Source of the DNA: Natronobacterium gregoryi SP2
GTDB taxonomy: Archaea > Halobacteriota > Halobacteria > Halobacteriales > Natrialbaceae
Length of the DNA stretch: 64,000 bases
Assembly (NCBI RefSeq): GCF_000230715.2
Contig: NC_019792.1
Location: 1,054,001 to 1,118,000 of the forward strand
Reading direction: 5' to 3'
A model generated the notes under the pieces. It had not been told where the DNA came from, did no database searches, and saw nothing but the letters and a program-made list of their open reading frames with translations. Position numbers and translations under genes: made by a program. This document shows, in pieces, positions 1 through 64,000 of the stretch. Numbering within the stretch: the first letter of the stretch is position 1; every line of letters starts with the position of its first letter.

Positions 1-100
1 ACAGACGGGGCAGCCGTGGGTGAGGGTAGCTTCCCGCATCGACTCGTTGACTTCGATTTCTTGCCTACACTCCGGGCAGGTGAATTCGTATCTGCTCATG
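1..100 (-). CDS. Small zinc-ribbon protein, N-terminal part only
   Basis: Reading leftwards from an ATG at 98-100, the frame begins MSRYEFTCPECRQEIEV and continues to a second Cys pair (HGCPVC) at the window edge, so the C-terminus is missing. Two CxxC pairs spaced by about 20 residues form a zinc ribbon typical of the very small zinc-finger proteins common in haloarchaea. The function is unknown. It lies next to, and reads the same way as, the HTH_10 regulator at 234-902. Being cut by the window edge, its full length cannot be judged. Confidence 0.7.
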
Positions 101-233
101 TCAGTGTTCGCGGCCTCGTGGTAGCTCGGTGAAAGTGTATGTTAGCTACGCTTTTAGCTATGCACCCACTATATATAGGACTCGCGTTCAGTTCCGGAGT
201 CCGGTAGCACCCAAAGAGTTCTTGGACCACGAG

Positions 234-902
234 TTAGTCGCCTCCGTGGTCGAGGATCACGTTCAAGAGTTTCGTCTGTGCAGCCGCGAGGTGTTCGGTG
301 AACGTAGTGCTCGTAATATCGAGTTCGTCGGCGACTTCGCCTGCATTCGCTCTCTTTGGGTGCTCGAAGTAGCCCATCCGGTGGGCTGTCTCGAGCACCT
401 CGAGTTGCCGTGCGGTCAGCGTGCTCCGGTCGACGAAGACGAGGTTCTGTTCGGAGTGATCTTGCTGGGACTGGAGGAGTCGCTGGACGTCGATCGTCTC
501 ACACTGGCGTTGCAGTTCGCTGATGATCGCCTGGAGCGTCTGCATGTCGGGTGTGTGGAAAGTAATGAAAAGCGACTCCTCTGTCGCACGGACGTCGACG
601 ACCGGACAGTCGAATTCTTCGACGATTTCGCAGGGACAGCCCCGACCGAGCTCGCGACCGAACCGGTAGCTGGAACTCGAGCCGTAGGAGAAAATTTCCG
701 TCAGCTCGATGTCGTCGACGCTCGGCTCGGCACTGGGATCGTCGGGTTCTAGAAGGAACTCCTCAGTAACGCGGTCTGGTGCGCCGGGATCGACGCTTTT
801 CGAGACCGAAAGAACGGTTCCACTGGCGTCGGCAGCCGCGTCCGCGACGACACAAGAGGGAGGATCGTCGATCTTGATTTCGGCGCGGATACCCGAAGTC
901 AT
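234..902 (-). CDS. Bat-type HTH_10 transcriptional regulator
   Basis: A 222-residue protein whose last ~55 residues form the bacterio-opsin-activator helix-turn-helix (HTH_10) domain: LTARQLEVLETAHRMGYFEHP, followed by the recognition-helix region with DELDITSTTFTEHL and a C-terminal helix. The N-terminal ~150 residues are the usual beta-rich domain found before HTH_10, with no PAS or GAF sensor, so it is a short stand-alone member. Family knowledge says such proteins are haloarchaeal transcription regulators; the ligand and targets here are unknown. It is followed on the same strand by the small zinc-ribbon gene at the left edge. The upstream 209 bp (903-1111) separates it from the divergent winged-helix gene and holds A/T-rich promoter-like sequence. 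Confidence 0.85.
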   Translation of the reverse strand: MTSGIRAEIKIDDPPSCVVADAAADASGTVLSVSKSVDPGAPDRVTEEFLLEPDDPSAEPSVDDIELTEIFSYGSSSSYRFGRELGRGCPCEIVEEFDCPVVDVRATEESLFITFHTPDMQTLQAIISELQRQCETIDVQRLLQSQQDHSEQNLVFVDRSTLTARQLEVLETAHRMGYFEHPKRANAGEVADELDITSTTFTEHLAAAQTKLLNVILDHGGD

Positions 903-1111
903 CGTACGCTACCGATGGGGGTGCCTCCCTGGTAAACCCTCGGTCCACGGAGCCGTCGAATCAGGGGTCGTGTCAGCATCTATCGTGACAGGCACACACT
1001 AATCGGCGAGTACGACCGGTAATAACCACATAATCCACAACCCGATATAAAGAGCCCTGTATTTATTGGGACTCATTTGGAGGGGGGACGGTTGCTAGTA
1101 GAGAGTGAACG

Positions 1112-1495
1112 ATGTCCGCTACGAACCTAACGACGCAAGGATGGCCGACCGAAGACGAAACCGCCGACCTTCCGAGCGTGCTCGCCGCGCTCGAAGACGA
1201 CGCCTGTCGGACTATTCTCGAGGCGACGAGTGAGGAAGCTCTGACCGCGACGGAACTCTCCGACCAGTGTGACATCCCGAGTTCGACTGCCTACCGGAAA
1301 GTCGAGAAACTGACCGAGGCCGGGCTTGTCGAGGAGAAAGTCCGCATCAACACGTCCGGCAAACACGCCACGGAGTACTGCACGGTGATCGACGACATCG
1401 TCGTCACCGTCGCCGACGGCGGCGTCGAACTCGAGATAACCAGAGCCGACACGGAATCGACCGTCGGCTCGATGCCCTCGATCGCTGGCGACTGA
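1112..1495 (+). CDS. Winged-helix (ArsR-like) transcription regulator
   Basis: A 127-residue protein. Residues ~25-85 read as a winged helix: LPSVLAALEDDACRTILEAT (helix 1), then TATELSDQCDIPSSTAYRKV as the helix-turn-helix and a wing containing GKHATEYCTV. The C-terminal part is a short beta-hairpin segment (VVTVADGGVELEI). This architecture is common in haloarchaeal DNA-binding proteins annotated as HTH or DUF7344-like; the assignment to a precise family is inferred from pattern only. It is transcribed divergently from the HTH_10 regulator, so the two may share a control region. An A/T-rich stretch near 1058-1075 could be its promoter. Target genes cannot be named. Confidence 0.8.
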   Translation: MSATNLTTQGWPTEDETADLPSVLAALEDDACRTILEATSEEALTATELSDQCDIPSSTAYRKVEKLTEAGLVEEKVRINTSGKHATEYCTVIDDIVVTVADGGVELEITRADTESTVGSMPSIAGD

Positions 1496-1606
1496 TCGCC
1501 CGACACGCCTACCGGCACTGCTCGGGTAACGTCGTAGCGGATGTCTCGAGTACGGCCCGGTGGAAGGTGGGGCCCTCGTTTCTGGAGTCGTTCTGTACCC
1601 GCACGG

Positions 1607-2188
1607 TCACTCGTCGGGCCGCCTGGAGCGTGAATCTTCGAGAACTCGCTCGCCGACACCGGCGAAGTATCGACGAAAAACTGCGTAGCCGATCGACACG
1701 ACGAGCATCGTAACGACGAGCGAGTGGATCGATCCCTCGAAGACGAACAGTGCTGGGACCGCCAGGATGCCGGCGAGGGCGAGATCGCCCGGTGAGCCAT
1801 CGTAGGCGACCCAGCGTCGCGGCTCGAGCCAGCGGCCGTGATAGTGGCTGTACACCGCGCGCCGCGAACTACCTTCCCAGGGTCGGGCCGCGAGACCACC
1901 GCCGACGTGATCGGATAGCGCGTGAGCGGCGGCCGACAGGAGAAAGACGGCGACTGCGACGGTCGCCGTCGTCGGCACGAAAAAAGCGACCAACGACACC
2001 GGGAGGGCGAGCACCCAGTAGTAGACCGGAAAGTGCAACGTCTTGCGATGACGTGCACAGACGTCGAGGTCGGGAAAGAGACCGCCGACAATCGCCGCGA
2101 TAGCAGCGGGAACGGCATACTCCGGCGTCGTGGCTGTGACGGCCGCAGCGAGGACGAGTCCCACGAAAACGTGGGTCGTGGCCATCAT
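1607..2188 (-). CDS. YdjM/LexA-binding-like membrane metal-dependent hydrolase
   Basis: A 193-residue membrane protein with about five hydrophobic segments. It matches the YdjM/DUF457 family: an early conserved His (MMATTHVFVGL), a GGLFPDLDV motif and RHRKTLHFPVYYW, the His/Asp residues thought to bind metal in this family, plus HALSDHVGG downstream. The substrate is unknown; the hydrolase name comes from the family and not from an assay. It stands alone: the neighbour at 1112-1495 is convergent and the aldehyde oxidoreductase lies 340 bp upstream. The Met-Met start at 2188 is preceded by no clear Shine-Dalgarno, as is common for leaderless haloarchaeal genes. Confidence 0.8.
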   Translation of the reverse strand: MMATTHVFVGLVLAAAVTATTPEYAVPAAIAAIVGGLFPDLDVCARHRKTLHFPVYYWVLALPVSLVAFFVPTTATVAVAVFLLSAAAHALSDHVGGGLAARPWEGSSRRAVYSHYHGRWLEPRRWVAYDGSPGDLALAGILAVPALFVFEGSIHSLVVTMLVVSIGYAVFRRYFAGVGERVLEDSRSRRPDE

Positions 2189-2416
2189 ACGCCGCGGAAT
2201 ACGGACGACAACGATTTATGCTCGTCGAAATGTGCCGTGACCCGACCTCTCGAGCCGTCGTCTCGAGAAACGAGCGTCGACGTAGTTCGACGAGGGCGAA
2301 CGCGAGCGTGCGAGCGGACGTGTGGGAAGCGTGCCGGCCGATCAGACTGGCCCGGACCACGGTTGCCCCAGCCTCGATAGGCAGCGACGCGATCGGTCGA
2401 ACCGTGCCCCGGTTTC

Positions 2417-2498
2417 ATACGGTTTACTGTAAGTCAGTTACGGCACAACCGCGACCCGGGCGGCGGTTGCGCCGGTAAATCGGTACAGGAATCCGTAT
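2417..2498. repeat. Dispersed palindromic intergenic repeat, copy A
   Basis: An 82-bp imperfect palindrome starting ATACGGTTTACTGT and ending ACAGGAATCCGTAT. An inner inverted pair (GGCACAACCGC / GCGGTTGCGCC) surrounds a GC-rich centre. Nearly the same sequence occurs at 22518-22598, with diverged copies at 20381, 27032, 44206, 45631, 50939 and 59093. This copy lies between the hydrolase gene and the 3' end of the aldehyde oxidoreductase gene, in a 340-bp gap (2189-2528) that holds nothing else recognisable. No target duplication is obvious. Confidence 0.75.
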
Positions 2499-2528
2499 CA
2501 GTCGGGACAGCGTCCCGCTCGCCTCGTG

Positions 2529-4454
2529 TCAGTCGTCGCCGGGAGCCGCCGCAGCGCCGTCGCTACTGACGCCCGTCCCGGGACCGATTTCGATTTCGAG
2601 TGCCTCGAGTTTCTCGTCCGGGACGACGCCGTCGACCCAGCCGCGGTAGTCGTAGTACTCGGCTTTCATCTCCTCGAGTTCGCAGTACTCGCCGTCACTT
2701 GCACCTTGCCCGGGGACGCCATCCTCGAGGAACCGCTCGGGGAGCGAGTCGTCGTCGCCGTCGAAGCCGACGAGGTTGTTGTAGTATCGCTCGAGGTTGT
2801 AGACGCGTTCGCCGGCTTCCATCAGTTCCTCTTCGGTGACGTCGAGACCCGTCATGCCGTTGTATTGCATGACGTACTCCTCGATGCCTTCTGCAAAGGC
2901 ATTGAACTTGCAGATGTCGAAGGAATCGCTGATGGCGTGGAGATCCTGGAACTCCGCAGTCAGTTCGCCTTTGCCTTCCCACGCGTATGGATCGACTTTC
3001 TCGGGGATGCCGAGAATTTCAGCAGCAGGGGTGTAGCCACGGAGGTGACAGGCACCGCGGTTCGAAGTCGCGTAGCCGATTCCCATCCCTTTCATGCAGC
3101 GTGGGTCGTAGGCGGCGATCGTCTGGCCCTTGACCGCAAGGGAGTTGTCGTGGGCTCCGACCTCGTCGGCGACGCGGCGAGCGCCCTCTGCCAGCAGGTC
3201 GGCAAGCTCGCCGTCGCGGTGGGCGATCCTCTCGATCATCTCGATCATCGTTTCGGTATCGCCCCAGTCGAGCCCGTCCTCGAGTTTGCCCTCCTCGGTC
3301 ATCTCCATGGCCATCGCCATCATGTTGCCCGTGTCGATGGTATCGAGGCCCATGTCGTTACAGCGGTCGAGCATTACCGCGATGTCGTCGCGTTCGGTGT
3401 GACCGGAGTTCGGCCCGAGCGCGTACGCCGATTCGAACTCGTAGGACTCCGTTCGAACGTTCATCTCCTCGCCTTTGTGCATCGCCTGGACTTCGACTTC
3501 CTTCTTACAGGCAACCGGACAGGAGTGACATGTCGGCTCGTCGACGAGGATGTTCTCCCGGACGTTCTCGCCACTGATCCGCTCGGAATCGAACTCGTCG
3601 TCGGCGAACCCATCCTCGCGGGCGTCCTCCGTCGAGGTGTACTTTCCGTTACGGGTCGGGAGACCGGACATCTCCTCGGTGAGGTTCATCAGAACGTTCG
3701 TCCCGAACTGCGAGAGTCCGCCCTCGTTTGGTGCAGTGACGTCGGATTCCTGGATCGCCTGCATCGCCTGCTGGTGGCCCTCCTTGAACGTCTCGGGATC
3801 GGCCGGCTGGGGCATTTTCGTACTCGATTTGACGACAATCGCCTTGAGGTTCTTCGAGCCCATCACACAGCCCGTTCCGCCACGGCCCGAGGCACGGTCG
3901 TCTTCGTTGATGATACAGGCGTAGCGAACCTCGTTCTCGCCGCCGGGACCGATCCCCATGAAGCTCAAATTCTTGCCGTAAGAGCCGTCGACTTCTTCCT
4001 CGAGTCGCTCTCGCGTCTCGTGGACGCCTTTCCCCCAGAGGTCGGAGGCGTCCCGAAGTTCGATGTCGCCGTCCTCGACGACGGCGTAGACGGGGTCGTC
4101 GGCTTCACCTTCGAACAGCAGACCGTCGAAGCCGGCCCACTTCAATCGTGCACCCGACCAGCCACCGTGGTGGCTGTCGGTGACGGTGCCCGTAAGTGGT
4201 GACTTCGTACAGACCGCGATCCGGCCGCTCATAGTTACCTGAGTCCCGGACAGCGGGCCGTTCATGAACGCGAGCAGGTTGTCCGGTCCAAGCGGGTCCA
4301 CGTCTGGCCCCTGTTCGAACACGTACTTTACCCCGAGCCCCCGTGCACCGATGTATTTTTTCGCGTCGTCCTCGTCGATCGACTCGTAATCGATTACCCC
4401 CTCTGAGAGGTCGATGCGAGCGACATTGTCCTGGAAACCGCCGAGTTCTGTCAT
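2529..4454 (-). CDS. aor: Tungsten-containing aldehyde:ferredoxin oxidoreductase
   Basis: A 641-residue protein covering all three domains of the AOR family. The N-terminal domain has GARGLGVKYVF and the pterin-binding stretch GPLSGTQVTMSGR. The [4Fe-4S] cysteines appear as CHSCPVAC near residues 308-316 and the distant DICKF near residue 513. The family oxidises aldehydes to carboxylic acids with a tungsto-bispterin cofactor and passes electrons to ferredoxin in the cytoplasm; the particular substrate cannot be read from the sequence. Length is close to the family norm (~605-640), with a short acidic, Ala-rich C-terminal tail. There is no obvious ferredoxin or cofactor-insertion gene adjacent, so it appears monocistronic. 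The start follows an A/T-rich promoter region at about 4480-4510. Confidence 0.93.
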   Translation of the reverse strand: MTELGGFQDNVARIDLSEGVIDYESIDEDDAKKYIGARGLGVKYVFEQGPDVDPLGPDNLLAFMNGPLSGTQVTMSGRIAVCTKSPLTGTVTDSHHGGWSGARLKWAGFDGLLFEGEADDPVYAVVEDGDIELRDASDLWGKGVHETRERLEEEVDGSYGKNLSFMGIGPGGENEVRYACIINEDDRASGRGGTGCVMGSKNLKAIVVKSSTKMPQPADPETFKEGHQQAMQAIQESDVTAPNEGGLSQFGTNVLMNLTEEMSGLPTRNGKYTSTEDAREDGFADDEFDSERISGENVRENILVDEPTCHSCPVACKKEVEVQAMHKGEEMNVRTESYEFESAYALGPNSGHTERDDIAVMLDRCNDMGLDTIDTGNMMAMAMEMTEEGKLEDGLDWGDTETMIEMIERIAHRDGELADLLAEGARRVADEVGAHDNSLAVKGQTIAAYDPRCMKGMGIGYATSNRGACHLRGYTPAAEILGIPEKVDPYAWEGKGELTAEFQDLHAISDSFDICKFNAFAEGIEEYVMQYNGMTGLDVTEEELMEAGERVYNLERYYNNLVGFDGDDDSLPERFLEDGVPGQGASDGEYCELEEMKAEYYDYRGWVDGVVPDEKLEALEIEIGPGTGVSSDGAAAAPGDD

Positions 4455-4639
4455 AGTAACGTCTCGTCTTTATCTTCGTTCTCCAGCGTGTTAGATATTG
4501 CCAACGTTCTATAACTGGTTCCAGTTACGCCAGCCGATTGTCACTGACCGATGGACGTGGCCACTATGGCACGTAACCGTCCAGTATTCGTCGGGTGGCA
4601 AGTATTGTCGATTCGTAACTGCTCCCGCCCTGCACGACG

Positions 4640-4825
4640 TCACAGTAACAACGCAACGATCGCCAGAACGATAAAGACCAACACGAAGATTCGAGCGATT
4701 TCCATCGAGATACCAGCGACGCCGCGTGCGCCGACAGCTGCCGCGATAACTGCCAGAACGAAGAACACGACCGCCCAGTACAAGAAGCCGTCACCGGTCT
4801 GTAACGGAGACGCGAACTCGAGCAT
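4640..4825 (-). CDS. DUF1328-type small membrane protein
   Basis: A 61-residue protein with two hydrophobic helices: WAVVFFVLAVIAAAVG, then a GVAGISMEIARI loop and FVLVFIVLAIVALLL. The G-AGxxxxIA loop between two helices is the signature of the DUF1328 (YtjA-like) family of tiny membrane proteins. The function is unknown; in bacteria relatives are often stress-induced. It ends in the hydrophobic second helix with no tail. It sits between the AOR gene and the LOV regulator, on the same strand as both, with gaps of about 105 and 185 bp, so it probably has its own transcript. Confidence 0.8.
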   Translation of the reverse strand: MLEFASPLQTGDGFLYWAVVFFVLAVIAAAVGARGVAGISMEIARIFVLVFIVLAIVALLL

Positions 4826-4930
4826 ACGTCAGCTATCACGACCGGAGTCATAAACGCCGAGGACGGTTCGCGCGGCTAACGGCGGACTACAGTTCACGAA
4901 CAGCGAGTAAGATCTGGTTCTCGAGAGCGA

Positions 4931-6781
4931 TCACCCGTCTTCGAAAAAGGCACGACAGAGTTTCGCCTCGGCCGATCGCAGGTGCTCGTGGAACGTCGGC
5001 CGCGAGACGTCCATCGACTGGGCGAGTTCCTCGCCGGTCGTCGGTCGCGGCCACTCGAAGTAGCCGCCGAGATAGGCCCGCTGTAGTGCGGCGAACTGGC
5101 GGTCGGTGAGATCACTCTCGAGAACGGCGGCGAACTCTTGTCGGCTTCGACCGTCCCGATCCCGTTGTTGGAACGAACGAACGTCGGTCCGGTCGTACCG
5201 GTCTTCGGCGGCCTCAACGATCGAACGGACGTTCGCCGACCGCGGAATCTCGAGGGTCAGGACGGCGCGTCCGTCTTCGGCTTCGATCGCTTTCGTTCGG
5301 ACACCACGCTCCGAGAGCCAGGCGACGGGGTCGGCCTCGCCGGCAAGCTCTGCAAGACACCTCTCGTCGCGGTCGACGACTACCCGGCAGTCGACGTCGT
5401 CTCTGGCCGCGGCCGCGTCGGTGAGTTCGTCGACGTCGCCAATCACGGTAAACAGCGACGATGTCTCCGACCCCGATCCCGAACGGTGAACGGATCGGCG
5501 GTACTCGAACCGACAGTCCGTGTCGGCCGCAAGCGCGGCGGGAGCGACGGCCTCGTCTTCGATCTCGAGGTCGACGGCGACGACGGCGTCGGTCTCGAGG
5601 ACACGGCTGGTTTCGCGCGCGTTGACGCCGCTTGCGACGGCACGAGCCAGTGCAGAGAGAACGATCGACTCTCGGTCGTCGACCTCGCGGTCGCCATCGA
5701 CGTGAACGGTCAACACGCCGTACTCGATGTCGTTGTAGAAGAGTGGGAACGCGGCCAACGTCGTCCCGCCGGCGGTGTCGACGGCGACAGCCTCGTTCGG
5801 GAGCGTCACCGCGGCTGGATGGCCGGCGTCGGTCGAGATCGGGTCGGGCGAGACACCCGCACTCGTCTTGATCTCGATCATTCCTGTCGCCGGGTTCCGT
5901 TCGCCGATCCACGCCCCCTCGTAGGCGTCTTCCGAAGCGATCCGATCACAGACTGCCGTCTCGAGTTCCGAACGATCGGTCGAGCCGGCGACCGCGGCGG
6001 TGACATCTTGGACGAGTCCCTCGACGCGATCGAGGATGTACTCGAGTTCCTCGGTTCGGCGCTCGAGGGCAAGTTCGGCCTCCTTGCGCGCGGTGATATC
6101 GTTCTGGAAGCCGACGTAGTTGGTGACCTCGCCCTCGTCGTTGCGGACGGGTGCGATCGTCACCTCGTTCCAGAACTCGGTGCCGTCTTTCCGGTAGTTC
6201 TTGATCTCGACAGTGACCGGGTAGTCCTCGTCGACCGCAGCCGCCATCTCGGCGATCGTCTCCTCGTCGGAGTCGGGACCCTGGAGGAGCCGACAGTTGC
6301 GGCCGACGACGTCGTCGTAGCTGTAGCCGGTGATCTCCCTGTAGGCGTCGTTGATGTAGACAAGCGGGTTGTCCTCGCGGTCGGGGTCGGAGATCGTGAT
6401 CCCGACGGGTGCCTCGTTGATCGCCCGCTCTTTGACAACCCGGTCGTCTGTTGGCTCGAGCCCGATATTCGACCGGAAAACGATAGTCGTGCCGTCGTCG
6501 TCGCGGTGGACGCGCGCATCGTAAGGAGTCCTCTCGAGTTCGATTCCCCGAGCCGTCCCGACGGTCGTCTGGTCGATCGCCGACTGGAGGACCGACCACT
6601 CATCTAGCACGGTCCCTGGCTCGACCGGCACGTCCGGAACGCCGAGTGTCTGGCGTGCCGCCTCGTTTGCGTACGTAATTTGGCCGTCGGCAACGGCGAC
6701 GACGGGATCGACGAGGTGCTCGAGCGCAGCCCTCGAAGGAGAAACGCCCTCCTCTACGGACTCCGCATCGATATCACTCAT
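4931..6781 (-). CDS. PAS-LOV-GAF-HTH_10 (Bat-like) putative photoreceptor regulator
   Basis: A 616-residue protein from the ATG at 6781; an upstream in-frame ATG at 6835 would add 18 residues lacking acidic character. Order: PAS (residues ~20-110), a second PAS/LOV domain (~120-235), a coiled linker, a GAF domain (~255-395), the Bat-associated beta domain (~400-540) and HTH_10 (~560-612, LTDRQFAALQRAYLGGYFEWP). The second PAS has the LOV signature GRNCRLLQGPDSDEE with the photo-active Cys near residue 161, then NYRKDGTEFWNE and NYVGFQND, which supply the Asn and Gln that contact flavin in LOV proteins. This suggests blue-light or redox control of transcription, similar in layout to the bacterio-opsin activator Bat. 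The flavin binding and targets are inferred. No opsin gene is visible in the window. Confidence 0.88.
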   Translation of the reverse strand: MSDIDAESVEEGVSPSRAALEHLVDPVVAVADGQITYANEAARQTLGVPDVPVEPGTVLDEWSVLQSAIDQTTVGTARGIELERTPYDARVHRDDDGTTIVFRSNIGLEPTDDRVVKERAINEAPVGITISDPDREDNPLVYINDAYREITGYSYDDVVGRNCRLLQGPDSDEETIAEMAAAVDEDYPVTVEIKNYRKDGTEFWNEVTIAPVRNDEGEVTNYVGFQNDITARKEAELALERRTEELEYILDRVEGLVQDVTAAVAGSTDRSELETAVCDRIASEDAYEGAWIGERNPATGMIEIKTSAGVSPDPISTDAGHPAAVTLPNEAVAVDTAGGTTLAAFPLFYNDIEYGVLTVHVDGDREVDDRESIVLSALARAVASGVNARETSRVLETDAVVAVDLEIEDEAVAPAALAADTDCRFEYRRSVHRSGSGSETSSLFTVIGDVDELTDAAAARDDVDCRVVVDRDERCLAELAGEADPVAWLSERGVRTKAIEAEDGRAVLTLEIPRSANVRSIVEAAEDRYDRTDVRSFQQRDRDGRSRQEFAAVLESDLTDRQFAALQRAYLGGYFEWPRPTTGEELAQSMDVSRPTFHEHLRSAEAKLCRAFFEDG

Positions 6782-6872
6782 GTGCCTCCATAGGAAGGCC
6801 GCGACAAAGAACCATGGTGGTCCGTGCGACGCCACCCCGAACGTTATTACTCTTTACGTTGTATGGTAACGC

Positions 6873-7067
6873 ATGGCACCACACAGTTCACCGTTCGCCC
6901 GGCTTCGGGAAAAGTTCGAGGAGCCAGACCTCGAGTGCCGACAGTGTGGGTATCTCGCTTCCAACAGCGAATGGCACGTAGAGACGACGGGGGGTCGCGT
7001 CCAGTACCAGTTCGTCTGCCCAGTCTGTGAGGCAGCCGAGGTCCGAGAGGTTCGCCTGAAGGAGTGA
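6873..7067 (+). CDS. Small zinc-finger protein
   Basis: A 64-residue protein with a CRQCGY pair near residues 22-27 and a CPVCEA pair near residues 49-53, spaced as a zinc ribbon, with an amphipathic N-terminus (FARLREKFEEP). It belongs to the general group of haloarchaeal one-domain zinc-finger proteins; the function is unknown. It is divergent from the LOV regulator (91-bp gap, A/T-rich at 6843-6865), so a shared promoter region is likely. The following 274 bp (7068-7341) contain no gene but include a half-copy of the dispersed repeat (about 7130-7185) and an A/T-rich promoter-like stretch with the palindrome CGTGTACACG near 7277. Confidence 0.75.
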   Translation: MAPHSSPFARLREKFEEPDLECRQCGYLASNSEWHVETTGGRVQYQFVCPVCEAAEVREVRLKE

Positions 7068-7341
7068 CGGCAACCCGTGAGACAGTGACGTTCGTGGCCC
7101 AGCAGACACGTGTCCGTGATCTGACGGAGTGCAACGACAGCTACGGGCCGCAACTGCGCCGGCACTGACCGACAGTAACCGCCGAGAGCGTCTCGTCCGC
7201 TTCCGAAAGCCGCTACCGGGCCGCCACTCGAGCGACACAGCAACGGCCGGGAGATTTATTTGTACAGTATGATAATTCGTGTACACGTCAAAGCGTGAAC
7301 TAGAACGCGGCTGGGGTGGCCGTACAACCGCCCCCGTCACT

Positions 7342-7764
7342 ATGTTAGTCAAACAGATCATGTCCACGCCGGCGGTAACAATCGGCCCGTCTGCGACGCT
7401 GCGCGAGGCCGTCGGGACGATGCTCGAAGAGCAGATCGGTAGCATCGTCGTCGTCGATCCCGGTATGGTCGGTATCGTAACTCGGTCGGACATCCTTCGG
7501 ACCCAACATCAAACCGGATTGTCACTCGAGGAGCTACGGGTCCAGGATGCGATGACCAGCGAAGATGTCGTGAAAGTCTCACCGACGAACGGCGTCGACG
7601 AGGCGGCCGAAGCAATGACGGAACACGAAGTCAAGCGACTGCCCGTCTTCGAAGGCATCGACCTCGTCGGTGTAGTGACGATGAACGACGTCGCTCGCTG
7701 TCTGCCGGATCGGGTCGACGAGATCAGACGGACGCTCAAGCGAAAGAACAAGGACGGCTGGTAA
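7342..7764 (+). CDS. Two-CBS-domain protein
   Basis: A 140-residue protein starting at ATG 7342 (MLVKQIMSTPAVTIG); an upstream in-frame GTG at 7279 would add 21 residues without CBS character. It consists of two CBS repeats: residues 1-60 (TLREAVGTMLEEQIGSIVVV and GIVTRSDILR) and 70-128 (VQDAMTSEDVVKVSPTNGVD and VVTMNDVAR). A CBS pair normally binds adenine nucleotides and regulates a partner; here no catalytic domain is fused. It is followed 48 bp later by RaSEA on the same strand and might be cotranscribed. The ligand is unknown. Confidence 0.88.
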   Translation: MLVKQIMSTPAVTIGPSATLREAVGTMLEEQIGSIVVVDPGMVGIVTRSDILRTQHQTGLSLEELRVQDAMTSEDVVKVSPTNGVDEAAEAMTEHEVKRLPVFEGIDLVGVVTMNDVARCLPDRVDEIRRTLKRKNKDGW

Positions 7765-7812
7765 CGCCCCGCCAACGAAGGCGCTTTAGGGCCTGGCCCG
7801 CTTTTTTCCTCC

Positions 7813-8910
7813 ATGAGTCACCCCACGCCCGACGTCTACGAGCAGGGCAGAGGCATGGACGCCCACAATCAGGTGATGCGCGGGATTCGATCGCGCAAGG
7901 AAGCCAGCTACGATCCCCACGAACCAACTCGCGTCTGGCTCGACGAGGACAACACGCCCGACGGTGTCAAAAAGAGCCTGACGATCATCCTGAACACTGG
8001 CGGCTGTCGCTGGGCTCGTGCCGGCGGCTGTACGATGTGTGGCTACGTCGCGGAAAGCGTCGACGGCGGCTCCGTCTCCCACGAGGCCCTGATGGACCAG
8101 ATACAGGTCTGTCTCGATCACGAGGACGAAAACGCCGACGAACCTGCAGCCCTCATCAAGATCTACACGTCCGGTTCGTTCTTCGACGAGCGCGAGGTCG
8201 GTGCCGAGACCCGGCGAGCGATCGCCGAGACCTTCGCCGATCGCGACCGGATGGTCGTCGAGTCGCTCCCGGACTTCGTCGACCGCGAGAAGATCACGGA
8301 CTTCACCCAGTACGGCGTCGACACCGACGTTGCAGTCGGCCTCGAGACTGCGACCGACCGAGTCCGTCACGACTGTGTGAACAAGTACTTCGACTTCGCA
8401 GACTTCGAAGACGCCTGTACCGAGGCTGCAGCAGCAGACGCAGCGGCCGACAACGCCGAAACTGGCGTCAAAGCCTACTTGCTGATGAAGCCACCCTTCC
8501 TCACCGAGTCCGAGGCCGTCGAGGACATGATCTCCTCGATCGAGCGCTGTGCCGACGTCGATGGCTGTCACACCGTCTCGGTGAACCCGTGTAACGTCCA
8601 GCGCTACACCATGGTCGACGAACTCTACTTCAACGACGGCTACCGACCGCCGTGGCTCTGGTCGGTCGCACACGTCTTAGAGGAGACCGCGAGCGTCGAC
8701 GCCATCGTCGTCTCCGACCCCGTCGGCCACGGCTCCGACCGCGGGCCGCACAACTGTACGGAGTGTGACGACCTCGTCCAGAAAGCGATCAAGGACTTCG
8801 ACCTGCGACAGGACTCGTCGGTCTTCGAACAGGTCTCTTGCGAGTGCGAGCTGACCTGGGAGACGGTGATGGAGCGAGAGCGGGGTTTCAACGGCCCGCT
8901 GACGAACTGA
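7813..8910 (+). CDS. raSEA: Archaeosine biosynthesis radical SAM protein RaSEA
   Basis: A 365-residue Elp3-like radical SAM protein. The cluster-binding cysteines appear as CRWARAGGCTMCGY around residues 65-76, a wider Cys spacing than the classic CxxxCxxC and characteristic of this subgroup, followed by KIYTSGSFFDERE and GLETATDRVRHDCVNK. A C-terminal Cys-rich region (HNCTECDD, CECELTWE) is present. Established knowledge: RaSEA acts with ArcS to convert the lysine adduct of preQ0 in tRNA (position 15) to archaeosine. The start at MSHPTPDVYEQGRGMDAHNQ follows a T-rich stretch. Full length, no defects seen. The mobile-element island begins shortly downstream. Confidence 0.9.
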   Translation: MSHPTPDVYEQGRGMDAHNQVMRGIRSRKEASYDPHEPTRVWLDEDNTPDGVKKSLTIILNTGGCRWARAGGCTMCGYVAESVDGGSVSHEALMDQIQVCLDHEDENADEPAALIKIYTSGSFFDEREVGAETRRAIAETFADRDRMVVESLPDFVDREKITDFTQYGVDTDVAVGLETATDRVRHDCVNKYFDFADFEDACTEAAAADAAADNAETGVKAYLLMKPPFLTESEAVEDMISSIERCADVDGCHTVSVNPCNVQRYTMVDELYFNDGYRPPWLWSVAHVLEETASVDAIVVSDPVGHGSDRGPHNCTECDDLVQKAIKDFDLRQDSSVFEQVSCECELTWETVMERERGFNGPLTN

Positions 8911-9072
8911 CTGGGTCCATCACTTCACCGCAACGGAACCGGGGTTGTACTGCCCGCATTCTTTCAGCCAACCGAACTTTCACAAGAGTAACGTTGGTTT
9001 TAGTCGCCTTGACGCCGGCCGTGGCGTGGCTAACTCATGAAGCCGTAGGCTTTGTTTGGATGTTTCTTGGAA

Positions 9073-10073
9073 CGCTCTTCTGTAGGAGATTGTTGATACT
9101 GCTCAGCTGTCGCTGTAGAATCGAAGAGAGCAAGGACACCGCGTTAGCGGTGTCCGTTAGGCATGATCCCGCTAGATGTGTTTGGGTCGGAATCGGTCGC
9201 AGCGGACCTGTTAGAGCAGGTTCGCTGGCGTAACGGTGTTACTTGCCCTCGCTGCCGTTCTGACCTGACGGTCAAGAACGGCAGCTATGGGCACTTTCAG
9301 CGCTATCTCTGTAAGAATTGCGACCGCACGTTCAACGACAAGACCGGCACAATCTTCGCCCATTCGAAAGTCGCACTCAGAAAGTGGCTGTTCTCGATTT
9401 ACGCGTTTCTCCGGTTTAACACGAGTCTTCGTCAACTTCAGATAGAGATCGACGTCCAGTACAAAACGATATATCAGCGCGTCGAGCGCTTCACGAAGGC
9501 GCTTGATGCACCTTCGCTTGACCTTGTCGGACCGGTCGAAATCGATGAAGTCTACGTTTCTGCAGGGCTGAAAGGCCGCGAGCGCGACCAAGAGTCGCGC
9601 TCGCGTGGCCTGTCCACGCGTGGGCGAGGAACGTACGAGCAGGACAAACCGCCGGTGTTTACGATCGTCGATCGTGGCACCGGCGACCGATACGTGATCC
9701 CAGCGAAATCAGCCGACGAATCGACGATTCGGCTCCTTCTCGAAAACCGTCAGAAGGAGCCACTGACCGTCTATACTGACGGATTTCGTGCCTACGATCC
9801 ACTGGCCGAGGACGACGCATTCGACCGCGAATACGTCGTCCACGGCGACGGCGAATACGCCAACGAAAACGTACACGTCAACACCTGCGAGAGCCACGGA
9901 TCGCTGCTGCGACCGTGGCTCTCGCCTCATCGAGGCATCTCAAAAGACAAGCTCACACAGTATCTCCGAGCGTTCCAACTTCGACGAAAGCTACTGCGGA
10001 AACCAGGGAGAGAAGCGCTCAAACACGCTATCAAAGCGACGCTATGAGATCAACAAAGTGCTACACAAGAGCG
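9073..10073 (+). mobile_element. ISH4-type (IS1595 family) insertion sequence, copy 1
   Basis: A 1,001-bp element. Its left end reads CGCTCTTCTGTAGGAG and the reverse complement of its right end CGCTCTTGTGTAGCAC; the match continues through TTGTTGAT, giving ~25-bp imperfect terminal inverted repeats. A 9-bp direct duplication TTCTTGGAA flanks it at 9064-9072 and 10074-10082 (one base of this may be chance, since the family usually makes 8 bp). It holds one transposase gene and, in the leader, a perfect 9-bp stem (GGACACCGC-GTTA-GCGGTGTCC, 9134-9155) just before the transposase start. It is nearly identical to the copy at 12864-13864. Confidence 0.93.
9163..10047 (+). CDS. IS1595/ISH4-type transposase
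   Basis: A 294-residue transposase. The N-terminus is a zinc ribbon (CPRCRSDLTVKNG near residues 26-38 and CKNCDRTF near 50), followed by a helix-turn-helix-like segment (LRKWLFSIYAFLRF) and the DDE-type catalytic core of the IS1595 (ISXO2-like) family: EIDEVYVSAG, YTDGFRAYD and NTCESHGSLLRPWL. It is intact and identical in protein sequence to the copy at 12954-13838. A strong hairpin lies immediately upstream (9134-9155) and may limit expression, for example by restricting read-in translation; that is inference. Confidence 0.93.
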   Translation: MIPLDVFGSESVAADLLEQVRWRNGVTCPRCRSDLTVKNGSYGHFQRYLCKNCDRTFNDKTGTIFAHSKVALRKWLFSIYAFLRFNTSLRQLQIEIDVQYKTIYQRVERFTKALDAPSLDLVGPVEIDEVYVSAGLKGRERDQESRSRGLSTRGRGTYEQDKPPVFTIVDRGTGDRYVIPAKSADESTIRLLLENRQKEPLTVYTDGFRAYDPLAEDDAFDREYVVHGDGEYANENVHVNTCESHGSLLRPWLSPHRGISKDKLTQYLRAFQLRRKLLRKPGREALKHAIKATL

Positions 10074-10357
10074 TTCTTGGAATGTTTCTGCATATCTTAT
10101 GGGGAGCTCACGGCTACTATCCGGATTATCCAGTTCTCCGATAAAGCTGGCTTTGTTGAAATCCTCTTCTTCTGACGTTACGGATCTAAAAGCAACTCTC
10201 GAAGAATTCTCCTCAGTTATGATTGTCAGTCGTCGCAGGGGAAGACAGTGAATAGAGGCCAAGTCTGGCGAGTGGTTACATCAGTTTGGTGGTCATCTCC
10301 ATAACTTATGCGTGTATTACAGCAGCTATATCACTACGCCACAATTATTATCAGACT

Positions 10358-11533
10358 ATGGTAGGAACTCTCCTCCTAATTGGGATTGTCGCGTCAATCT
10401 TTGTCGGGTTCAATATTGGTGGCTCATCTACTGGGATCGCGTGGGGGCCACCGGTTGGTGCTGGTATTGTCAAAAAGACGACTGCGGCAGCCCTCATGAC
10501 GTTTTTCGTCTTTCTCGGTGGGTGGACTGTCGGACGGAACGTGATGGACACGTTGAGCGAAGGGATCATCACGATTGATCTCACGCTCTCCGCAGGTGTC
10601 GCCGTCCTCTTTTTCATTGGACTGGGCATTCTCATCGCCAATATCTTCGGGGTTCCTGTTCCAACGTCAATGACAACCGTTGGAGCGATAGCTGGCCTCG
10701 GTCTGGCGACAGGCACACTCAACTACGCGACAATTGCCGAGATCGTCGCTTGGTGGATCGTAACACCAATCATTGGGTTCTGGATTGGCGGTGTTATTGG
10801 ACGATACATCTATCCGGAAGTCAACCGACGAGTACAGATTGAAAAATCAGATGGTCCATTGCTAACTCTTGAACGAGACGGAAAAATTCCGAAGCCCACG
10901 TTCGGCCCAAACACGACGTGGTCTGAAATCGGTAGCACGGCAGTTGTCCTCGTCATTGGTTGTTACATGGCATTTAGTGCCGGGGCGAGTAACGTGCCGA
11001 ACGCCGCTGCACCGCTGGTGGGCGAAGCAGGGTTGGAAGCGAATATAGCGATTGTCATCGCCACGCTTGCTATCGGAGTCGGTGGGTTCACCATCGCCCG
11101 CCGGACGATGGACTCTGTCGGGGGCGAACTGAGTGACATCCCGCTACTCGCAGCGCTGTTCGTCATGGTTACGGCATCGACAATCACAACGCTTCTCTCG
11201 TGGATTGGGATTCCAATCAGCCTCGTGATGGCAACGGTGATGACGATTGTCGGCATTGGGTGGGGTCGCGCAACTCGACCGATTACCGTCCGTGAGGCCG
11301 TTACTCAGGACACGAAAGAGAGCGAGGTTGTCCCCGGTGCGATCACCGCCGACGAGATGGAAGGCAAACCAGCCGCACCGATTGGTGAAGAAGAACCGGA
11401 AGGGGTACTCAAAGCGGGTGACCTCTTCAATCCACGTGCCGTGATGAAATATATCTCGATGTGGATTATCGGTCCCTCGGTCTCGACACTTCTGGCCTAC
11501 GGATTCTTCATTCTCGTTCCGGGAGTCGTCTGA
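10358..11533 (+). CDS. Inorganic phosphate transporter, PiT family (IS cargo)
   Basis: A 391-residue polytopic protein from the ATG at 10358 (MVGTLLLIGIVASIF); an in-frame GTG/ATG region upstream would add 24 residues of unlikely sequence. It has roughly ten membrane helices and both PiT half-motifs: an N-terminal variant (GFNIGGSSTGIAWGPPVGAG) and a C-terminal one (FSAGASNVPNAAAPLVG), matching the GANDVANA-type repeats, with two PVPTSMTT/GIPISLVM helices. It should import phosphate using an ion gradient; the exact ion is not determined by sequence. UspA follows 38 bp later on the same strand, a pairing often seen in haloarchaea. Codon and base composition are more A/T-rich than in surrounding genes, as expected for cargo. 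Confidence 0.85.
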   Translation: MVGTLLLIGIVASIFVGFNIGGSSTGIAWGPPVGAGIVKKTTAAALMTFFVFLGGWTVGRNVMDTLSEGIITIDLTLSAGVAVLFFIGLGILIANIFGVPVPTSMTTVGAIAGLGLATGTLNYATIAEIVAWWIVTPIIGFWIGGVIGRYIYPEVNRRVQIEKSDGPLLTLERDGKIPKPTFGPNTTWSEIGSTAVVLVIGCYMAFSAGASNVPNAAAPLVGEAGLEANIAIVIATLAIGVGGFTIARRTMDSVGGELSDIPLLAALFVMVTASTITTLLSWIGIPISLVMATVMTIVGIGWGRATRPITVREAVTQDTKESEVVPGAITADEMEGKPAAPIGEEEPEGVLKAGDLFNPRAVMKYISMWIIGPSVSTLLAYGFFILVPGVV

Positions 11534-11571
11534 CATTGGGAGTTAGGTAGCTGGAAAACGTCTTTTGGGAT

Positions 11572-12000
11572 ATGGGCTCACAAATTCTTGTTCCGATGGA
11601 TGACTCGGACCACGCTAGTCAAGCCCTCGAATATGCGCTCGACAATTATCCAGAGGCCGAAATCACCGTCTTACACGTTGTTGGTGTCCCATCAATGATG
11701 ATGGGGGAAGCGACGGCTCTCGCTCTCGAAGACGACATCAGTGAGGCTGCTGCCAAGCGATCTGAGTCCGTTTTCGAACGTGCCCACGAGATAGCCGACG
11801 AGCAGGGTCGAGAGATCAACACGGTCGTTGGGATCGGGCACCCTGCCCGGAATATCCTCGACCGAGCTGAAGATTACGATGCTATCGTCCTTGGTGCCCA
11901 CGGCGCAGATTGGAGCCGCGCAACACGCCGGTTTCTTGTCGGAAACGTCACGAAGACGGTGTCTAAGCGGGCATCAGTCCCAGTAGTCATTGTTCGTTGA
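11572..12000 (+). CDS. UspA universal stress protein (IS cargo)
   Basis: A 142-residue single UspA domain. It starts MGSQILVPMDDSDHASQALE (the V-P-x-D motif that contacts ATP) and ends with the nucleotide-binding pattern GAHGADWSRATRRFLVGNV and the terminal strand ASVPVVIVR. The ATP-type motif is intact, so it is probably an ATP-binding regulator. It follows the PiT permease by 38 bp and is likely cotranscribed, which suggests it modulates the transporter, as inferred for other transporter-UspA pairs. Its stop (11998-12000) lies 34 bp from the convergent end of the IS5 transposase remnant. Confidence 0.9.
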   Translation: MGSQILVPMDDSDHASQALEYALDNYPEAEITVLHVVGVPSMMMGEATALALEDDISEAAAKRSESVFERAHEIADEQGREINTVVGIGHPARNILDRAEDYDAIVLGAHGADWSRATRRFLVGNVTKTVSKRASVPVVIVR

Positions 12001-12034
12001 CCAATGCGTCCCAGCTATTGTGATGTGGTGAACG

Positions 12035-12856
12035 TTAGAGAGTCCGATCGAGATTGTGGACGATACACGCAAGGGCGAGTTCACGAAACTGCTTCCACCA
12101 GCGCTGTGAACGGACGAACGCACCGTACTTCCGCTTGAGCGTTGAGTTGACTGTCTCTGATTAACTCCGTTGGCCATAGAGGTCGGCGTCTAAGCGTGCG
12201 TTCCATGCCTTGTGAAGCGGTGTGAACTCACGATGCTTGATTAGTGGACGAATCTCGTGTTGACGGGCAAGCCGTCTGATTTTCTGGTCGTCGTAGCCTT
12301 TGTCCCCGAGCAGGATTTCGATAGTCTTAGGGTTGCGTTTGATCAACGACGGAGCGATCTGGCTATCGTGTTTCCGTGTCGTCGTCACGTGCAAATCAAG
12401 GACTGCGTTCACTTTGGAATCGACCAGCAGTGTTACTTTGAGTTGCTGAATCGTGAGTTTGGCTCGTTTCGTGTAGTGTTTTGAGGCGTGACTGCGGTCG
12501 AATCCCGAAGCATCAATCCCCGCAACGCCGTTGGTCGGGAGCAGTGAAACAGAGAGATTGAGCAGCACTCGCCAGACAGCCATATCGAGTCTATCGAACG
12601 CTTTGCACAGTGTTGATGGAGCAGGGAGTTCAGTGAGATTGATCGCGTTGCGAATACGGGGCATTTCGATGAGTTCGTCGAGGAGTGTACGATAGGTCGT
12701 GTTCTTCCGAACCTTGAGACAGAGGAGAACGATGTGCTGATGGAGCGTGTAGCGTTGTTTCGAGAACTTCGAGGAGTATCGAGCTACGGCACGTTTCGCT
12801 AACTGAAATGCTTCCTCGACAAATCGGAGCAACCGAGACTTTGGGAGGGTCTGCAT
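12035..12856 (-). pseudogene. IS5-family transposase with nonsense codon between catalytic R and E
   Basis: The frame starts MQTLPKSRLLRFVEEAFQLA at 12856 and shows the DDE core: GIDASGFD (first Asp), LLGDKGYDDQ (second Asp), then YGQRS, a TAA stop (12161-12163), and in the same frame SETVNSTLK and onward to a natural TAA at 12035-12037. This fits the IS5 Y-x2-R-x3-E-x6-K signature exactly, with the stop codon as the middle of the three residues between R and E. The main product (231 residues) therefore lacks the catalytic Glu. In addition, the nested ISH4-type element sits 7 bp before the start codon and separates it from the element's terminal promoter region. The transposase should be inactive. 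Confidence 0.88.
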
Positions 12857-12863
12857 CTGCTCA

Positions 12864-13864
12864 CGCTCTTCTGTAGGAGATTGTTGATACTGCTCAGCTG
12901 TCGCTGTAGAATCGAAGAGAGCAAGGACACCGCGTTAGCGGTGTCCGTTAGGCATGATCCCGCTAGATGTGTTTGGGTCGGAATCGGTCGCAGCGGACCT
13001 GTTAGAGCAGGTTCGCTGGCGTAACGGTGTTACTTGCCCTCGCTGCCGTTCTGACCTGACGGTCAAGAACGGCAGCTATGGGCACTTTCAGCGCTATCTC
13101 TGTAAGAATTGCGACCGCACGTTCAACGACAAGACCGGCACAATCTTCGCCCATTCGAAAGTCGCACTCAGAAAGTGGCTGTTCTCGATTTACGCGTTTC
13201 TCCGGTTTAACACGAGTCTTCGTCAACTTCAGATAGAGATCGATGTCCAGTACAAAACGATCTATCAGCGCGTCGAGCGCTTCACGAAGGCGCTTGATGC
13301 ACCTTCGCTTGACCTTGTCGGACCGGTCGAAATCGATGAAGTCTACGTTTCTGCAGGGCTGAAAGGCCGCGAGCGCGACCAAGAGTCGCGCTCGCGTGGC
13401 CTGTCCACGCGTGGGCGAGGAACGTACGAGCAGGACAAACCGCCGGTGTTTACGATCGTCGATCGTGGCACCGGCGACCGATACGTGATCCCAGCGAAAT
13501 CAGCCGACGAATCGACGATTCGGCTCCTTCTCGAAAACCGTCAGAAGGAGCCACTGACCGTCTATACTGACGGATTTCGTGCCTACGATCCACTGGCCGA
13601 GGACGACGCATTCGACCGCGAATACGTCGTCCACGGCGACGGCGAATACGCCAACGAAAACGTACACGTCAACACCTGCGAGAGCCACGGATCGCTGCTG
13701 CGACCGTGGCTCTCGCCTCATCGAGGCATCTCAAAAGACAAGCTCACACAGTATCTCCGAGCGTTCCAACTTCGACGAAAGCTACTGCGGAAACCAGGGA
13801 GAGAAGCGCTCAAACACGCTATCAAAGCGACGCTATGAGATCAACAAAGTGCTACACAAGAGCG
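12864..13864 (+). mobile_element. ISH4-type (IS1595 family) insertion sequence, copy 2
   Basis: A 1,001-bp copy of the element at 9073-10073 in the same orientation. It is flanked by a perfect 8-bp target duplication TCTGCTCA (12856-12863 and 13865-13872). The copies differ at two positions I could find (C/T at 9453 versus 13244 and A/C at 9471 versus 13262), both silent third-codon changes. It is nested inside the larger IS5-type unit, directly upstream of the IS5 transposase start codon, so it arrived later than that unit. The leader hairpin is conserved at 12925-12946. Confidence 0.93.
12954..13838 (+). CDS. IS1595/ISH4-type transposase, copy 2
   Basis: This 294-residue protein has the same sequence as the transposase at 9163-10047: zinc ribbon (CPRC near residue 26, CKNC near 50), the EIDEVYV and YTDGFRAYD acidic motifs and CESHGSLLRPWL. 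It is intact. Being in an element with a clean target duplication and only silent differences from the other copy, it is probably recently active. It could mobilise either copy. It lies on the plus strand, opposite to the IS5 transposase remnant whose upstream region it interrupts. Confidence 0.93.
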   Translation: MIPLDVFGSESVAADLLEQVRWRNGVTCPRCRSDLTVKNGSYGHFQRYLCKNCDRTFNDKTGTIFAHSKVALRKWLFSIYAFLRFNTSLRQLQIEIDVQYKTIYQRVERFTKALDAPSLDLVGPVEIDEVYVSAGLKGRERDQESRSRGLSTRGRGTYEQDKPPVFTIVDRGTGDRYVIPAKSADESTIRLLLENRQKEPLTVYTDGFRAYDPLAEDDAFDREYVVHGDGEYANENVHVNTCESHGSLLRPWLSPHRGISKDKLTQYLRAFQLRRKLLRKPGREALKHAIKATL

Positions 13865-13924
13865 TCTGCTCAAACTACCGACTGAATTTGTAACTCACTA
13901 AGGATTTCAACAGAGCCATAAAGC

Positions 13925-14221
13925 TTAGTACCCTGCAACTGGTGCTGCACTCCCGGTTGCTGCCCGGAACGCCAGTGCAAGACCGCCGAACATCATAACT
14001 ATTCCTGCAGCGAAGAGCGTTTGCATGGGGCTTACTCCTGCGACGCCGGGCACCGAGTACCCCAGGAAGACGATAGGTTCGCTGACTACCATTGTGTCCA
14101 ACGTCTCGGATGCAGTCGGTTGTCCGCGAGTCGCGTCCCTCAACACATCGAAGACCGGAGAGCTTCGGACTGTGTAGACCGCCCAAATCCCCAGCAGGAG
14201 TAGTTGAGTGACGCGATTCAC
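13925..14221 (-). CDS. Small membrane protein, possibly N-terminally truncated
   Basis: About 98 residues from a GTG at 14221 (VNRVTQLLLLGIWAVYTVRS), with three hydrophobic segments including YSVPGVAGVSPMQTL and GIVMMFGGLALAFRA. No known family recognised. The frame is open further upstream, through a hairpin at 14223-14240 that resembles the right end of an IS200/IS605-type element, to an ATG at 14326; that extension (SYSERIPPFTAG) looks like the tail of a haloarchaeal TnpB and not like this protein. The gene may therefore have lost its original N-terminus. Its stop TAA (13925-13927) touches the target duplication of the IS5-type unit. Confidence 0.55.
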   Translation of the reverse strand: MNRVTQLLLLGIWAVYTVRSSPVFDVLRDATRGQPTASETLDTMVVSEPIVFLGYSVPGVAGVSPMQTLFAAGIVMMFGGLALAFRAATGSAAPVAGY

Positions 14222-14222
14222 G

Positions 14223-14240
14223 CCCGCCGTGAACGGCGGG
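14223..14240. repeat. Hairpin resembling an IS200/IS605 (TnpB) right end
   Basis: CCCGCCG-TGAA-CGGCGGG is a perfect 7-bp stem with a 4-base loop. Read on the minus strand it is preceded by a frame ending SERIPPFTAG, similar in style to the C-termini of haloarchaeal TnpB proteins, which overlap the right-end hairpin that also forms the 3' part of the guide RNA. No tnpB body is present, so at most this is a remnant. Confidence 0.35.
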
Positions 14241-14371
14241 ATTCTCTCGCTGTAAGAAGATAGCCATTGATTTGACCCATGCTCGGAAGCGGACGTATAT
14301 CGATCCCATAAGCAAACGTTGAGCATCCAATATGATCAATCTGCTTGTAACAACTGCAACTATTTACACAC

Positions 14372-14396
14372 TGATCGCACAACTATCGTGCGATCA
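14372..14396. terminator. Perfect hairpin downstream of purQ
   Basis: TGATCGCAC-AACTATC-GTGCGATCA is a perfect 9-bp stem with a 7-base loop. The arms extend outward imperfectly (CACAC / GGTGTG, then CTGCAAC / TTGCAGT). It lies 32 bp beyond the purQ stop codon on the 3' side, so it could end the pur transcript. It could equally be an operator or old insertion scar; no T-run follows in the purQ direction. Confidence 0.4.
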
Positions 14397-14427
14397 GGTG
14401 TGCATTGACTTGCAGTGGCTACTATAA

Positions 14428-15111
14428 CTACGCGTTCTTTTCGAGCCCTTCGAGGACTCCCTGTCCGTCCGTCGGGCCGACATCGGGTAGCGTCGCGCGC
14501 TCGGGGTGGGGCATCAACACGGCGACCGCCTCTCGGTCGCCGAGCACGCCGGCGACGTTGTGCTTCGAGCCGTTGGGGTTGACATCGGGGCCCGTCTCGC
14601 CGTTCTCGTCGCAATACCGGAAGAGCACGCGGTCGTCGTCCTCGAGTTCCGCGAGTCGGTCGTCGTCGACCTCGTAGCGCCCCTCGCCGTGGGCGATCGG
14701 CACCTCGATGACCTCGCCTTCCTCGTAGGCCTCTGTCCAGGGCGTATCCGCGCGTTCGACCCGCAGATAGACGTGTTCACACTGGAAGCGGGCGCTCTCG
14801 TTGGTCGTGAACGCGCCCTCGGTCAGCCCGGACTCGCAGCCGATCTGTGCGCCGTTGCAGACGCCCAGTACGGGGACGCCCTCGCGTGCGGCCTCGCGGA
14901 CCTCCTCCATGATCGGCGAGCGGGCCGCCATCGCTCCCGCACGGAGGTAGTCACCGTAGGAGAATCCGCCGGGCAGGACGATACCCGTGGTGTCTGCCGG
15001 CAGGCCGTCCTCGTGCCAGACGATCTCGGCGTCGATGCCGAGATGCTCGAGGGCACGTTCGGCGTCGCGGTCGCAGTTCGAGCCGCCGAATCTGATGATC
15101 GAGACCGTCAT
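14428..15111 (-). CDS. purQ: Phosphoribosylformylglycinamidine synthase subunit PurQ
   Basis: A 227-residue class I glutamine amidotransferase. It has the N-terminal strand MTVSIIRFGGSNCDRD, the nucleophile elbow VLGVCNGAQIG with the catalytic Cys near residue 87, and the His/Glu pair in LMPHPERA near the C-terminus. PurQ releases ammonia from glutamine for the PurL subunit, which with PurS makes FGAM in de novo purine synthesis. It abuts purS with no gap (purS stop at 15112, purQ ATG at 15111), so the two are surely cotranscribed. purL is not in the window. Full length, no defects. Confidence 0.96.
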   Translation of the reverse strand: MTVSIIRFGGSNCDRDAERALEHLGIDAEIVWHEDGLPADTTGIVLPGGFSYGDYLRAGAMAARSPIMEEVREAAREGVPVLGVCNGAQIGCESGLTEGAFTTNESARFQCEHVYLRVERADTPWTEAYEEGEVIEVPIAHGEGRYEVDDDRLAELEDDDRVLFRYCDENGETGPDVNPNGSKHNVAGVLGDREAVAVLMPHPERATLPDVGPTDGQGVLEGLEKNA

Positions 15112-15363
15112 CTACCGTTCGTCGACCTCCACGTCGTAGTCGTGGATGGTCGGGTTCGCCAGCAGCCGTTCGGCCATCTCGTCCGCTCGCTCGCGCGCGT
15201 CCTCGGCCGACTCCGCCTCGAGGTCGATCTCGAACCGGTCTGCCGAACGCAAATCCTCGAGTTCGAAGCCCAGTCGCTCCAGAGCCTGCTGTGTCGTCTC
15301 GGCCTCGGGATCTAAGACGCCGTGTTTGAGTCGAACCGTCACCGTCGCGGTGTAGCCGGTCAT
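15112..15363 (-). CDS. purS: Phosphoribosylformylglycinamidine synthase subunit PurS
   Basis: An 83-residue protein with the PurS pattern: MTGYTATVTVRLKHGVLDPE, then TTQQALERLGFELEDLRSAD and a C-terminal strand ending YDVEVDER. PurS is the small structural subunit that joins PurQ to PurL in the FGAM synthetase complex. It is the first gene of the purS-purQ pair and is transcribed leftwards. The 83-bp gap to the rhodanese gene upstream contains no other gene. The length matches the family. Confidence 0.95.
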   Translation of the reverse strand: MTGYTATVTVRLKHGVLDPEAETTQQALERLGFELEDLRSADRFEIDLEAESAEDARERADEMAERLLANPTIHDYDVEVDER

Positions 15364-15446
15364 TACCTGTTACCCCGTAACCGTGCTCAAAAACGCTTTC
15401 GACTCGAGTTTGAAATACACGATCGTGGATACTGTGCCGTCGTCGA

Positions 15447-15818
15447 TCACGGCAGTAAGGCAAGCAGCGACGATCGCAGCCGGTATCCGATCGACCCGTT
15501 CCGATATCCGTTCCACCGGCGCAGCCCACCTGCGAGGGTGACCGCGTCGTGTCCCTCGTCCTCGAGGACGGCGGTCGCCTTGCGAGCGACTATTCCCGCC
15601 TTGCAGACCGTGACGACGGTCTTTCCGTCGGGAACGTCCGCGATCGATTCACGGAGTTCGGTTTCGTCGCCGCTCCTGAGGTCGTGGTAGACGGGGACGT
15701 TCCAACTCCCGTCGATTCGGTCGCGCTGGTACGACTCACGTGGGCGGATGTCGAGGACGTACGGCGAATTGCCGTCTTCGAGTCGCTCCTCGAGATCCGG
15801 TGGGCGTATCTTGCTCAC
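15447..15818 (-). CDS. Rhodanese-domain protein
   Basis: A single rhodanese domain: PYVLDIRPRESYQRDRIDGS near the N-terminus and the active-site loop VTVCKAGIVARKA with the catalytic Cys near residue 78. It should transfer sulfane sulfur from a persulfide. The GTG at 15818 (VSKIRPPDLEERL) matches the usual start of such proteins; an ATG at 15845 would add nine residues and leave a 3-bp gap to the upstream oxidoreductase gene. It probably forms an operon with that gene. The last residues (LRSSLLALLP) are hydrophobic and may be an extension beyond the domain. The acceptor is unknown. Confidence 0.85.
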   Translation of the reverse strand: MSKIRPPDLEERLEDGNSPYVLDIRPRESYQRDRIDGSWNVPVYHDLRSGDETELRESIADVPDGKTVVTVCKAGIVARKATAVLEDEGHDAVTLAGGLRRWNGYRNGSIGYRLRSSLLALLP

Positions 15819-15848
15819 AGACCCCAATACTACACACGTAGACAAAAG

Positions 15849-17063
15849 CTAGTCAGCGGAGACGGCGGACCGGACGGCCCCAGGAATCGATTCGGCGAGT
15901 CGGTCGGCTGCACGCCGCGCGCCGGCGACGTTCCCCGCGAGCGGGCCCACGACTCCGGCTGCCAGCGCCCCCGAAACGTAGATCGAACTTCGTCCGCCGT
16001 CGCAGCGACGCCACGCGAGCGTCCGGTCGTCCAGGATCGGCAGTCCGCGATACCCCCGCTCGAGGGAGAGTTCGTCTGCAAGACGGTCGACAAACGGATG
16101 TTCGAAGACGGGTTCGAACCCGGTCGCGAGGACGACCCGATCCGCGGAGAGACAGCCACCGTTCTCCAAAAGCAGTCGAACGTCGCCGTCGAGTGCGCGA
16201 GCGGAACGAACGTCGCCGCGCCGGATCGACAGCTCGCCGTCGGCAGCCGTCGACTCGAGTCGGTCGAGCAGCGTCGGTGGAATCGTCGCGTCGTTTCGCG
16301 CTTCCTGGACTACTTCGTACCGTGCCCGCGAACCCGGCGGATACCGGTGGAGGTGTGACTCGATGTGATTCCAGTTGATCCAGAGAGGGTCGGCCTCGGT
16401 GACCGCGTCCTCGAGTTCGTGACGAGTCAGTAGTGTGACCGGGTCGCAGTCGGCCAGGCAGTTCGCGAGTTGTGCGGCGGTGGTCCCGCCGCCGACGACG
16501 ACCGTCTCCGCTGTCGACGCGTTCGGATCGAACCCGTCGTCCCAGACGTGTGCGATCCCGTCGACGTCGGCGGCCCACGCCGGGCAGTGGTACCGACCCC
16601 CGTGTCCGATCGCGAGGACGCACGTTCGCGTGCGAATCGTTCCGTCGTCGGTTGCGAGGACGAGACCGTCCCGACCCCCCTCAACCCGGCGAACCGACTC
16701 GACAGTCGCCCGCCGGTGGAGCGACTCGAGGTCCTTGCGCTCGATCACGTAGTCGGCGTAGTCGAGAAATAGCGACAGCGACGGGCGACGGGGGTAGCCC
16801 GGCGTCGGCAGGAGGTCGTCCTCGCAGGTACGAGCCTCGGCGAAGTCCTCGAGGCCGAACGGCTCCGTCCCGACGTGGTGGACGAACGTCGACCGCAGTT
16901 CGTCCATCTCGCAGGCGGCGGCTTTTCGGCGAAACGAGGCCAGGAGTCGATCGTGTGGGTCGACGATCGTGACGTCCTCGCGCTCGAGGTCGGCGTCCTC
17001 GAGCAGCCGCTGGATCAGGTACGTGCCGTGAATGCCGCCGCCGACGATGACACACTCGTACAT
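15849..17063 (-). CDS. FAD/NAD(P)-binding oxidoreductase
   Basis: A 404-residue flavoprotein. Residues 1-30 form a Rossmann FAD motif (ECVIVGGGIHGTYLIQRL); a second dinucleotide motif appears near residue 190 (ETVVVGGGTTAAQLANCL), and the C-terminal ATG-type motif reads VVLATGFEPVFEHP, followed by SSIYVSGALAAGVVGPLAGN. This layout is shared by lysine/ornithine N-monooxygenase-like and thioredoxin-reductase-like enzymes; substrate and electron partner are not evident. The rhodanese gene follows within a few bases, suggesting a role linked to sulfur or thiol chemistry, which is inference. Its start is next to an A/T-rich region (17064-17219) shared with the divergent SHOCT gene. Confidence 0.82.
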   Translation of the reverse strand: MYECVIVGGGIHGTYLIQRLLEDADLEREDVTIVDPHDRLLASFRRKAAACEMDELRSTFVHHVGTEPFGLEDFAEARTCEDDLLPTPGYPRRPSLSLFLDYADYVIERKDLESLHRRATVESVRRVEGGRDGLVLATDDGTIRTRTCVLAIGHGGRYHCPAWAADVDGIAHVWDDGFDPNASTAETVVVGGGTTAAQLANCLADCDPVTLLTRHELEDAVTEADPLWINWNHIESHLHRYPPGSRARYEVVQEARNDATIPPTLLDRLESTAADGELSIRRGDVRSARALDGDVRLLLENGGCLSADRVVLATGFEPVFEHPFVDRLADELSLERGYRGLPILDDRTLAWRRCDGGRSSIYVSGALAAGVVGPLAGNVAGARRAADRLAESIPGAVRSAVSAD

Positions 17064-17219
17064 CGACTCACGATACGTTCTGTTATTACTTTATCCCTTT
17101 GTGTTAACAATAGTTATTTTTAGATTGTATTTTATTCATAAAGAGTGTACTCGCCGTGTCGACCGAGAGGCCCCCAGTCGGTGGGAGGAATTTTTGTATT
17201 GGCGATCGAACAACAACGC

Positions 17220-17624
17220 ATGACCACAGCACGGTCGATCGACCGCATTTCGGCACCCACAGCCGTCGTCATCGTCGCAGTTCTCGCGACGTTCGTCGCG
17301 CTCGCGGCTATCGAAACGTCGGTCGCGATCATCGTGGCGATCTTCGCGCTCATTTTCGGGTCTGAAACCCTCGAAACGCTCATGCCAGAAGAAAAAGAGG
17401 TCGAGAACGCCGATATCGACGAATCAACTCCGATCGAGAACCAGACCGACGCCCTCGAGCGGTTGCGCACCCGGTACGCCGAGGGCGAACTCTCCGACGC
17501 GGAGTTCGAACGGCGACTCGAGGTGCTGGTCGAGACGGAGACGGTTCCCGACGTCGAACGGTATCTGGACGACTCCGACGACGGTCGAGAGCGAGATCCG
17601 GCGCTGGACGCCGACCTCGAGTAA
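17220..17624 (+). CDS. SHOCT-domain membrane protein
   Basis: A 134-residue protein from the ATG at 17220 (MTTARSIDRISAPTAVVIVA). Two adjacent hydrophobic helices occupy residues ~12-48, then an acidic linker, then a SHOCT motif (DALERLRTRYAEGELSDAEFERRLEVLVE, residues ~83-111) and an acidic tail. SHOCT is a short helical pair often found at the C-terminus of membrane proteins in archaea and bacteria and thought to mediate interaction. The function is unknown. The gene after it, also membrane-bound, is on the same strand 62 bp downstream, with its own T-rich promoter-like region at about 17650. Confidence 0.8.
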   Translation: MTTARSIDRISAPTAVVIVAVLATFVALAAIETSVAIIVAIFALIFGSETLETLMPEEKEVENADIDESTPIENQTDALERLRTRYAEGELSDAEFERRLEVLVETETVPDVERYLDDSDDGRERDPALDADLE

Positions 17625-17686
17625 CGCGGTCGTCACCGACGGAGCAGACAGTATTTTTATGCGTTCGGTGTGGGTAGGGAGTCACG

Positions 17687-18109
17687 ATGCGACAGACTGT
17701 CAAACCGAGCTTCGAGTACGGCCGCGGCCCCGTCCTGTGGGGGGCCGTGACCGTGATCGTGCTCGGTCTCGTCGTGAACTTCGTCCTGCAGCGTCCCGGG
17801 TGGTTGATGCCGACCGCACTGGCCGGTGGCGGCGTCGCCGCCGCCCGAAGCGGCTTCTACGATCCCTCCGCAAACAACGGTGCCCTCGCAGCGATCGTCG
17901 GAACGGTCGCATTGATGCCGGTCCTGGCGATAACGCGAACAACTGGGATGTTCGGTATCGAACAAACCGGCGACACGATCTTCTTCTCGATCATATTCGT
18001 CCTGGCGTGGATCACGATCTTGTTCGTCGTCATCGCACCGTTTGGCTACATCGGTGGCTGGCTCGTCGATACCGTTCGACGACGCGTCGGTGGCCCGCTC
18101 GGTTACTGA
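17687..18109 (+). CDS. Four-helix membrane protein (DUF5518-like)
   Basis: A 140-residue protein with four hydrophobic segments: GAVTVIVLGLVVNFVL, MPTALAGGGVAAARS, AAIVGTVALMPVLAI and FSIIFVLAWITILFVVIAPF. The early GGGVAA motif and the C-terminal GYIGGWLVDTVRRR resemble the haloarchaeal DUF5518 group, but that name is given from pattern memory only. No enzymatic residues are apparent. It stands between the SHOCT protein and the COG0523 gene, all on the same strand, but with gaps that contain separate promoter-like sequences. Confidence 0.7.
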   Translation: MRQTVKPSFEYGRGPVLWGAVTVIVLGLVVNFVLQRPGWLMPTALAGGGVAAARSGFYDPSANNGALAAIVGTVALMPVLAITRTTGMFGIEQTGDTIFFSIIFVLAWITILFVVIAPFGYIGGWLVDTVRRRVGGPLGY

Positions 18110-18233
18110 CGGGACGAAGCCCACCACTCAGGCAGTGAGCAATCGGTAAGCAGGATCTAAAATGCCGATTAGAGGCGTGAAAAGACGTCTCAAGGAATAA
18201 ACGCCGCACCCACACTATTAACAAATATATCGC

Positions 18234-18272
18234 ACAACATAATAACTACTATTATGCTCGACGTTATGTTGT
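18234..18272. promoter_or_regulatory. Inverted repeat at the start of the COG0523 gene
   Basis: A perfect 9-bp inverted repeat ACAACATAA (18234-18242) and TTATGTTGT (18264-18272), separated by 21 bp, ends six bases before the ATG at 18279, within a strongly A/T-rich promoter region. Placement over the likely transcription start suggests an operator for a metal-responsive repressor. No protein is known to bind it. Confidence 0.45.
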
Positions 18273-18278
18273 TAATCA

Positions 18279-19550
18279 ATGGGAGACGACTCGATCCCCG
18301 TGACGGTACTGTCCGGAACGCTCGGTGCCGGCAAGACGACCACACTGAACCACGTTCTGCAAGAAACCGACCGCGAACTGGCCGTCCTCGTCAACGACAT
18401 GGGCGAGGTCAACGTCGACGCCGATCGCGTCGCCGAATCCTCCGACATCGCAGACGAGGACGAAGAGCTGATAGAGCTTTCGAACGGCTGTATCTGCTGT
18501 GAGCTCCGGGGCAATCTACTCGACGCCATCGGCGAACTTACCGCATCCGACCGGGAGTTCGACGCCGTCGTCGTCGAGTCGACCGGCGTCGCCGAACCCC
18601 TGCCGGTCGCCCAGACGCTCACCCTAGGGTTCGACCAGTCAGATCTCGATCCCACCGAGTTCTACGAGGAGACAGGCATCGAACCGCTCGAGGGCTGTCA
18701 CCTCGATACGACGGTCACCGTCGTCGACGCCCACCAGTTCCACGAGGCAATGAACTCTGACGACGTTCTCGACGACGACGGGACGAAGAAACACCTCGGC
18801 GATCTGCTGGTCGAGCAAGTGGAGTTCTGCGACGTCCTCCTGTTGAACAAGTGCGACCTAGTCGACGAGGAAACGCTTGCGGAGATCGAATCGACGGTGT
18901 CGACGCTGCAGCCGCGGGCCGACATCGTCCGGACCGAGAACGGACGGATCGACCCCGACGAACTCATCGACACCGACCGGTTCGACTTCGAGGAAGCCAG
19001 CCAGTCTGCCGGCTGGATGCAGGAACTGCAACAGCCCCACGAGTCCGCCGAGGAGGAACACGGCGTCACCTCGTTTGTTTTCGAGGCCCGCCGGCCGTTC
19101 CACCCCGAGCGGTTCGCCGAGCTGCTCGACGAGTTCCCAGACGACATCGTCCGCTCGAAGGGCCACTTCTGGATTGCCAGCCGCGAGAGCGCAGCTATCA
19201 CGCTCAACGTCGCCGGCCAGTCGGTGCGAGTCGCGCCCGCCGGAACGTGGTTCGACGCACTCCCAGCCGACGAACGCGAACGACAACTCGAGGAAAACCC
19301 CGAACTCGAGGAGATCTGGCACGACCGCTGGGGCGACCGGAACGTTCGACTCGTGTTGATCGGCGTCGAGATCGACCACGACGCGTTGCGACGCGACCTC
19401 GCGGACTGTCTGCTCACCGACGAGGAACTCGAGGCGGAGTGGTCGACCTACGAGGATCGGTTCCCGACGTTCGAACTGCCGGAAGAAGACGACGAGTCGG
19501 CCGAGGAAACGGACGCCGACAGTCAGGAAGAGATCGGACTCGCTGACTGA
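18279..19550 (+). CDS. COG0523/CobW-family GTPase, putative zinc chaperone
   Basis: A 423-residue G3E GTPase. Walker A is GTLGAGKTT near residues 13-21, the family Cys motif NGCICCELRG is near residue 70, the Walker B-like VVVESTGVAEP follows, and the G4 motif LLNKCDL is near residue 190. The C-terminal CobW_C domain (HGVTSFVFEARRPFHPERF onward) is complete, followed by an acidic tail. Family members use GTP to deliver metals, often zinc (ZNG1/YjiA type) or cobalt for cobalamin. Two small ORFs follow at once (19552 and 19820), probably in one operon. The inverted repeat over the start suggests metal-dependent repression. Which metal is involved cannot be decided here. Confidence 0.92.
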   Translation: MGDDSIPVTVLSGTLGAGKTTTLNHVLQETDRELAVLVNDMGEVNVDADRVAESSDIADEDEELIELSNGCICCELRGNLLDAIGELTASDREFDAVVVESTGVAEPLPVAQTLTLGFDQSDLDPTEFYEETGIEPLEGCHLDTTVTVVDAHQFHEAMNSDDVLDDDGTKKHLGDLLVEQVEFCDVLLLNKCDLVDEETLAEIESTVSTLQPRADIVRTENGRIDPDELIDTDRFDFEEASQSAGWMQELQQPHESAEEEHGVTSFVFEARRPFHPERFAELLDEFPDDIVRSKGHFWIASRESAAITLNVAGQSVRVAPAGTWFDALPADERERQLEENPELEEIWHDRWGDRNVRLVLIGVEIDHDALRRDLADCLLTDEELEAEWSTYEDRFPTFELPEEDDESAEETDADSQEEIGLAD

Positions 19551-19551
19551 G

Positions 19552-19809
19552 GTGAGCCACGACGTGACCAGCCACGACGCCGACGGCGAACCGGATGCTG
19601 ACGGGCGATCGACCGCAACAGGACCAAAAGCAGGAGGCGATGACCCGGCCACCCTCGAAGTCTCGCCGTGCTACCAGGCGTATCTCGAGCGACACGACGA
19701 CAGGGTCGACTCCTGTACGATCTACTCGGCGGTCACCGCCGAGTCGGCTCGCGAACAGTGGATCAGGGCGTGGGGCGAGGCGTTCGTCTCGCGGGAGAAT
19801 GCCAGATAA
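19552..19809 (+). CDS. Small conserved-type protein behind COG0523 gene
   Basis: An 85-residue protein starting with GTG one base after the COG0523 stop codon, so it is translationally linked. The first ~35 residues are acidic and low in complexity; the rest (SPCYQAYLERHDDRVDSCTI, then YSAVTAESAREQWIRAWGEA) looks like a folded helical unit with two Cys residues. I do not recognise a family. The tight spacing suggests a function with the GTPase, perhaps as a client or partner, but this is inference. The alternative that it is a non-coding overlap is less likely, because composition and third-base bias fit the neighbours. Confidence 0.65.
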   Translation: MSHDVTSHDADGEPDADGRSTATGPKAGGDDPATLEVSPCYQAYLERHDDRVDSCTIYSAVTAESAREQWIRAWGEAFVSRENAR

Positions 19810-19819
19810 CAGTACGACG

Positions 19820-20077
19820 ATGTCGACACAGTTTCAAACCGCAGTCAAATCGGCCGTATCGCACACGCACCGACGCGCTGCAATCGATCGCATGATCGAG
19901 CGCGGCGAGCGAACGAACCTCGCACTGCTCGTCCAGATGGGGGGCCTTCGAGGCGAGTTCCGGCGGCGAGCCCTCGAGGGACTCACGAACTGTAACGCGA
20001 GCGGTGAACTCGCGGACCTCGCCGACGACACGACGATCGACCCGTCGTTGCGACGACGGGCCGACGAGGCGTGCTGA
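19820..20077 (+). CDS. Small helical protein, third gene of COG0523 cluster
   Basis: An 85-residue protein from ATG 19820 (MSTQFQTAVKSAVSHTHRRA), 10 bp after the preceding gene. It contains AAIDRMIERGERTNLALLVQ, MGGLRGEFRRRALEGL and a Cys (TNCNASGELADLADD), with a terminal RRRADEAC. It looks fully helical and could be a small regulator or adaptor. No family is recognised. Its place in a three-gene run with the metallochaperone is the only functional clue. Gap of 151 bp (20078-20228) to the next small gene contains A/T-rich promoter-like sequence near 20150-20165. Confidence 0.65.
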   Translation: MSTQFQTAVKSAVSHTHRRAAIDRMIERGERTNLALLVQMGGLRGEFRRRALEGLTNCNASGELADLADDTTIDPSLRRRADEAC

Positions 20078-20228
20078 CGCTGGTTCAACGAATCGAACGG
20101 TTCCGGTTACCGGCGAACGTCGGCGACCAATGAATGAACGAACTCAGGAATGTTGTTAACGTATAGGATCGATTCCTGTGCACTTCCTAGCAACTGTTTT
20201 TGTGTAAGAGAGAGTGGGTAGCAATGCG

Positions 20229-20381
20229 ATGTCATACAACTGCTCGACCTGTGACGAGAGCTTCCAGTCGGCAGCCGGCGTCACCCAGCACGTCGCGTTG
20301 CATCACAACACCTGTGCCGTCTGTGACGATGGGTTCGACGACGTCGGATCACTACAAGACCACATCCACAAGAACCACTGA
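20229..20381 (+). CDS. Two-finger C2H2 zinc-finger micro-protein
   Basis: A 50-residue protein beginning MSYNCSTCDESFQSAAGVTQ. The first finger is C-x2-C-x12-H-x3-4-H (CSTCDESF ... HVALHH) and the second CAVCDDGFDDVGSLQDHIHK ending NH. These are classical C2H2 spacings, in line with small archaeal C2H2 proteins. Nucleic-acid binding is plausible but unproven. The stop TGA ends on base 20381, which is also the first base of repeat copy B. A T-rich promoter-like stretch lies at about 20185-20205. Confidence 0.75.
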   Translation: MSYNCSTCDESFQSAAGVTQHVALHHNTCAVCDDGFDDVGSLQDHIHKNH

Positions 20382-20462
20382 TACGGTTTACTGTCAGTCA
20401 GTTCCGGTGCGACCACGAGCCTTCCTGCGGTCGAGCCGGTACATCAGTACAGCCGTCCATAT
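20381..20462. repeat. Dispersed palindromic intergenic repeat, copy B
   Basis: Begins ATACGGTTTACTGTCAGTCA and closes near ACAGCCGTCCATAT, with the same 82-bp length and inner GC-rich arms as copy A but a diverged centre. Its first A is the last base of the zinc-finger gene's TGA stop. A second, weaker half-copy (TGAGACGGTCGG onward) follows at about 20541-20600. The rest of the 381-bp gap to the next gene holds no other recognisable feature. Confidence 0.65.
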
Positions 20463-20844
20463 GAGACGAGTTACCGTGACGACGTCCCGGTGCAACCGCG
20501 TCGGGTTGGGGCTGTGCCGGCATGCCGGACGGGAAGCCGTTTGAGACGGTCGGTCGCACGTGACGGTACGACCGCAAACCGAAACAGACTGCATCGAGAT
20601 ATCGTGCCAGCGAACCAGTGGCTGTCGCCGCGTCCGGCCAGTCACACTCGAAAGCGGGTTCGACCCGCGTTTTTCGATGCGTTCGAGTCTGTCCGTCGAT
20701 ATACCGATCGATGGAGATACCGCCGATCAGGTAACCGACCATTACATTCCGTGCCGTATACGTGTACGCTGTTCCGGTGGATGTTTGGCCACCAGTGGAG
20801 GGCAAGCCGAAACGTTCATAGCTATATGTATGGAATCACTGGAC

Positions 20845-21015
20845 ATGGCCACTAATCCAGGCTCCATCGGAAGGCTGCCGGCCGACGGTGAAATCGTGGC
20901 GGCGACCGACGAAATCGAGGGTCAGCCACACCTCGTCATCGCCGACATCGCCCGGGACGACGCCTGGATTTCGGTATCCGAGGCAGACGCCGCGTCGCTT
21001 TCGGAGTGGAAGTGA
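20845..21015 (+). CDS. Small acidic protein (DUF7556-like)
   Basis: A 56-residue protein from ATG 20845 (MATNPGSIGRLPADGE); an ATG at 20830 would give 61 residues. The core IVAATDEIEGQPHLVIADIA is followed by RDDAWISVSEADAASLSEWK, a small beta-type fold pattern with a conserved-looking DDAW. It resembles a haloarchaeal domain annotated DUF7556, recalled from pattern and not verified. The promoter-like CATAGCTATATG at about 20817-20828 would suit a leaderless start at 20845. The function is unknown. It stands alone ahead of the acetamidase-family gene. Confidence 0.6.
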   Translation: MATNPGSIGRLPADGEIVAATDEIEGQPHLVIADIARDDAWISVSEADAASLSEWK

Positions 21016-21168
21016 CGCGGGGGTTCTCTCGAGTCCCGCGCTGGAGGCCCAGGAGCAGGTCGCCGTTTCTGTACGGGCTACTGTACACTCCACTGAAACA
21101 GGTCCGTTCCTACATAGCAGGCATGCTACTGTACGTTTATTTCCGCTGCCGCCGTAGATAGGTGTGGT

Positions 21169-22476
21169 ATGTCACAACGTGAAATTCAGCAGGAGTTGTC
21201 GGTCGACCAGTACACGCTCGGTCTCGTCGGGCCAGAGCAAGAGTGGGTCGGTACCGTCGCCGACGGTGGCACGATCGAGACTTACACGCCACCAGCCTGT
21301 TGGGGCCCGATGATCACGCCGGAGTTCCGCGGCGGCCACGAGGTAACCCGACCGATCAGGGTCGAAAACGCGGAGGTCGGCGATGCGATCGCCCTGAAGA
21401 TCAGGGAGATCGAGGTGACGAGCATGGCGACCAGCACCGGGACGATGCGGGAACGAAAAGAGGCGTTCGGCGACGACCCGTTCGTCGACCACCAGTGTCC
21501 TGAGTGTGGCACGGAGTGGCCCGACTCCGTCGTCGAGGGCACTGGGGAGGATGCGATCCGCTGTGTGGAGTGTGGCGCAAACGCTTCCTCCTTCGGTTTC
21601 GAGTACGGCTACACGGTCGCGTTCGACGAGGAGCGGACTGTCGGCCTCACGATGGACGAGTCGGGCGCACACGAACTCGCGAAAGACGCCGCGGAGGCGA
21701 TGGATATCCCCGAGAACTCCCGCCAGCACCCGATCCTGCTGTACGAACCTGCGGAGATGCCCGGCACACTCGGCCGACTGCGCCCCTTTATCGGCAACGT
21801 CGGCACGACGCCGCCGGTCGAACTCCCCGACTCGCACAACGCCGGCGACTTCGGTCAGTTCCTGATCGACGCCGACCACGACTGGGGCATAGAGAACGAG
21901 GACGAACTCGAGAAGCGCACTGACGGCCACATGGACGTCTCCGAGGTCCGAGCGGGCGCGACCCTGCTCTGTCCCGTCGAGGTCGACGGCGGCGGGGTTT
22001 ACGTCGGCGACCTCCACGCCAACCAGGGCGACGGCGAACTCTCCTTGCACACGACCGACGTCAGCGGTACCGTCAGGATGGACGTAGAAGTGATCGAGGG
22101 TCTCGACCTCAACGGGCCGATTCTGCTGCCAAACGAGGAGGACCTGCCGTTCATCTCGAAACCCTACAGCGAGGAGGAACGCGAGGCTGGACGGGAACTC
22201 GCGGCGAAACACGGTGTCGAGATGGACGAAGAGATGGGCCCGATCCAGGTGATCGGCTCCGGCGCGACGATCAACGACGCAACCGAGAACGCCTTCGACC
22301 GCGCGAGCGAACTCCTCGAGATGAGCGAAGGCGAGATTCGCTCGCGGTGTACGTTCACCGGCGGCGTGCAGGTCGGCCGGTTGCCAGGGGTCGTCCAGCT
22401 AGACATGCTCGCGCCGATGGACTTGCTCGAAGAACGAGGGATAGCGCACCTGGTGCGCGAACAGTACGATCTCTGA
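21169..22476 (+). CDS. Acetamidase/formamidase-family amidohydrolase
   Basis: A 435-residue protein of the FmdA/AmdA family. Visible motifs include PPACWGPMITPEFRGGHEVT near the N-terminus, PIRVENAEVGDAIALKI, FIGNVGTTPPVELPDSHNAG, GATLLCPVEVDGGGVYVGDL and HANQGDGEL, the last typical of the metal site. The family hydrolyses short amides to acid and ammonia. An insertion at residues ~108-140 carries two Cys pairs (CPECGTEW and CVECGANA), a zinc-ribbon-like knuckle; whether the whole subfamily has it cannot be checked here. There are no transport or regulator genes beside it. The real substrate is unknown. The stop TGA is immediately followed by repeat-like sequence. Confidence 0.88.
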   Translation: MSQREIQQELSVDQYTLGLVGPEQEWVGTVADGGTIETYTPPACWGPMITPEFRGGHEVTRPIRVENAEVGDAIALKIREIEVTSMATSTGTMRERKEAFGDDPFVDHQCPECGTEWPDSVVEGTGEDAIRCVECGANASSFGFEYGYTVAFDEERTVGLTMDESGAHELAKDAAEAMDIPENSRQHPILLYEPAEMPGTLGRLRPFIGNVGTTPPVELPDSHNAGDFGQFLIDADHDWGIENEDELEKRTDGHMDVSEVRAGATLLCPVEVDGGGVYVGDLHANQGDGELSLHTTDVSGTVRMDVEVIEGLDLNGPILLPNEEDLPFISKPYSEEEREAGRELAAKHGVEMDEEMGPIQVIGSGATINDATENAFDRASELLEMSEGEIRSRCTFTGGVQVGRLPGVVQLDMLAPMDLLEERGIAHLVREQYDL

Positions 22477-22517
22477 TACGGGCCGCTGTAACGGTCTACC
22501 GGTGCAAAACACGTCTC

Positions 22518-22598
22518 ATACGGTTTGCTGTCAGTCAGTTCCGGCACAACTGCGACCCGGGCGGCGGTTGCGCCGGTAAATCGTTACAGTAATCCGTC
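22518..22598. repeat. Dispersed palindromic intergenic repeat, copy C
   Basis: Reads ATACGGTTTGCTGTCAGTCA at the left and TTACAGTAATCCGTC at the right, with the inner pair GGCACAACTGC / GCGGTTGCGCC. It is the closest match to copy A. A partial left half (TGATACGGGCCGCTGT) lies just before it at about 22474-22510, starting in the acetamidase stop codon. The full copy ends exactly where the stop codon of the next minus-strand gene begins. Confidence 0.75.
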
Positions 22599-22808
22599 TC
22601 AGTCAGCGTCGCCTGCTTCAGTCTCGAGTGACGGGCGGCCGGTCGCGGCCAACTGTTTGCTCCACTTCTCGGAGACGATCGGTGCGAGAGCCAGGAACGC
22701 CATAACCGCGACGAAGACGGTCACCATGACGCTGGCGACGACCGCGACGCCGACTGTCGGATCGAACGGGACGATACTCGCCGGAATCGGGGTGACGGGA
22801 ACAGTCAT
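22599..22808 (-). CDS. Small single-span membrane protein
   Basis: A 69-residue protein with one long hydrophobic helix (VGVAVVASVMVTVFVAVMAF, continuing LALAPIVSE) after a short extracytoplasmic-type N-terminus and a polar C-terminal tail (KWSKQLAATGRPSLETEAGD). No family recognised. It could be a small accessory subunit or a membrane anchor. It is flanked by repeat copy C at its 3' end and is followed upstream by a 109-bp gap to the purC gene, which reads the same way, so cotranscription with purC is possible. Confidence 0.65.
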   Translation of the reverse strand: MTVPVTPIPASIVPFDPTVGVAVVASVMVTVFVAVMAFLALAPIVSEKWSKQLAATGRPSLETEAGDAD

Positions 22809-22917
22809 TGCTTGCTACTGCGTGGCGGCCCACGACATATGAGGGTTACTGAATAGAGTGGCGGGCAGGCCTGCCCCTCGGTAGACGCTTCCCCTTCGTC
22901 GGCGGAAAACGCGAGTT

Positions 22918-23943
22918 CTACAGCCGTCGAACCGCACCGATCGCACTCGAGAGCGGCGGCGCGTCGAACAGTTCTCGGCCGACGTAAGCGTTGGTCCCGG
23001 CACAGTACATATCCCGTGCGGTCTCGAGAACGTCGTCCTCGAGCGACGCCGGCCGTTCCTCACAGAGGGACTTCCAGTCGGCGACACCGTCCTGTTTGGC
23101 TTCGGCCTTCGCAGCCTCGACGGCCCGAACCCAGTCGGGCTGGGTGCGCTTGTGGTACTGTCGGAGGACCTCCTTCGAGAGCTGTGTTCCTTCGTAGCTG
23201 AAACGGTTCTCGTCGAACGTGCCGACGACGTCGGCGACGCGGATCTCGCCGTCGTAGTAGCAACACTCGATCTTGCCGTCCTGATGGTCTAGTCCTGCCT
23301 CCTGGGCCCGGTCGGTGACGAGCCGATTGACCTCACGGGCGATCGACTCGAGGTCGGCGATATCGGCGATACCAGCGATCGTATCCGCCTCTTTGCGATC
23401 GAGGTAGCGGTCGCTCTCTTCGTACTTCGTGGAGAACTCGACGATCGGGGCCTCGAGGTCGACGGCTTCGGCGGGCCAGCTATCGAGACCGAGGCCGTGG
23501 TCGGCGGGATCGGTGCGACGACGCAAGCTCGAACCGATCGGGACCTGGTTCCGGAAGACGACCTCGAGTGGGATGAGGTAGTTCTCCCCTGCGTCACCGT
23601 GATAACTGTCGTAGTCGTACTCCCGGCCGTCGTTGGGGAGGTCGGGGACCTGCGTCAGATCGATCGCCATCTCGCGGGGCGGTTCCGAGACGTCCTCGAG
23701 GGCGATCGGGTCGTCGTCGCCGTCGGGAACGACGCCGCGGTAGTGGGTCGGGATGCCGTCGGATTCGAGGAGTTCGAAGTTGAACGCGCCCATCGCACAG
23801 AGACTCGCTCCTTTGTCGGGGATCGTGTCGGGCATCTTTCCCCAGTCGAAAACTGAGTAGTCGTCGGTGAAGACGAACGCACCACGGCCGAGTTCGTCGT
23901 CGGTCGCCGCCTCCTCGACGCGGAACTCTTTGACGCTCGTCAC
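22918..23943 (-). CDS. purC: SAICAR synthase PurC
   Basis: About 341 residues from a GTG at 23943 ([20 protein letters not shown]); an ATG at 23967 would add eight residues of poor character. Motifs: [20 protein letters not shown] (phosphate/ATP loop), [32 protein letters not shown] and [20 protein letters not shown]. The enzyme condenses CAIR with aspartate to SAICAR in purine synthesis. This long form with an extra C-terminal helical region is usual in haloarchaea. It is separate from purS-purQ, 7 kb away. The 333-bp divergent gap before the transducer gene should hold both promoters. Confidence 0.93.
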
Positions 23944-24276
23944 GGCTGCCACCCCAGCACGGGCCACTCGCTATCGTCCATATCCGAACACCCGGTACGA
24001 TACCCCAAGAAGGTTTCAGTATCGGTCGTACCGTAGGCGGCTCCAGGGTGTGCGACCGCGACCGTCCGATAGAAGGGAGAACGGCAGCGATCACCACCGA
24101 TCGAACAGTTTTGCACGAACAGGTGGGCGGGAGTCAATATCGTCGGAACGACAAACAGTGACAGCCAGTACAACAGTTGGATCAAGCGAGACCGGGCTAA
24201 GATTATGCCAATAGTGGGAGAGCCTAGTCGAGGGGCCACAAGCAATTTCACCACACGAAAGTAGTTCTTTGCTCAA
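23944..24276. other. Divergent intergenic region, no gene seen
   Basis: This 333-bp gap separates purC (leftward) from the transducer gene (rightward). A minus-strand frame covering most of it has mixed hydrophobic and basic segments and no acidic bias, so I do not call it coding. No hairpin, repeat copy or clear TATA element stands out, although the region is more A/T-rich than the genes. Confidence 0.5.
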
Positions 24277-27015
24277 ATGTCGAGACCCGACCTATCCCTT
24301 CGCAAATATATCCGTCGGGGAGTCGAATTGTTGCCGACGGATCGCCTCCCCGAGACGCCCGACGCGGTCTCGCTCGAGTACGTCCGTGGGAGCTATCTGC
24401 GGAAGTTCGCTGCCGTCATGCTCGTCGTTCTCCTGGTCACCACGGCAGCAGCGGCGTTTTTCTACGTCGACATCACCGGCGAGATAACGGCAAACGCCCA
24501 GAACGAGATATCGATGGACGCCGAGGCCGAGGCGAACGACCTGGGTGACTGGATCGAAAGCCAAGAGCAGATGGCTGCCTTGCTCTCGACGAACGAAGTT
24601 TTGCACGATGGATCGGAGATAGAAATCGAACAGACACTACGGGACGAACGGGACGAGATGGAAGACGCCGTCCACGCGATCCACCACGTCGACCTCACGA
24701 CCGACAGAATCGTTCACACCACCGACCAGTCCGTCGTGGGTGACGACATCTCGGAGATCGGTCTCGAGCTCCACACCCGAACCTCGAACAGCGATGCTGG
24801 CCACGGGTTCGAATACACGGGAGTCTCGAGCGAGGACGACATCCGCGAGTTCGAATATACAGGATCGTTAGACGTCGACAGAACGTACACGGACACCTTC
24901 GAGCACGGCGGCGATCAACTGATCGGCTTTCTGAGCCCGGTCGAGAGGGGCGACGAGCAGAGCGCGGTGATGGTCGTCTTCTCGGCGACCGAACTGTCCG
25001 ATCAGTTCGAAGGATCGGTCGAAGACAGTTACACGCAAGTCGTCGACACTGCCGACGGCGACGTGATGATCGCTGGCGACGACGCGACGGTCCTGTCTCC
25101 GTACCGCGACGAGGGACGCGACAGCGAAGTCGTCCACGCCACACGAGTCGCGGAAGGCGACGCTGGCGATGCGATCGAGTACGACGAGACCGACGAGGTC
25201 GTCGGCTACGCGTCCGTCCCCGAGACGGACTGGGTGCTGCTCACCCACACGCCACAGGACAGCGCGTACGCGCTTGCAACCGACGTTGCAACGTCGTTGA
25301 TCGTCCTAGTCTGTATCGCTCTTGCCGGATTCCTCACTATCGGCGCGACGGTCGGTCGCTCGACTGCAAACGCCATGGACGACCTCGCTGACGACGCCCG
25401 CTCTCTCTCCGCTGGCAATACTCGCGTCGAGATAGAGAACGATAACCGCATCGACGAAGTCGGACAGGTCAGAAACTCGTTTGCCGACATCCGGAACTAC
25501 CTCGAGACGGCAGCAGATCAGGCCGACGCGATCGCCGGCCAGGAGTTCGACGCTGCCGTCCTCGAAGAAGACGTTCCCGGCCGCCTCGGCGACTCACTCG
25601 AGACGATGCACCAGGATCTAGAGCAGTCGATCGAGGAGTTAGAGCAGTCCAAGGCGGAAGCCGAGGCTGCCCAGGAGGAGGCTGCCGAGGCGCGCCAGGA
25701 GGCCGAAGACCTCGCCGACCATCTCGAGCGGAAGGCAGCCGAGTTCGCTGACGGTATGGCCGACGCTGCCGAGGGTGATTTCACCCGGCGGCTCGACGCG
25801 GACGTCGACAACGAGGCGCTCGTCGAGATCGCCACCGCCTTCAACGCGATGCTCGAGGACTTAGAGCGGACGATCGTCGACGTTCAGGCACTCGCGGAAG
25901 ACGTCGACGACATCAGTGCGGACGTGACCCACCGAGTCAAGGAGATCGAGCGGGCAAGCGACGAAGTCAGCCACTCTACCGAGGAGATCGCCACCGCGAC
26001 GGCCGACCAAAGCGACCGCTTCCAGGCGGTCTACGGCGAGATGAACGATCTCTCCGCGACGATCGAAGAGATCGCTTCGACCGCCGACAACGTCGCCACC
26101 GTCTCCGAAGAGGCCGCAAACCGTGCCGACGTCGCAGGCAACGCAGCCAGTGCGATCCGGACACAGATGAACGCCCTCGAGCGCCAGGCCGACGAGATCA
26201 CGGATCAAATTCGGCAACTCGACGACGAGATGGGAGAGATTAGCGAGATCGTCGATCTCATCGACGACATCGCCGGCCAGACGAACCTGCTGGCGTTGAA
26301 CGCTTCGATCGAGGCGGCTGCTGCGGGTGAGGACGGCGACGGCTTCGCGGTCGTCGCCGACGAGGTCAAGTCGCTTGCCGAAGAGACCGGCGAAGCGACT
26401 CAGCGGGTCGACGATCTGATCACCGACGTCCAGGCGTCGGTCGACGACACCGTCGACGAGATCGAACAGATGCGCGACCGCGTCGACGACGGCACCGAGG
26501 TGATCGGCGAGGGTATCACCGCTATCGACGAGATCACAGACCAGGTCGAGACGGCAAACGAGAGTATCCAGTCGATCAACGACGCCACCGACGACCAGGC
26601 CCGTGCGAGCGAACGCGTCGTCGACATGGTCGACGAAGCGACCACCATCAGCGAAGAGACCAAAGACGAAACCGAAACCGTCGCCGCCGCCGTCGAAGAA
26701 CAGACCGCGACGATATCGGAAGTCGCCTCGGGAGCGAACTCGTTGACCGAACGAGCGGACGACCTCCGGCACTCGCTTGCGGCCTTCCAAGTCGACGTGG
26801 ACGTCGACGCCGACGCAGTCGGCGACAGCAGCGAAGGCGAGCAAGACCCCGGCGTCGATGCCGGAATCGGCGAGAAAAACGCCGACGACGGCTGCACAGA
26901 CGAAACCGGGCACGACGACGGTAGAAGCGACGAGAGTGGCGACAGCGACGAAATCGAAATCGAGTACGACGAAACAGATATCGTACGCAGACACGACGAG
27001 ACCGACGACGAGTAG
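24277..27015 (+). CDS. Membrane chemotaxis-type transducer (MCP/Htr family)
   Basis: A 912-residue signal transducer. One helix lies at residues ~45-68 ([20 protein letters not shown]), then an extracellular sensor domain of ~260 residues, a second helix at ~330-352 ([20 protein letters not shown]), HAMP units ([20 protein letters not shown] and a second near residues 480-530), and a long coiled-coil signalling domain. The hairpin tip is conserved near residue 665-690: [20 protein letters not shown], then [19 protein letters not shown]. The last ~60 residues are extremely acidic and low in complexity. It should relay a stimulus to CheA/CheW. The stimulus is unknown, because there is no adjacent opsin or binding protein. 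Confidence 0.92.
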
Positions 27016-27031
27016 CGATCCGGCGGCGTAC

Positions 27032-27116
27032 GATACCGACTGCTGTACCGATGTCCCGGTCCAATCACTCGCTTCGGATCGCGGTTACACCGGCACTGAC
27101 CGACAGGCACCTGTAT
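27032..27116. repeat. Dispersed palindromic intergenic repeat, diverged copy G
   Basis: Starts GATACCGACTGCTGTACCGA and ends GACAGGCACCTGTATC. The ends and the inner element GCGGTTACACCGG match the repeat family, but the middle is diverged. It fills most of the gap between the transducer stop and cofH, and its right end lies close to the probable cofH promoter. Confidence 0.5.
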
Positions 27117-27163
27117 CGAGGAATCCACCACGCTTTTTTCACTGTACAGGAATCGTTACGCCG

Positions 27164-28537
27164 ATGGACTCACCGGTGACCGAGGCCGACCTCACGTTCG
27201 GCCACGTCCCCGAGACCGACCAGTCGTTCGAGACCGCACTCGAGAAAGCCCGCAATGGCGACCGACTCACGGTCGAGGACGCCATCGAGTTGCTCACGAC
27301 GGGGACGGACGACGAGGGGATCGACCGCCGACGCAAGGAGGCGGTCCTCGAGGCCGCGGACCGTCGGCGGGCCGAGGTGGTCGGCGACGAGGTCACCTTC
27401 ACAGCGAATATCAACAACAACGTCACGACGGCCTGCAACGTGGGCTGTCTGTTCTGTAACTTCAAGGACGCCGCATACACGTTCGAACGCGACGCCGACG
27501 TCGAGACGGCTGGATTCACGAAGACGCCGGCCGAGTCACGCGAGATCGTCCGTGATGCGGTCGAGCGAGGTGTCTACGAGGTCTGCTCGGTGTCGGGACT
27601 GCACCCCGCGTTCGCGCTCGACGACGAACACCGCGAAATTCTCGAGGTCCACCCGAACCCGAAGGAAGTCAGCTACAGGCCGCCGGAGATCTACGAGACC
27701 AGTCCCAGCACCTACGTCGACCAGATCTCGGCAATGAGCGTCGACGGCGTTCACGTCCACTCGATGACTCCCGAGGAGGCCTACCACGCCAGGAGAGGGA
27801 CCGACTGGTCCTACGAGAAGGTTTACCGTCGACTGAAAGAGGCCGGTCTCGATACGGTGCCGGGAACGGCCGCCGAAATCCTCGTCGACGAGGTTCGGGA
27901 CGTCATCTGTCCGGGCAAGATCGACACCGACGGCTGGCTCGAGGCGATGGAGGCCGCGGCGAACGTCGGTCTCGGACTGACGGCGACGATCATGTATGGT
28001 CACGTAGAGAACGAGGCGCACCGTGCACTACATTTGAAACGGGTACGAGACTTACAGGAACGAGTCGACGGTGCGATCACGGAGTTTGTCCCCCTTTCGT
28101 TCGTCCACCAGAACACGCCGCTTTTCGAACACGATGTCGTCTCCGGAGGCCCAAGCACCGACGAGGACGAACTGATGATCGCCGTCTCGCGACTGTTTCT
28201 CGACAATATCGATCACGTCCAGTCTTCGTGGGTCAAGTACGGCGACGAACAGGGGTTGAAGATGCTCAACTGCGGCGCGGACGACTTCATGGGGACGATC
28301 CTCTCCGAGGAGATTACCAAACGCGCGGGTGGGGACTACGGCGAGTACCGGTCGTTCGAAGAGTACGTGGAAATGATTGCTTCAATCGGCCGTATTCCTG
28401 TCGAACGGTCGACCGACTACGAGAAACGACGCGTCGTCGATCCCGACGATCCGCCGTTCGGCCCACAGCTCGGGCCGAAAGCCGACGGGACGCCACTGCT
28501 GGAGAGCAAAGAGCAACGGGCCCCGGCCGACGATTGA
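27164..28537 (+). CDS. cofH: FO synthase subunit CofH
   Basis: A 457-residue radical SAM enzyme from ATG 27164 (MDSPVTEADLTFGHVPETDQ). The cluster motif CNVGCLFCNF (C-x3-C-x2-C) is at residues ~86-93, followed by AYTFERD and the CofH-type VYEVCSVSGLHPAF, and HVHSMTPEEAYHARR. CofH joins 5-amino-6-ribitylaminouracil to a tyrosine-derived unit; CofG, encoded at 47409-48572, then finishes the deazaflavin FO, the chromophore of coenzyme F420. Length is typical for haloarchaea. The gene is alone; the DUF2267 gene converges on it with a 9-bp gap. Confidence 0.94.
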   Translation: MDSPVTEADLTFGHVPETDQSFETALEKARNGDRLTVEDAIELLTTGTDDEGIDRRRKEAVLEAADRRRAEVVGDEVTFTANINNNVTTACNVGCLFCNFKDAAYTFERDADVETAGFTKTPAESREIVRDAVERGVYEVCSVSGLHPAFALDDEHREILEVHPNPKEVSYRPPEIYETSPSTYVDQISAMSVDGVHVHSMTPEEAYHARRGTDWSYEKVYRRLKEAGLDTVPGTAAEILVDEVRDVICPGKIDTDGWLEAMEAAANVGLGLTATIMYGHVENEAHRALHLKRVRDLQERVDGAITEFVPLSFVHQNTPLFEHDVVSGGPSTDEDELMIAVSRLFLDNIDHVQSSWVKYGDEQGLKMLNCGADDFMGTILSEEITKRAGGDYGEYRSFEEYVEMIASIGRIPVERSTDYEKRRVVDPDDPPFGPQLGPKADGTPLLESKEQRAPADD

Positions 28538-28546
28538 GCGACCAGC

Positions 28547-29005
28547 TCAGGCTTCCTGTTCCCAGGGTTTCGTCTCCGCGTCGACGAACTCGAACAACTC
28601 CTCGAACTCGTCGGGTAGCTGGCGTTCGACGTGAGCCAGTTCACCACCAGGGACCAGTTCGCTCGTCAGGGCGACGACGGCCTTTGCCCGGTAGACGGCG
28701 TCAGCTGGCTCGACGTCGGCGGGCGTCCCGTACGACGCCTCGAAGTCGAGATCGTCGTCGTTCAGTTTCGTCTCGACGCGGTCGACAAACTCGTCGAAGT
28801 CGTAGGTGTGGCCATGCTCGACCGCGAGCAGGTACCGGTCGATCTCCATTGGCAGCGGACTCGCGACGTCGGTCGCTCCGCCCTCGTCGACGCGTTCACC
28901 GAGCGTCTCGAGCACCGCACGGGTCGTTCTCACGGCTTCGGCCTGCGTGTCGGCTTTGATTCGGTGCTGTACTTCGCCGACGAAATCGCTGTAGCTCGTA
29001 GCCAT
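28547..29005 (-). CDS. DUF2267-domain protein
   Basis: A 152-residue protein made of two similar halves as in DUF2267: YSDFVGEVQHRIKADTQAEA with TTRAVLETLGERVDEGGATD, and YDFDEFVDRVETKLND with AVVALTSELVPGGELAHV and a final RQLPDEFEELFEFV. This all-helical family is of unknown role; some relatives bind DNA-associated or stress proteins. It converges with cofH and has its own promoter-like region between 29006 and 29073. The protein is acidic and presumably cytoplasmic. Confidence 0.85.
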   Translation of the reverse strand: MATSYSDFVGEVQHRIKADTQAEAVRTTRAVLETLGERVDEGGATDVASPLPMEIDRYLLAVEHGHTYDFDEFVDRVETKLNDDDLDFEASYGTPADVEPADAVYRAKAVVALTSELVPGGELAHVERQLPDEFEELFEFVDAETKPWEQEA

Positions 29006-29073
29006 CCCGTTCGAGCGTGCAACGAGTCGAGTAAAAAACGATCAGCCGGCGACTGCAACGTACGACTGAGCCG

Positions 29074-29820
29074 TTACACGAGCAGCAACAGGCCGATCGC
29101 TGCCGCCAGAACGCCGCCGCCGGTCCAGCGAAGGCCGGGTCTCGCCAGCCGTTTGGCGGCGACGTACTGACAGGAGTCTGCGACGACGAACGCTGGCGTC
29201 TCCGGCCCGTCCTCGATCACCGCACCGACATCTCGCATCGTCTCTCTAGCGTCGATATCGTAGTGAGACTGGCCGAAGACGTAGACGTCTTCGCCCGGGT
29301 CGAGCCGTCGTTCGTAGTAGCGTCTGTTGTTCCCGGTCGAAACCTCGACCACGCCGAGGTCGATCGATCGGTTCTCGGACTCGAGTTCCGACTCCGTTTC
29401 GAGGAACTCCTCGACCTGTGTCGGTTCTTGCTCGCCCCCGTCGACACCAACCGTCACCGCTGTCGAGAGTGCGCAGTCGGCCTCTTCCGGTTCGACGCGG
29501 ACGCCCGCGGTGTCGTCCTCGAGTCGGAACGGAACGGCCGCGGCTCCCTCAGCGACGGTGTTCCACGAGGACCCGTTTCCGCTTGACTGGTGCTCTTCGA
29601 CCTCGTACTCGTAGACGAGACAGTCCGTGCCCGTCAGCGGTGACGAGATGGTCTCTTCCGCAGCAGTCGCTGTCCCCTCGAGTTCGACGGGAGTTTCGGC
29701 TCGCTCGACCGAGACGACGTCGTCGATTCCACCGGAGTAGACGTGATAGACTGGCCGGAGCTTCCAGCAACCGACCGCGACGAGGGCGACGCCGATCAGG
29801 ACGAATAACGCACCAGGCAT
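29074..29820 (-). CDS. GIDE-domain membrane protein
   Basis: A 248-residue protein with a hydrophobic N-terminal helix (MPGALFVLIGVALVAVG) and a C-terminal helix (GGGVLAAAIGLLLLV). Between them is the GIDE domain known from mitochondrial MULAN-type E3 ligases: VELEGTATAAEETISSPLTG, CLVYEYEVEEHQ, then DPGEDVYVFGQS. The RING finger of eukaryotic relatives is absent, as in all prokaryotic GIDE proteins. The function is unknown; the topology suggests a soluble domain between two membrane anchors. It is alone, between DUF2267 and an amidohydrolase on the same strand. Confidence 0.83.
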   Translation of the reverse strand: MPGALFVLIGVALVAVGCWKLRPVYHVYSGGIDDVVSVERAETPVELEGTATAAEETISSPLTGTDCLVYEYEVEEHQSSGNGSSWNTVAEGAAAVPFRLEDDTAGVRVEPEEADCALSTAVTVGVDGGEQEPTQVEEFLETESELESENRSIDLGVVEVSTGNNRRYYERRLDPGEDVYVFGQSHYDIDARETMRDVGAVIEDGPETPAFVVADSCQYVAAKRLARPGLRWTGGGVLAAAIGLLLLV

Positions 29821-29877
29821 CGGTCGAACGTCTCATTTCGCGCCGATAATAGTATCGGTTCCTGATACTTCGTGGCG

Positions 29878-31416
29878 TCAGCTTCGCCTGTCGAAGACGA
29901 CCTCGCCGTCGACGACCGTCAGCGCGACGTCGATCTCGTCGATCCGTTCGGCCGTCCACGGCGATTTCTCGAGGACGACCAGGTCCCCGCGTTTGCCGAC
30001 CTCGAGGGTGCCGAGGCGATCCTCGTCGAACGCGGCGTAGGCCGCCCCTCGAGTGTATGCCCGCAGCGCTTCTGTCACCGAGAGTCGCTGCGCTTCGGCA
30101 GACGCGGTGACCGCGTGGTGGACGCCGAGCAACGGATCGAGTGGCATACAGTCCGACCCAAACGCCAGTGGGACGCCAGCGTCGAGGACGCGCCGGAGGC
30201 GGTTCGTCCGCCGTCGCCGATCCTCACCGAGTCGCTGCGCATAGAGACCGTCCTCACCGGCCCAGCGATGGAAGTTCGGCTGCATCGAGGCGACGATGCC
30301 CGCCTCGGCCATGCGCTCTATGTGTTCGTCGGTCGCGAGTTCGACGTGTTCGATCCGGTGGCGCGACTCTGCGGGATCGTCGGTGTCCTCCAGCGCCGAG
30401 ATCGTCTCCTCGATCGCCTCGTCACCGATAGCGTGGGCAGTCACCTGGAAGTCCTCGTCGTCGGCGCGAGCGACGATCTCGCCGAGTTCGTCGGGGTCGA
30501 CGACCCACTCGCCGGTGTTTTCGTCGTCGCCCTCGTAGGGTTCGAACAGTTTCGCCGTCAGCGCGCCGATACTGCCGTCGGTGTAGCTCTTGATCGCACC
30601 CGTCTGTACGCGATCACTTCCAGCGTTCGTCGCGAGGCCGACCTCCGCGACGCTCTCTATGTGATCCGCCCAGTAGTTGATGCGCACGCGCGTCGGTAGT
30701 TTGCCCGCGGCCTCGAGGTCTCGGTAGACGCGCGGCGCTTTCGAGTTGCGCACCATGTCGTGAACGCCGGTGACACCGCGTTCGACGGCGTACTCGAGGC
30801 CGGCGGTGACGAGGTCGTGGGTCTCCTCGGAGCCCGGTGCGATCCCCTTGCGGACGATTTCGGCGGCGTCCTCGACGACGACACCCGTCGGCTCGCCGTC
30901 CGGACCGCGTCGCACGTCGTCTTCGGGGAGGTCACCCGCGAACCGCTCGAGGGCGACGGAGTTCAGCGACGCGGCGTGCATATCCACCCGGAGCGCGACG
31001 ACGGGACGCTCCTCGCTAACCCGGTCGAGGTCTTCGCGGGTGAGGTACGCTGCGTCGTCCCACTCGCTTTCGTCGTAGCCAAAGCCCTGGACCCACTCGT
31101 GGTCGGTCTCGTCGGCGCGGGCAGCGAGGCGCTCGAGACATTCCTCGGAACTCTCGGCCCCCGAGAGGTCCGCGTGGACGAGATACCGCCCGAGGTTCTC
31201 GATGTGCGTGTGTGCGTCGATGAATCCAGGCAGAACGACCCGTCCCTCACAGTCGATCACGTCGGTCTCGACGCCCTCGAGAAACTCGATCTCGTACTCG
31301 TCGCCGATCCGGACGATTTCGCCGTCGCGAACGGCGAGTGCCTCGTGAGTCTCGTCCGGGTCCGTCAGCGTGTGTACCTCCGCGTTCGTCACCAGGAGGT
31401 CCGCAGCGTCGGTCAT
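29878..31416 (-). CDS. YtcJ-like metal-dependent amidohydrolase
   Basis: About 512 residues from ATG 31416 (MTDAADLLVTNAEVHTL); an ATG at 31443 would add nine basic residues. It belongs to the amidohydrolase superfamily, YtcJ/AepA branch: metal-binding VVLPGFIDAHTHIENLG, central ERGVTGVHDMVRNSK, KSYTDGSIGALTAKLFEPY, then HAIGDEAIEE with the His ligand, HRIEHVEL, and the C-terminal metal Asp in FGSDCMPLDPL. Family members hydrolyse amide or imide bonds with zinc; the substrate is unknown. Intact and complete. The next upstream gene is divergent, leaving about 140 bp of promoter region. Confidence 0.88.
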   Translation of the reverse strand: MTDAADLLVTNAEVHTLTDPDETHEALAVRDGEIVRIGDEYEIEFLEGVETDVIDCEGRVVLPGFIDAHTHIENLGRYLVHADLSGAESSEECLERLAARADETDHEWVQGFGYDESEWDDAAYLTREDLDRVSEERPVVALRVDMHAASLNSVALERFAGDLPEDDVRRGPDGEPTGVVVEDAAEIVRKGIAPGSEETHDLVTAGLEYAVERGVTGVHDMVRNSKAPRVYRDLEAAGKLPTRVRINYWADHIESVAEVGLATNAGSDRVQTGAIKSYTDGSIGALTAKLFEPYEGDDENTGEWVVDPDELGEIVARADDEDFQVTAHAIGDEAIEETISALEDTDDPAESRHRIEHVELATDEHIERMAEAGIVASMQPNFHRWAGEDGLYAQRLGEDRRRRTNRLRRVLDAGVPLAFGSDCMPLDPLLGVHHAVTASAEAQRLSVTEALRAYTRGAAYAAFDEDRLGTLEVGKRGDLVVLEKSPWTAERIDEIDVALTVVDGEVVFDRRS

Positions 31417-31559
31417 GTACGATGGGCCTCGTGCGAAGGGCAAAACCGTAGCGGTCGCGGGCGAAGCGGCCGGTTGCGCCGAACGCGATCACTACTCTAC
31501 GAAACGTAGAGAAAACCATCAGCAATTGATAAGTCATCTCCGTTCGATCGTTCACGTAC

Positions 31560-31988
31560 ATGGTCTCCCGCGAAAACCGCGCCATCGCCGGTTCGTTCGT
31601 CCTCCTCGTAACCGCCATCGCCGTCCTGACTGCAATCGACAGCTACACGGGCATCTCGATGGGCCAACACCCGCTTCCCGCCTTTCTGCTCCTCGTCGGG
31701 TTCGCGGTCGTCGTTCCACAGCTCTATCTTGCCGCGACCGACGATGGCGAAAGCGACGACGTCTCACCGCAGGCTCGAGTCCGATTCGCCACCGTCGCGA
31801 TCGCCGCCTTCGCACTCCTGTTCGCGAGCGACGTGCTCCTGACTGGGTTCGAGGCGAGCCCGCTCGAGGACACTGAGGCCTTGCAGAACCTCCTGATCCT
31901 CGCAATCGGTGCCGTCTCGCTGCTGGTGCTTCTCGGCTACGAACTCGTCGCCGGCTCCCGCTCGAGCGGGAGCGGCGAGACGCGGTAA
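31560..31988 (+). CDS. Four-helix membrane protein of unknown function
   Basis: A 142-residue protein with four hydrophobic helices: AGSFVLLVTAIAVLTAI, LPAFLLLVGFAVVVPQLYL, ATVAIAAFALLFASDVLL and ILAIGAVSLLVLLGYELV. Loops are acidic (TDDGESDDVSPQ) and the C-terminus is short and polar. No family recognised. hmgA follows after 60 bp on the same strand and may be cotranscribed, although a promoter could fit in the gap. The start lies near an A/T-rich stretch at about 31495-31535. Confidence 0.7.
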   Translation: MVSRENRAIAGSFVLLVTAIAVLTAIDSYTGISMGQHPLPAFLLLVGFAVVVPQLYLAATDDGESDDVSPQARVRFATVAIAAFALLFASDVLLTGFEASPLEDTEALQNLLILAIGAVSLLVLLGYELVAGSRSSGSGETR

Positions 31989-32048
31989 CGAAAACGAAAC
32001 CCGACCGAATCAGCAATCCTTAGGAGAGCCGACTGTCTCCACCGACAC

Positions 32049-33281
32049 ATGACCACGACCGATCCCGCAGCCCTCGCCGACCGCGTCGCGGACGGTGAGC
32101 TCCGGATTCACGAACTCGAGGACCACGCCGACTACGACACGGCGGCCGAGGCCCGCCGGCTACTCGTCGAGCGCGAAACTGGGGCGGACCTCGAGGCCGT
32201 CGCCGACTACACCTTCGACGCCGAGCAGGCGGACCCGAACGTCGATAACATGATCGGCGCGGCCCAGGTGCCGATGGGCGTCGCCGGCCCCGTTCCCGTC
32301 GACGGCAGCGCGGCCGAGGGCGACTACTACCTCCCGCTGGCGACGACCGAGGGCGCGCTGCTGGCGTCTGTCAACCGCGGGCTGTCGACGATCCGGTCGG
32401 TCGGCGGCGCGACCACTCGCGTCACGAAAAACGGGATGACGCGCGCGCCGGTGTTCCGTGTCGGCGGCGTCGCCGAGGCCGCCGAGGTCGTCGAGTGGGT
32501 GGCCGACAACGTCGACCGGCTCCGTGAGGCCGCCGAGTCGACGACCAGTCACGGCGAACTGTTAGACGTCGAACCGTACGTCGTCGGCGACTCGGTCTAC
32601 CTGCGCTTTGCCTACGACACCAAAGACGCGATGGGGATGAACATGGTCACCATCGCGACTGGCGAGGCCTGCGAACTCGTCGAGGAAGAGACTCCCGCCG
32701 ACCTCGTCGCGCTCTCGGGGAACCTCTGTTCGGACAAGAAACCCGCCGCGATCAATGCCGTCGAGGGGCGCGGTCGCTCGGTCACGGCGGACGTCCTCAT
32801 CCCCGGCGACGTCGTCGAGGATCGACTCCACACCACGCCCGAGGCCATCGCCGAGGCCAACACCCGCAAGAACCTGACCGGCAGCGCCAAGGCCGGCAGT
32901 CTCGGGTTCAACGCCCACGCCGCGAACGTCGTCGCCGCGGCCTTCCTCGCGACCGGCCAGGACGAGGCTCAGGTCGTCGAGGGCGCGAACGCGATCACGA
33001 CGATGGACGCTCGAGAGAACGACGAGGGAACGACCGACCTCTATGCCTCCGTCTCGCTCGCCTCGCTCGAGGTCGGCACCGTCGGCGGCGGGACGAAACT
33101 CCCGACGCAGGCGGAAGCACTCGAGATTCTTGGCCTCCGCGGCGGTGGCGATCCCGCGGGGTCGAACGCCGCCGCGCTCGCCGAGGTCATCGCCGTCGGC
33201 TCTCTCGCCGGTGAACTCTCCCTGCTCGCGGCGCTTTCCTCCCGACACCTCGTGAGCGCACACGAAGACCTCGGGCGGTGA
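32049..33281 (+). CDS. hmgA: 3-Hydroxy-3-methylglutaryl-CoA reductase
   Basis: A 410-residue class I HMG-CoA reductase. Catalytic and signature motifs: YLPLATTEGALLASVNRG (catalytic Glu), KDAMGMNMVTIATGEA, the SDKKPAAINA Lys, ATGQDEAQVVEG (catalytic Asp) and the C-terminal LSSRHLVSAHEDL with the catalytic His. The enzyme reduces HMG-CoA to mevalonate with NADPH, the committing step for archaeal isoprenoid lipids, and is the known target of statins in haloarchaea. Length fits. No frame defect. Its downstream neighbour is the frameshifted hydrolase. Confidence 0.97.
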   Translation: MTTTDPAALADRVADGELRIHELEDHADYDTAAEARRLLVERETGADLEAVADYTFDAEQADPNVDNMIGAAQVPMGVAGPVPVDGSAAEGDYYLPLATTEGALLASVNRGLSTIRSVGGATTRVTKNGMTRAPVFRVGGVAEAAEVVEWVADNVDRLREAAESTTSHGELLDVEPYVVGDSVYLRFAYDTKDAMGMNMVTIATGEACELVEEETPADLVALSGNLCSDKKPAAINAVEGRGRSVTADVLIPGDVVEDRLHTTPEAIAEANTRKNLTGSAKAGSLGFNAHAANVVAAAFLATGQDEAQVVEGANAITTMDARENDEGTTDLYASVSLASLEVGTVGGGTKLPTQAEALEILGLRGGGDPAGSNAAALAEVIAVGSLAGELSLLAALSSRHLVSAHEDLGR

Positions 33282-33407
33282 CTTTCGATCCCGTTCGGGT
33301 TCGTCGGCGGGACAGGGCCTGAGCGTCGATTACATCGATACAGTCCGGTTTCTGTCGGGTGAGAATCCGACGTACGTTTTTGTTCCTGGTGTATGCATCC
33401 GAACACG

Positions 33408-34231
33408 ATGTACCAGAGCGACTTCGGGGAGGTGTATTACGAACTGGCTGGGTCTGAAGATCACCAGCTGTCGTATTCACGCACGGGTTCGCCCTCGAGC
33501 ACGACACGTGGCGAGCGCAGATCGACGATCTCGCTGCATCGTATCGCGTTCTCGCCTGGGACGTGCCCGGCTGTGGGAGATCTTTCCGGCTCGACGAACC
33601 GCTACAGTTCGCCGTTGCCACCGAATGTCTGCTCGAAATTCTCGACGAAGAAGGGATCGACAGTGCCGTTCTGGTCGGACAATCGATGGGGAGTTTAGTG
33701 AGCCAGTACGTTTGCGACAATCATCCCGACCATGTGACCGGCATGGTCCACGTCGGCGGGTTTCCACTGCACGGCGGACTCTCCGACCGCGCCATCAGGC
33801 TTCTCCGGTTTCACCTGCGGGTACTGAAACTCATGCCGGAGCGAACTATACCTCCCCTGTTCGCGAGAGCCGTGGCTCACACTCCCAGCGCTAGAGCGTA
33901 CGTCACGCGTGTCGCTTCGGCCACGGGAAAGGAACAGATGCTGTCCCTCGAGCGGGGGCTCATCGACGAACTCGCAACGGGAATCCCGTCGGTTACCGAC
34001 CACCCACAGCGGATCGTCGTCGGTGAACACGAAGCGTCTTTCCTCCAGGAGAAAGCAATGGCGTGGAACGAAGCGCTCCCGGACAGCATCGCCGTAACTG
34101 TGCCGGAGGCAGGCCACATCGCGAACCACGATAACCCGGACGCGATTACCAGCGTACTCCACTCGTTTCTGTCCGATCTGAATCGGGACGATCGTGAAAA
34201 CGGAGACGGCTTCAGGCGTCAGTTCTCGTAA
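33408..34231 (+). pseudogene. Alpha/beta hydrolase with a frameshift near its N-terminus
   Basis: The N-terminus MYQSDFGEVYYELAGSEDHQ reads in one frame from 33408, and the rest in another: THGFALEHDTWRAQIDDLA, VLAWDVPGCGRS, the nucleophile elbow LVGQSMGSLVSQYV, VVGEHEASFLQEK and the catalytic His in PEAGHIANHDNPD. One base missing around 33465-33475 would join DHQL directly to VVFTHGF. All catalytic elements survive downstream. Either the gene is a recent pseudogene or the base is a sequencing error. An internal ATG at 33563 begins inside the fold, so a functional product from there is unlikely. Without the shift it would be about 275 residues. Confidence 0.82.
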
Positions 34232-34288
34232 TCGGTCGATTCGAGTCCTGCAACGTCTTGTCGGCCGCTTTCACCCGGAATCATCGCG

Positions 34289-34627
34289 TTACTGGTTTCT
34301 GGCCCGTACCGTCTCGAGCACCACGTACCCCCCACCGATCAGCAACAGGACGTAGCCGCCCATCAGCTGCAGAACGCTCGAGGCGAGGCCGACGACTGCG
34401 AGTCCAACCCCGGCGACGACGTGTGCGAGCGCAAAGTCCGTCCGTCCGTACGCGCCGTGGAGGACCCCGACGGCGACGAACGTCGCTGCGAACGCACCGA
34501 TCGCGAGTGCCAGTGTTTCGATGCCGAACAGGGTCTCGTTCAGGAACGTCCCGTAGCCGAGCAGGAGAACCGCGATCACTGTTCCGACGCCGATCGTCAA
34601 CTCCTGGACGTCGACATTCTCTGCCAT
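34289..34627 (-). CDS. Four-helix membrane protein of unknown function
   Basis: A 112-residue protein from ATG 34627 (MAENVDVQELTIGVGTVIAV); an ATG at 34654 would add nine mostly charged residues. Four hydrophobic stretches follow: GVGTVIAVLLLGYGTFL, LALAIGAFAATFVAVGVL, AHVVAGVGLAVVGLAS and GGYVLLLIGGGYVVLE. Glycine-rich, short loops. No family is recognised. It lies 37 bp beyond the DUF5817-like gene on the same strand, so the two may be cotranscribed. Confidence 0.68.
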   Translation of the reverse strand: MAENVDVQELTIGVGTVIAVLLLGYGTFLNETLFGIETLALAIGAFAATFVAVGVLHGAYGRTDFALAHVVAGVGLAVVGLASSVLQLMGGYVLLLIGGGYVVLETVRARNQ

Positions 34628-34664
34628 TGCCCGACGTTTCGACTCGGGTAGCAAATCACTGGCG

Positions 34665-35189
34665 CTATAGCTTTCGATACCGACCGCGGTTCTCGCTGAC
34701 GACGCCCCGCCGCGTCAGTTTCTCGAGTGCCTCCCTGACGTACTCCGGCGAGACGCCGCGTTCGCCGGCGTACTCGACGACCTCGTCCTCGGTCGGCTGC
34801 TCTAGCTCCTCGAGTGTCCGTTCGACGATCTCTTTCTTGCTCCCGCTCCGAGACGGGCCGCGTTGGTCGCTCTCGCCCGCCGCCTCGAGTTCGTCGACGT
34901 CGAGTCCCGACTGCTCGAGGTAGTCGTCGTCGTCGATGACGCCGTCGGCGACTTCTTCCTCGAGAGCATCGAAGGAGTCTAGTTCCGCGAACCGCTCGCC
35001 TTCGCCCTGTCGGTTCGCGAGCATCGAGGCGCGGACGTCCCGGGCGTGATCGGCGTCCTCGGTCTCGACGAACTTCTTGCGCTTCTCGTAGGCGCGGCGC
35101 GAGCCACAGCGGGGACACTGGGTCGTCTCCGAGCGGCCCTCGAGGAGCCAGAGATGAGAGCACTCGCGACAGCCGACGACGGCGTACAT
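34665..35189 (-). CDS. DUF5817-like zinc-ribbon/winged-helix protein
   Basis: A 174-residue protein from ATG 35189 (MYAVVGCRECSHLWLLEGRS). The N-terminus is a zinc ribbon (CRECSHLW and CPRCGSRRAYEKRKKF), followed by an acidic helical linker, and the last ~65 residues look like a winged helix (EEVVEYAGERGVSPEYVR-type helices, then EALEKLTRRGVVSENRG). The combination suggests a nucleic-acid-binding protein. The DUF number is from memory of similar haloarchaeal proteins. The upstream gap of 365 bp (35190-35554) contains the inverted-repeat element at 35389-35498 and otherwise no gene. Confidence 0.8.
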   Translation of the reverse strand: MYAVVGCRECSHLWLLEGRSETTQCPRCGSRRAYEKRKKFVETEDADHARDVRASMLANRQGEGERFAELDSFDALEEEVADGVIDDDDYLEQSGLDVDELEAAGESDQRGPSRSGSKKEIVERTLEELEQPTEDEVVEYAGERGVSPEYVREALEKLTRRGVVSENRGRYRKL

Positions 35190-35388
35190 AGCTCGACGTG
35201 ACGCTCGACTCTGCTTAAACGTGTCGCAGCGAGAGTCGTCGTGATCGTGTTGGACTCTCTCCACGACGAGCGAGCAGCGCCATTGTCTCGAGCGAAAGAA
35301 AGGAGTTTACACGCGATAGCGGACGCGGAACGAACGGCCAGTTCGATGGAAGTTACAGGTTCGTGAAAACACACCGGGACGCCAACTC

Positions 35389-35498
35389 ATACTGTCGGAC
35401 AGAAGTCAATACGAAGTCGGTCGCGGATTCGCGGCCGCCTCCACCGGTGACGGCCCCAACAGAGCGGCCGATCGTCACGTCGTTCTGTCCGGCAGTAT
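35389..35498. repeat. 110-bp element bounded by 16-bp inverted repeats
   Basis: ATACTGTCGGACAGAA (35389-35404) is inverted as TTCTGTCCGGCAGTAT (35483-35498), 15 of 16 bases matching. The 78-bp centre encodes nothing. Size and structure resemble a miniature inverted-repeat element, distinct from the ATACGG family. No clear target duplication was found. It lies upstream of the NRAMP-like gene, about 57 bp from its start. Confidence 0.55.
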
Positions 35499-35554
35499 CA
35501 CCCACCACTACTAGATACCACGAAGTTATATGGCTCAAATCGAAATACGTCTCG

Positions 35555-36919
35555 ATGGCAACTGAGACGCATCAGGAAGAGCGGACAGGTGGACGGGTCC
35601 TCGGATTCGTACGGCGGCTCGGACCGACCTGGCTCGCCGGTGCGATTGCAGCAGGACCGGCGACGATGGTCAGCCTGCTGGTCGCGGGAGCGAGTTTCGG
35701 CTACGCGTTGCTGTGGGTGGTCGTCCTCTCCGCGGTGCTCGGAACCGTCGGACAGTACCTCGCGATGCGGCTCGGTCTGCTCACCGAGCAGGGCATCGTC
35801 GCGGTCGTCGAAGAACACCTCGGCTCGTTCTGGGCGTGGGTGCTCGTGATCGACGTCGTCCTGGCGGCAGGGCTCGCACAGCTAGTGATTATGAAGACGC
35901 TCGCGGACGTGAGCGCGACGATCTTCACCACCGCAGGCGTCCCAGCGCTCGCCGATCCGCGGCTCTGGGGAGTGACCTGGGCCGTGATCCTCGCACTCGG
36001 CCTCGCGGGCGGTGGCTACCGCATCGCCGAGATCGGTGCCAAAGTTATCGTCTCGCTGGTCGTTCTCGCGTTCGTCGCGTCGGTCTTCGTCGTTCCGATC
36101 GATCCGACTGCAGCGGCGACCGGACTCGTCCCCGGGATTCCAGGCGTCGGCGGTGCAGTCGTTGCCGCTGGCGTACTCGGTGGGGCGGTTCACATCACGC
36201 TGTTGACGATGCAGAGTTACACGATGCGAGCGCGGGGCTGGACCGACGACGACAGCGACATCGCAGTCTTCGACGTCGTCAGTTCGATGCTCGTCGCCTT
36301 CGGCGTCTTCAGCCTCGCCGTCTTCCTCGTCGCGGCGAGCGTCCTCCCCGAGGCCGGCGTCGATCCGGCGACGATCGACGAGATCCAGGCGGCCCAGGCG
36401 CTCGGCCCGATCGCCGGCGAACACGCCGTCTGGCTGTTCCTGCTCGGTCTCTGGGGTGCCGCCGTCTCGACGCTCGGCGGGAACACGATCGTTCCACCGT
36501 ACCTCGTCGCCGACAAACTGGGCTGGGAACAGTCCGTCGAAGACCGCCGATACCGCGGTGCGCTCGTCGCCGTCGCGCTGGCCTCCGCCGTCGGTGCCTT
36601 CCTCGAGGGCGCGTTCTTCCAGTTGCTCGTGCTGGTGCTCGCGTTCGGACTCGTCGGGACGCCGTTCGCGCTGGCCGTGATCCTCTACCTGCTGAACGAT
36701 CCCGACGTGGTTCCCGAAACGAACTCTCGGCTCGCGAACCTCGGCGGCGTCGTCCTCTTTGCCGTCGCGAGCGTGCTGGCCGGCGAGTTCGTTCTCGAGG
36801 AACTCGAGACGGTCACCGAACCGATGTCGGCGTTCGTCGTCGCCTTCGCGGCGGCGATGACGCTCGCGATCGTCGGACTGGCCGTCAGGTACGTCAGAGA
36901 ACGCCATCGCAACAACTGA
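35555..36919 (+). CDS. Divergent NRAMP-family transporter
   Basis: A 454-residue protein with about eleven helices, starting at ATG 35555 (MATETHQEERTGGRVLGFVR). Overall order fits the NRAMP fold (LeuT-like inverted repeats): PTWLAGAIAAGPATMVSLLV for helix 1 and AGVLGGAVHITLLTMQSYTM for helix 6. In canonical Mn2+/Fe2+ NRAMPs these helices carry DPGN and a metal-binding Met (MPHN). Here the first reads AAGPAT and the second VHITLL, so the metal-site Asp, Asn and Met are changed. The substrate is therefore uncertain. A winged-helix regulator gene converges on its 3' end at 36946. Full length and intact. Confidence 0.8.
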   Translation: MATETHQEERTGGRVLGFVRRLGPTWLAGAIAAGPATMVSLLVAGASFGYALLWVVVLSAVLGTVGQYLAMRLGLLTEQGIVAVVEEHLGSFWAWVLVIDVVLAAGLAQLVIMKTLADVSATIFTTAGVPALADPRLWGVTWAVILALGLAGGGYRIAEIGAKVIVSLVVLAFVASVFVVPIDPTAAATGLVPGIPGVGGAVVAAGVLGGAVHITLLTMQSYTMRARGWTDDDSDIAVFDVVSSMLVAFGVFSLAVFLVAASVLPEAGVDPATIDEIQAAQALGPIAGEHAVWLFLLGLWGAAVSTLGGNTIVPPYLVADKLGWEQSVEDRRYRGALVAVALASAVGAFLEGAFFQLLVLVLAFGLVGTPFALAVILYLLNDPDVVPETNSRLANLGGVVLFAVASVLAGEFVLEELETVTEPMSAFVVAFAAAMTLAIVGLAVRYVRERHRNN

Positions 36920-36945
36920 AACTGTTTGCACCTGACTTTCAGTGG

Positions 36946-37329
36946 CTACGAGTACTCCTCGAGGGCGTCCCACTCGCGAGCCATCAGTTCTCGAACCCCG
37001 TGCTCGAGGATGCCTTCGCCGAGTGCAGTCGCCCGGTAGTACGAGTAGAGCCCGTCCGTATCGGGCTCCTTCCGTTTCCGGTTCTCGACGAGCCCGACGT
37101 CGACGAGTTCGTCGAGGTGGTAGTGGAGCACGTTCGACTCGATCTCCAGTCGGTCGCGAAGCTGGCTCGCACTCTGGGGGCCACCCTCGAGCAGGGCGTT
37201 GAGGACACGAAACCGAGTCTCGTTACCGATCGAGCGTTGCATCTCGAGATACTCCTCGAGGCTCAGGACGCTGTGTTCGGGCAGCAGGTCGTCCCCGGCT
37301 CGCCGCGTGCCGCGTTCGGATTCGGCCAT
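36946..37329 (-). CDS. ArsR-like winged-helix regulator
   Basis: A 127-residue regulator. The core reads SIGNETRFRVLNALLEGGPQ, SASQLRDRLEIESNVLHYHL (recognition helix) and DELVDVGLVENRKR with a wing ending LYSYYRATALGEGI. It is a typical ArsR/HTH_20-like fold without obvious Cys metal ligands. It converges on the NRAMP-like gene (26-bp gap), so it does not share its promoter but may still act on it. The next gene (37425) is divergent. Its effector is unknown. Confidence 0.83.
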   Translation of the reverse strand: MAESERGTRRAGDDLLPEHSVLSLEEYLEMQRSIGNETRFRVLNALLEGGPQSASQLRDRLEIESNVLHYHLDELVDVGLVENRKRKEPDTDGLYSYYRATALGEGILEHGVRELMAREWDALEEYS

Positions 37330-37424
37330 GACTGGAATTTGAACTTCCGTTTCTATAAGCGTTCCCTGAGTCAGTAATCGCTGAAGCAGGCCACATTTAT
37401 ATAGGCTCCGTGAGCAGGCAGGGT

Positions 37425-38045
37425 ATGCGCGATCGGATCGTCGACGAACTCGGTTCGCTGCCGCGGTCGCGGTTCCTGGTCTACCTGATGGGGCCTTACG
37501 AGGCGTTCGACCTCGAGAACGCGCTCGAGGACGCCGACCCCGAGGCGATCCCCGAGTCGGTCGACTTCGGGACGCTCGTCGGATCGGACCACGACCTGGA
37601 ACGCGACGAGGCGGCGCTGGATCTCCTGCTCGACGTTCGCGATCGACTGCGGACCGAGGCGGGCGTCAACGCCTTTCTCGCGATCGACGTCGACGTTCCG
37701 CTGTCGGAACTGGACGCCGCCTCCCAGAGCATCGCCTTTGCTCGAGCGAGCAACACCGTCGTCTACGTCGTCCCCGCGGTCGGCGACAACCTCGGCGTCG
37801 GCATCGAGGTCGGGGCCGTCCTCGAGGCACTGTTCGACGACGAGATAGCCGACCACCACCGCGAGCGCGTGCTGTTCGTCCACGAGTCGGGCGTCCGCAG
37901 CGCGATGATCGCCGCCGTCCGCGACCGCTGGGAGGCACGGATCTACTCCTACGAGGACCGCGAGGACCTGACGCGCCAGCTACGGCTGTTCGTGCGCGAC
38001 CTCATCCGGAAGGAGCGAACGGGCGAGTTACCACGACTCGACTAG
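37425..38045 (+). CDS. Haloarchaeal conserved-type protein (DUF7509-like)
   Basis: About 206 residues from ATG 37425 (MRDRIVDELGSLPRSRFLVY); a GTG at 37410 adds five. Features: FLVYLMGPYEAFDL near the start, an EDEA-type acidic helix, LLLDVRDRLRTEAGVNAFLA with IDVDVPLSELDAASQSIAFA, VVYVVPAVGDNLGVGIEVG and VLFVHESGVRSAMIAAV. The alternation of strands and helices resembles a Rossmann-like or TIR/nucleoside-deoxyribosyltransferase-like fold (GxGxExG-type loop), but no catalytic residues can be named. DUF7509 is a recalled label. It is alone on its strand. A TATA-like ATTTATATAGG lies at 37392-37402. Confidence 0.7.
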   Translation: MRDRIVDELGSLPRSRFLVYLMGPYEAFDLENALEDADPEAIPESVDFGTLVGSDHDLERDEAALDLLLDVRDRLRTEAGVNAFLAIDVDVPLSELDAASQSIAFARASNTVVYVVPAVGDNLGVGIEVGAVLEALFDDEIADHHRERVLFVHESGVRSAMIAAVRDRWEARIYSYEDREDLTRQLRLFVRDLIRKERTGELPRLD

Positions 38046-38125
38046 TGGCGGGCCAAGCCTGCACTGAGGGGTCGAATCTGGCGGTGGGGCTCGATTCGAC
38101 CCGTCAGTCGACGGTTGGGACGGTA

Positions 38126-38446
38126 CTAGAAGGCGACGACGCCCAGCAGTGACTTCGCGGCGAGGTAGAGACCGACGGCGTAGACGAGGTCGATCCAGAG
38201 GAACCGGAGGACGTTCACGACTTTCGACACCGCGACGATCGGGTAGCCGACGATTTTCAGGGGACTCGAGGTCGCTCGCGACTGCTCCCAGAGCGCGTCG
38301 GTCGCGACGGCGTTCGGAAACGTGTGCGCACCGACCGCACCGCCGAACCAGACGAGGAGCCACCAGAACGAGACGTCTCCCTCGACCAGCGGCACGCTCA
38401 GTACGAAGACCGCGAACACGACCACCGAACAGACGAAAAACGGCAT
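38126..38446 (-). CDS. Membrane protein, possibly N-terminally truncated
   Basis: A 106-residue protein with three hydrophobic segments: FFVCSVVVFAVFVLSVPLV, FWWLLVWFGGAVGAHTF and FLWIDLVYAVGLYLAAKSLL. The middle section GAHTFPNAVATDALWEQS has a conserved look, with His and Asp placed as in some metallopeptidase-like membrane proteins. The same frame continues upstream of the ATG as CNPLLLTDAAFAVTL before a TGA near 38499, which would fit the domain better than a start at MPFF. The gene may therefore have lost its N-terminus. It borders an A/T-rich stretch and a probably acquired gene. Confidence 0.5.
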   Translation of the reverse strand: MPFFVCSVVVFAVFVLSVPLVEGDVSFWWLLVWFGGAVGAHTFPNAVATDALWEQSRATSSPLKIVGYPIVAVSKVVNVLRFLWIDLVYAVGLYLAAKSLLGVVAF

Positions 38447-38659
38447 CAGCGTGACGGCAAACGCAGCGTCTGTGAGGAGGAGCGGGTTGCACGATCATGG
38501 ATAGAACCGTATCGCCCCACACTACAATTCCGGCTTGCGACTGAGGTGGTTCAATTCGTCGGAAACGAACACCCGCCGACCGATCACCACACCCCTCGTA
38601 ATTCGCATCCGTTTGAAGAACCCGAAAATTAATTACAATAAAATAAACACAAAAAGTAA

Positions 38660-39472
38660 ATGAGTAGGAGGACAATCGCACTCATAATCGGCTTGCTCAT
38701 CGTGGCGGTGGCCGTCAGTACTGCCCTGATGATAACGTACCCTTCCTCATACGAGAGTCCGCACAGCGCTAATTCCGATAGCGAGATGTTCACGCTCGAA
38801 CTCGAGGACGCATTTCATCTCACTGGCGCGGTCGAGACAGACGGTGAGGAGTTCATTGAGTACGAGGCGGTTTTGACTGAAGACGGGGAACGGTATGAGT
38901 ATTACACGACAGACGACATGGTGAGAGAAACCTATCGGGAGGAGCCTGATGGCGAGCTGTACCGAATGTACCGGTACGCCGACGAGAAGGACGCTGAGTC
39001 GTACCAGCAGAGAATCGAGACAACATATGAGAGCAGAACTATCGTAGACGAAGCCCAAGAGGGGGATGAGATTCGGTTCCTCGTGATTGAAGAAGATCCT
39101 GACGAATTCCACGGGACGATTGACACGACGGAGACCATGCTCCTCAACGGAATACGGACACTCCCGACATACGAGAGAGTCGCGTCGGACGATAGTGCGT
39201 CTGTGTACGAACCACAGGAGGGCTGGTACAACACCTCTGGTGAACTATCTAAATATCGCATCACAGACGCGTCCGGTCACGTGACAGTTGCTCCGGAGAC
39301 TTACTCCGTGGAGTCTGCGGACGTCTCCGTGCAGTACATGGCTGTCTCTACGTACCTCGACTACCTGTGGGGAACAGAAGAGGTCCAAAGCATTCAAACG
39401 ACCATCGACGTGGCAGATGACCCAACGGTAACTGAACCGGAGTGGGTTGACGAGATTCGAGACGAACAGTGA
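38660..39472 (+). CDS. Membrane-anchored extracytoplasmic protein, unknown function
   Basis: A 270-residue protein with an N-terminal helix (RRTIALIIGLLIVAVAVSTA) acting as signal anchor, then an acidic extracytoplasmic domain rich in Tyr, Glu and Thr (EAVLTEDGERYEYYTTDD, TYREEPDGELYRMYRYA). There is no lipobox Cys. No family recognised. The gene and its flanks are more A/T-rich than the surroundings, and codon choice is less GC-biased, suggesting recent acquisition. An A/T-rich promoter region (38620-38658) sits directly before the ATG. No partner genes are near. Confidence 0.72.
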   Translation: MSRRTIALIIGLLIVAVAVSTALMITYPSSYESPHSANSDSEMFTLELEDAFHLTGAVETDGEEFIEYEAVLTEDGERYEYYTTDDMVRETYREEPDGELYRMYRYADEKDAESYQQRIETTYESRTIVDEAQEGDEIRFLVIEEDPDEFHGTIDTTETMLLNGIRTLPTYERVASDDSASVYEPQEGWYNTSGELSKYRITDASGHVTVAPETYSVESADVSVQYMAVSTYLDYLWGTEEVQSIQTTIDVADDPTVTEPEWVDEIRDEQ

Positions 39473-39601
39473 GAAAGAGTTAGCTACCGCTCGTCGGTCA
39501 ACGGTGACTTTTTTCGAGGCTTCCAGACCGTACTGACCGATACCAGATCGTTCGAACGAAGCGACTCCGTTCGTCATCCGCGATACCGACGGCTGCACCC
39601 A

Positions 39602-40051
39602 CTACTCCAGTGACTTCCGCATCTCGACGTGAGGAATCCCGGCCTCCTCGAACTCCTCGCCGTATCGGTCGTAGCCGAGTCGGTCGTAGAACTCGGCGGC
39701 GTGAGTCTGCGAGTGGAGCTTGAGTTTCGCCAGCCCGAGTTCCGTCGCGCGTTCCTCGAGCGTCCGCATCAGCTCCCACCCAATTCCCTCGCCTCGACGT
39801 GACTCGAGCACCGCGACACGTTCGACCTTGCCGGCGTCGTCGTCCTCGAGCTCTCGCAGCCGGGCGACACCGACTGGCTCGGCGTCGTCGTAGGCGACGA
39901 AGTGGACTGCGTCGGCGTCGTGTTCGTCGTACTCGAGGTCCTCGTCGACCCCCTGCTCCTCGACGAACACCTCGTGTCGAACCGCGAACGCGTCCTTGCG
40001 CTCGGTTTCGTCGGTGACGACGCGCACGTCGAGATCTCCCGTCGATGACAT
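39602..40051 (-). CDS. GNAT-family acetyltransferase
   Basis: A 149-residue GNAT protein from ATG 40051 (MSSTGDLDVRVVTDETERKD). It has AFAVRHEVFVEEQGVDEDLE at the N-terminus, VERVAVLESRRGEGIGWELM (the acetyl-CoA loop, here R-R-G-E-G-I-G), KLKLHSQTHAAEFYDRLGYD and a terminal GIPHVEMRKSLE. The pattern fits the ElaA-like or YjcF-like branch. It transfers an acetyl group from acetyl-CoA to an unknown amine. It is separated from icd by 174 bp and reads the same way. Confidence 0.87.
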   Translation of the reverse strand: MSSTGDLDVRVVTDETERKDAFAVRHEVFVEEQGVDEDLEYDEHDADAVHFVAYDDAEPVGVARLRELEDDDAGKVERVAVLESRRGEGIGWELMRTLEERATELGLAKLKLHSQTHAAEFYDRLGYDRYGEEFEEAGIPHVEMRKSLE

Positions 40052-40187
40052 AGCCGTGCGTACGGACTCCCCCGACGAGTGCGTTACGACACCGGAGTCG
40101 GGTACTCGAGGTCGGTAGAAGCGGCGACGAAATAGAGACGTAGTTACGAAACGGCTCGACACTCGCTTGTGCGAACTTCTCGAAAGC

Positions 40188-40210
40188 GTCAGACCGCTTC
40201 GCGGCCTGAC
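40188..40210 (-). terminator. GC-rich hairpin downstream of icd
   Basis: GTCAGACCGC-TTC-GCGGCCTGAC forms a 10-bp stem with one mismatch, starting 16 bp beyond the icd stop codon on its 3' side. There is no long T-run, so termination is only plausible. Confidence 0.4.
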
Positions 40211-40225
40211 TGGCCGAACAGCTCT

Positions 40226-41488
<1,263 letters not shown>

Positions 41489-41714
41489 CTCGTTTGTACG
41501 GTTCTCTCATAGACGGTAAAAGACCTACCATTTCTATCGAATCCAGGTAGCGGAGATCGAAACGGCTGCTTGCCGTGGGAAGCAGAGCTAGAGCCGCTCT
41601 GTCGCCAGCCTAGAACGAGAGAAAGTCCGTCGTTTCACACCCTGAATAAAATAACCGGTCGTCGAAAGGAGGGTTCGACAGTACCGTTGCTCGGTGTGGA
41701 CGAGTGGAAAGAGG

Positions 41715-42047
41715 CTACAGGCGGTCGTCGCTTACCTCGAGGTCGTCGTTACCGGCCCGTCCGCTCGAGGGGCGGTTCCAGTATCGGACGACGAGTGCCA
41801 GCCCGATACAACCGAGTACGAGGCCGGCAACTGCTATCACCGCACGTCCCAGCCAGGTGAGCCACGTCTCCCCGATAGCCGCCCAGACGACAGCACCGAA
41901 CGTAATCGCAAGAACGATCAGCGTCGTGCCGACGTCGATCGGATCGCGATCGTCGTCACTCACGAGTTGCCAGACCGCGACTGCCGACAGTACGGCACAG
42001 AACCCCGCAAGCAAGGCGGCAGGTGGCATCGTCGTCATCGTCGGCAT
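41715..42047 (-). CDS. Four-helix membrane protein of unknown function
   Basis: About 110 residues starting at MPTMTTMPPAALLAGFCAVL (ATG 42047); an ATG at 42095 would add a polar segment. Hydrophobic segments: ALLAGFCAVLSAVAVWQLV, VGTTLIVLAITFGAVVWAAI and GRAVIAVAGLVLGCIGLAL, ending in a polar tail. No family recognised. It is divergent from the asparaginase-type gene (88-bp gap). The 226 bp between it and icd (41489-41714) hold no recognisable gene. Confidence 0.65.
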   Translation of the reverse strand: MPTMTTMPPAALLAGFCAVLSAVAVWQLVSDDDRDPIDVGTTLIVLAITFGAVVWAAIGETWLTWLGRAVIAVAGLVLGCIGLALVVRYWNRPSSGRAGNDDLEVSDDRL

Positions 42048-42135
42048 CGGTTCAGCGGCCGCCGGCGTAAGTGTGGGGGTTTCGTGACGAGGCAAAATCG
42101 GTACTCGTTACCACGAGGAGTTGCGACGTGAACGT

Positions 42136-43032
42136 ATGCAGGTACTCGTTCACGGTGGTGCTGGCAGCGAGCCAGACGAGCCAGCGCCCAGACAGGCAGT
42201 TCTCGAGCAGGCAGCCGAGACCGGTGGGGCCGAAGCCGATCCGGTCGATGCGGTCGAGGCGGCAGTGAGCGTCCTCGAAGCTTCTTCCAGGTTCAACGCC
42301 GGCGTCGGCAGTGCCGTCCAGAGCGATGGACGAATCCGGACCGACGCGGGTATCATGACCGACGAGAGAGCCGTTGGTGCGGCCTGTTCGATGGAAAGCG
42401 TCGAACACGCGATCAGCGTCGCGCGAGTTGTCATGGAAGAGACACCTCATGGCTTCGTCTCCGGCGATCACGCCGTCTCGCTGGCCGACGCCTACGGAAT
42501 CGAGACCGGCGTCGACCTCTGGGCAGAGCGCACGCAAGAAAAGTGGGACGACGAAGAACTCGAGTCAGGCGGCGACGTCCAGAGTCAACTCGAGGCGATC
42601 CGGGATCGCTACGGGAACTCCGACCCCGACGGTCGCGACGAACCGGCGGACGAACACGACCACGACACGGTTGGTGCGGTGGCTTGCGACGGCGAGTCAC
42701 TCGCGGCGGCGACCTCCACCGGCGGTCGATGGCTCGCCCTCGCCGGACGGGTCGGCGATGTCCCACAGGTTGGTTCCGGCTTCTACTGCTCGCCTGCCGC
42801 GGCGGTCAGCGCGACCGGAGCGGGTGAAGACATCGCGCGCGTCACGCTTGCGCGGCGGGCATCACGCCACGTCGAACGCGGCCTCGATGCGGACGAGGCG
42901 GCCGACGTCGCGGTCGAAGAGTTTGCAGAGTTGACCGGATCGACGGCGGGACTCATCGTCGTCGACGCGCGTGGAACCCTCGGCTCGGCGTACAACAGTT
43001 CACAGATGCAGACGGCCCGGTATCACGACTGA
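42136..43032 (+). CDS. Isoaspartyl peptidase/L-asparaginase (Ntn hydrolase)
   Basis: A 298-residue protein from ATG 42136 ([20 protein letters not shown]). This is the plant-type asparaginase family: the N-terminal [26 protein letters not shown], and the autocleavage site [20 protein letters not shown] in which Thr (near residue 178) becomes the nucleophile of the beta chain, followed by [15 protein letters not shown]. It should hydrolyse asparagine or isoaspartyl peptides after self-cleavage. The linker before the cleavage site is rich in Asp and His. The gene is complete; a small zinc-ribbon gene follows at 43113. Confidence 0.9.
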
Positions 43033-43112
43033 CAACGGCTCGCTCTCGACACCGGTCTTTCGACGATCGACGTGAGGTAGTTTTATTATTGTCGTGTGCG
43101 TTGCAACGACCG

Positions 43113-43235
43113 ATGCTTCAATCTCCACACCACGGGCCGCGACACTGTCCGCGCTGTGAAGCGACGCTCACTAACGTCCAGGGCGTCGACACCTGTCCAG
43201 AGTGTCGCTGGATCGACGGGCGAGCGGACCACTGA
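43113..43235 (+). CDS. 40-residue zinc-ribbon micro-protein
   Basis: Starts at ATG 43113 with [20 protein letters not shown] and ends at TGA 43233-43235. It contains two Cys pairs (CPRC and CPEC) 16 residues apart, which would make a compact zinc ribbon. A T-rich, TATA-like stretch (TTTTATTATT) at 43081-43090 precedes it. Its stop lies 52 bp before the methionine aminopeptidase start on the same strand. The function is unknown. Confidence 0.65.
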
Positions 43236-43287
43236 CGAGGAGTCCGGAGGCGGAACCTCTTTTTGTCGACCGGCACAATCCCGGTAC

Positions 43288-44184
43288 ATGTCTGAATCCG
43301 AGGTGGACCTTCAGTCCGAGAAGTACGAGAAACACCGCGAAGCCGGGGAGATCCTCGCACAGGTCCGCGAAGAGACAGTCGAACGCGTCGAGGTCGGGGC
43401 GAGCCACCTCGAGGTTGCCGAGTACGCGGAAGACCGGGTCCGTGAACTCGGCGGTGAACCCGCCTTCCCTGTCAATATCTCCGTCGACCACGAAGCGGCC
43501 CACGCGACGCCGTCGATCGGCGACGAAACGACGTTTGGCGAGGAGATGATCAACGTAGACATTGGCGTTCACGTCGACGGCTGGCTGGCAGATACCGCGA
43601 TCACGGTCGACCTCTCCGGGAATCCCGAACTCACCGAAGCCTCTGAACAGGCACTCGAGGCTGCACTCGACGTAATCGAGCCCGGTGTCGACACCGGCGA
43701 GATCGGCGCGGAGATCGAAGACGTTATCGACGGATACGGCTTCAATCCTGTCGTCAACCTCACTGGCCACGGACTAGGGCACTGGGAACAGCACACTGAC
43801 CCGAACATCCCCAACCGGGCCGTCTCGCAGGGAGCGACACTCGAAGTCGGCGACGTCGTGGCTATCGAACCGTTCGCGACCGACGGCGGGGGAAAAGTCA
43901 CCGAGGGCGCAAGCGAAGAGATCTTCGCGCTCGAACGGGAAGGGAAGATCCGAAATCGGGACGCACGCAAGGCACTCGAACAGATCACCGACGAGTTCCG
44001 GACGCTGCCGTTCGCGACTCGATGGCTCGAAACCGATCGGCCGGAGATAGCGCTTCGGCGACTCAAGCGCAACGACATCGTCCACGGCTATCCGGTGTTA
44101 CAGGAAGACGAAGGCTGTCTCGTCAGCCAGAAAGAACACACCCTCATCGTCACCGAGGACGGGTGTGAAGTGACGACGAACTGA
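43288..44184 (+). CDS. map: Methionine aminopeptidase, type II
   Basis: A 298-residue enzyme from ATG 43288 (MSESEVDLQSEKYEKHREAG). The metal-binding residues are visible: NVDIGVHVDGWLADTA (two Asp), NLTGHGLGHWEQH (His), VVAIEPFATDG (Glu) and KEHTLIVTEDG (Glu near the end). The inserted helical domain after residue ~200 (GKIRNRDARKALEQITDEF) marks type II, as in all archaea. It removes the initiator Met from nascent proteins. Full length. Repeat copy D follows its 3' end. Confidence 0.95.
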   Translation: MSESEVDLQSEKYEKHREAGEILAQVREETVERVEVGASHLEVAEYAEDRVRELGGEPAFPVNISVDHEAAHATPSIGDETTFGEEMINVDIGVHVDGWLADTAITVDLSGNPELTEASEQALEAALDVIEPGVDTGEIGAEIEDVIDGYGFNPVVNLTGHGLGHWEQHTDPNIPNRAVSQGATLEVGDVVAIEPFATDGGGKVTEGASEEIFALEREGKIRNRDARKALEQITDEFRTLPFATRWLETDRPEIALRRLKRNDIVHGYPVLQEDEGCLVSQKEHTLIVTEDGCEVTTN

Positions 44185-44205
44185 ACCTGAAGTAACTACG
44201 TCCTG

Positions 44206-44287
44206 ATACGGATTGTTGTAAGTCATTGGCGGTGCAACCGCGCCCCGTCTTACGGTTACACCGGTAAATCAGGACAGCAACCCGTAT
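44206..44287. repeat. Dispersed palindromic intergenic repeat, copy D
   Basis: Begins ATACGGATTGTTGTAAGTCA and ends GACAGCAACCCGTAT. The outer arms pair well (ATACGG...CCGTAT with TTGTTGT/ACAGCAA) and the inner arms read GGTGCAACCGC / GCGGTTACACC-type. It lies between the methionine aminopeptidase gene and the minus-strand zinc-ribbon gene at 44372. Confidence 0.7.
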
Positions 44288-44371
44288 GAAAGGACCACGA
44301 TACCGGCGCGTGGCAACTGCTGTCGGTCGGATAGTCGATGGGGGGAGTAATGAGGGGTAGTAACGAGTCGT

Positions 44372-44572
44372 TTACGCGTTGTTCATGCGCTGGCTCGTCC
44401 GTGTTCCACAGCGCTGACACTCGCTCACGCGGTAGGGCTCGCGGGAGAACTGCGCGTTCTCCTGTTTGACGCTTTCCGTTCGAATCTGGACGGACACTTC
44501 GTGGATCGTCTCGAGCCCGCATTCGTCGCAGTATTCAGTTATCCCGTTGAATGAATTATCAGTCGTTGCCAT
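44372..44572 (-). CDS. DUF7835-like zinc beta-ribbon protein
   Basis: A 66-residue protein: an EYCDECGLETIHEVSVQI ribbon half near residues 13-30 and a second Cys pair CQRCGTRTSQRMNNA near the end, with an intervening basic segment (TESVKQENAQFSREPYRVSE). The layout matches a haloarchaeal putative zinc beta-ribbon group; the DUF number is recalled and unverified. It may bind nucleic acid or be a metal-handling adaptor. It is the first gene left of a 404-bp non-coding stretch. Confidence 0.75.
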   Translation of the reverse strand: MATTDNSFNGITEYCDECGLETIHEVSVQIRTESVKQENAQFSREPYRVSECQRCGTRTSQRMNNA

Positions 44573-44976
44573 TACTCGACTGCTATCGATAGAACCATCT
44601 TAAACCTCCGGCCGATTTCGAGTTCTGAGTCGAAAATCCTTAACCAGAGGTTGTAAACCCGCAAAGCTTCGTTAGATCGTTCAATATCGTTTAGCCAGTC
44701 ATATAGTCCACTCATCGTGAAAGTCGTGGGGGAGAAACTATAAACAATATTGATATATTATCTCGCCCTCGTAACCAATTATTTCGAGTGGTGAGCAAGT
44801 GATTTACCCTCGCGCGCGGACCTGAAAACCCCTGCTAACAGCAGGGGTCGCACACTGGTCGCCCTCGAGAGAGCAGGCGTGGGCTGACCTGTCGTGGCTA
44901 TGCAAGTGACTCGAGGAAACGCCATCCACCAGTCGAGGGCCGATAGTATATAAGAGTCACTCCCATCCTCTCGGAT
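44573..44976. other. 404-bp A/T-rich gap with hairpin, possible small RNA
   Basis: No protein-coding frame is convincing. The left part (44640-44770) is A/T-rich, with a TATA-like run near 44740-44760. At 44829-44847 lies a perfect 8-bp stem with a 3-base loop (CCCCTGCT-AAC-AGCAGGGG). The right end carries the promoter of the HIT gene. A stable hairpin placed behind a promoter-like segment would fit an unannotated small RNA, though nothing identifies it. Confidence 0.35.
44947..44954 (+). promoter_or_regulatory. TATA box of the HIT-family gene
   Basis: TATATAAG lies with its centre about 27 bp before the ATG at 44977. This spacing puts transcription at, or a few bases before, the start codon, as for leaderless haloarchaeal mRNAs. 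Confidence 0.6.
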
Positions 44977-45516
44977 ATGGAGCAGGTGTTTGCCCCCTGG
45001 CGGATCGAGTGGATCAGACGCGACGAGAAGAATCCGGCTATCGACGACTGTGTCTTCTGTGAACTCCCAGAACTGGACGACGATCGAGACAACAGACTCG
45101 TCGCCCGCAACGACCACGCGTTCGTTCTCCTGAACAACTATCCGTACAATCCCGGCCACGTCATGGTCATTCCCTACGCCCACACGGGAGAGTACGCCGA
45201 CCTCACCGACCAACAACTGCTTGGCCACGCTCAGCTAAAGCAACGCACCTTCGACGCTCTCGAGAAAGCTATCGACCCCGACGGGTTCAATGCCGGCCTG
45301 AACCTCGGTGACGGCGCCGGTGGGTCGATCGGCGACCACCTTCACACCCACGTCGTCCCACGCTGGCAGGGCGATACGAACTTCATGCCCGTGCTCAGCG
45401 ACACGACAGTAGTCGTCGAAGCACTCGAGGAGACCTACGATCACCTCTACGAGGCGTTCGCCAACCAGGAGGGTGCGACCGTTCCAGACGACGAGAGCGC
45501 GGTCGTTTTCGAGTAG
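44977..45516 (+). CDS. HIT-family nucleotide hydrolase/transferase
   Basis: A 179-residue histidine-triad protein. It has the N-terminal zinc-like DDCVFCELPELDDD motif, LNNYPYNPGHVMVIPYAHTG, and the triad SIGDHLHTHVVPRWQGDTNF (His-x-His-x-His). The layout is of the AP4A-phosphorylase/hydrolase-like branch, acting on adenosine phosphates through a His-AMP intermediate. The substrate is not determined. A TATA box lies 27 bp upstream, so it is probably transcribed alone and leaderless. The gene is intact. Confidence 0.9.
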   Translation: MEQVFAPWRIEWIRRDEKNPAIDDCVFCELPELDDDRDNRLVARNDHAFVLLNNYPYNPGHVMVIPYAHTGEYADLTDQQLLGHAQLKQRTFDALEKAIDPDGFNAGLNLGDGAGGSIGDHLHTHVVPRWQGDTNFMPVLSDTTVVVEALEETYDHLYEAFANQEGATVPDDESAVVFE

Positions 45517-45630
45517 GCCACTGACCGTCGTCTTCGTCGCCGGCCGGCAACTTGTCGGTCGCTTCTCCCGGTCGCCTCACTGTCCTCGCTTACGCAGCCG
45601 AACCGCGTCTCCCGTGTGGCCGGCTGTGCC

Positions 45631-45711
45631 GATGCGGTTACTGTAGTCGATTACCGACGGTCGCCAGCACGGGGTCGACGAGCGGTGGTAACTAGTTACA
45701 GCAGTCCGTAT
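45631..45711. repeat. Dispersed palindromic intergenic repeat, diverged copy F
   Basis: Reads GATGCGGTTACTGTAGTCGA at the left and TTACAGCAGTCCGTAT at the right. The ends match the family, and the following bases (GAGACGAGC) match those behind copy B. It lies between the HIT gene and the glutaredoxin remnant. Confidence 0.6.
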
Positions 45712-45796
45712 GAGACGAGCGACTGTCCGTCAGCGACCGCGCTCTGCTCGCGGTCGTGTTTGGCTTTCGATACACAGCCTGTCTGACAGTCGGGAG

Positions 45797-46038
45797 CTAC
45801 GGAGAAGCAGACGTCGTCTCGAGAGACGCGAGGCTACGAGCCGATTCGGCCATCGTCACACCGTATGCTTCGTCGACCAGCACTGGAACACAGCGCTGGC
45901 CGGAGATCCGTTTGACTTCGTCGCGCTCGGAGTGTAACGCGTCGACTCACATACTCTCGTAGTCGACATCCAGTTCCTCGAGACGGTCGGCGACTCGTTC
46001 ACAGTACGGACAGCCGTCTATTCGTACAGCGTGATCAT
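45797..46038 (-). pseudogene. Glutaredoxin-like gene with frameshift and nonsense codon
   Basis: From ATG 46038 the sequence reads MITLYE and then hits a stop. In the next frame DGCPYCERVADRLEELDVDY continues, carrying the CPYC redox motif. After YESM an in-frame TGA (45947-45949) interrupts, then VDALHSERDEVKRISGQRCV and PVLVDEAYGVTMAESAR run on to a TAG at 45797. A single missing base near 46020 and a likely Trp-to-stop change account for both defects. What remains covers a whole glutaredoxin-type thioredoxin fold of about 80 residues, as found in many haloarchaea. The gene is not functional as it stands. Confidence 0.78.
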
Positions 46039-46086
46039 CCTCGTATGCCGCGTTCGCCTCGATCCAATAAAAACGTCAGTGGGTGG

Positions 46087-47340
46087 TCAGATCGGCTCCC
46101 CGAACGCGTACATCGTCTCGTGTGCCGTCACTTCGAGGTCGACGAAGTCGCCGGGCTCGAGACCGTGATCGGTCGCGTTCTGGACGATGATCTGGCGGTA
46201 CGCCGAGTCCCGGCACTTGACGGAGTCGGCGGTTCCCTGCTCGACGACGAGACAGTTCTCACGTCGTTCGCCGACCATCGCCTCGTAGGCGTCGCCGACG
46301 ACGTCACGCTTGAGAGCACTCATTTCTTTCGATCGTTCCTTCTTGACGGTGCCGCCGAGCCCCTTCATTTCGGCGGCGTCGGTACCCGGTCGCTTCGAAA
46401 AGCGGGTGACGTTGATCTTTTCCGGGCGGGTCTCCCGGAGCAGTGCCAACGACTGCTCGTGGTCGTGTTCCGTCTCGGTTGGGAAACCGACGATAAAGTC
46501 CGTCGACAGCGTCCAGTAGTCGAGTGCCTCCTCGAAGACTTCGACGACCTCGAGATACTCTTCGACCTGATGCTGGCGACGCATGTCGCCGAGTACGTCG
46601 TCACTACCGGACTGGACGGGCGCATGAAGGAAGTCGTACAGTTTCTCGTTGCCGGCGAAGACGGCAGCGAGTTCGTCCCGGATGCCGTGGACGCCTTTCG
46701 GGTTGGCCATACCGACTCGAACGCGGAACTCGCCGTCGATCGCACAGATGCGCTCTAGCAGTTCGTGGAGTTTGCGTTCGCCGTCGTCCCAGCCGTAGAC
46801 GCCGGTGTCCTGGCCTGTAATACGGATCTCTTTCGCGCCGGCGTGGATCAACGCTCGGGCCTTAGCGACGTTTTTGTCGATGGACGGTGAGTCGATCTTA
46901 CCCGTCGCATGTTTGGTGATGCAGTACGAACAGTCCGACATACAGCCCCGTGCGATAGGGAGGATACCGATCACGCCGTCGAGGACGGGTTCGGCGTCGG
47001 GTGTGGTCGTCGGACACTCGCCGTTGGTGACGGCCTGGGGAACCTCGTCCCAGTGGAGAACCTCGCCATCGACGTCCGCCTCGGCGAACTCCTTGCCCTG
47101 GGCCAGGGCCATACAGCCCGTGATGTAGAGAGCTGCCGTCTCGTCGGCCAACTCCTCGGCCCGGCGAAGCATGTTCCGTTCGGTCTTCTCGACGACGGTA
47201 CAGGTGTTGAGGATGGCAACATCCGCCGCTTCGGCGCTGTCGACGCGGTGGTGGCCAGCGTCCCGGAGTCGCCGCTCGATCTCGCGGCTCTCCCCGCGAT
47301 TGGACGTACAGCCATAGGTTTCGATGTGGTACCGGGCCAT
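46087..47340 (-). CDS. tRNA t6A37 methylthiotransferase (radical SAM)
   Basis: A 417-residue protein from ATG 47340 (MARYHIETYGCTSNRGESRE); 12 extra residues to 47376 look non-coding. The UPF0004 domain has Cys residues in YGCTSN, NTCTVVEKTE and ITGCMA for the auxiliary [4Fe-4S] cluster. The radical SAM motif is CMSDCSYCITKHATGKIDS. A TRAM-type domain closes the protein (DFVDLEVTAHETMYAFGEPI). This matches the archaeal/eukaryotic Cdkal1-like branch that adds a methylthio group to t6A37 of tRNA. cofG lies 68 bp upstream and reads the same way. Confidence 0.92.
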   Translation of the reverse strand: MARYHIETYGCTSNRGESREIERRLRDAGHHRVDSAEAADVAILNTCTVVEKTERNMLRRAEELADETAALYITGCMALAQGKEFAEADVDGEVLHWDEVPQAVTNGECPTTTPDAEPVLDGVIGILPIARGCMSDCSYCITKHATGKIDSPSIDKNVAKARALIHAGAKEIRITGQDTGVYGWDDGERKLHELLERICAIDGEFRVRVGMANPKGVHGIRDELAAVFAGNEKLYDFLHAPVQSGSDDVLGDMRRQHQVEEYLEVVEVFEEALDYWTLSTDFIVGFPTETEHDHEQSLALLRETRPEKINVTRFSKRPGTDAAEMKGLGGTVKKERSKEMSALKRDVVGDAYEAMVGERRENCLVVEQGTADSVKCRDSAYRQIIVQNATDHGLEPGDFVDLEVTAHETMYAFGEPI

Positions 47341-47408
47341 CCGTTTCTGATACTTTCGTCCGGCCTCTGCAGGCAAAAGGGCGACGAATCGCGCACGCGC
47401 GTGTAAAG

Positions 47409-48572
47409 TTACCGCCCACCGGAGCTCTCGAGTAGCGACCGATACCGTCTTTCCGTTTCGTCGCCGGGCAACAACGCGTCACGAATCGTCGGGGAGAGCC
47501 ACTCACGACTCGCGTACTCACTCTCTGTTCCCTCGGCCGGCACACCATCGAATCCTGCCGGACGCAACTCGGCTGGAAGGAACCGGTCTGACACTGGCAG
47601 GCGCTCCTCGAGTGTCAGCCCCACGTCCTCGGCGATCGACTCGAGTTCGCGCAGGGCGGGCCAGGCGTAGTCGGGGTTGACGTGGTCGTCGGTGACCGGC
47701 GAGACGCCACCGAGGTCGTCGACACCACAGTCGATCAGTTCGCGCGCGGGCGTTAGATTCGGCGGGACCTGGATGGATACCTCCTCGGGAAGGGCGGCAC
47801 GAGCCATCGCCGTCACCCGCCGCATCGTCTCGAGGGTGGGTTCGCCGCCGGACCACCGTTCGTTCTCCCGAACCGGCTGGACGATCACCTCTTGGACGTG
47901 ATCGTATCGTTCGTGTAGCTCCCTGATCGCAAGCAAGCTCTCAGCCCGATCTCGCCAGTCCTCACCGACACCGACCAGAATGCCAGTGGTGAAAGCCACG
48001 TCGAGTTCGCCTGCCGTCCGGATCGTCCGTAGTCGCTGTCCCGGTTCCTTCCGGCGGGACCCGGCGTGGGCGTCGATCTCAGCTGTCGTCTCGAGCATCA
48101 CACCCATACTTGCGTTGACGTCGGCGACTGTCTGCATCTGTTCACGGGCCTGGTCGCCCGGGTTCGAGTGAGGGAGCAACCCCTCTTCGAGAGCGACCTC
48201 GCAGGCTTCCCGGAGGTAGGTGTGGATCGAGTCGTGTCCCCACTCCTCGAGTTGGGCGTGTATTTCGTCGTAGCGATCGTCCGGATCGTCGCCAAACGTG
48301 AACAACGCCTCCGTACAGCCCGTGTCGGCACCCTGCCGGCAGATTTCTCGGACCTCCTCGAGCGAGAGTAGCGACGCCTGGCCCGGCGGATCGAAGTACG
48401 TACAGTAGGTGCAGGTGTACCGACAGGCCGTTGTCAGCGGGACGAAGACGTTGCGTGCGAACGTCAACGACGACGGCCCGTCGACGTCGGCGGGCGTAAC
48501 CTCGAGTAACTCGTCGACCTCGCAGTCGTCGATCGTCACGTCGACGCCGTACTCGCTGGCCCCGGGAATCAT
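47409..48572 (-). CDS. cofG: FO synthase subunit CofG
   Basis: A 387-residue radical SAM protein from ATG 48572 (MIPGASEYGVDVTIDDCEVD); an ATG at 48611 would add 13 basic residues. The cluster motif CRYTCTYCTYFDPPGQASLL is near residue 51, followed by CTEALFTFGDDPDDRYDEI, HSNPGDQA and the ETTAEIDAHAGSRRKEPGQR segment. With CofH (27164-28537) it builds the FO chromophore of F420. It is followed 50 bp upstream on the same strand by cofC, so the two probably form an operon in the order cofC-cofG. Complete. Confidence 0.95.
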   Translation of the reverse strand: MIPGASEYGVDVTIDDCEVDELLEVTPADVDGPSSLTFARNVFVPLTTACRYTCTYCTYFDPPGQASLLSLEEVREICRQGADTGCTEALFTFGDDPDDRYDEIHAQLEEWGHDSIHTYLREACEVALEEGLLPHSNPGDQAREQMQTVADVNASMGVMLETTAEIDAHAGSRRKEPGQRLRTIRTAGELDVAFTTGILVGVGEDWRDRAESLLAIRELHERYDHVQEVIVQPVRENERWSGGEPTLETMRRVTAMARAALPEEVSIQVPPNLTPARELIDCGVDDLGGVSPVTDDHVNPDYAWPALRELESIAEDVGLTLEERLPVSDRFLPAELRPAGFDGVPAEGTESEYASREWLSPTIRDALLPGDETERRYRSLLESSGGR

Positions 48573-48622
48573 TACCTCGGAGTGTCGTCGCCGCGTACAT
48601 AAGGACTTCACTTCAGTTCAGT

Positions 48623-49300
48623 TCACTTTACGCGACGCAGGTCGGTTCGTCCTGCTGTCGTCTCGAGGTCGAACCCGAACGCCAGAAGCGTCGATAGCGC
48701 ACGCTGTCTCTCGGAGCCGTGGACTAGCAGTTCCACGAGGTCTGTGGGTTCGTCTACGTCGGTCGCCAGCCGGAACGAGTCGACGGTCTCGAGCGAGGCG
48801 TCGATCTCGCCTGCGATGCGGCAGTGATCGAGGTACGAAGCGCCGTGATAGTCGACGCGAAACTCGGGATGGGACGCCAGCAGGGCGTTCGTTCCGCCGC
48901 CGAGACCGGGCGCGATGGCGACATCGGCGGTGGTGGCGAACAGTTTCGTGAGTGCGTCAGGCGTCGCAAGCGCCAGGTCCGCCATGACGACTGCGACGGG
49001 GCCGTTTGCGGCCGTGAGTCTGGTGTTGACCGCGTCGGTCAGCGGTCGGTCGTCGACTTCGATCGTGACACCACGGTCGACCAGCGTCCCGATATCGGCG
49101 TGACCGGTCACGGGATCACTCTCCGACTCCGGTGACAGTCGTGCCGTCGACACGACCGTCGGCTCGTGGCCGGTCTCGAGGATCGCTTCGAGGACGTCTC
49201 CGAGCATCGCTCGAGCGAGCGCCTCTCGTTCGCTGAAAGAGAGAACGCTCTCGAGACGCGTTTTGGGCGACTCGGCGGCGAAGGGGACGACGACCTGCAT
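48623..49300 (-). CDS. cofC: 2-Phospho-L-lactate guanylyltransferase CofC
   Basis: A 225-residue nucleotidyltransferase. Start MQVVVPFAAESPKTRLESVL (GT-A-type NTP site with the K-T-R triad), then REALARAMLGDVLEAILETG, VVMADLALATPDALTKLFAT (metal Asp) and VAIAPGLGGGTNALLASHPE with FRVDYHGASYLDH. In archaea CofC activates 2-phospholactate with GTP before CofD attaches it to FO, making F420-0. It heads the cofC-cofG pair. Upstream is a 177-bp gap (49301-49477) before the cetZ 3' end; nothing was recognised in it. Confidence 0.94.
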   Translation of the reverse strand: MQVVVPFAAESPKTRLESVLSFSEREALARAMLGDVLEAILETGHEPTVVSTARLSPESESDPVTGHADIGTLVDRGVTIEVDDRPLTDAVNTRLTAANGPVAVVMADLALATPDALTKLFATTADVAIAPGLGGGTNALLASHPEFRVDYHGASYLDHCRIAGEIDASLETVDSFRLATDVDEPTDLVELLVHGSERQRALSTLLAFGFDLETTAGRTDLRRVK

Positions 49301-49477
49301 CTGCCGGTCGTAGCTCGTACGCGCTCAAAAGTACGTCGGAGTGTGAGACAACAGAGACATCGACCAGCGGCGACGACGCGTCGACCACACCTGGTCGCGT
49401 TCTACGTGCCCCCCGACACGCAAGCGACCGTCGACAATCGTCGTTGCGTTCTCGATTCGGCCGATCGCGGGCCGGCG

Positions 49478-50653
49478 TTAGAACAACGGCTCGAGTTCGT
49501 CCTCGTCGTCGTCGACGAGTTCCTCGAGGTTCTCGTTGCTCTCGGCTGCAATTTCGTCCATATTGTCCTGTGCCTCGATTGCGACCTGCTGGAGGCGTTT
49601 GATCCGTGGGACGTCGGTGACACCCGACAGAAGCACGGACGCCGAAACTTCCGGGACCTCTCGTGGGAAGTCCCCACCACGGACTTCCATGCTGCCGGTC
49701 TCTTCTTCGAGCCACTTGCGTCCGCGTTCGATCCCTTTCCGGTTCAGGTACTCGGACGGACCGGAGAGAACGAGCAACGCGCGCTCGGTACCTTCGATCT
49801 CACAGGGAAGCGTGAGGCGGCCGAGCGCGGCCTTACGGACCAGACTCGTGATGCGGTTGGTCGTGCTTGCTCCGTCCAAATCGTGGTTGCCGTCGTCTCC
49901 GGTAAATCGCGAGAGAAGACCGCCACTGTCGTTCAGTTCGACGCCCTCGCTCGCGTATCCGATCGTGGAGACACCGCCGCCGGAAAGAGTATTGATGATC
50001 TCGGAAGAGTCGACGACACTCTCCGCGACTTCCTCGTCGCCGCCGACTTCGCCGGCACCAAACAGGACGCCGAACCGGCGGACGATCTCTTCGTTGATCT
50101 TGGCGTAGCCGCCTTCGACGGACTCGCCGGTCTGTCGCCAGGAGTCGTTGTCGAAGACCAGTAGATTATCTACCTCGCGGACGAACGTCTGGAACGAGCG
50201 AGCGGCGTTGAGCGTATAGATACCTCCCTCGTCCGTTCCGGGGAGGACCCCGAGTCCGTAGACCGGGACCGTGTAGATCCGCTTGAGGTGCTTTGCGAGG
50301 ACGGGGGAACCCCCCGACCCGGTCCCGCCACCCATACCGGCGACGATCAGGAACGCGTCGACCTCGTGGGTCGGGATCGAGTCGATCGCGTTCTGTATCT
50401 CGTCGATGTCCTCTTCGGCGATTTCCGCGCCGAGTTCGTTGTCCGCCCCTACTCCGTGGCCCTTGACGCGGGCCTGGCCGATTAGTACGCGGTTTTCTTT
50501 TGGGATCCGATCGAGTCCCATCAGGTCCGCTTTCGCGGAGTTAACCGCGACCGCCGCGCGAACGATCGAGCTGTTAGTCCGCTCGTCGTACTCGAGAAAG
50601 CGATCGACGATTTTACCACCGGCCTGTCCAAATCCGATCATCGCCAACTTCAT
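49478..50653 (-). CDS. cetZ: CetZ-type tubulin/FtsZ-superfamily protein
   Basis: A 391-residue protein. MKLAMIGFGQAGGKIVDRFL gives the first nucleotide loop, AAVAVNSAKADLMGLDRIP the second, and IVAGMGGGTGSGGSPVLAKH the tubulin signature (T4). It continues with a GTDEGG segment, NEEIVRRFGVLFGAGEVGGD and a short acidic C-terminal tail (LVDDDEDELEPLF). CetZ proteins are GTP-dependent and control cell shape and motility in haloarchaea, distinct from the division protein FtsZ. Which of the several CetZ paralogues this is cannot be told. An A/T-rich upstream region (50690-50850) should carry the promoter. Monocistronic. Confidence 0.93.
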   Translation of the reverse strand: MKLAMIGFGQAGGKIVDRFLEYDERTNSSIVRAAVAVNSAKADLMGLDRIPKENRVLIGQARVKGHGVGADNELGAEIAEEDIDEIQNAIDSIPTHEVDAFLIVAGMGGGTGSGGSPVLAKHLKRIYTVPVYGLGVLPGTDEGGIYTLNAARSFQTFVREVDNLLVFDNDSWRQTGESVEGGYAKINEEIVRRFGVLFGAGEVGGDEEVAESVVDSSEIINTLSGGGVSTIGYASEGVELNDSGGLLSRFTGDDGNHDLDGASTTNRITSLVRKAALGRLTLPCEIEGTERALLVLSGPSEYLNRKGIERGRKWLEEETGSMEVRGGDFPREVPEVSASVLLSGVTDVPRIKRLQQVAIEAQDNMDEIAAESNENLEELVDDDEDELEPLF

Positions 50654-50938
50654 TGTTTGTCAGGGGGCTCCGTTGAATAGGTACCAGAGTAATCAAGGAC
50701 ATAAATCTTTTGATGGTGATCGTTATGAGAAAATTTACGAGTACAAAAAATCGATAGAAGGGGAAGTCTTTCCGCCGGCACTATTAAGAAAAAATAGATA
50801 AATAGCTACCAGAGATCATGTTCTTTATATTAACAGTAGTGGCGCGAGAACGAGTGGAAACGACCACGTCGAAGCGAACGTGAACGGCAACTACGCCGTT
50901 GGTTTGCCACGAGCAGAGGCCACGAGAGTCCGTCCCTC

Positions 50939-51019
50939 AGACGGTTTGCTGTCAGTCAGTTCCGGCGTGACCGCAGGTGGACTCGCGGTCGCGCCGGGAC
51001 ATCGGGACAGCATTCCGTA
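50939..51019. repeat. Dispersed palindromic intergenic repeat, copy E
   Basis: Reads AGACGGTTTGCTGTCAGTCA at the left and GACAGCATTCCGTA at the right, with the inner pair CGTGACCGC / GCGGTCGCGCC. A second, weaker unit of the same type follows directly at 51040-51114 (AGACGAATTGCTGTACCGAT to GGACAGGACACGG), a tandem arrangement not seen elsewhere in the window. The 485-bp gap 50654-51138 holds these plus the A/T-rich cetZ promoter region. Confidence 0.65.
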
Positions 51020-51138
51020 ACGAGCAGGTGTCGCCTCTCAGACGAATTGCTGTACCGATACACCGTGTGACCGCATCCGAAACGACTGCACCAGCACCGA
51101 CGGACAGGACACGGAACCAGTCGACACTTGGAGCGGAA

Positions 51139-51420
51139 CTAGCCACCGCTAACCGGCGGAAACAGCGCCAGTTCGTCGCCATCCTCGAGTTCAGTCTCGA
51201 GTCCGTCCGCCTCGACAAGAACGTTCGTTCCGTTTCGCAACACGTTGATCTGGGACCGAAGTTCGCCGTCGTCGAGGACACGACCCTCGAGTGCTGGCAC
51301 GTCCTCGAGCAGTTCCTCGAGGGCATCCCCGACGGTGTCGCCTGCAGAGACGTCGACTGCGACGTGTTTGTCGTCCGCGTACTCGGCGAGATCCGCAAAC
51401 AGTTTCCACTCGATTGCCAT
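51139..51420 (-). CDS. SAMP/MoaD-like ubiquitin-fold protein
   Basis: A 93-residue beta-grasp protein from ATG 51420 (MAIEWKLFADLAEYADDKHV). It has the MoaD/ThiS fold pattern (VAVDVSAGDTVGDALEELLE, EGRVLDDGELRSQINVLRNG) and ends exactly with LALFPPVSGG. The terminal Gly-Gly is needed for adenylation by E1-like UbaA, so this may act in sulfur transfer for molybdopterin or tRNA thiolation, or as a protein modifier like SAMP1. Neither a moaE nor ubaA gene is nearby, so which role it has cannot be told. Repeat copy E lies behind its 3' end. Confidence 0.88.
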   Translation of the reverse strand: MAIEWKLFADLAEYADDKHVAVDVSAGDTVGDALEELLEDVPALEGRVLDDGELRSQINVLRNGTNVLVEADGLETELEDGDELALFPPVSGG

Positions 51421-51516
51421 AGCTGGCGGTATCGGTGCCGGAGGCAAGTAGCTACCGCTCTCGGCTGGTTACACTACAGGACCACTCGACTCGTTGAGCG
51501 ACCTACGCCTGCAGTT

Positions 51517-51816
51517 GTGGGTTTCCGCCTCGCACTATCTAAACGGCGTAGTACGGTACGGAGTGCGTTCGGACGAGACACCGCCGGTTGCCATCGCCCG
51601 TCAGAGGGTGGCAGCCACACGACGTTTCCTGCAGGAGATTTCGATCGGCTGCTGATCGGGCCAGACCTCGCGAAAGTGTTCGAAATCGAACGCATCAGCT
51701 TCGATCGACCAGACCGGGGCTGGCAGACGAAACTCGAGCGAAGCGCCGAGTTCCTCGAGGCCCGAGGAGTCGAGGTGCAGCGATTTTCGGCGTGCCCAAC
51801 GGAGACGTTTAACTGA
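51517..51816 (+). CDS. Hypothetical protein, doubtful
   Basis: An open frame from a GTG at 51517 to a TGA at 51814-51816, about 99 residues. The second half looks protein-like (FDRLLIGPDLAKVFEIERIS, then GWQTKLERSAEFLEARGVEV), with third-base bias of the right kind; the first half is Arg/Ser-rich and unconvincing, so the true start may be further in. No family recognised. It lies 21 bp before the K+ channel gene on the same strand. Confidence 0.3.
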   Translation: MGFRLALSKRRSTVRSAFGRDTAGCHRPSEGGSHTTFPAGDFDRLLIGPDLAKVFEIERISFDRPDRGWQTKLERSAEFLEARGVEVQRFSACPTETFN

Positions 51817-51837
51817 ACGGGGGTTAGATCGGAGGGT

Positions 51838-53016
51838 ATGGTCGGTGAGGCGCTGCTCGAACGGTTGCCCAAAAACTGGAAACGAGTCGTCACGGTCCGG
51901 GCAGCCATCGGACTGGCGCTTGCCGTCGCGTTGCTTTCGGTCCTCACCGGAGTTCACCACATCGGCCAAGAGGCAGTCGATCACGGGCCGTTGGCGGGAA
52001 TGGTTCCCGGCGCCGTCCAGCGGTTGGTCGGCTTCACCGGCGCGTTGACCGGCTTTCTTATGGTCGGGAGCGCACTCGCTCTGCGGCGCGGACTGCGCGC
52101 CGGCTGGTACGCCACGCTGATTCTCATGCCAGTGACCGCTATTCAGGGACTGCTCCAGGTGGACATCTACTCCATCCCACTGGTCATCCTCTCGTTACTC
52201 TCGATTCCGATTCTCCTCTTTACCCGCAAGCGATTCGAAAAGTCGCTGTCGCTGACAGCGACCCAGCTCGGGGCTGGCGGCGCGCTGTTTGGCGTCCAGA
52301 TCTACGGTACGTTCGGTGCATACGGCTTTCGCGACGATTTCGACGGCATCGAGACCCTCCTCGATGCGTTTTACTTTACGCTGATTACCTCGAGCACTGT
52401 CGGCTACGGCAACATCGTCCCGGAGACTCCCGAGGCGATGCTGTTTACGATGTCCGTGGTTGTCCTCGGCGTGGCCAGTTTCGGTATCGCCATCGGGGCA
52501 CTCGTCGGGCCGGCGATTCAGGCTCGCATCACGAAGACACTCGGAAAGATGAGCGACTCACAACTCGAACTGCTCGAGGATCACCTCCTCGTGCTTGGCT
52601 ATGGCAAACTGACGGCACCGATCGTCGACGAGCTCGCGGATAGCAACCGCCAGTTCGTCGTCGTAACCGACGACGCCACGACGGACGACCTCTCGTCCGA
52701 GGACATCGCGGTCGTTGCTGGCGATCCGAGCGACGAAGGGCCACTCGAGCGTGCCAAGATCGGTCGTGCGACCGGCATCGTCGTCGCCACGGACGAAGAC
52801 GCTCGGGATGCACTGGCAATTCTCACTGCCAGTCAACTCGCACCGGACACCCGCATCGTCGCAGCCGCAACCGACCGCGAGAACACGAAGAAACTCGAGC
52901 GGGCCGGTGCGGACACGGTGATCAGTCCGTCGGTACTCGGTGGTCACCTGTTGATCCGCTCGGCACTCGGCAGTGACGACTCCGAGCTGATCGAACAGAT
53001 TCTCGGCAACGAGTGA
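51838..53016 (+). CDS. Potassium channel with RCK (TrkA-N) domain
   Basis: A 392-residue protein. Five or so helices occupy residues ~18-220, including VRAAIGLALAVALLSVLTGV and two more short spans, then the pore helix and selectivity filter LITSSTVGYGNIVPETPEAM (near residue 188) and the following inner helix VVVLGVASFGIAIGALVG. From ~240 onward is a Rossmann RCK/TrkA-N domain (HLLVLGYGKLTAPIVDELAD). It should be a ligand-gated K+ channel important for ionic balance in a salt-in cell. The ligand (nucleotide or Ca2+) is not known. The number of helices before the pore is higher than in simple MthK-type channels. Confidence 0.9.
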   Translation: MVGEALLERLPKNWKRVVTVRAAIGLALAVALLSVLTGVHHIGQEAVDHGPLAGMVPGAVQRLVGFTGALTGFLMVGSALALRRGLRAGWYATLILMPVTAIQGLLQVDIYSIPLVILSLLSIPILLFTRKRFEKSLSLTATQLGAGGALFGVQIYGTFGAYGFRDDFDGIETLLDAFYFTLITSSTVGYGNIVPETPEAMLFTMSVVVLGVASFGIAIGALVGPAIQARITKTLGKMSDSQLELLEDHLLVLGYGKLTAPIVDELADSNRQFVVVTDDATTDDLSSEDIAVVAGDPSDEGPLERAKIGRATGIVVATDEDARDALAILTASQLAPDTRIVAAATDRENTKKLERAGADTVISPSVLGGHLLIRSALGSDDSELIEQILGNE

Positions 53017-53020
53017 CCGA

Positions 53021-53695
53021 CTACTCCGGATCGATGTTCGCCGAGATGTCCGCAAGGAGGGAATCGTAGTCCCTTGTCTGCAGGAAGACCCGTCCCGGGC
53101 CGCTAAAGGTCATGACGAATCCCTCCCCGCTCAACATCGTCTTTTTGAGACCGCCGACGCGGTGCGTCGAGAACTCGACCGACTCGTCCCAGGCGACCGA
53201 GTGACCGGCGTCGATCGTCACCTGCTCGCCCTGCTCGAGTTCTCGTTCGACGATGCCGCCGTAGCTGCCGACGAACAGGTCGCCGGTGCCACTCGCTTCG
53301 AGGACGAACAGTCCCTTCCCACCCAGCAGTGAGTCGAACCCGCCAGAGACCGAGTCGGTCTCAATGCCTGGGCCGTTCGCGACGTACGAGCCCGACTGGA
53401 CGTACACCGACTCGCCCGCCAGTTCTAGAGCTCGCATGTCGCCGGGCTGGGTGTGGGCGAACTGGACGGTCTGGCGGTTGGCGGTTGCGGTGAACGTGTT
53501 CCGAAACAGTTGTTCGCCGCTGAGCATCGAGTCTTTCACCGACGAGAGCAAGCCGCCGGAGCTACTGTGTGTCTCCATTTCGACGTGTTCGCTGTAGGAC
53601 ACCATCGAACCGCTCTCGACCGTGATCGCTTCGCCGTTCTCGAGTCGCGCCGTCCCGAGGGTGTAGGACGGATCGTGGGAGAATTCGTAGTCCAT
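53021..53695 (-). CDS. AIM24/TIGR00266-family protein
   Basis: A 224-residue protein from ATG 53695 (MDYEFSHDPSYTLGTARLEN); an in-frame ATG at 53710 adds five. It shows the beta-rich AIM24 repeats: ITVESGSMVSYSEHVEMETH, FRNTFTATANRQTVQFAHTQ, PGDMRALELAGESVYVQSGS and GLFVLEASGTGDLFVGSYGG. The family is widespread (Aim24 is mitochondrial in yeast) but its biochemical role is poorly known. It converges on the K+ channel gene with only 4 bp between the stops. The gap to DUF418 upstream should contain both promoters. Confidence 0.9.
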   Translation of the reverse strand: MDYEFSHDPSYTLGTARLENGEAITVESGSMVSYSEHVEMETHSSSGGLLSSVKDSMLSGEQLFRNTFTATANRQTVQFAHTQPGDMRALELAGESVYVQSGSYVANGPGIETDSVSGGFDSLLGGKGLFVLEASGTGDLFVGSYGGIVERELEQGEQVTIDAGHSVAWDESVEFSTHRVGGLKKTMLSGEGFVMTFSGPGRVFLQTRDYDSLLADISANIDPE

Positions 53696-53832
53696 CCGAT
53701 CGGTTCGCATCTGACACCGAGAGGATAAATACTTTCTACCGGTTCGGCCCGTTCCAGAAAGAGAGAGCAGATACCCTCGACGGCTCCGGAGGCTCCAAGT
53801 ACGTATCGTTCGATCAGCAAGTGAGAGCACGT

Positions 53833-55146
53833 ATGACGTCCGAGCAATCTCCGGGCGAAGACACCGCTAGTACTACCGCAGACAGAGGCAGGGCTGGCGC
53901 TTGCAACGGCGACGAGTCCGGTCCGACCGATCCAGACGACCGCATCCTGGGGCTCGACGTCCTCCGAGGATTCGCCCTGCTCGGGATTTTAGTCATCAAC
54001 GTCTGGTTGTTTGCCATGCCGATGGTCGCCTCGTACAATCCGACGCTCTACGGTGACTTCTCGGGCGGGAGCTACGTCGCCTGGTTCGTCAGTCACGTCT
54101 TCTTCGAGCAGAAGTTCGTCACGCTGTTTACGTTCCTCTTCGGGGCCGGGATGGTCCTCTTTCTGGAGTCGAAAGAACGGAAAGGCCAGCCCGCTCGTCG
54201 ACTCCACTTCCGTCGAGTGTTCTGGCTACTCGTGATCGGACTCGGCCACGCCTACCTGCTGTGGTACGGCGACATCCTCGTCGCGTACGCACTCTGTGGG
54301 TTCGTCCTCGTCTTCGTCCGCAACTGGCGACCGAAGTGGCTTCTCGCACTCGGACTCGTCATGTTCGCACTGCCGGCACTGTTCTATCTGCTGAGCGGCG
54401 TCGGCTACGTGGTGGCCGACGCGGGCACACAGGCCGAAATCGAGCAGGCGATGCTCACCGGCACCGGGGCCGATCCGGATGCGGTCGACGAAGAAATCGC
54501 TACCTACCGGGGTGGCTGGCTCGAGCAGATGGACCACCGGATCGCGACCGCCGCCATGATGCATACGGTTGGGTTCGTCTTCGAGTCGTTCTGGACACTC
54601 GGCGGGTTGATGATCGTCGGGATGGCCCTCTACAAGTGGGGTGTCCTCTCGAACGAGCGGAGCACGCGGTTCTACCGACGACTGCTCGTCGGCGGCGCGA
54701 CGGTGGGGCTGGCACTGATTCTTACTGGTGTCTGGTACCGCGAACTGGTCGACTGGAATACCGCACACGTGCTCCTGTTCGCCCATCAGTTCAACTACTG
54801 GGGATCGCTGTTGGTCGCACTCGCGTACGTCTCCGGGGCCATGTTACTGTGTCGAGCCGCCGCCGGCGGGCTCGTGACGACTGCCCTATCTGCGGTCGGT
54901 CGAACCGCTTTCTCGAACTATCTGTTGCAGACGGTGCTTGCCACGTCGATCTTCTACGGCCACGGAATCGGTCTGTTCGGTCAGTTGAGCAGGGCCGAAC
55001 TCCTCGGCGTGGTCGTCCTGATCTGGACGATCCAGGTACCGCTGTCGGTCGCCTGGCTAAACCGGTACCGGTTCGGTCCAGTCGAGTGGGTCTGGCGGAC
55101 GCTCACGTACGGGGACCGTCAGCCGATGCGTCTCGAGAAGGACTAG
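53833..55146 (+). CDS. DUF418 polytopic membrane protein
   Basis: A 437-residue membrane protein from ATG 53833 ([20 protein letters not shown]); a GTG at 53821 is in frame. After an acidic N-terminus it has the family signature [20 protein letters not shown] and about nine further helices. The C-terminal DUF418 domain includes [20 protein letters not shown] and [20 protein letters not shown]. Relatives are often called YeiB-like; the function is unknown, though the fold resembles acyltransferase-3 membrane proteins. Its last 4 bp overlap the 3' end of the convergent deoC gene. Confidence 0.88.
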
Positions 55147-55790
55147 CGGTCGTCTGCCACTGGCGCTCCCTCGAGAATCTCGACGCCACTCGAGGCACCG
55201 ATTCGTTCTGCTCCGGCTTCGACCATCGCCATCGCATCGTCGTAGCTGCCGATGCCGCCACTGGCTTTGACAGGGAGGTACTCGCTCATGAGTTCGACGT
55301 CTGCGACAGTCGCACCGCCATCGGCAAACCCAGTAGATGTCTTGACCATCGCCGCGTCGGCAGCAACCGCGGCCTCGCAGGCCCGTCGTGTCTCTGCCTC
55401 GGAGAGCAAGGCCGTCTCGACGATCACTTTGACCGGGATCGGGACGGCGGCGACGAGTTCTGCGATCTCGGCCCTGACGGCGTCGTCCTCGCCTGCTTTC
55501 AGCCGGCCGACGTTGATAACGACGTCGAGTTCGTCGGCTCCGGCCTGCCAGGCGTCGACGCCTTCGCGTCGCTTGCTCTCGGCGAGGTGGTGGCCGTGAG
55601 GGAAGCCGACGACGGTCGCGAGCGTCACCTCGGGTGCGTAGTCGGCCGCCGCTTCGACGGCGTAGGGCGGAATGCAAGCGTTCATCCCGTGCTCGTCGGC
55701 CTCCTCGAGCAGCGCCCGAACGTCGTCAGGCGTCGTTTCGGGGCCGAGTGCCGTGTGGTCGATCAGCGCGGCGAGTTCGCTACGGTCCAT
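55143..55790 (-). CDS. deoC: Deoxyribose-phosphate aldolase
   Basis: A 215-residue TIM-barrel aldolase from ATG 55790 ([20 protein letters not shown]). Class I DeoC residues are seen: [32 protein letters not shown] (conserved Asp), [14 protein letters not shown] (Lys) and the Schiff-base Lys in [16 protein letters not shown], then [16 protein letters not shown]. It splits deoxyribose 5-phosphate into glyceraldehyde 3-phosphate and acetaldehyde, a last step of deoxynucleoside breakdown. It is divergent from the R15P isomerase gene (72-bp gap), so the nucleoside genes around here may be co-regulated. Confidence 0.96.
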
Positions 55791-55862
55791 AGCGGACCGA
55801 CTCGCCGGACGGGGAAAAAGCCGCCCGATTCCTTTTGCCTCGCGGGTCCCAAGAGGGGCGAT

Positions 55863-56846
55863 ATGAGTACAGACGACTCCGGGACTGCCGTCGACCCGGC
55901 CGTCCTCGAGACTGCAGACGACATCGCGTCGATGGAGATACGCGGTGCTGCGACGATCGCCGACGCGGCCGCGGCGGCGCTTGCAACCCAGGCTCGACAC
56001 TCGAGCGCCGAGACGCCGGCGGCGTTCCGTGATCAGTTGCGAGCGGCTGCAAAGACGCTCTACGAGACGCGGCCGACTGCGGTCAGCCTCCCTAACGCCC
56101 TCCGGTTCGTGCTCCGAGGGATGGACGGAGAGATCGTCCCGGAACTGCGGGAGTCGACGGTCGCTCGCGCGGAGACGTTTCGGTCCGACCTGGAGCAAGC
56201 GCAGACGAATCTCGGCGAGATCGGAGCCAATCGCCTTCGGGACGGCGACGTGGTGCTGACTCACTGTCACTCGACGGACGCGCTGGCGTGTATCGAGGCC
56301 GCACTCGAGGACGGGAAGTCGCTCGAGGCGATCGTCAAGGAGACTCGTCCCCGCAAGCAGGGTCACATCACGGCTCGCCAGCTCCGAGAGTGGGGCGTGC
56401 CGGTGACGCTGATCGTCGACAACGCGGCGCGTCGCTATCTCGACGAAGCCGACCACGTCCTCGTTGGTGCGGATAGTATCGCGGCGGACGGCAGCGTCAT
56501 CAACAAGATCGGGACCAGCGGCCTGGCGGTCAACGCCCGCGAACGCGGCGTTCCGGTGATGGTTGCGGCACAGACGATCAAGCTCCATCCGGACACGATG
56601 ACCGGTCACACGATCGAGATCGAGAACCGGGACGAAGACGAGGTACTGCCGCCGGAAGAGCGGACGGATGTCGCCGTCGACTCCGCAGACGACGGACTGA
56701 CCGTCGAGAACCCGGCGTTCGACGTGACGCCGCCACGCCACGTCGACGCGATCGTCACCGAACACGGCCAGTTCCCGCCGGAGAGTATCGTGACGCTCAT
56801 GCGGGAACTGTTCGGGGAGACGACGGGCGAACCCTGGGAAGTGTAG
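55863..56846 (+). CDS. Ribose-1,5-bisphosphate isomerase
   Basis: A 327-residue protein of the eIF2B-alpha/MtnA-like family, R15P isomerase branch, from ATG 55863. Motifs: [40 protein letters not shown] (with the catalytic Cys), [20 protein letters not shown], and [20 protein letters not shown] (catalytic Asp). The enzyme converts ribose 1,5-bisphosphate to ribulose 1,5-bisphosphate. Family knowledge links it to nucleoside degradation in archaea; in haloarchaea lacking form III RuBisCO the product is dephosphorylated instead. DeoC, a PfkB kinase and a nucleoside phosphorylase are close by, which supports this role. Confidence 0.93.
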
Positions 56847-56923
56847 CGGGTTCTCGCGATCGGACTCTCCGGGACCGAGGAACGATCGGAAACGGTTTGG
56901 TACTGGTCTGAGCCAATGAACGT

Positions 56924-57745
56924 ATGGTGTTACCAGAGGGGTTTGTCCTCCCACCGTGGTATCTCCTCGTGCCGATCTTGGCGGTGCTGGGCGGTGTGTT
57001 GGCGTTGCTGTGGGAACTCGAGCCGCCGGTGACCGATCGAACCGTCGTCGCGTTCGTTCCGTGGATGCTGTTCGGGGCGACGTTACACGTTCTCTATCGG
57101 ACTGGGGCGTATCCGGAGACAGTCGAAGTGCTGTTTACCTCGCCGGGCGTCTATCTGATCACAGCGATCGTTGCCGGGGCCGCCTGGATACTCGGGATCT
57201 TCCTCCAGGAAGGTGGGCTCCAGCCGACGAGCGAGCGCGTCGTCGGGATTACGGGGACCGGCTTCTTTGCCGTCTTCGCGATGCTCGCGATCGGACGGAG
57301 CTGGGGGGCCGGAACGTTCGAGCCGTTCTGGCCAGTTATCGCCGTCGTCGCCTCCGGCATCGTCACCGCGCTTGCCTGGCTCGCACTCGGGCTCTGGTTT
57401 ACAGATGTCGCCGCGACGACCGGAGCGACAGGCGCACTCGTCGTCTTCGGTCACACGCTCGATGGTATCTCGACCGCGATCGGCTACGACGTGCTCGGTG
57501 CTGGCGAGGAAGTGCCGCTCTCACGCATGATTCTCGAGACCGGATCGGCGCTGCCGACCGCCGAGTACATCGGAGGGGGCTGGCTGTTCGTGCTCGTGAA
57601 GGTCGGCCTCGCGCTTGCGATCCTCGGGCTGTTCAGAGAGTACGTCGAGGAAGCACCACGGCAGGCCAGGACGATCCTCGCACTCGTCGCCGCCATCGGC
57701 CTCGGGCCGGGCGTTCACAACACTCTGCTGTTCGTCGTCGCCTAG
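56924..57745 (+). CDS. DUF63 membrane protein
   Basis: A 273-residue polytopic protein (about eight helices) of the archaeal DUF63 family: [40 protein letters not shown] with a family-typical Pro/His pair, and [20 protein letters not shown] with conserved His and Asp, then [20 protein letters not shown]. The function is unknown; its location between the isomerase and kinase genes may mean only proximity. The PfkB gene starts 35 bp downstream, so cotranscription is likely. Confidence 0.9.
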
Positions 57746-57780
57746 ACTTTTCCCCCACGGACACCAATCTTTCACAGCTC

Positions 57781-58668
57781 ATGATTACGGTGCTTACCGC
57801 CGGGCACGTCAACTGGGACGTCACCCTCCGCGTCGATCGCCTCCCCGAACCCGACGGCGAGTCAGCGATCCGCTCCCAGTCTCAATCCGGAGGCGGCAGT
57901 GCCGCCAACGTCGCCGCCGCCCTCGCCGGCCTCGAGGTCGACGCCGGCCTCGTCGGCAGCGTCGGCGACGACGACAACGGCGTTCTCGCCAGACGCGATC
58001 TCGAGGCGGCGGGCGTCTCCCTCGAGGGGCTCCGGGTCGTCGACGACGCCGAGACAGCCGTCAAGTACCTGCTCGTCGACGACGAGGGCGAGGTCGCAGT
58101 ACTCGGCAACGACGGCGTCAACGAGGCCGTCGCGCCGGACGACGTCGACTCCGACCGTATCCGCTCGGCAGACCACGTCCACCTCACGAGCCAGCGACCC
58201 GATACCGCCACCAGGATCGCCGAGATCGCAAGCGACGCAGGCGTCACGATCAGTTTCGATCCCGGACGCCGACTCGAGGACCGGGAGTACGGTAACGCGC
58301 TCGCGCTCGCGGACATTCTCTTCGCCAACGACAGGGAGATCGCCTCGTTGCTCGAAGGCGAGTACGAACACGTCGGGTCGGAGTACGGTGATCGGATCGT
58401 CGTCGTCAAACACGGCGGCGACGGGGCGAAACTCCACACTCCCGAACTGACCTACGACCACCCAGGGTTCGACGTCGAACCAGTCGATACGGCCGGTGCA
58501 GGCGACGCGTTCGCGGCTGGCTTTCTCGCGGTGGCGCTTACCGACGGCGACTTAGAGCGAGCGCTCGAGTACGCGAACGCCTGTGGAGCCCTTACTGCGA
58601 GCAAGGAAGGGGCACGGAGTGCGCCGACTGCGACGACGGTCGAGAAGTTTCTGCGTTCACAGTATTGA
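57781..58668 (+). CDS. PfkB-family sugar kinase, candidate ribose-1-phosphate kinase
   Basis: A 295-residue ribokinase-like enzyme. The N-terminal AGHVNWDVTLRVDRLPEPDG, substrate loop SQSGGGSAANVAAALAGLEV and C-terminal signature VDTAGAGDAFAAGFLAVALT (catalytic Asp in GAGD) are intact. PfkB enzymes phosphorylate sugars, nucleosides or sugar phosphates. Given the isomerase, nucleoside phosphorylase and deoC around it, ribose-1-phosphate to ribose 1,5-bisphosphate is the most sensible reaction, as in the haloarchaeal pentose bisphosphate pathway. Sequence alone does not prove the substrate. Intact; begins 35 bp after DUF63. Confidence 0.88.
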   Translation: MITVLTAGHVNWDVTLRVDRLPEPDGESAIRSQSQSGGGSAANVAAALAGLEVDAGLVGSVGDDDNGVLARRDLEAAGVSLEGLRVVDDAETAVKYLLVDDEGEVAVLGNDGVNEAVAPDDVDSDRIRSADHVHLTSQRPDTATRIAEIASDAGVTISFDPGRRLEDREYGNALALADILFANDREIASLLEGEYEHVGSEYGDRIVVVKHGGDGAKLHTPELTYDHPGFDVEPVDTAGAGDAFAAGFLAVALTDGDLERALEYANACGALTASKEGARSAPTATTVEKFLRSQY

Positions 58669-58793
58669 AGCGAGTGAGTGATTTCATGGTGGAAAACGAC
58701 ATGCAGTCTTCAGCAAATGTCGTCTGACGGTACCTATATACCAGCAGACGTTGGCTCCTCGAGTAGACAGTCACGGTGACGTGACTGAGAGAC

Positions 58794-59093
58794 ATGACGG
58801 ACGGAGGGATATACGAGTCGGACGGGCGCACCTGCAGGCGGCGCGTCCGGTACGACCGAACGGAGGGTGAATCGGCAAGTATCGCAGTCGCAACGGCGCT
58901 TGCACGCTACCACGACGAAGACGCGACCGATCCCAGCACGCGACTGTACGATTACGTCGATCCGGAAGCACTCGACGCACTGGTTGCAGGGACAGAGGAC
59001 GGCGCGCGGTCGGCGTCGGTCGTGGAGTTCGAAGTCGAGCGAACCGCGGTTCGGGTCTACCCCGGTCACGTCGAGGTGTCGGCGACGGGCTGA
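58794..59093 (+). CDS. HalOD1 output-domain protein
   Basis: A 99-residue protein that is essentially one HalOD1 domain: SIAVATALARYHDEDATDPS, RLYDYVDPEALDALVAGTED and the beta-hairpin ASVVEFEVERTAVRVYPGHV with EVSATG. HalOD1 is found fused to receiver domains or alone in haloarchaea; its output mechanism is not known. A 7-bp inverted pair (ACGACAT / ATGTCGT) lies at about 58697-58725 upstream. Its TGA stop ends on base 59093, which also begins a diverged copy of the dispersed repeat. Confidence 0.83.
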   Translation: MTDGGIYESDGRTCRRRVRYDRTEGESASIAVATALARYHDEDATDPSTRLYDYVDPEALDALVAGTEDGARSASVVEFEVERTAVRVYPGHVEVSATG

Positions 59094-59175
59094 GACGGCC
59101 TGCTGTACCGGTGTACCGACGCACCGCGGTCCGCCTGCGGGTCGTGTCGACGACGGTTCATGGCGGTCCGTACGA
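59093..59175. repeat. Dispersed palindromic intergenic repeat, diverged copy H
   Basis: Starts AGACGGCCTGCTGTACCGGT in the last base of the HalOD1 TGA stop and ends near GGCGGTCCGTACGA. Only the outer ends and overall length match well; the middle has diverged. It lies just before the nucleoside phosphorylase promoter. Confidence 0.4.
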
Positions 59176-59217
59176 AGTCTCGAACCTTTTTTCTCGTCAC
59201 CGACAGAAGCCGTCGGT

Positions 59218-59946
59218 ATGGCAACCCAACCGCATCTGCTGGTCGAAGCGGGAGATCTGACCGATATCGCACTCATTCCCGGCGATCCGGGACGGGTCGA
59301 TCGCATCGCAAACCACTGTGACGAGTCCGAGACCGTCGCACAGAACCGCGAGTACAAAGTCGTCAACGCCACCTACGACGGCCGCGAGCTGACGATCTGC
59401 TCGACGGGGATCGGCTGTCCGTCGGCGGCGATCGCGATCGAGGAGCTCGCGAACGTCGGCGTCGAGACGGTCGTCCGCGTCGGGACGACCGGCGCTCTCC
59501 AGTCCGACATCGAGATCGGCGACATGATCGTCGCGACCGGTGCGGCGAAAAACGAGGGCACCTCGAAGCGCTACGAGGACGTCTCCTACCCCGCCGTCCC
59601 TGACTACGACGTACTCTCGGCGCTGGTCGACTCCGCGGAAGCCAACGACGAAGCGATTCACGTCGGCCCGATCGCCTCTGACGACGCCTACTACGCCGAA
59701 ACCGACGAGTACGTCGCCGACTGGGAGGACGCCGGTATGCTGTCGGTCGAGATGGAAGCCGCCGCCGTCTTCTCGCTGGCCCGGCGGAGGGGGCTGCGCG
59801 CCGGTGCGATCTGTACCGTCGACGGCAACCTCGTCGAAGGAACCCAGAAAGGCACCGACACCGAGGACGACGAACTCCCCGAGAAAGCGAAGAACAACGT
59901 CGGCCGCGCGATCGACATCGCACTCGAGGCCGCGACGGACCTGTAA
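59218..59946 (+). CDS. udp: Nucleoside phosphorylase (uridine phosphorylase-type)
   Basis: A 242-residue NP-I family enzyme from ATG 59218. The phosphate loop is DIALIPGDPGRVDRIANHCD, then TICSTGIGCPSAAIAIEELA, the GTTGALQSDIEIGDMIVATG ribose/phosphate region and MLSVEMEAAAVFSLARRRGL at the base site. It splits nucleosides with phosphate to a free base and ribose 1-phosphate. Whether it prefers uridine or a purine nucleoside is not certain. Its product would be the substrate of the PfkB kinase upstream. A T-rich stretch (CCTTTTTTCTC) lies ahead of the gene. Complete. Confidence 0.92.
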   Translation: MATQPHLLVEAGDLTDIALIPGDPGRVDRIANHCDESETVAQNREYKVVNATYDGRELTICSTGIGCPSAAIAIEELANVGVETVVRVGTTGALQSDIEIGDMIVATGAAKNEGTSKRYEDVSYPAVPDYDVLSALVDSAEANDEAIHVGPIASDDAYYAETDEYVADWEDAGMLSVEMEAAAVFSLARRRGLRAGAICTVDGNLVEGTQKGTDTEDDELPEKAKNNVGRAIDIALEAATDL

Positions 59947-59959
59947 TCGCCCGCTCCCC

Positions 59960-60169
59960 TCACTCTCGCCACACCCACGGCTCGAGCGCAAGCGAGTAGA
60001 CCATCACGCCGCCGAAGACGACGACGTCGTCCGCCGACAGCGGCCAGCCGGCGACCCGGAACGCGAGCGTCACGACGACGATCAAGCAGACGACGAGGAC
60101 GCCGTCGACCAGGAACGCAAGCCGTCCGCGACCGCCCGCGAGTAGCCTCACTCTCTCGTCCGTAGACAC
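59960..60169 (-). CDS. Small two-helix membrane protein
   Basis: A 69-residue protein with two hydrophobic helices (AFLVDGVLVVCLIVVVTLAF and DDVVVFGGVMVYSLAL) and a C-terminal LEPWVWRE. No family recognised. It converges on the nucleoside phosphorylase gene with a 13-bp gap. The Gly/Arg-rich N-terminus (RLLAGGRGR) should face the cytoplasm. Confidence 0.6.
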   Translation of the reverse strand: MSTDERVRLLAGGRGRLAFLVDGVLVVCLIVVVTLAFRVAGWPLSADDVVVFGGVMVYSLALEPWVWRE

Positions 60170-60506
60170 GGAGTCGGCGACTCGACCGGTAAAGCTGGTC
60201 GTCAGACGAGGAATCGTCCAACGACGCGTCAGAAGTCGAGCCGGACTCCTCGAGCACGCCCAAAACTTCTGTCACTCATTACGGTCCCGCGAGCCATGCG
60301 AACGGATGCTTGCATCCGTGAGCAGAGAGTGATTCGCCGAAGGCGAACCCGACGCGGAAAAAGTTCGTACCCTGTATTCACCACTCCCTTTCTGACAGCT
60401 ATTAGTAAACTTCGACCTCCCGTTCTACATCCTTCACTGATACTGGCCGATGGAGGGAGTGGCGGATAAGGTGTGTGAACCGTTCGATAACAGCCGAGGA
60501 CGAAAA
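60170..60506. other. 337-bp gap with two neighbouring hairpins
   Basis: No gene is seen. At 60302-60319 is a perfect 8-bp stem (ACGGATGC-TT-GCATCCGT) and at 60333-60347 a 6-bp stem with 3-base loop (TTCGCC-GAA-GGCGAA). Both lie between the convergent-side ends of the small membrane gene and the HNH gene's 3' end. They could be a terminator pair or a small structured RNA. Confidence 0.35.
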
Positions 60507-61295
60507 CTACGACTGGAGTCCCTCGGCCAGTCCCGCGGCACCCTCAGTCAACGATTCGGTCGTGTCCGAGGCGGCCTGCAGGGTCTCGTTTACCTCGTCG
60601 TACAGCAACTCGAACGCGACTTCGCCGTCCGATCGCCAGCCGTCGACGTTCCGGTACTCGAGTCCGCAGGTCGGACACCGACCGTCGGCCTCGTCGGCGG
60701 CGCGGGGTTCGAGACAGCCGTGACAGCGGTCCAGTCCGGCCACGATCGACTCGCCGAGTGTGACGAGTCGGTGGAGTTCCGACTGGAGTTGGGTCGCTGA
60801 CTCCACGACGGTCTCGAGTGGCTCCACGATGTTGTCTCCGAGGTGGTCGGTTTCGGCGACCGTGAGTCGTTCGAGTCGCGACGGGACGGAGTCGATCGCG
60901 AGCAAGACCTCGCGACGGGCCTGGACGTAGCCAGCCTCATCGAGGTCGCCGTCCTCGAGGTCGCCGGGGAGCGAGGTCGACAGTGACGCGAAGGAGGCGA
61001 CGGCCGAGACCGTCACTCCCTGTCGCTGGGTGGTCTCGCGGACGAGTTCGAAGAGATCGTCGGCGTCGAGTCGAACCGCGTCCGCGGCGGTCGGGGATCG
61101 GCGCAGGGATGCGAAACACGGCGAGCAGACGGTGACGAGAGCGCTCTCGTGGACGGACCCCTCGAGCGGAACGTCACCGACGGGGTAGAGGCGAAGCACC
61201 GTTTCGTCGTCGCCGCTGGCTCCACAGCGCCGGCAGGTGTGGTCGTCTCGGTCGAGCACGGCGTCTCGGTCGCCGTGCCACTCGCGGGAAGTCAC
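60507..61295 (-). CDS. HNH-like endonuclease/zinc-finger protein
   Basis: A 262-residue protein. The first ~65 residues look like an HNH/McrA-type zinc unit: DAVLDRDDHTCRRCGASGDD, LRLYPVGDVPLEGSVHES and VTVCSPCFASLRRS. The middle is helical, and a second zinc ribbon CHGCLEPRAADEADGRCPTC follows near residue 190, then a helical tail (NETLQAASDTTESLTEG). Key HNH histidines are not all clear (an HES replaces the usual H-N pair), so nuclease activity is uncertain. The neighbours give no hint. Complete. Confidence 0.72.
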   Translation of the reverse strand: MTSREWHGDRDAVLDRDDHTCRRCGASGDDETVLRLYPVGDVPLEGSVHESALVTVCSPCFASLRRSPTAADAVRLDADDLFELVRETTQRQGVTVSAVASFASLSTSLPGDLEDGDLDEAGYVQARREVLLAIDSVPSRLERLTVAETDHLGDNIVEPLETVVESATQLQSELHRLVTLGESIVAGLDRCHGCLEPRAADEADGRCPTCGLEYRNVDGWRSDGEVAFELLYDEVNETLQAASDTTESLTEGAAGLAEGLQS

Positions 61296-61389
61296 GGGCG
61301 AGCGAAGACAGCGAAATTATAAAAACGCACCGAGTCTCGCGCGTTCGATGACGCGCTGGTGACAGTATCAGACAGGCTAGTGATGGCGG

Positions 61390-62250
61390 TCAACTATCGT
61401 CCGCGAATCGTCTCTCGAAAGCATCTGCGAGGACCGCGCGTCCTCCGTACTCGAGGAGAGTCACTGCACAGACGACCGCGAGCGGGCCCATCCAGAGAAA
61501 AACGTAGAGCCCATCGATCGCCGGCGAGATGCTGGCTGCGGCCCCGCCGGTCTCTCGGTGAGTGGCGAGCGATTCCCAGGCCGACAGATACGTCCACACG
61601 AAGAGTGCCCCGAGCGCGATAGTTGGCATCACGAGCCGACGCCGGGAGAACGCGACGGCGGGGACGGCCCCGACGAGCACGAGCCCGAGCAGGGCATACA
61701 ACGTGACAACCATCGTGACGGGCTCGAGAGAGACGAACTGCTCGAGTATCGGTTCCTGTCGGACGAACGCGCTCGCCCAGAAGGCAGCGAGTGCGTGGAC
61801 GCTGCCACCGGCGACACCGACGGCGACTGTCCAGGGTGTGAGCCAGTTGCGGATCGTCCCGTGGTTCCGGAGCGTGTACTCGGTGACGACGAGCCCCGCC
61901 GCGAGGAGAAGCGCCGCAAGCATCGGGGTGGTCGCATCCGCTGCCGTCGGTGAGCCAAGTTGTGGCTCGGGTGGCAGGAACCACAGTGGACCGAGGACGA
62001 GCACCGCGAGGGTTGACCCGGCCGCCGAGGCGAGGTAACCGGCGGCGTACGAGCCGGCGATCAACGCGCCCGTGATCGCGAAACCGACGGCGACTGCGCC
62101 GGGCGGGTAGAGTCCGTCGGTGCCGTAGCCGAACACGGACACGTAGCCCAGGGCTGTGACGGGGGCTGTGAGCGCGCCCGTAAGAGCAGCCCGTTCGGTT
62201 CGATCGGCGGGAAGCGTGCGACCGAGTATACGCCCCATTCCGACGATCAT
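61390..62250 (-). CDS. Polytopic membrane protein of unknown function
   Basis: About 286 residues from ATG 62250 (MIVGMGRILGRTLPADRTER); ATGs at 62280 and 62238 are alternatives. It has around eight hydrophobic helices, for example VAVGFAITGALIAGSYAAGY, GSTLAVLVLGPLWFLPPEPQ, TMVVTLYALLGLVLVGAVPA and LYVFLWMGPLAVVCAVTLLE, with short charged loops. No family is recognised. It is alone, downstream of the DUF547 gene on the same strand (67-bp gap). Confidence 0.7.
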   Translation of the reverse strand: MIVGMGRILGRTLPADRTERAALTGALTAPVTALGYVSVFGYGTDGLYPPGAVAVGFAITGALIAGSYAAGYLASAAGSTLAVLVLGPLWFLPPEPQLGSPTAADATTPMLAALLLAAGLVVTEYTLRNHGTIRNWLTPWTVAVGVAGGSVHALAAFWASAFVRQEPILEQFVSLEPVTMVVTLYALLGLVLVGAVPAVAFSRRRLVMPTIALGALFVWTYLSAWESLATHRETGGAAASISPAIDGLYVFLWMGPLAVVCAVTLLEYGGRAVLADAFERRFADDS

Positions 62251-62317
62251 TCCTCTCGCATAAAGATAAACTTTTGTCACGTTCGGCCGTCCCGAACGAC
62301 CAGTTCGAGACCGACGA

Positions 62318-63067
62318 CTACGGCCGCAACTCGTCTAACTCGAGGTCGAGGTCGAAGTCGGGTGCCCGGTCGGAGGCTTCGTACTCGAGCGACGGCGTCG
62401 CGTCGTCGGGCACTGCATTGTACCGCCGGAGGAACTCGACGATGCCGCGTTTGCCGCCGAAGTCTCCGCGGTACCGGCGGAAAAAGCGCGGAATCGACGC
62501 GACGTCGGCGTCGGAGTCGTACTCGACGCTCTCTTCGAGAAACCATTCGATTGCGATGTCGAGTTCTGCATCGACGTCTGCCGGCGAGTAGATCGCGATC
62601 GGCGGACTGTTCTCGGAGCCTCGACAGAGTGCGAAGTGAATCCGTGGATCACAGCCCTCGAGTCGAAACTCTCGTTCGAACGAGGAGGGAAACGGCCGCG
62701 GCAGGTAGCCAAGGCCCCATGGATGCTTCGAACTCCGCAAGAGTCCGTGTTCGATGTCGTTGAGACTCAGCCAGCAGCCGGCGACCGGAATCCGGTCCTT
62801 GCCGACGAACTTCCAGCGATCGAGAAGCCCACCCTCGAGTATCCCCGGCTCCTCTTCGAGGCGAAGTTGTGCGTAGGCGTTGTAACAGTTGAGCCAGAAC
62901 GCCAGCTTCCGCTCCCGACTGGACAGTGCCCGGGCCAGGCGAGACCGCTCGAGCGTTGCGAGTCGCTCACGCAACCGAGCGGTGTCGCCCCCCGCTACCT
63001 CGGCTCCGGTCTTGACTGCATAGAGCAGATCACCGGACAGGGAGAGCGGGTCGATCTGGGTGGACAT
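62318..63067 (-). CDS. DUF547-domain protein
   Basis: A 249-residue protein. The DUF547 core is seen in RKLAFWLNCYNAYAQLRLEE, with Cys-Tyr-Asn of the family, then DIEHGLLRSSKHPWGLGYLP and DPRIHFALCRGSENSPPIAI (conserved His and Cys). A predicted Cys-His pair recalls thiol-dependent (peptidase or transglutaminase-like) folds. The function is unknown. The C-terminus is acidic. It is divergent from the AI-2E permease gene, with a 115-bp gap. Confidence 0.85.
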   Translation of the reverse strand: MSTQIDPLSLSGDLLYAVKTGAEVAGGDTARLRERLATLERSRLARALSSRERKLAFWLNCYNAYAQLRLEEEPGILEGGLLDRWKFVGKDRIPVAGCWLSLNDIEHGLLRSSKHPWGLGYLPRPFPSSFEREFRLEGCDPRIHFALCRGSENSPPIAIYSPADVDAELDIAIEWFLEESVEYDSDADVASIPRFFRRYRGDFGGKRGIVEFLRRYNAVPDDATPSLEYEASDRAPDFDLDLELDELRP

Positions 63068-63182
63068 CCAGTTACAGATTGGCGAACCAGGATCTTGAAG
63101 CCGTGTGGCGACTCGTCACGACAGTCGCTCTCACTGACAGTCCTGGGCCGGTTTTATCGGGACAACCGTAGTGGACAGTCCC

Positions 63183-64000
63183 GTGAATCTCAGCAGGGGT
63201 TATCTCGTCGCGCTTTTCGTCGTCTTCGCGTACCTCTCGTGGCAACTCATCGATCCGTTCCTCCAGTACGTTCTCGCTGCAGTGCTGGTTGCGTTTTTGC
63301 TCTCTCCGATCCAGCGACGGCTCGAGCAGTCTCTCTCGAAGACGATCGTCGCGCTCGCGCTGGTCGCGCTCGCGCTCGTCGGCTTCATCGTCCCGTTCGC
63401 GCTCGTCGCCTTCGTCGTCGCGGACGACGCCGCGAACATCCTCCAAGAGGTCGAACCGGAAGCGCTCCGGCTGACCGAGATCGAGGACGCCATCGACGAG
63501 GAACTCGGAGTCACCGTCGACATCACGGAAGCGATCGTCGACTCCGCCGAACAGATCGGGACGATCATGCTCGAGCAGACGACGGCGTGGTTAGAAGTCC
63601 TCACCCACACCCTGATCGGCATCGGGCTAGCACTGTTCCTGCTGTTCTATCTGCTCAAAGACGGCGACGTGTTGCTGGACTGGGTACGACAGACGACGCC
63701 GCTGCCTGACGACGTCCAGGACGACCTCTACGACGAACTCGAGGAAGTTACCTGGGCAGTCCTCGCCGGTCACGTCCTGATCGCGGTCGTCGAGGGGGTG
63801 ATCGCGGGACTGGGGCTGTTCGCGACGGGGATTCCCAACGCCGCGTTTTGGACGTTCGTCATGGTCATCTTCTCGTTGATACCGCTGATCGGCGCGTTCA
63901 TCGTCTGGGGACCGGCTGTCGCCTATCTCTTCGCGACCGGTGAACCCGTCCTCGCGCTCGGTCTGGCCGTGTACAGCGCCATCGTCGTCGGGGTCGCGGA
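63183..64000 (+). CDS. AI-2E (TerQ/PerM)-family transporter, truncated by window edge
   Basis: Starts at a GTG at 63183 (NLSRGYLVALFVVFAYLSWQ); a GTG at 63171 in the same frame is also possible. It shows the AI-2E family order: two N-terminal helices (LVAFLLSPIQRRLEQSLSKT), a polar helical region, LIGIGLALFLLFYLLKDGDV, EVTWAVLAGHVLIAVVEGVI and AFWTFVMVIFSLIPLIGAFI, with the family Pro/Gly motif IPLIGAFIVWGP. The rest lies beyond the window. Members export or exchange small molecules; not all act on AI-2, and archaeal ones are uncharacterised. Confidence 0.88.
   Translation, partial: MNLSRGYLVALFVVFAYLSWQLIDPFLQYVLAAVLVAFLLSPIQRRLEQSLSKTIVALALVALALVGFIVPFALVAFVVADDAANILQEVEPEALRLTEIEDAIDEELGVTVDITEAIVDSAEQIGTIMLEQTTAWLEVLTHTLIGIGLALFLLFYLLKDGDVLLDWVRQTTPLPDDVQDDLYDELEEVTWAVLAGHVLIAVVEGVIAGLGLFATGIPNAAFWTFVMVIFSLIPLIGAFIVWGPAVAYLFATGEPVLALGLAVYSAIVVGVA

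Follow-up and report, generated by a model that had tools for sequence, protein, structure and literature searches.

EL222 and the aureochromes are LOV transcription factors, and LOV domains feed into a STAS domain in YtvA, a LuxR-type HTH in EL222 and a bZIP in aureochrome 1. By sequence, YtvA, EL222 and aureochrome 1 share a LOV domain with the protein described here, and none of the three has its BAT/HTH_10 output. This protein is encoded in a 64,000-nucleotide stretch of the Natronobacterium gregoryi SP2 genome (NC_019792.1, positions 1,054,001–1,118,000; hereafter the window).

A census with a tree has reported 167 archaeal LOV proteins, with an HTH in about 30% of the halobacterial ones and one arrangement that is Bat-like; its available text gives none of the halobacterial LOV–HTH proteins as tested at that date, and describes Halobacterium salinarum Bat as lacking the reactive Cys (Losi 2014, PMC4844311). 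Because both LOV–HTH and Bat-like arrangements were reported there, the window protein belongs to an already published kind, its class being that of the LOV + PAS/GAF + HTH proteins. The orthologue group, gene neighbourhood and dyad described below do not appear in the accessible portion of that work (PMC4844311).

Bat itself is known through the Halorubrum BAT-LOV* domain, which, in the published sections available, binds flavin and is photoreduced almost a hundredfold more slowly than VVD-III; Trp172Phe on top of two Tyr-to-Phe changes restores photoreduction, and P188C alone gives no adduct (Yee 2015, PMC4682037). On the evidence of the same sections, the Trp was called unconserved and a Cys-less ancestor was thought possible, the comparison there being among Cys-less LOV proteins of varied architectures. 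Bat and BAT-LOV* resemble the window protein in their LOV-like fold, flavin Asn/Gln set, GAF domain and HTH output (PMC4682037). Bat, however, starts with a REC domain, carries Pro at the position of the Cys and a Trp close to the flavin, and has a LOV domain that is poorly photoreduced (PMC4682037), whereas the window protein has a PAS domain instead of REC, Cys163, Tyr147 and no opsin link.

The closest experimental case is ALovD-1 from Lake Diamante, a canonical haloarchaeal LOV protein with Tyr30 and Cys46 16 residues apart, which is reported to bind FMN and to photocycle in salt concentrations up to 3 M (Valle 2025, PMC12202551, available text). Unlike the LOV domain studied here, that of ALovD-1 belongs to a histidine kinase, where it is the middle one of three PAS domains, and not to a transcription factor (PMC12202551). 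A search of the open-licence literature found no archaeal Cys-bearing LOV transcription factor with an experimental test; such proteins are common in Halobacteria. The N. gregoryi protein and its orthologues offer a clean case, with a full LOV residue set, a conserved neighbourhood, a candidate operator and a Cys-less opsin-linked paralogue in the same cell.

Domain organization of the N. gregoryi LOV regulator

Translation of the minus strand gave a single open reading frame of 616 aa, with its ATG at 6781 and its stop ending at 4931, exactly as placed by the initial annotation, a reading of the DNA letters that had described a LOV-type PAS domain inside a Bat-like regulator. The frame remains open beyond this ATG as far as a GTG at 6835, and relatives share the ATG start. 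Matches to PAS_9 (residues 125–231), BAT and HTH_10 were all far over the Pfam cut-off; GAF_2 scored 15.6 bits against a cut-off of 28.6, leaving GAF without a Pfam call. The ending given in the initial annotation as "GAF and HTH_10" is therefore right for HTH_10, and for GAF holds as a GAF-like fold in the model and not by Pfam; the BAT domain between the two and the weak PAS domain N-terminal of LOV had been passed over. The order PAS–LOV–(GAF-like)–BAT–HTH_10 fits the (RR/GAF/PAS)+LOV+nPAS+kGAF+HTH architecture in the available text of Losi 2014 (PMC4844311).

Table 1. Features of the regulator gene and its surroundings, in window coordinates. Neighbour counts refer to 45 named orthologue loci, and certain of their contigs end early.
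Feature	Position	Strand	Basis
LOV–BAT–HTH_10 transcription regulator, 616 aa	4931..6781	-	ORF, translation, Pfam, AlphaFold2
Weak N-terminal PAS, residues 15–108	6458..6739	-	PAS_8 stretch 17–60; strand/helix pattern in model
LOV domain, residues 112–230	6092..6448	-	PAS_9 E 2.7e-26; best PDB matches are LOV photoreceptors
Cys163 codon TGT, expected flavin-adduct residue	6293..6295	-	Translation, orthologue conservation
Long helix behind LOV, residues 231–266 (putative signal helix)	5984..6091	-	Helix 230–266 in model
GAF-like domain, residues 269–396	5594..5977	-	Alpha/beta fold in model; Pfam GAF below cut-off
BAT domain PF15915, residues 398–551	5129..5590	-	Pfam E 1.8e-35
HTH_10 DNA-binding domain PF04967, residues 558–609	4955..5110	-	Pfam E 1.4e-19
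61-aa DUF1328 membrane protein, next gene downstream	4640..4825	-	PF07043 E 9.6e-11; 42/45 loci
Aldehyde ferredoxin oxidoreductase (AFOR), second gene downstream	2529..4454	-	AFOR_C + AFOR_N; 32/45 loci
64-aa zinc-ribbon-like protein, divergent neighbour	6873..7067	+	39/45 loci; Pfam below cut-off
Inverted repeat CCTNCNTANGNAGG, possible operator	6785..6798		4–17 nt upstream of ATG

An AlphaFold2 model of the 616-aa protein, computed from 83 aligned rows, had a mean pLDDT of 90.1, with most ten-residue blocks of the LOV domain at 92–98; the pTM of 0.60 is low, so the placement of one domain against another is not to be read from it. The adduct motif GxNCRxLQ is present as GRNCRLLQG (residues 160–168), and all three LOV peptides quoted in the initial annotation, covering the Cys (Cys163) and NYVGFQND, are found in the protein. 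The flavin-contact set comprises Asn162, Arg164, Gln167, Asn195, Asn205 and Gln226, with Cys163 as the adduct residue. In a phmmer search of the PDB, YtvA (E 7.4e-33) and a Meiothermus LOV protein (E 1.4e-32) were recovered; among the best 60 matches listed, E values ran from 7e-33 to 3e-24, and nearly all of these are LOV proteins by name or by known identity. The initial annotation had suggested modelling the domain on LOV structures as a check; the predicted domain superposed on the solved Meiothermus LOV domain with a Z of 22.4 and an rmsd of 1.0 Å over 138 residues at 41% identity (VIA-align, top match). Together, sequence and model support the reading of a complete LOV domain joined to BAT/HTH_10 as its output. 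A chance motif is ruled out by the Pfam matches, the PDB sequence matches and the superposition.

Conservation and distribution of the flavin pocket

Searching 391 sampled genomes of the class, we found a match at 1e-70 or better in 226 and a clear orthologue (at least 56% identity) in 76, all within the window's own family, of which the sample held, by hand count, about 101 genomes. Among the sampled genomes the orthologue group is thus confined to part of one haloarchaeal family, which counts against the explanation that we favour below. The nearest named relatives are in Halobiforma nitratireducens (78%) and H. haloterrestris (77%). The 172 loci with a match of at least 200 bits yielded 149 distinct sequences in addition to the window protein.

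Cys163, Asn162, Arg164, Gln167, Asn195, Asn205 and Gln226 are kept in all 73 distinct orthologues (at least 54% identity, the window protein counted). Replacement of the Cys in close relatives, the sequence half of the refuting test set out in the initial annotation, was thus not seen, and with the residue set intact in 73 of 73 an isolated degenerate gene is ruled out. Across 68 near-full-length orthologues, mean pairwise identity was 0.78 in the LOV domain, 0.80 in the helix at residues 231–268 and 0.87 in the HTH at residues 546–614; the PAS, GAF-like and BAT parts ranged from 0.57 to 0.67, with PAS the lowest at 0.57. In the same 68 sequences, position 147, which lies 16 residues before Cys163 and is Tyr in the window protein, is Tyr in 62 and Phe in 6. 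The Tyr is compatible with function, because ALovD-1 photocycles with the same Tyr.

The residue 17 positions after the Cys varies. It is Ala180 in the window protein, Ala in 44 and Arg in 29 of the 73 orthologues, Arg in 55 of 66 other Cys relatives, and Ala, Ser or Gly in 44 of 52 Bat-group members. We take an Arg here to be the second flavin-phosphate contact of LOV domains (as in YtvA and AsLOV2) and Arg164 to be the first of the two. Since Ala180 replaces this second phosphate Arg, the affinity of the window LOV domain for flavin (FMN) may be low. Halorubrum BAT-LOV* carried only modest amounts of flavin when made in E. coli, according to the available text of Yee 2015 (PMC4682037).

Probable cysteine loss and its Trp partner in opsin-linked Bats

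The N. gregoryi genome holds three stretches strongly similar to this LOV domain, the gene of the window protein being the first of them. A second (L033:6599-11152, minus strand) encodes a 1517-aa protein with a Cys-LOV motif, GRNCRFLQG, and a C-terminus matching the window BAT/HTH half; judged from these features it is a probable second LOV transcription factor of the genome. The third (L032:9817-11805, minus strand, near 2.954 Mb) encodes a REC–PAS–GAF–BAT–HTH_10 protein with the motif GRNPRILQG, and so Pro at the adduct position. Its gene is separated by 4.9 kb from one for a Bac_rhodopsin protein, presumably halorhodopsin-like, and has a lycopene-cyclase-like gene nearby. This product is the opsin-linked Bat of N. 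gregoryi; the window protein is 42% identical to it over residues 101–614.

With the opsin-linked Bat as query, we obtained 52 matches with E values of 1e-120 or lower across the 391 genomes. The adduct position is Pro in 46, Cys in 5 and Ala in 1, and all 52 retain the two Asn and the Gln. The 46 Pro-type Bats divide into 34 within 10 kb of an opsin gene, 6 at 21–43 kb and 6 without an opsin gene on the contig, and all 5 Cys-type Bats lie within 10 kb, lower-ranked opsin matches judged to be distant or on other contigs having been omitted from these distances. The initial annotation had called the window protein a blue-light-responsive transcription factor, and the complete LOV domain and BAT/HTH_10 output behind that call are borne out; its argument through Bat is misleading, because Pro replaces the Cys in the Bat of N. 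gregoryi itself and in 46 of the 52 Bats overall, and H. salinarum Bat lacks the Cys.

Loss of the Cys goes together with a Trp 16 residues upstream. This Trp is present in all 47 Cys-less Bats (46 Pro and 1 Ala), whereas the 5 Cys-type Bats have Tyr (3) or Phe (2) there. In a tree set of 112 rows, each of the 85 Cys rows carries Tyr or Phe at the position. A second search added 30 loci, 26 with Cys and 4 with His, and in these the residue is Tyr or Phe and never Trp. The P188–Trp172 spacing of BAT-LOV* is likewise 16, equal to that in the sampled Bats, by the numbering in the available text of Yee 2015 (PMC4682037). These counts are not independent events, because the Pro forms need a single origin on the tree.

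A first tree was built from one orthologue in four, one Bat in three and the full set of more distant relatives, leaving out L236 and L246; it was inferred with the Cys column masked and rooted at the midpoint. In it the Ala row groups with the 25 Pro rows (SH-aLRT 99), inside an opsin-linked clade of 32 rows (SH-aLRT 100) of which the remaining 6 are Cys rows. Five of these 6 were measured beside an opsin gene (L114 being the same as L243), and L120 lies outside that measurement. The window protein falls outside the clade. The first tree alone gives no direction of change, because the Cys rows and one His row share one side of the branch. A second tree used the C-terminal half of about half of the first-tree rows and was rooted on eight paralogues from the window's own genome. 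Here the opsin-linked clade (13 Pro/Ala and 6 Cys, 19 rows) is nested among Cys rows (SH-aLRT 99), with both the window protein and the root outside it; the branch to the Pro/Ala rows has an SH-aLRT of 46, and one outgroup row, OG_L003, falls inside the ingroup. The simplest reading of these sequences is that the Cys was lost once, within the Bat clade, where its absence looks derived.

By analogy with the published Bat biochemistry, Pro together with Trp would make a poorly photoreducible redox sensor. The opsin regulator of N. gregoryi seems to have abandoned LOV photochemistry, which the window protein seems to keep. We tentatively propose, as a call falling slightly short of even, a split of light and redox sensing among paralogues: Bat would have arisen from a Cys-LOV photoreceptor by a single linked pair of changes, Cys to Pro and, beside the flavin, Tyr/Phe to Trp, that left it poorly responsive to light and made it a flavin redox sensor, with window-type LOV regulators retaining the blue-light channel. 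If true, this would revise the published idea of a Cys-less BAT as an ancestral redox sensor, as well as the idea that Trp172 is untypical and that BAT photoreduces well in nature. Our search of the open-licence literature on Bat and LOV found neither the Pro/Trp coupling nor the direction of Cys loss. With this pair of paralogues it becomes directly testable which route light takes to the opsin genes, Bat itself or other LOV regulators.

In five loci (L256, L260, L266, L272 and L139) the adduct residue is replaced by His (GxNHRFLQG), with Phe lying 16 residues upstream; these are distinct from the Pro/Trp Bats.

Proposed function and alternative explanations

In our view the window protein is likely to be a one-component transcription factor that responds to blue light. 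Its LOV domain would bind flavin, and blue light would be expected to form an adduct between Cys163 and flavin C4a. Gln226 could then pass the signal on to the beta sheet and the helix at 231–266, altering the arrangement of the GAF–BAT–HTH_10 half and with it, we infer, DNA binding. A probable target is its own promoter, via the dyad near the start codon, so that the regulator is possibly autoregulated; the adjacent DUF1328 gene may be a further target.

An unlikely alternative is that the protein is a flavin redox or oxygen sensor in which the LOV Cys is kept incidentally. Its signal would be reduction of the flavin to the neutral semiquinone or hydroquinone, as proposed for BAT-LOV*, and Cys-less LOV proteins can signal through flavin reduction, as described in the available text of Yee 2015 (PMC4682037). 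The BAT/HTH_10 output common to the window protein and Bat would suit such a role, as would the conserved AFOR neighbour (32 of 45 loci, certain contigs ending early). AFOR is an oxygen-sensitive type of enzyme. Against this, Cys163 is lost in none of the 73 distinct orthologues although the wider family has a Cys-less branch, and the Trp that accompanies Cys loss is absent, position 147 being Tyr or Phe in all 68 sequences compared.

That the protein serves as a second opsin or retinal regulator, functionally a Bat, strikes us as very improbable. The GAF-like/BAT/HTH_10 half that it shares with the opsin-linked Bat of its own genome, and its 42% identity to that protein, point that way, but, with opsin distances measured as above, none of 76 orthologues lies within 30 kb of an opsin gene (4 are at 32–53 kb), 19 of the 76 host genomes lack a Bac_rhodopsin match, and N. 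gregoryi already has a REC-containing Bat 4.9 kb from its opsin gene. We give just as little credence to a decayed photoreceptor, in which the LOV letters are kept, no flavin is bound in vivo and the PAS or GAF-like domain is the real input. Ala180, standing where a second phosphate Arg is expected, could be a trace of such decay; however, invariant columns are far denser in the LOV domain (39 of 119) than in the PAS (6 of 94) or GAF-like domain (16 of 128) of the 68 orthologues.

Candidate operator and gene neighbourhood

The dyad CCTNCNTANGNAGG was scanned for in 44 of the 45 named orthologue loci (L104 omitted). It occurs within 60 nt of the start codon with at most one mismatch in 14 of the 44, exactly in 7 of these, and has no such match near the start in the other 30; elsewhere in the 44 loci there were no exact and 8 one-mismatch matches. 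A genome-wide search gave one exact site for the dyad and two per strand for a reversed control pattern. Because the control matched more often, uniqueness of the dyad is uninformative and its position alone counts. We regard it, from its position, as a reasonable candidate for an autoregulation site, and not more, since 30 of the 44 loci lack it. A sigma-70-style promoter scan, of a type unsuited to archaea, gave no result.

Among the papers listed by a literature search on DUF1328 or haloarchaea, none dealt with this family. The DUF1328 gene beside the regulator (minus strand) is one of two DUF1328 copies in the genome. About 4 kb from the regulator gene, the window also encodes a small second HTH_10-type regulator (234–902, minus strand), whose HTH end matched the window protein and which was found in 23 of 44 neighbourhoods compared.
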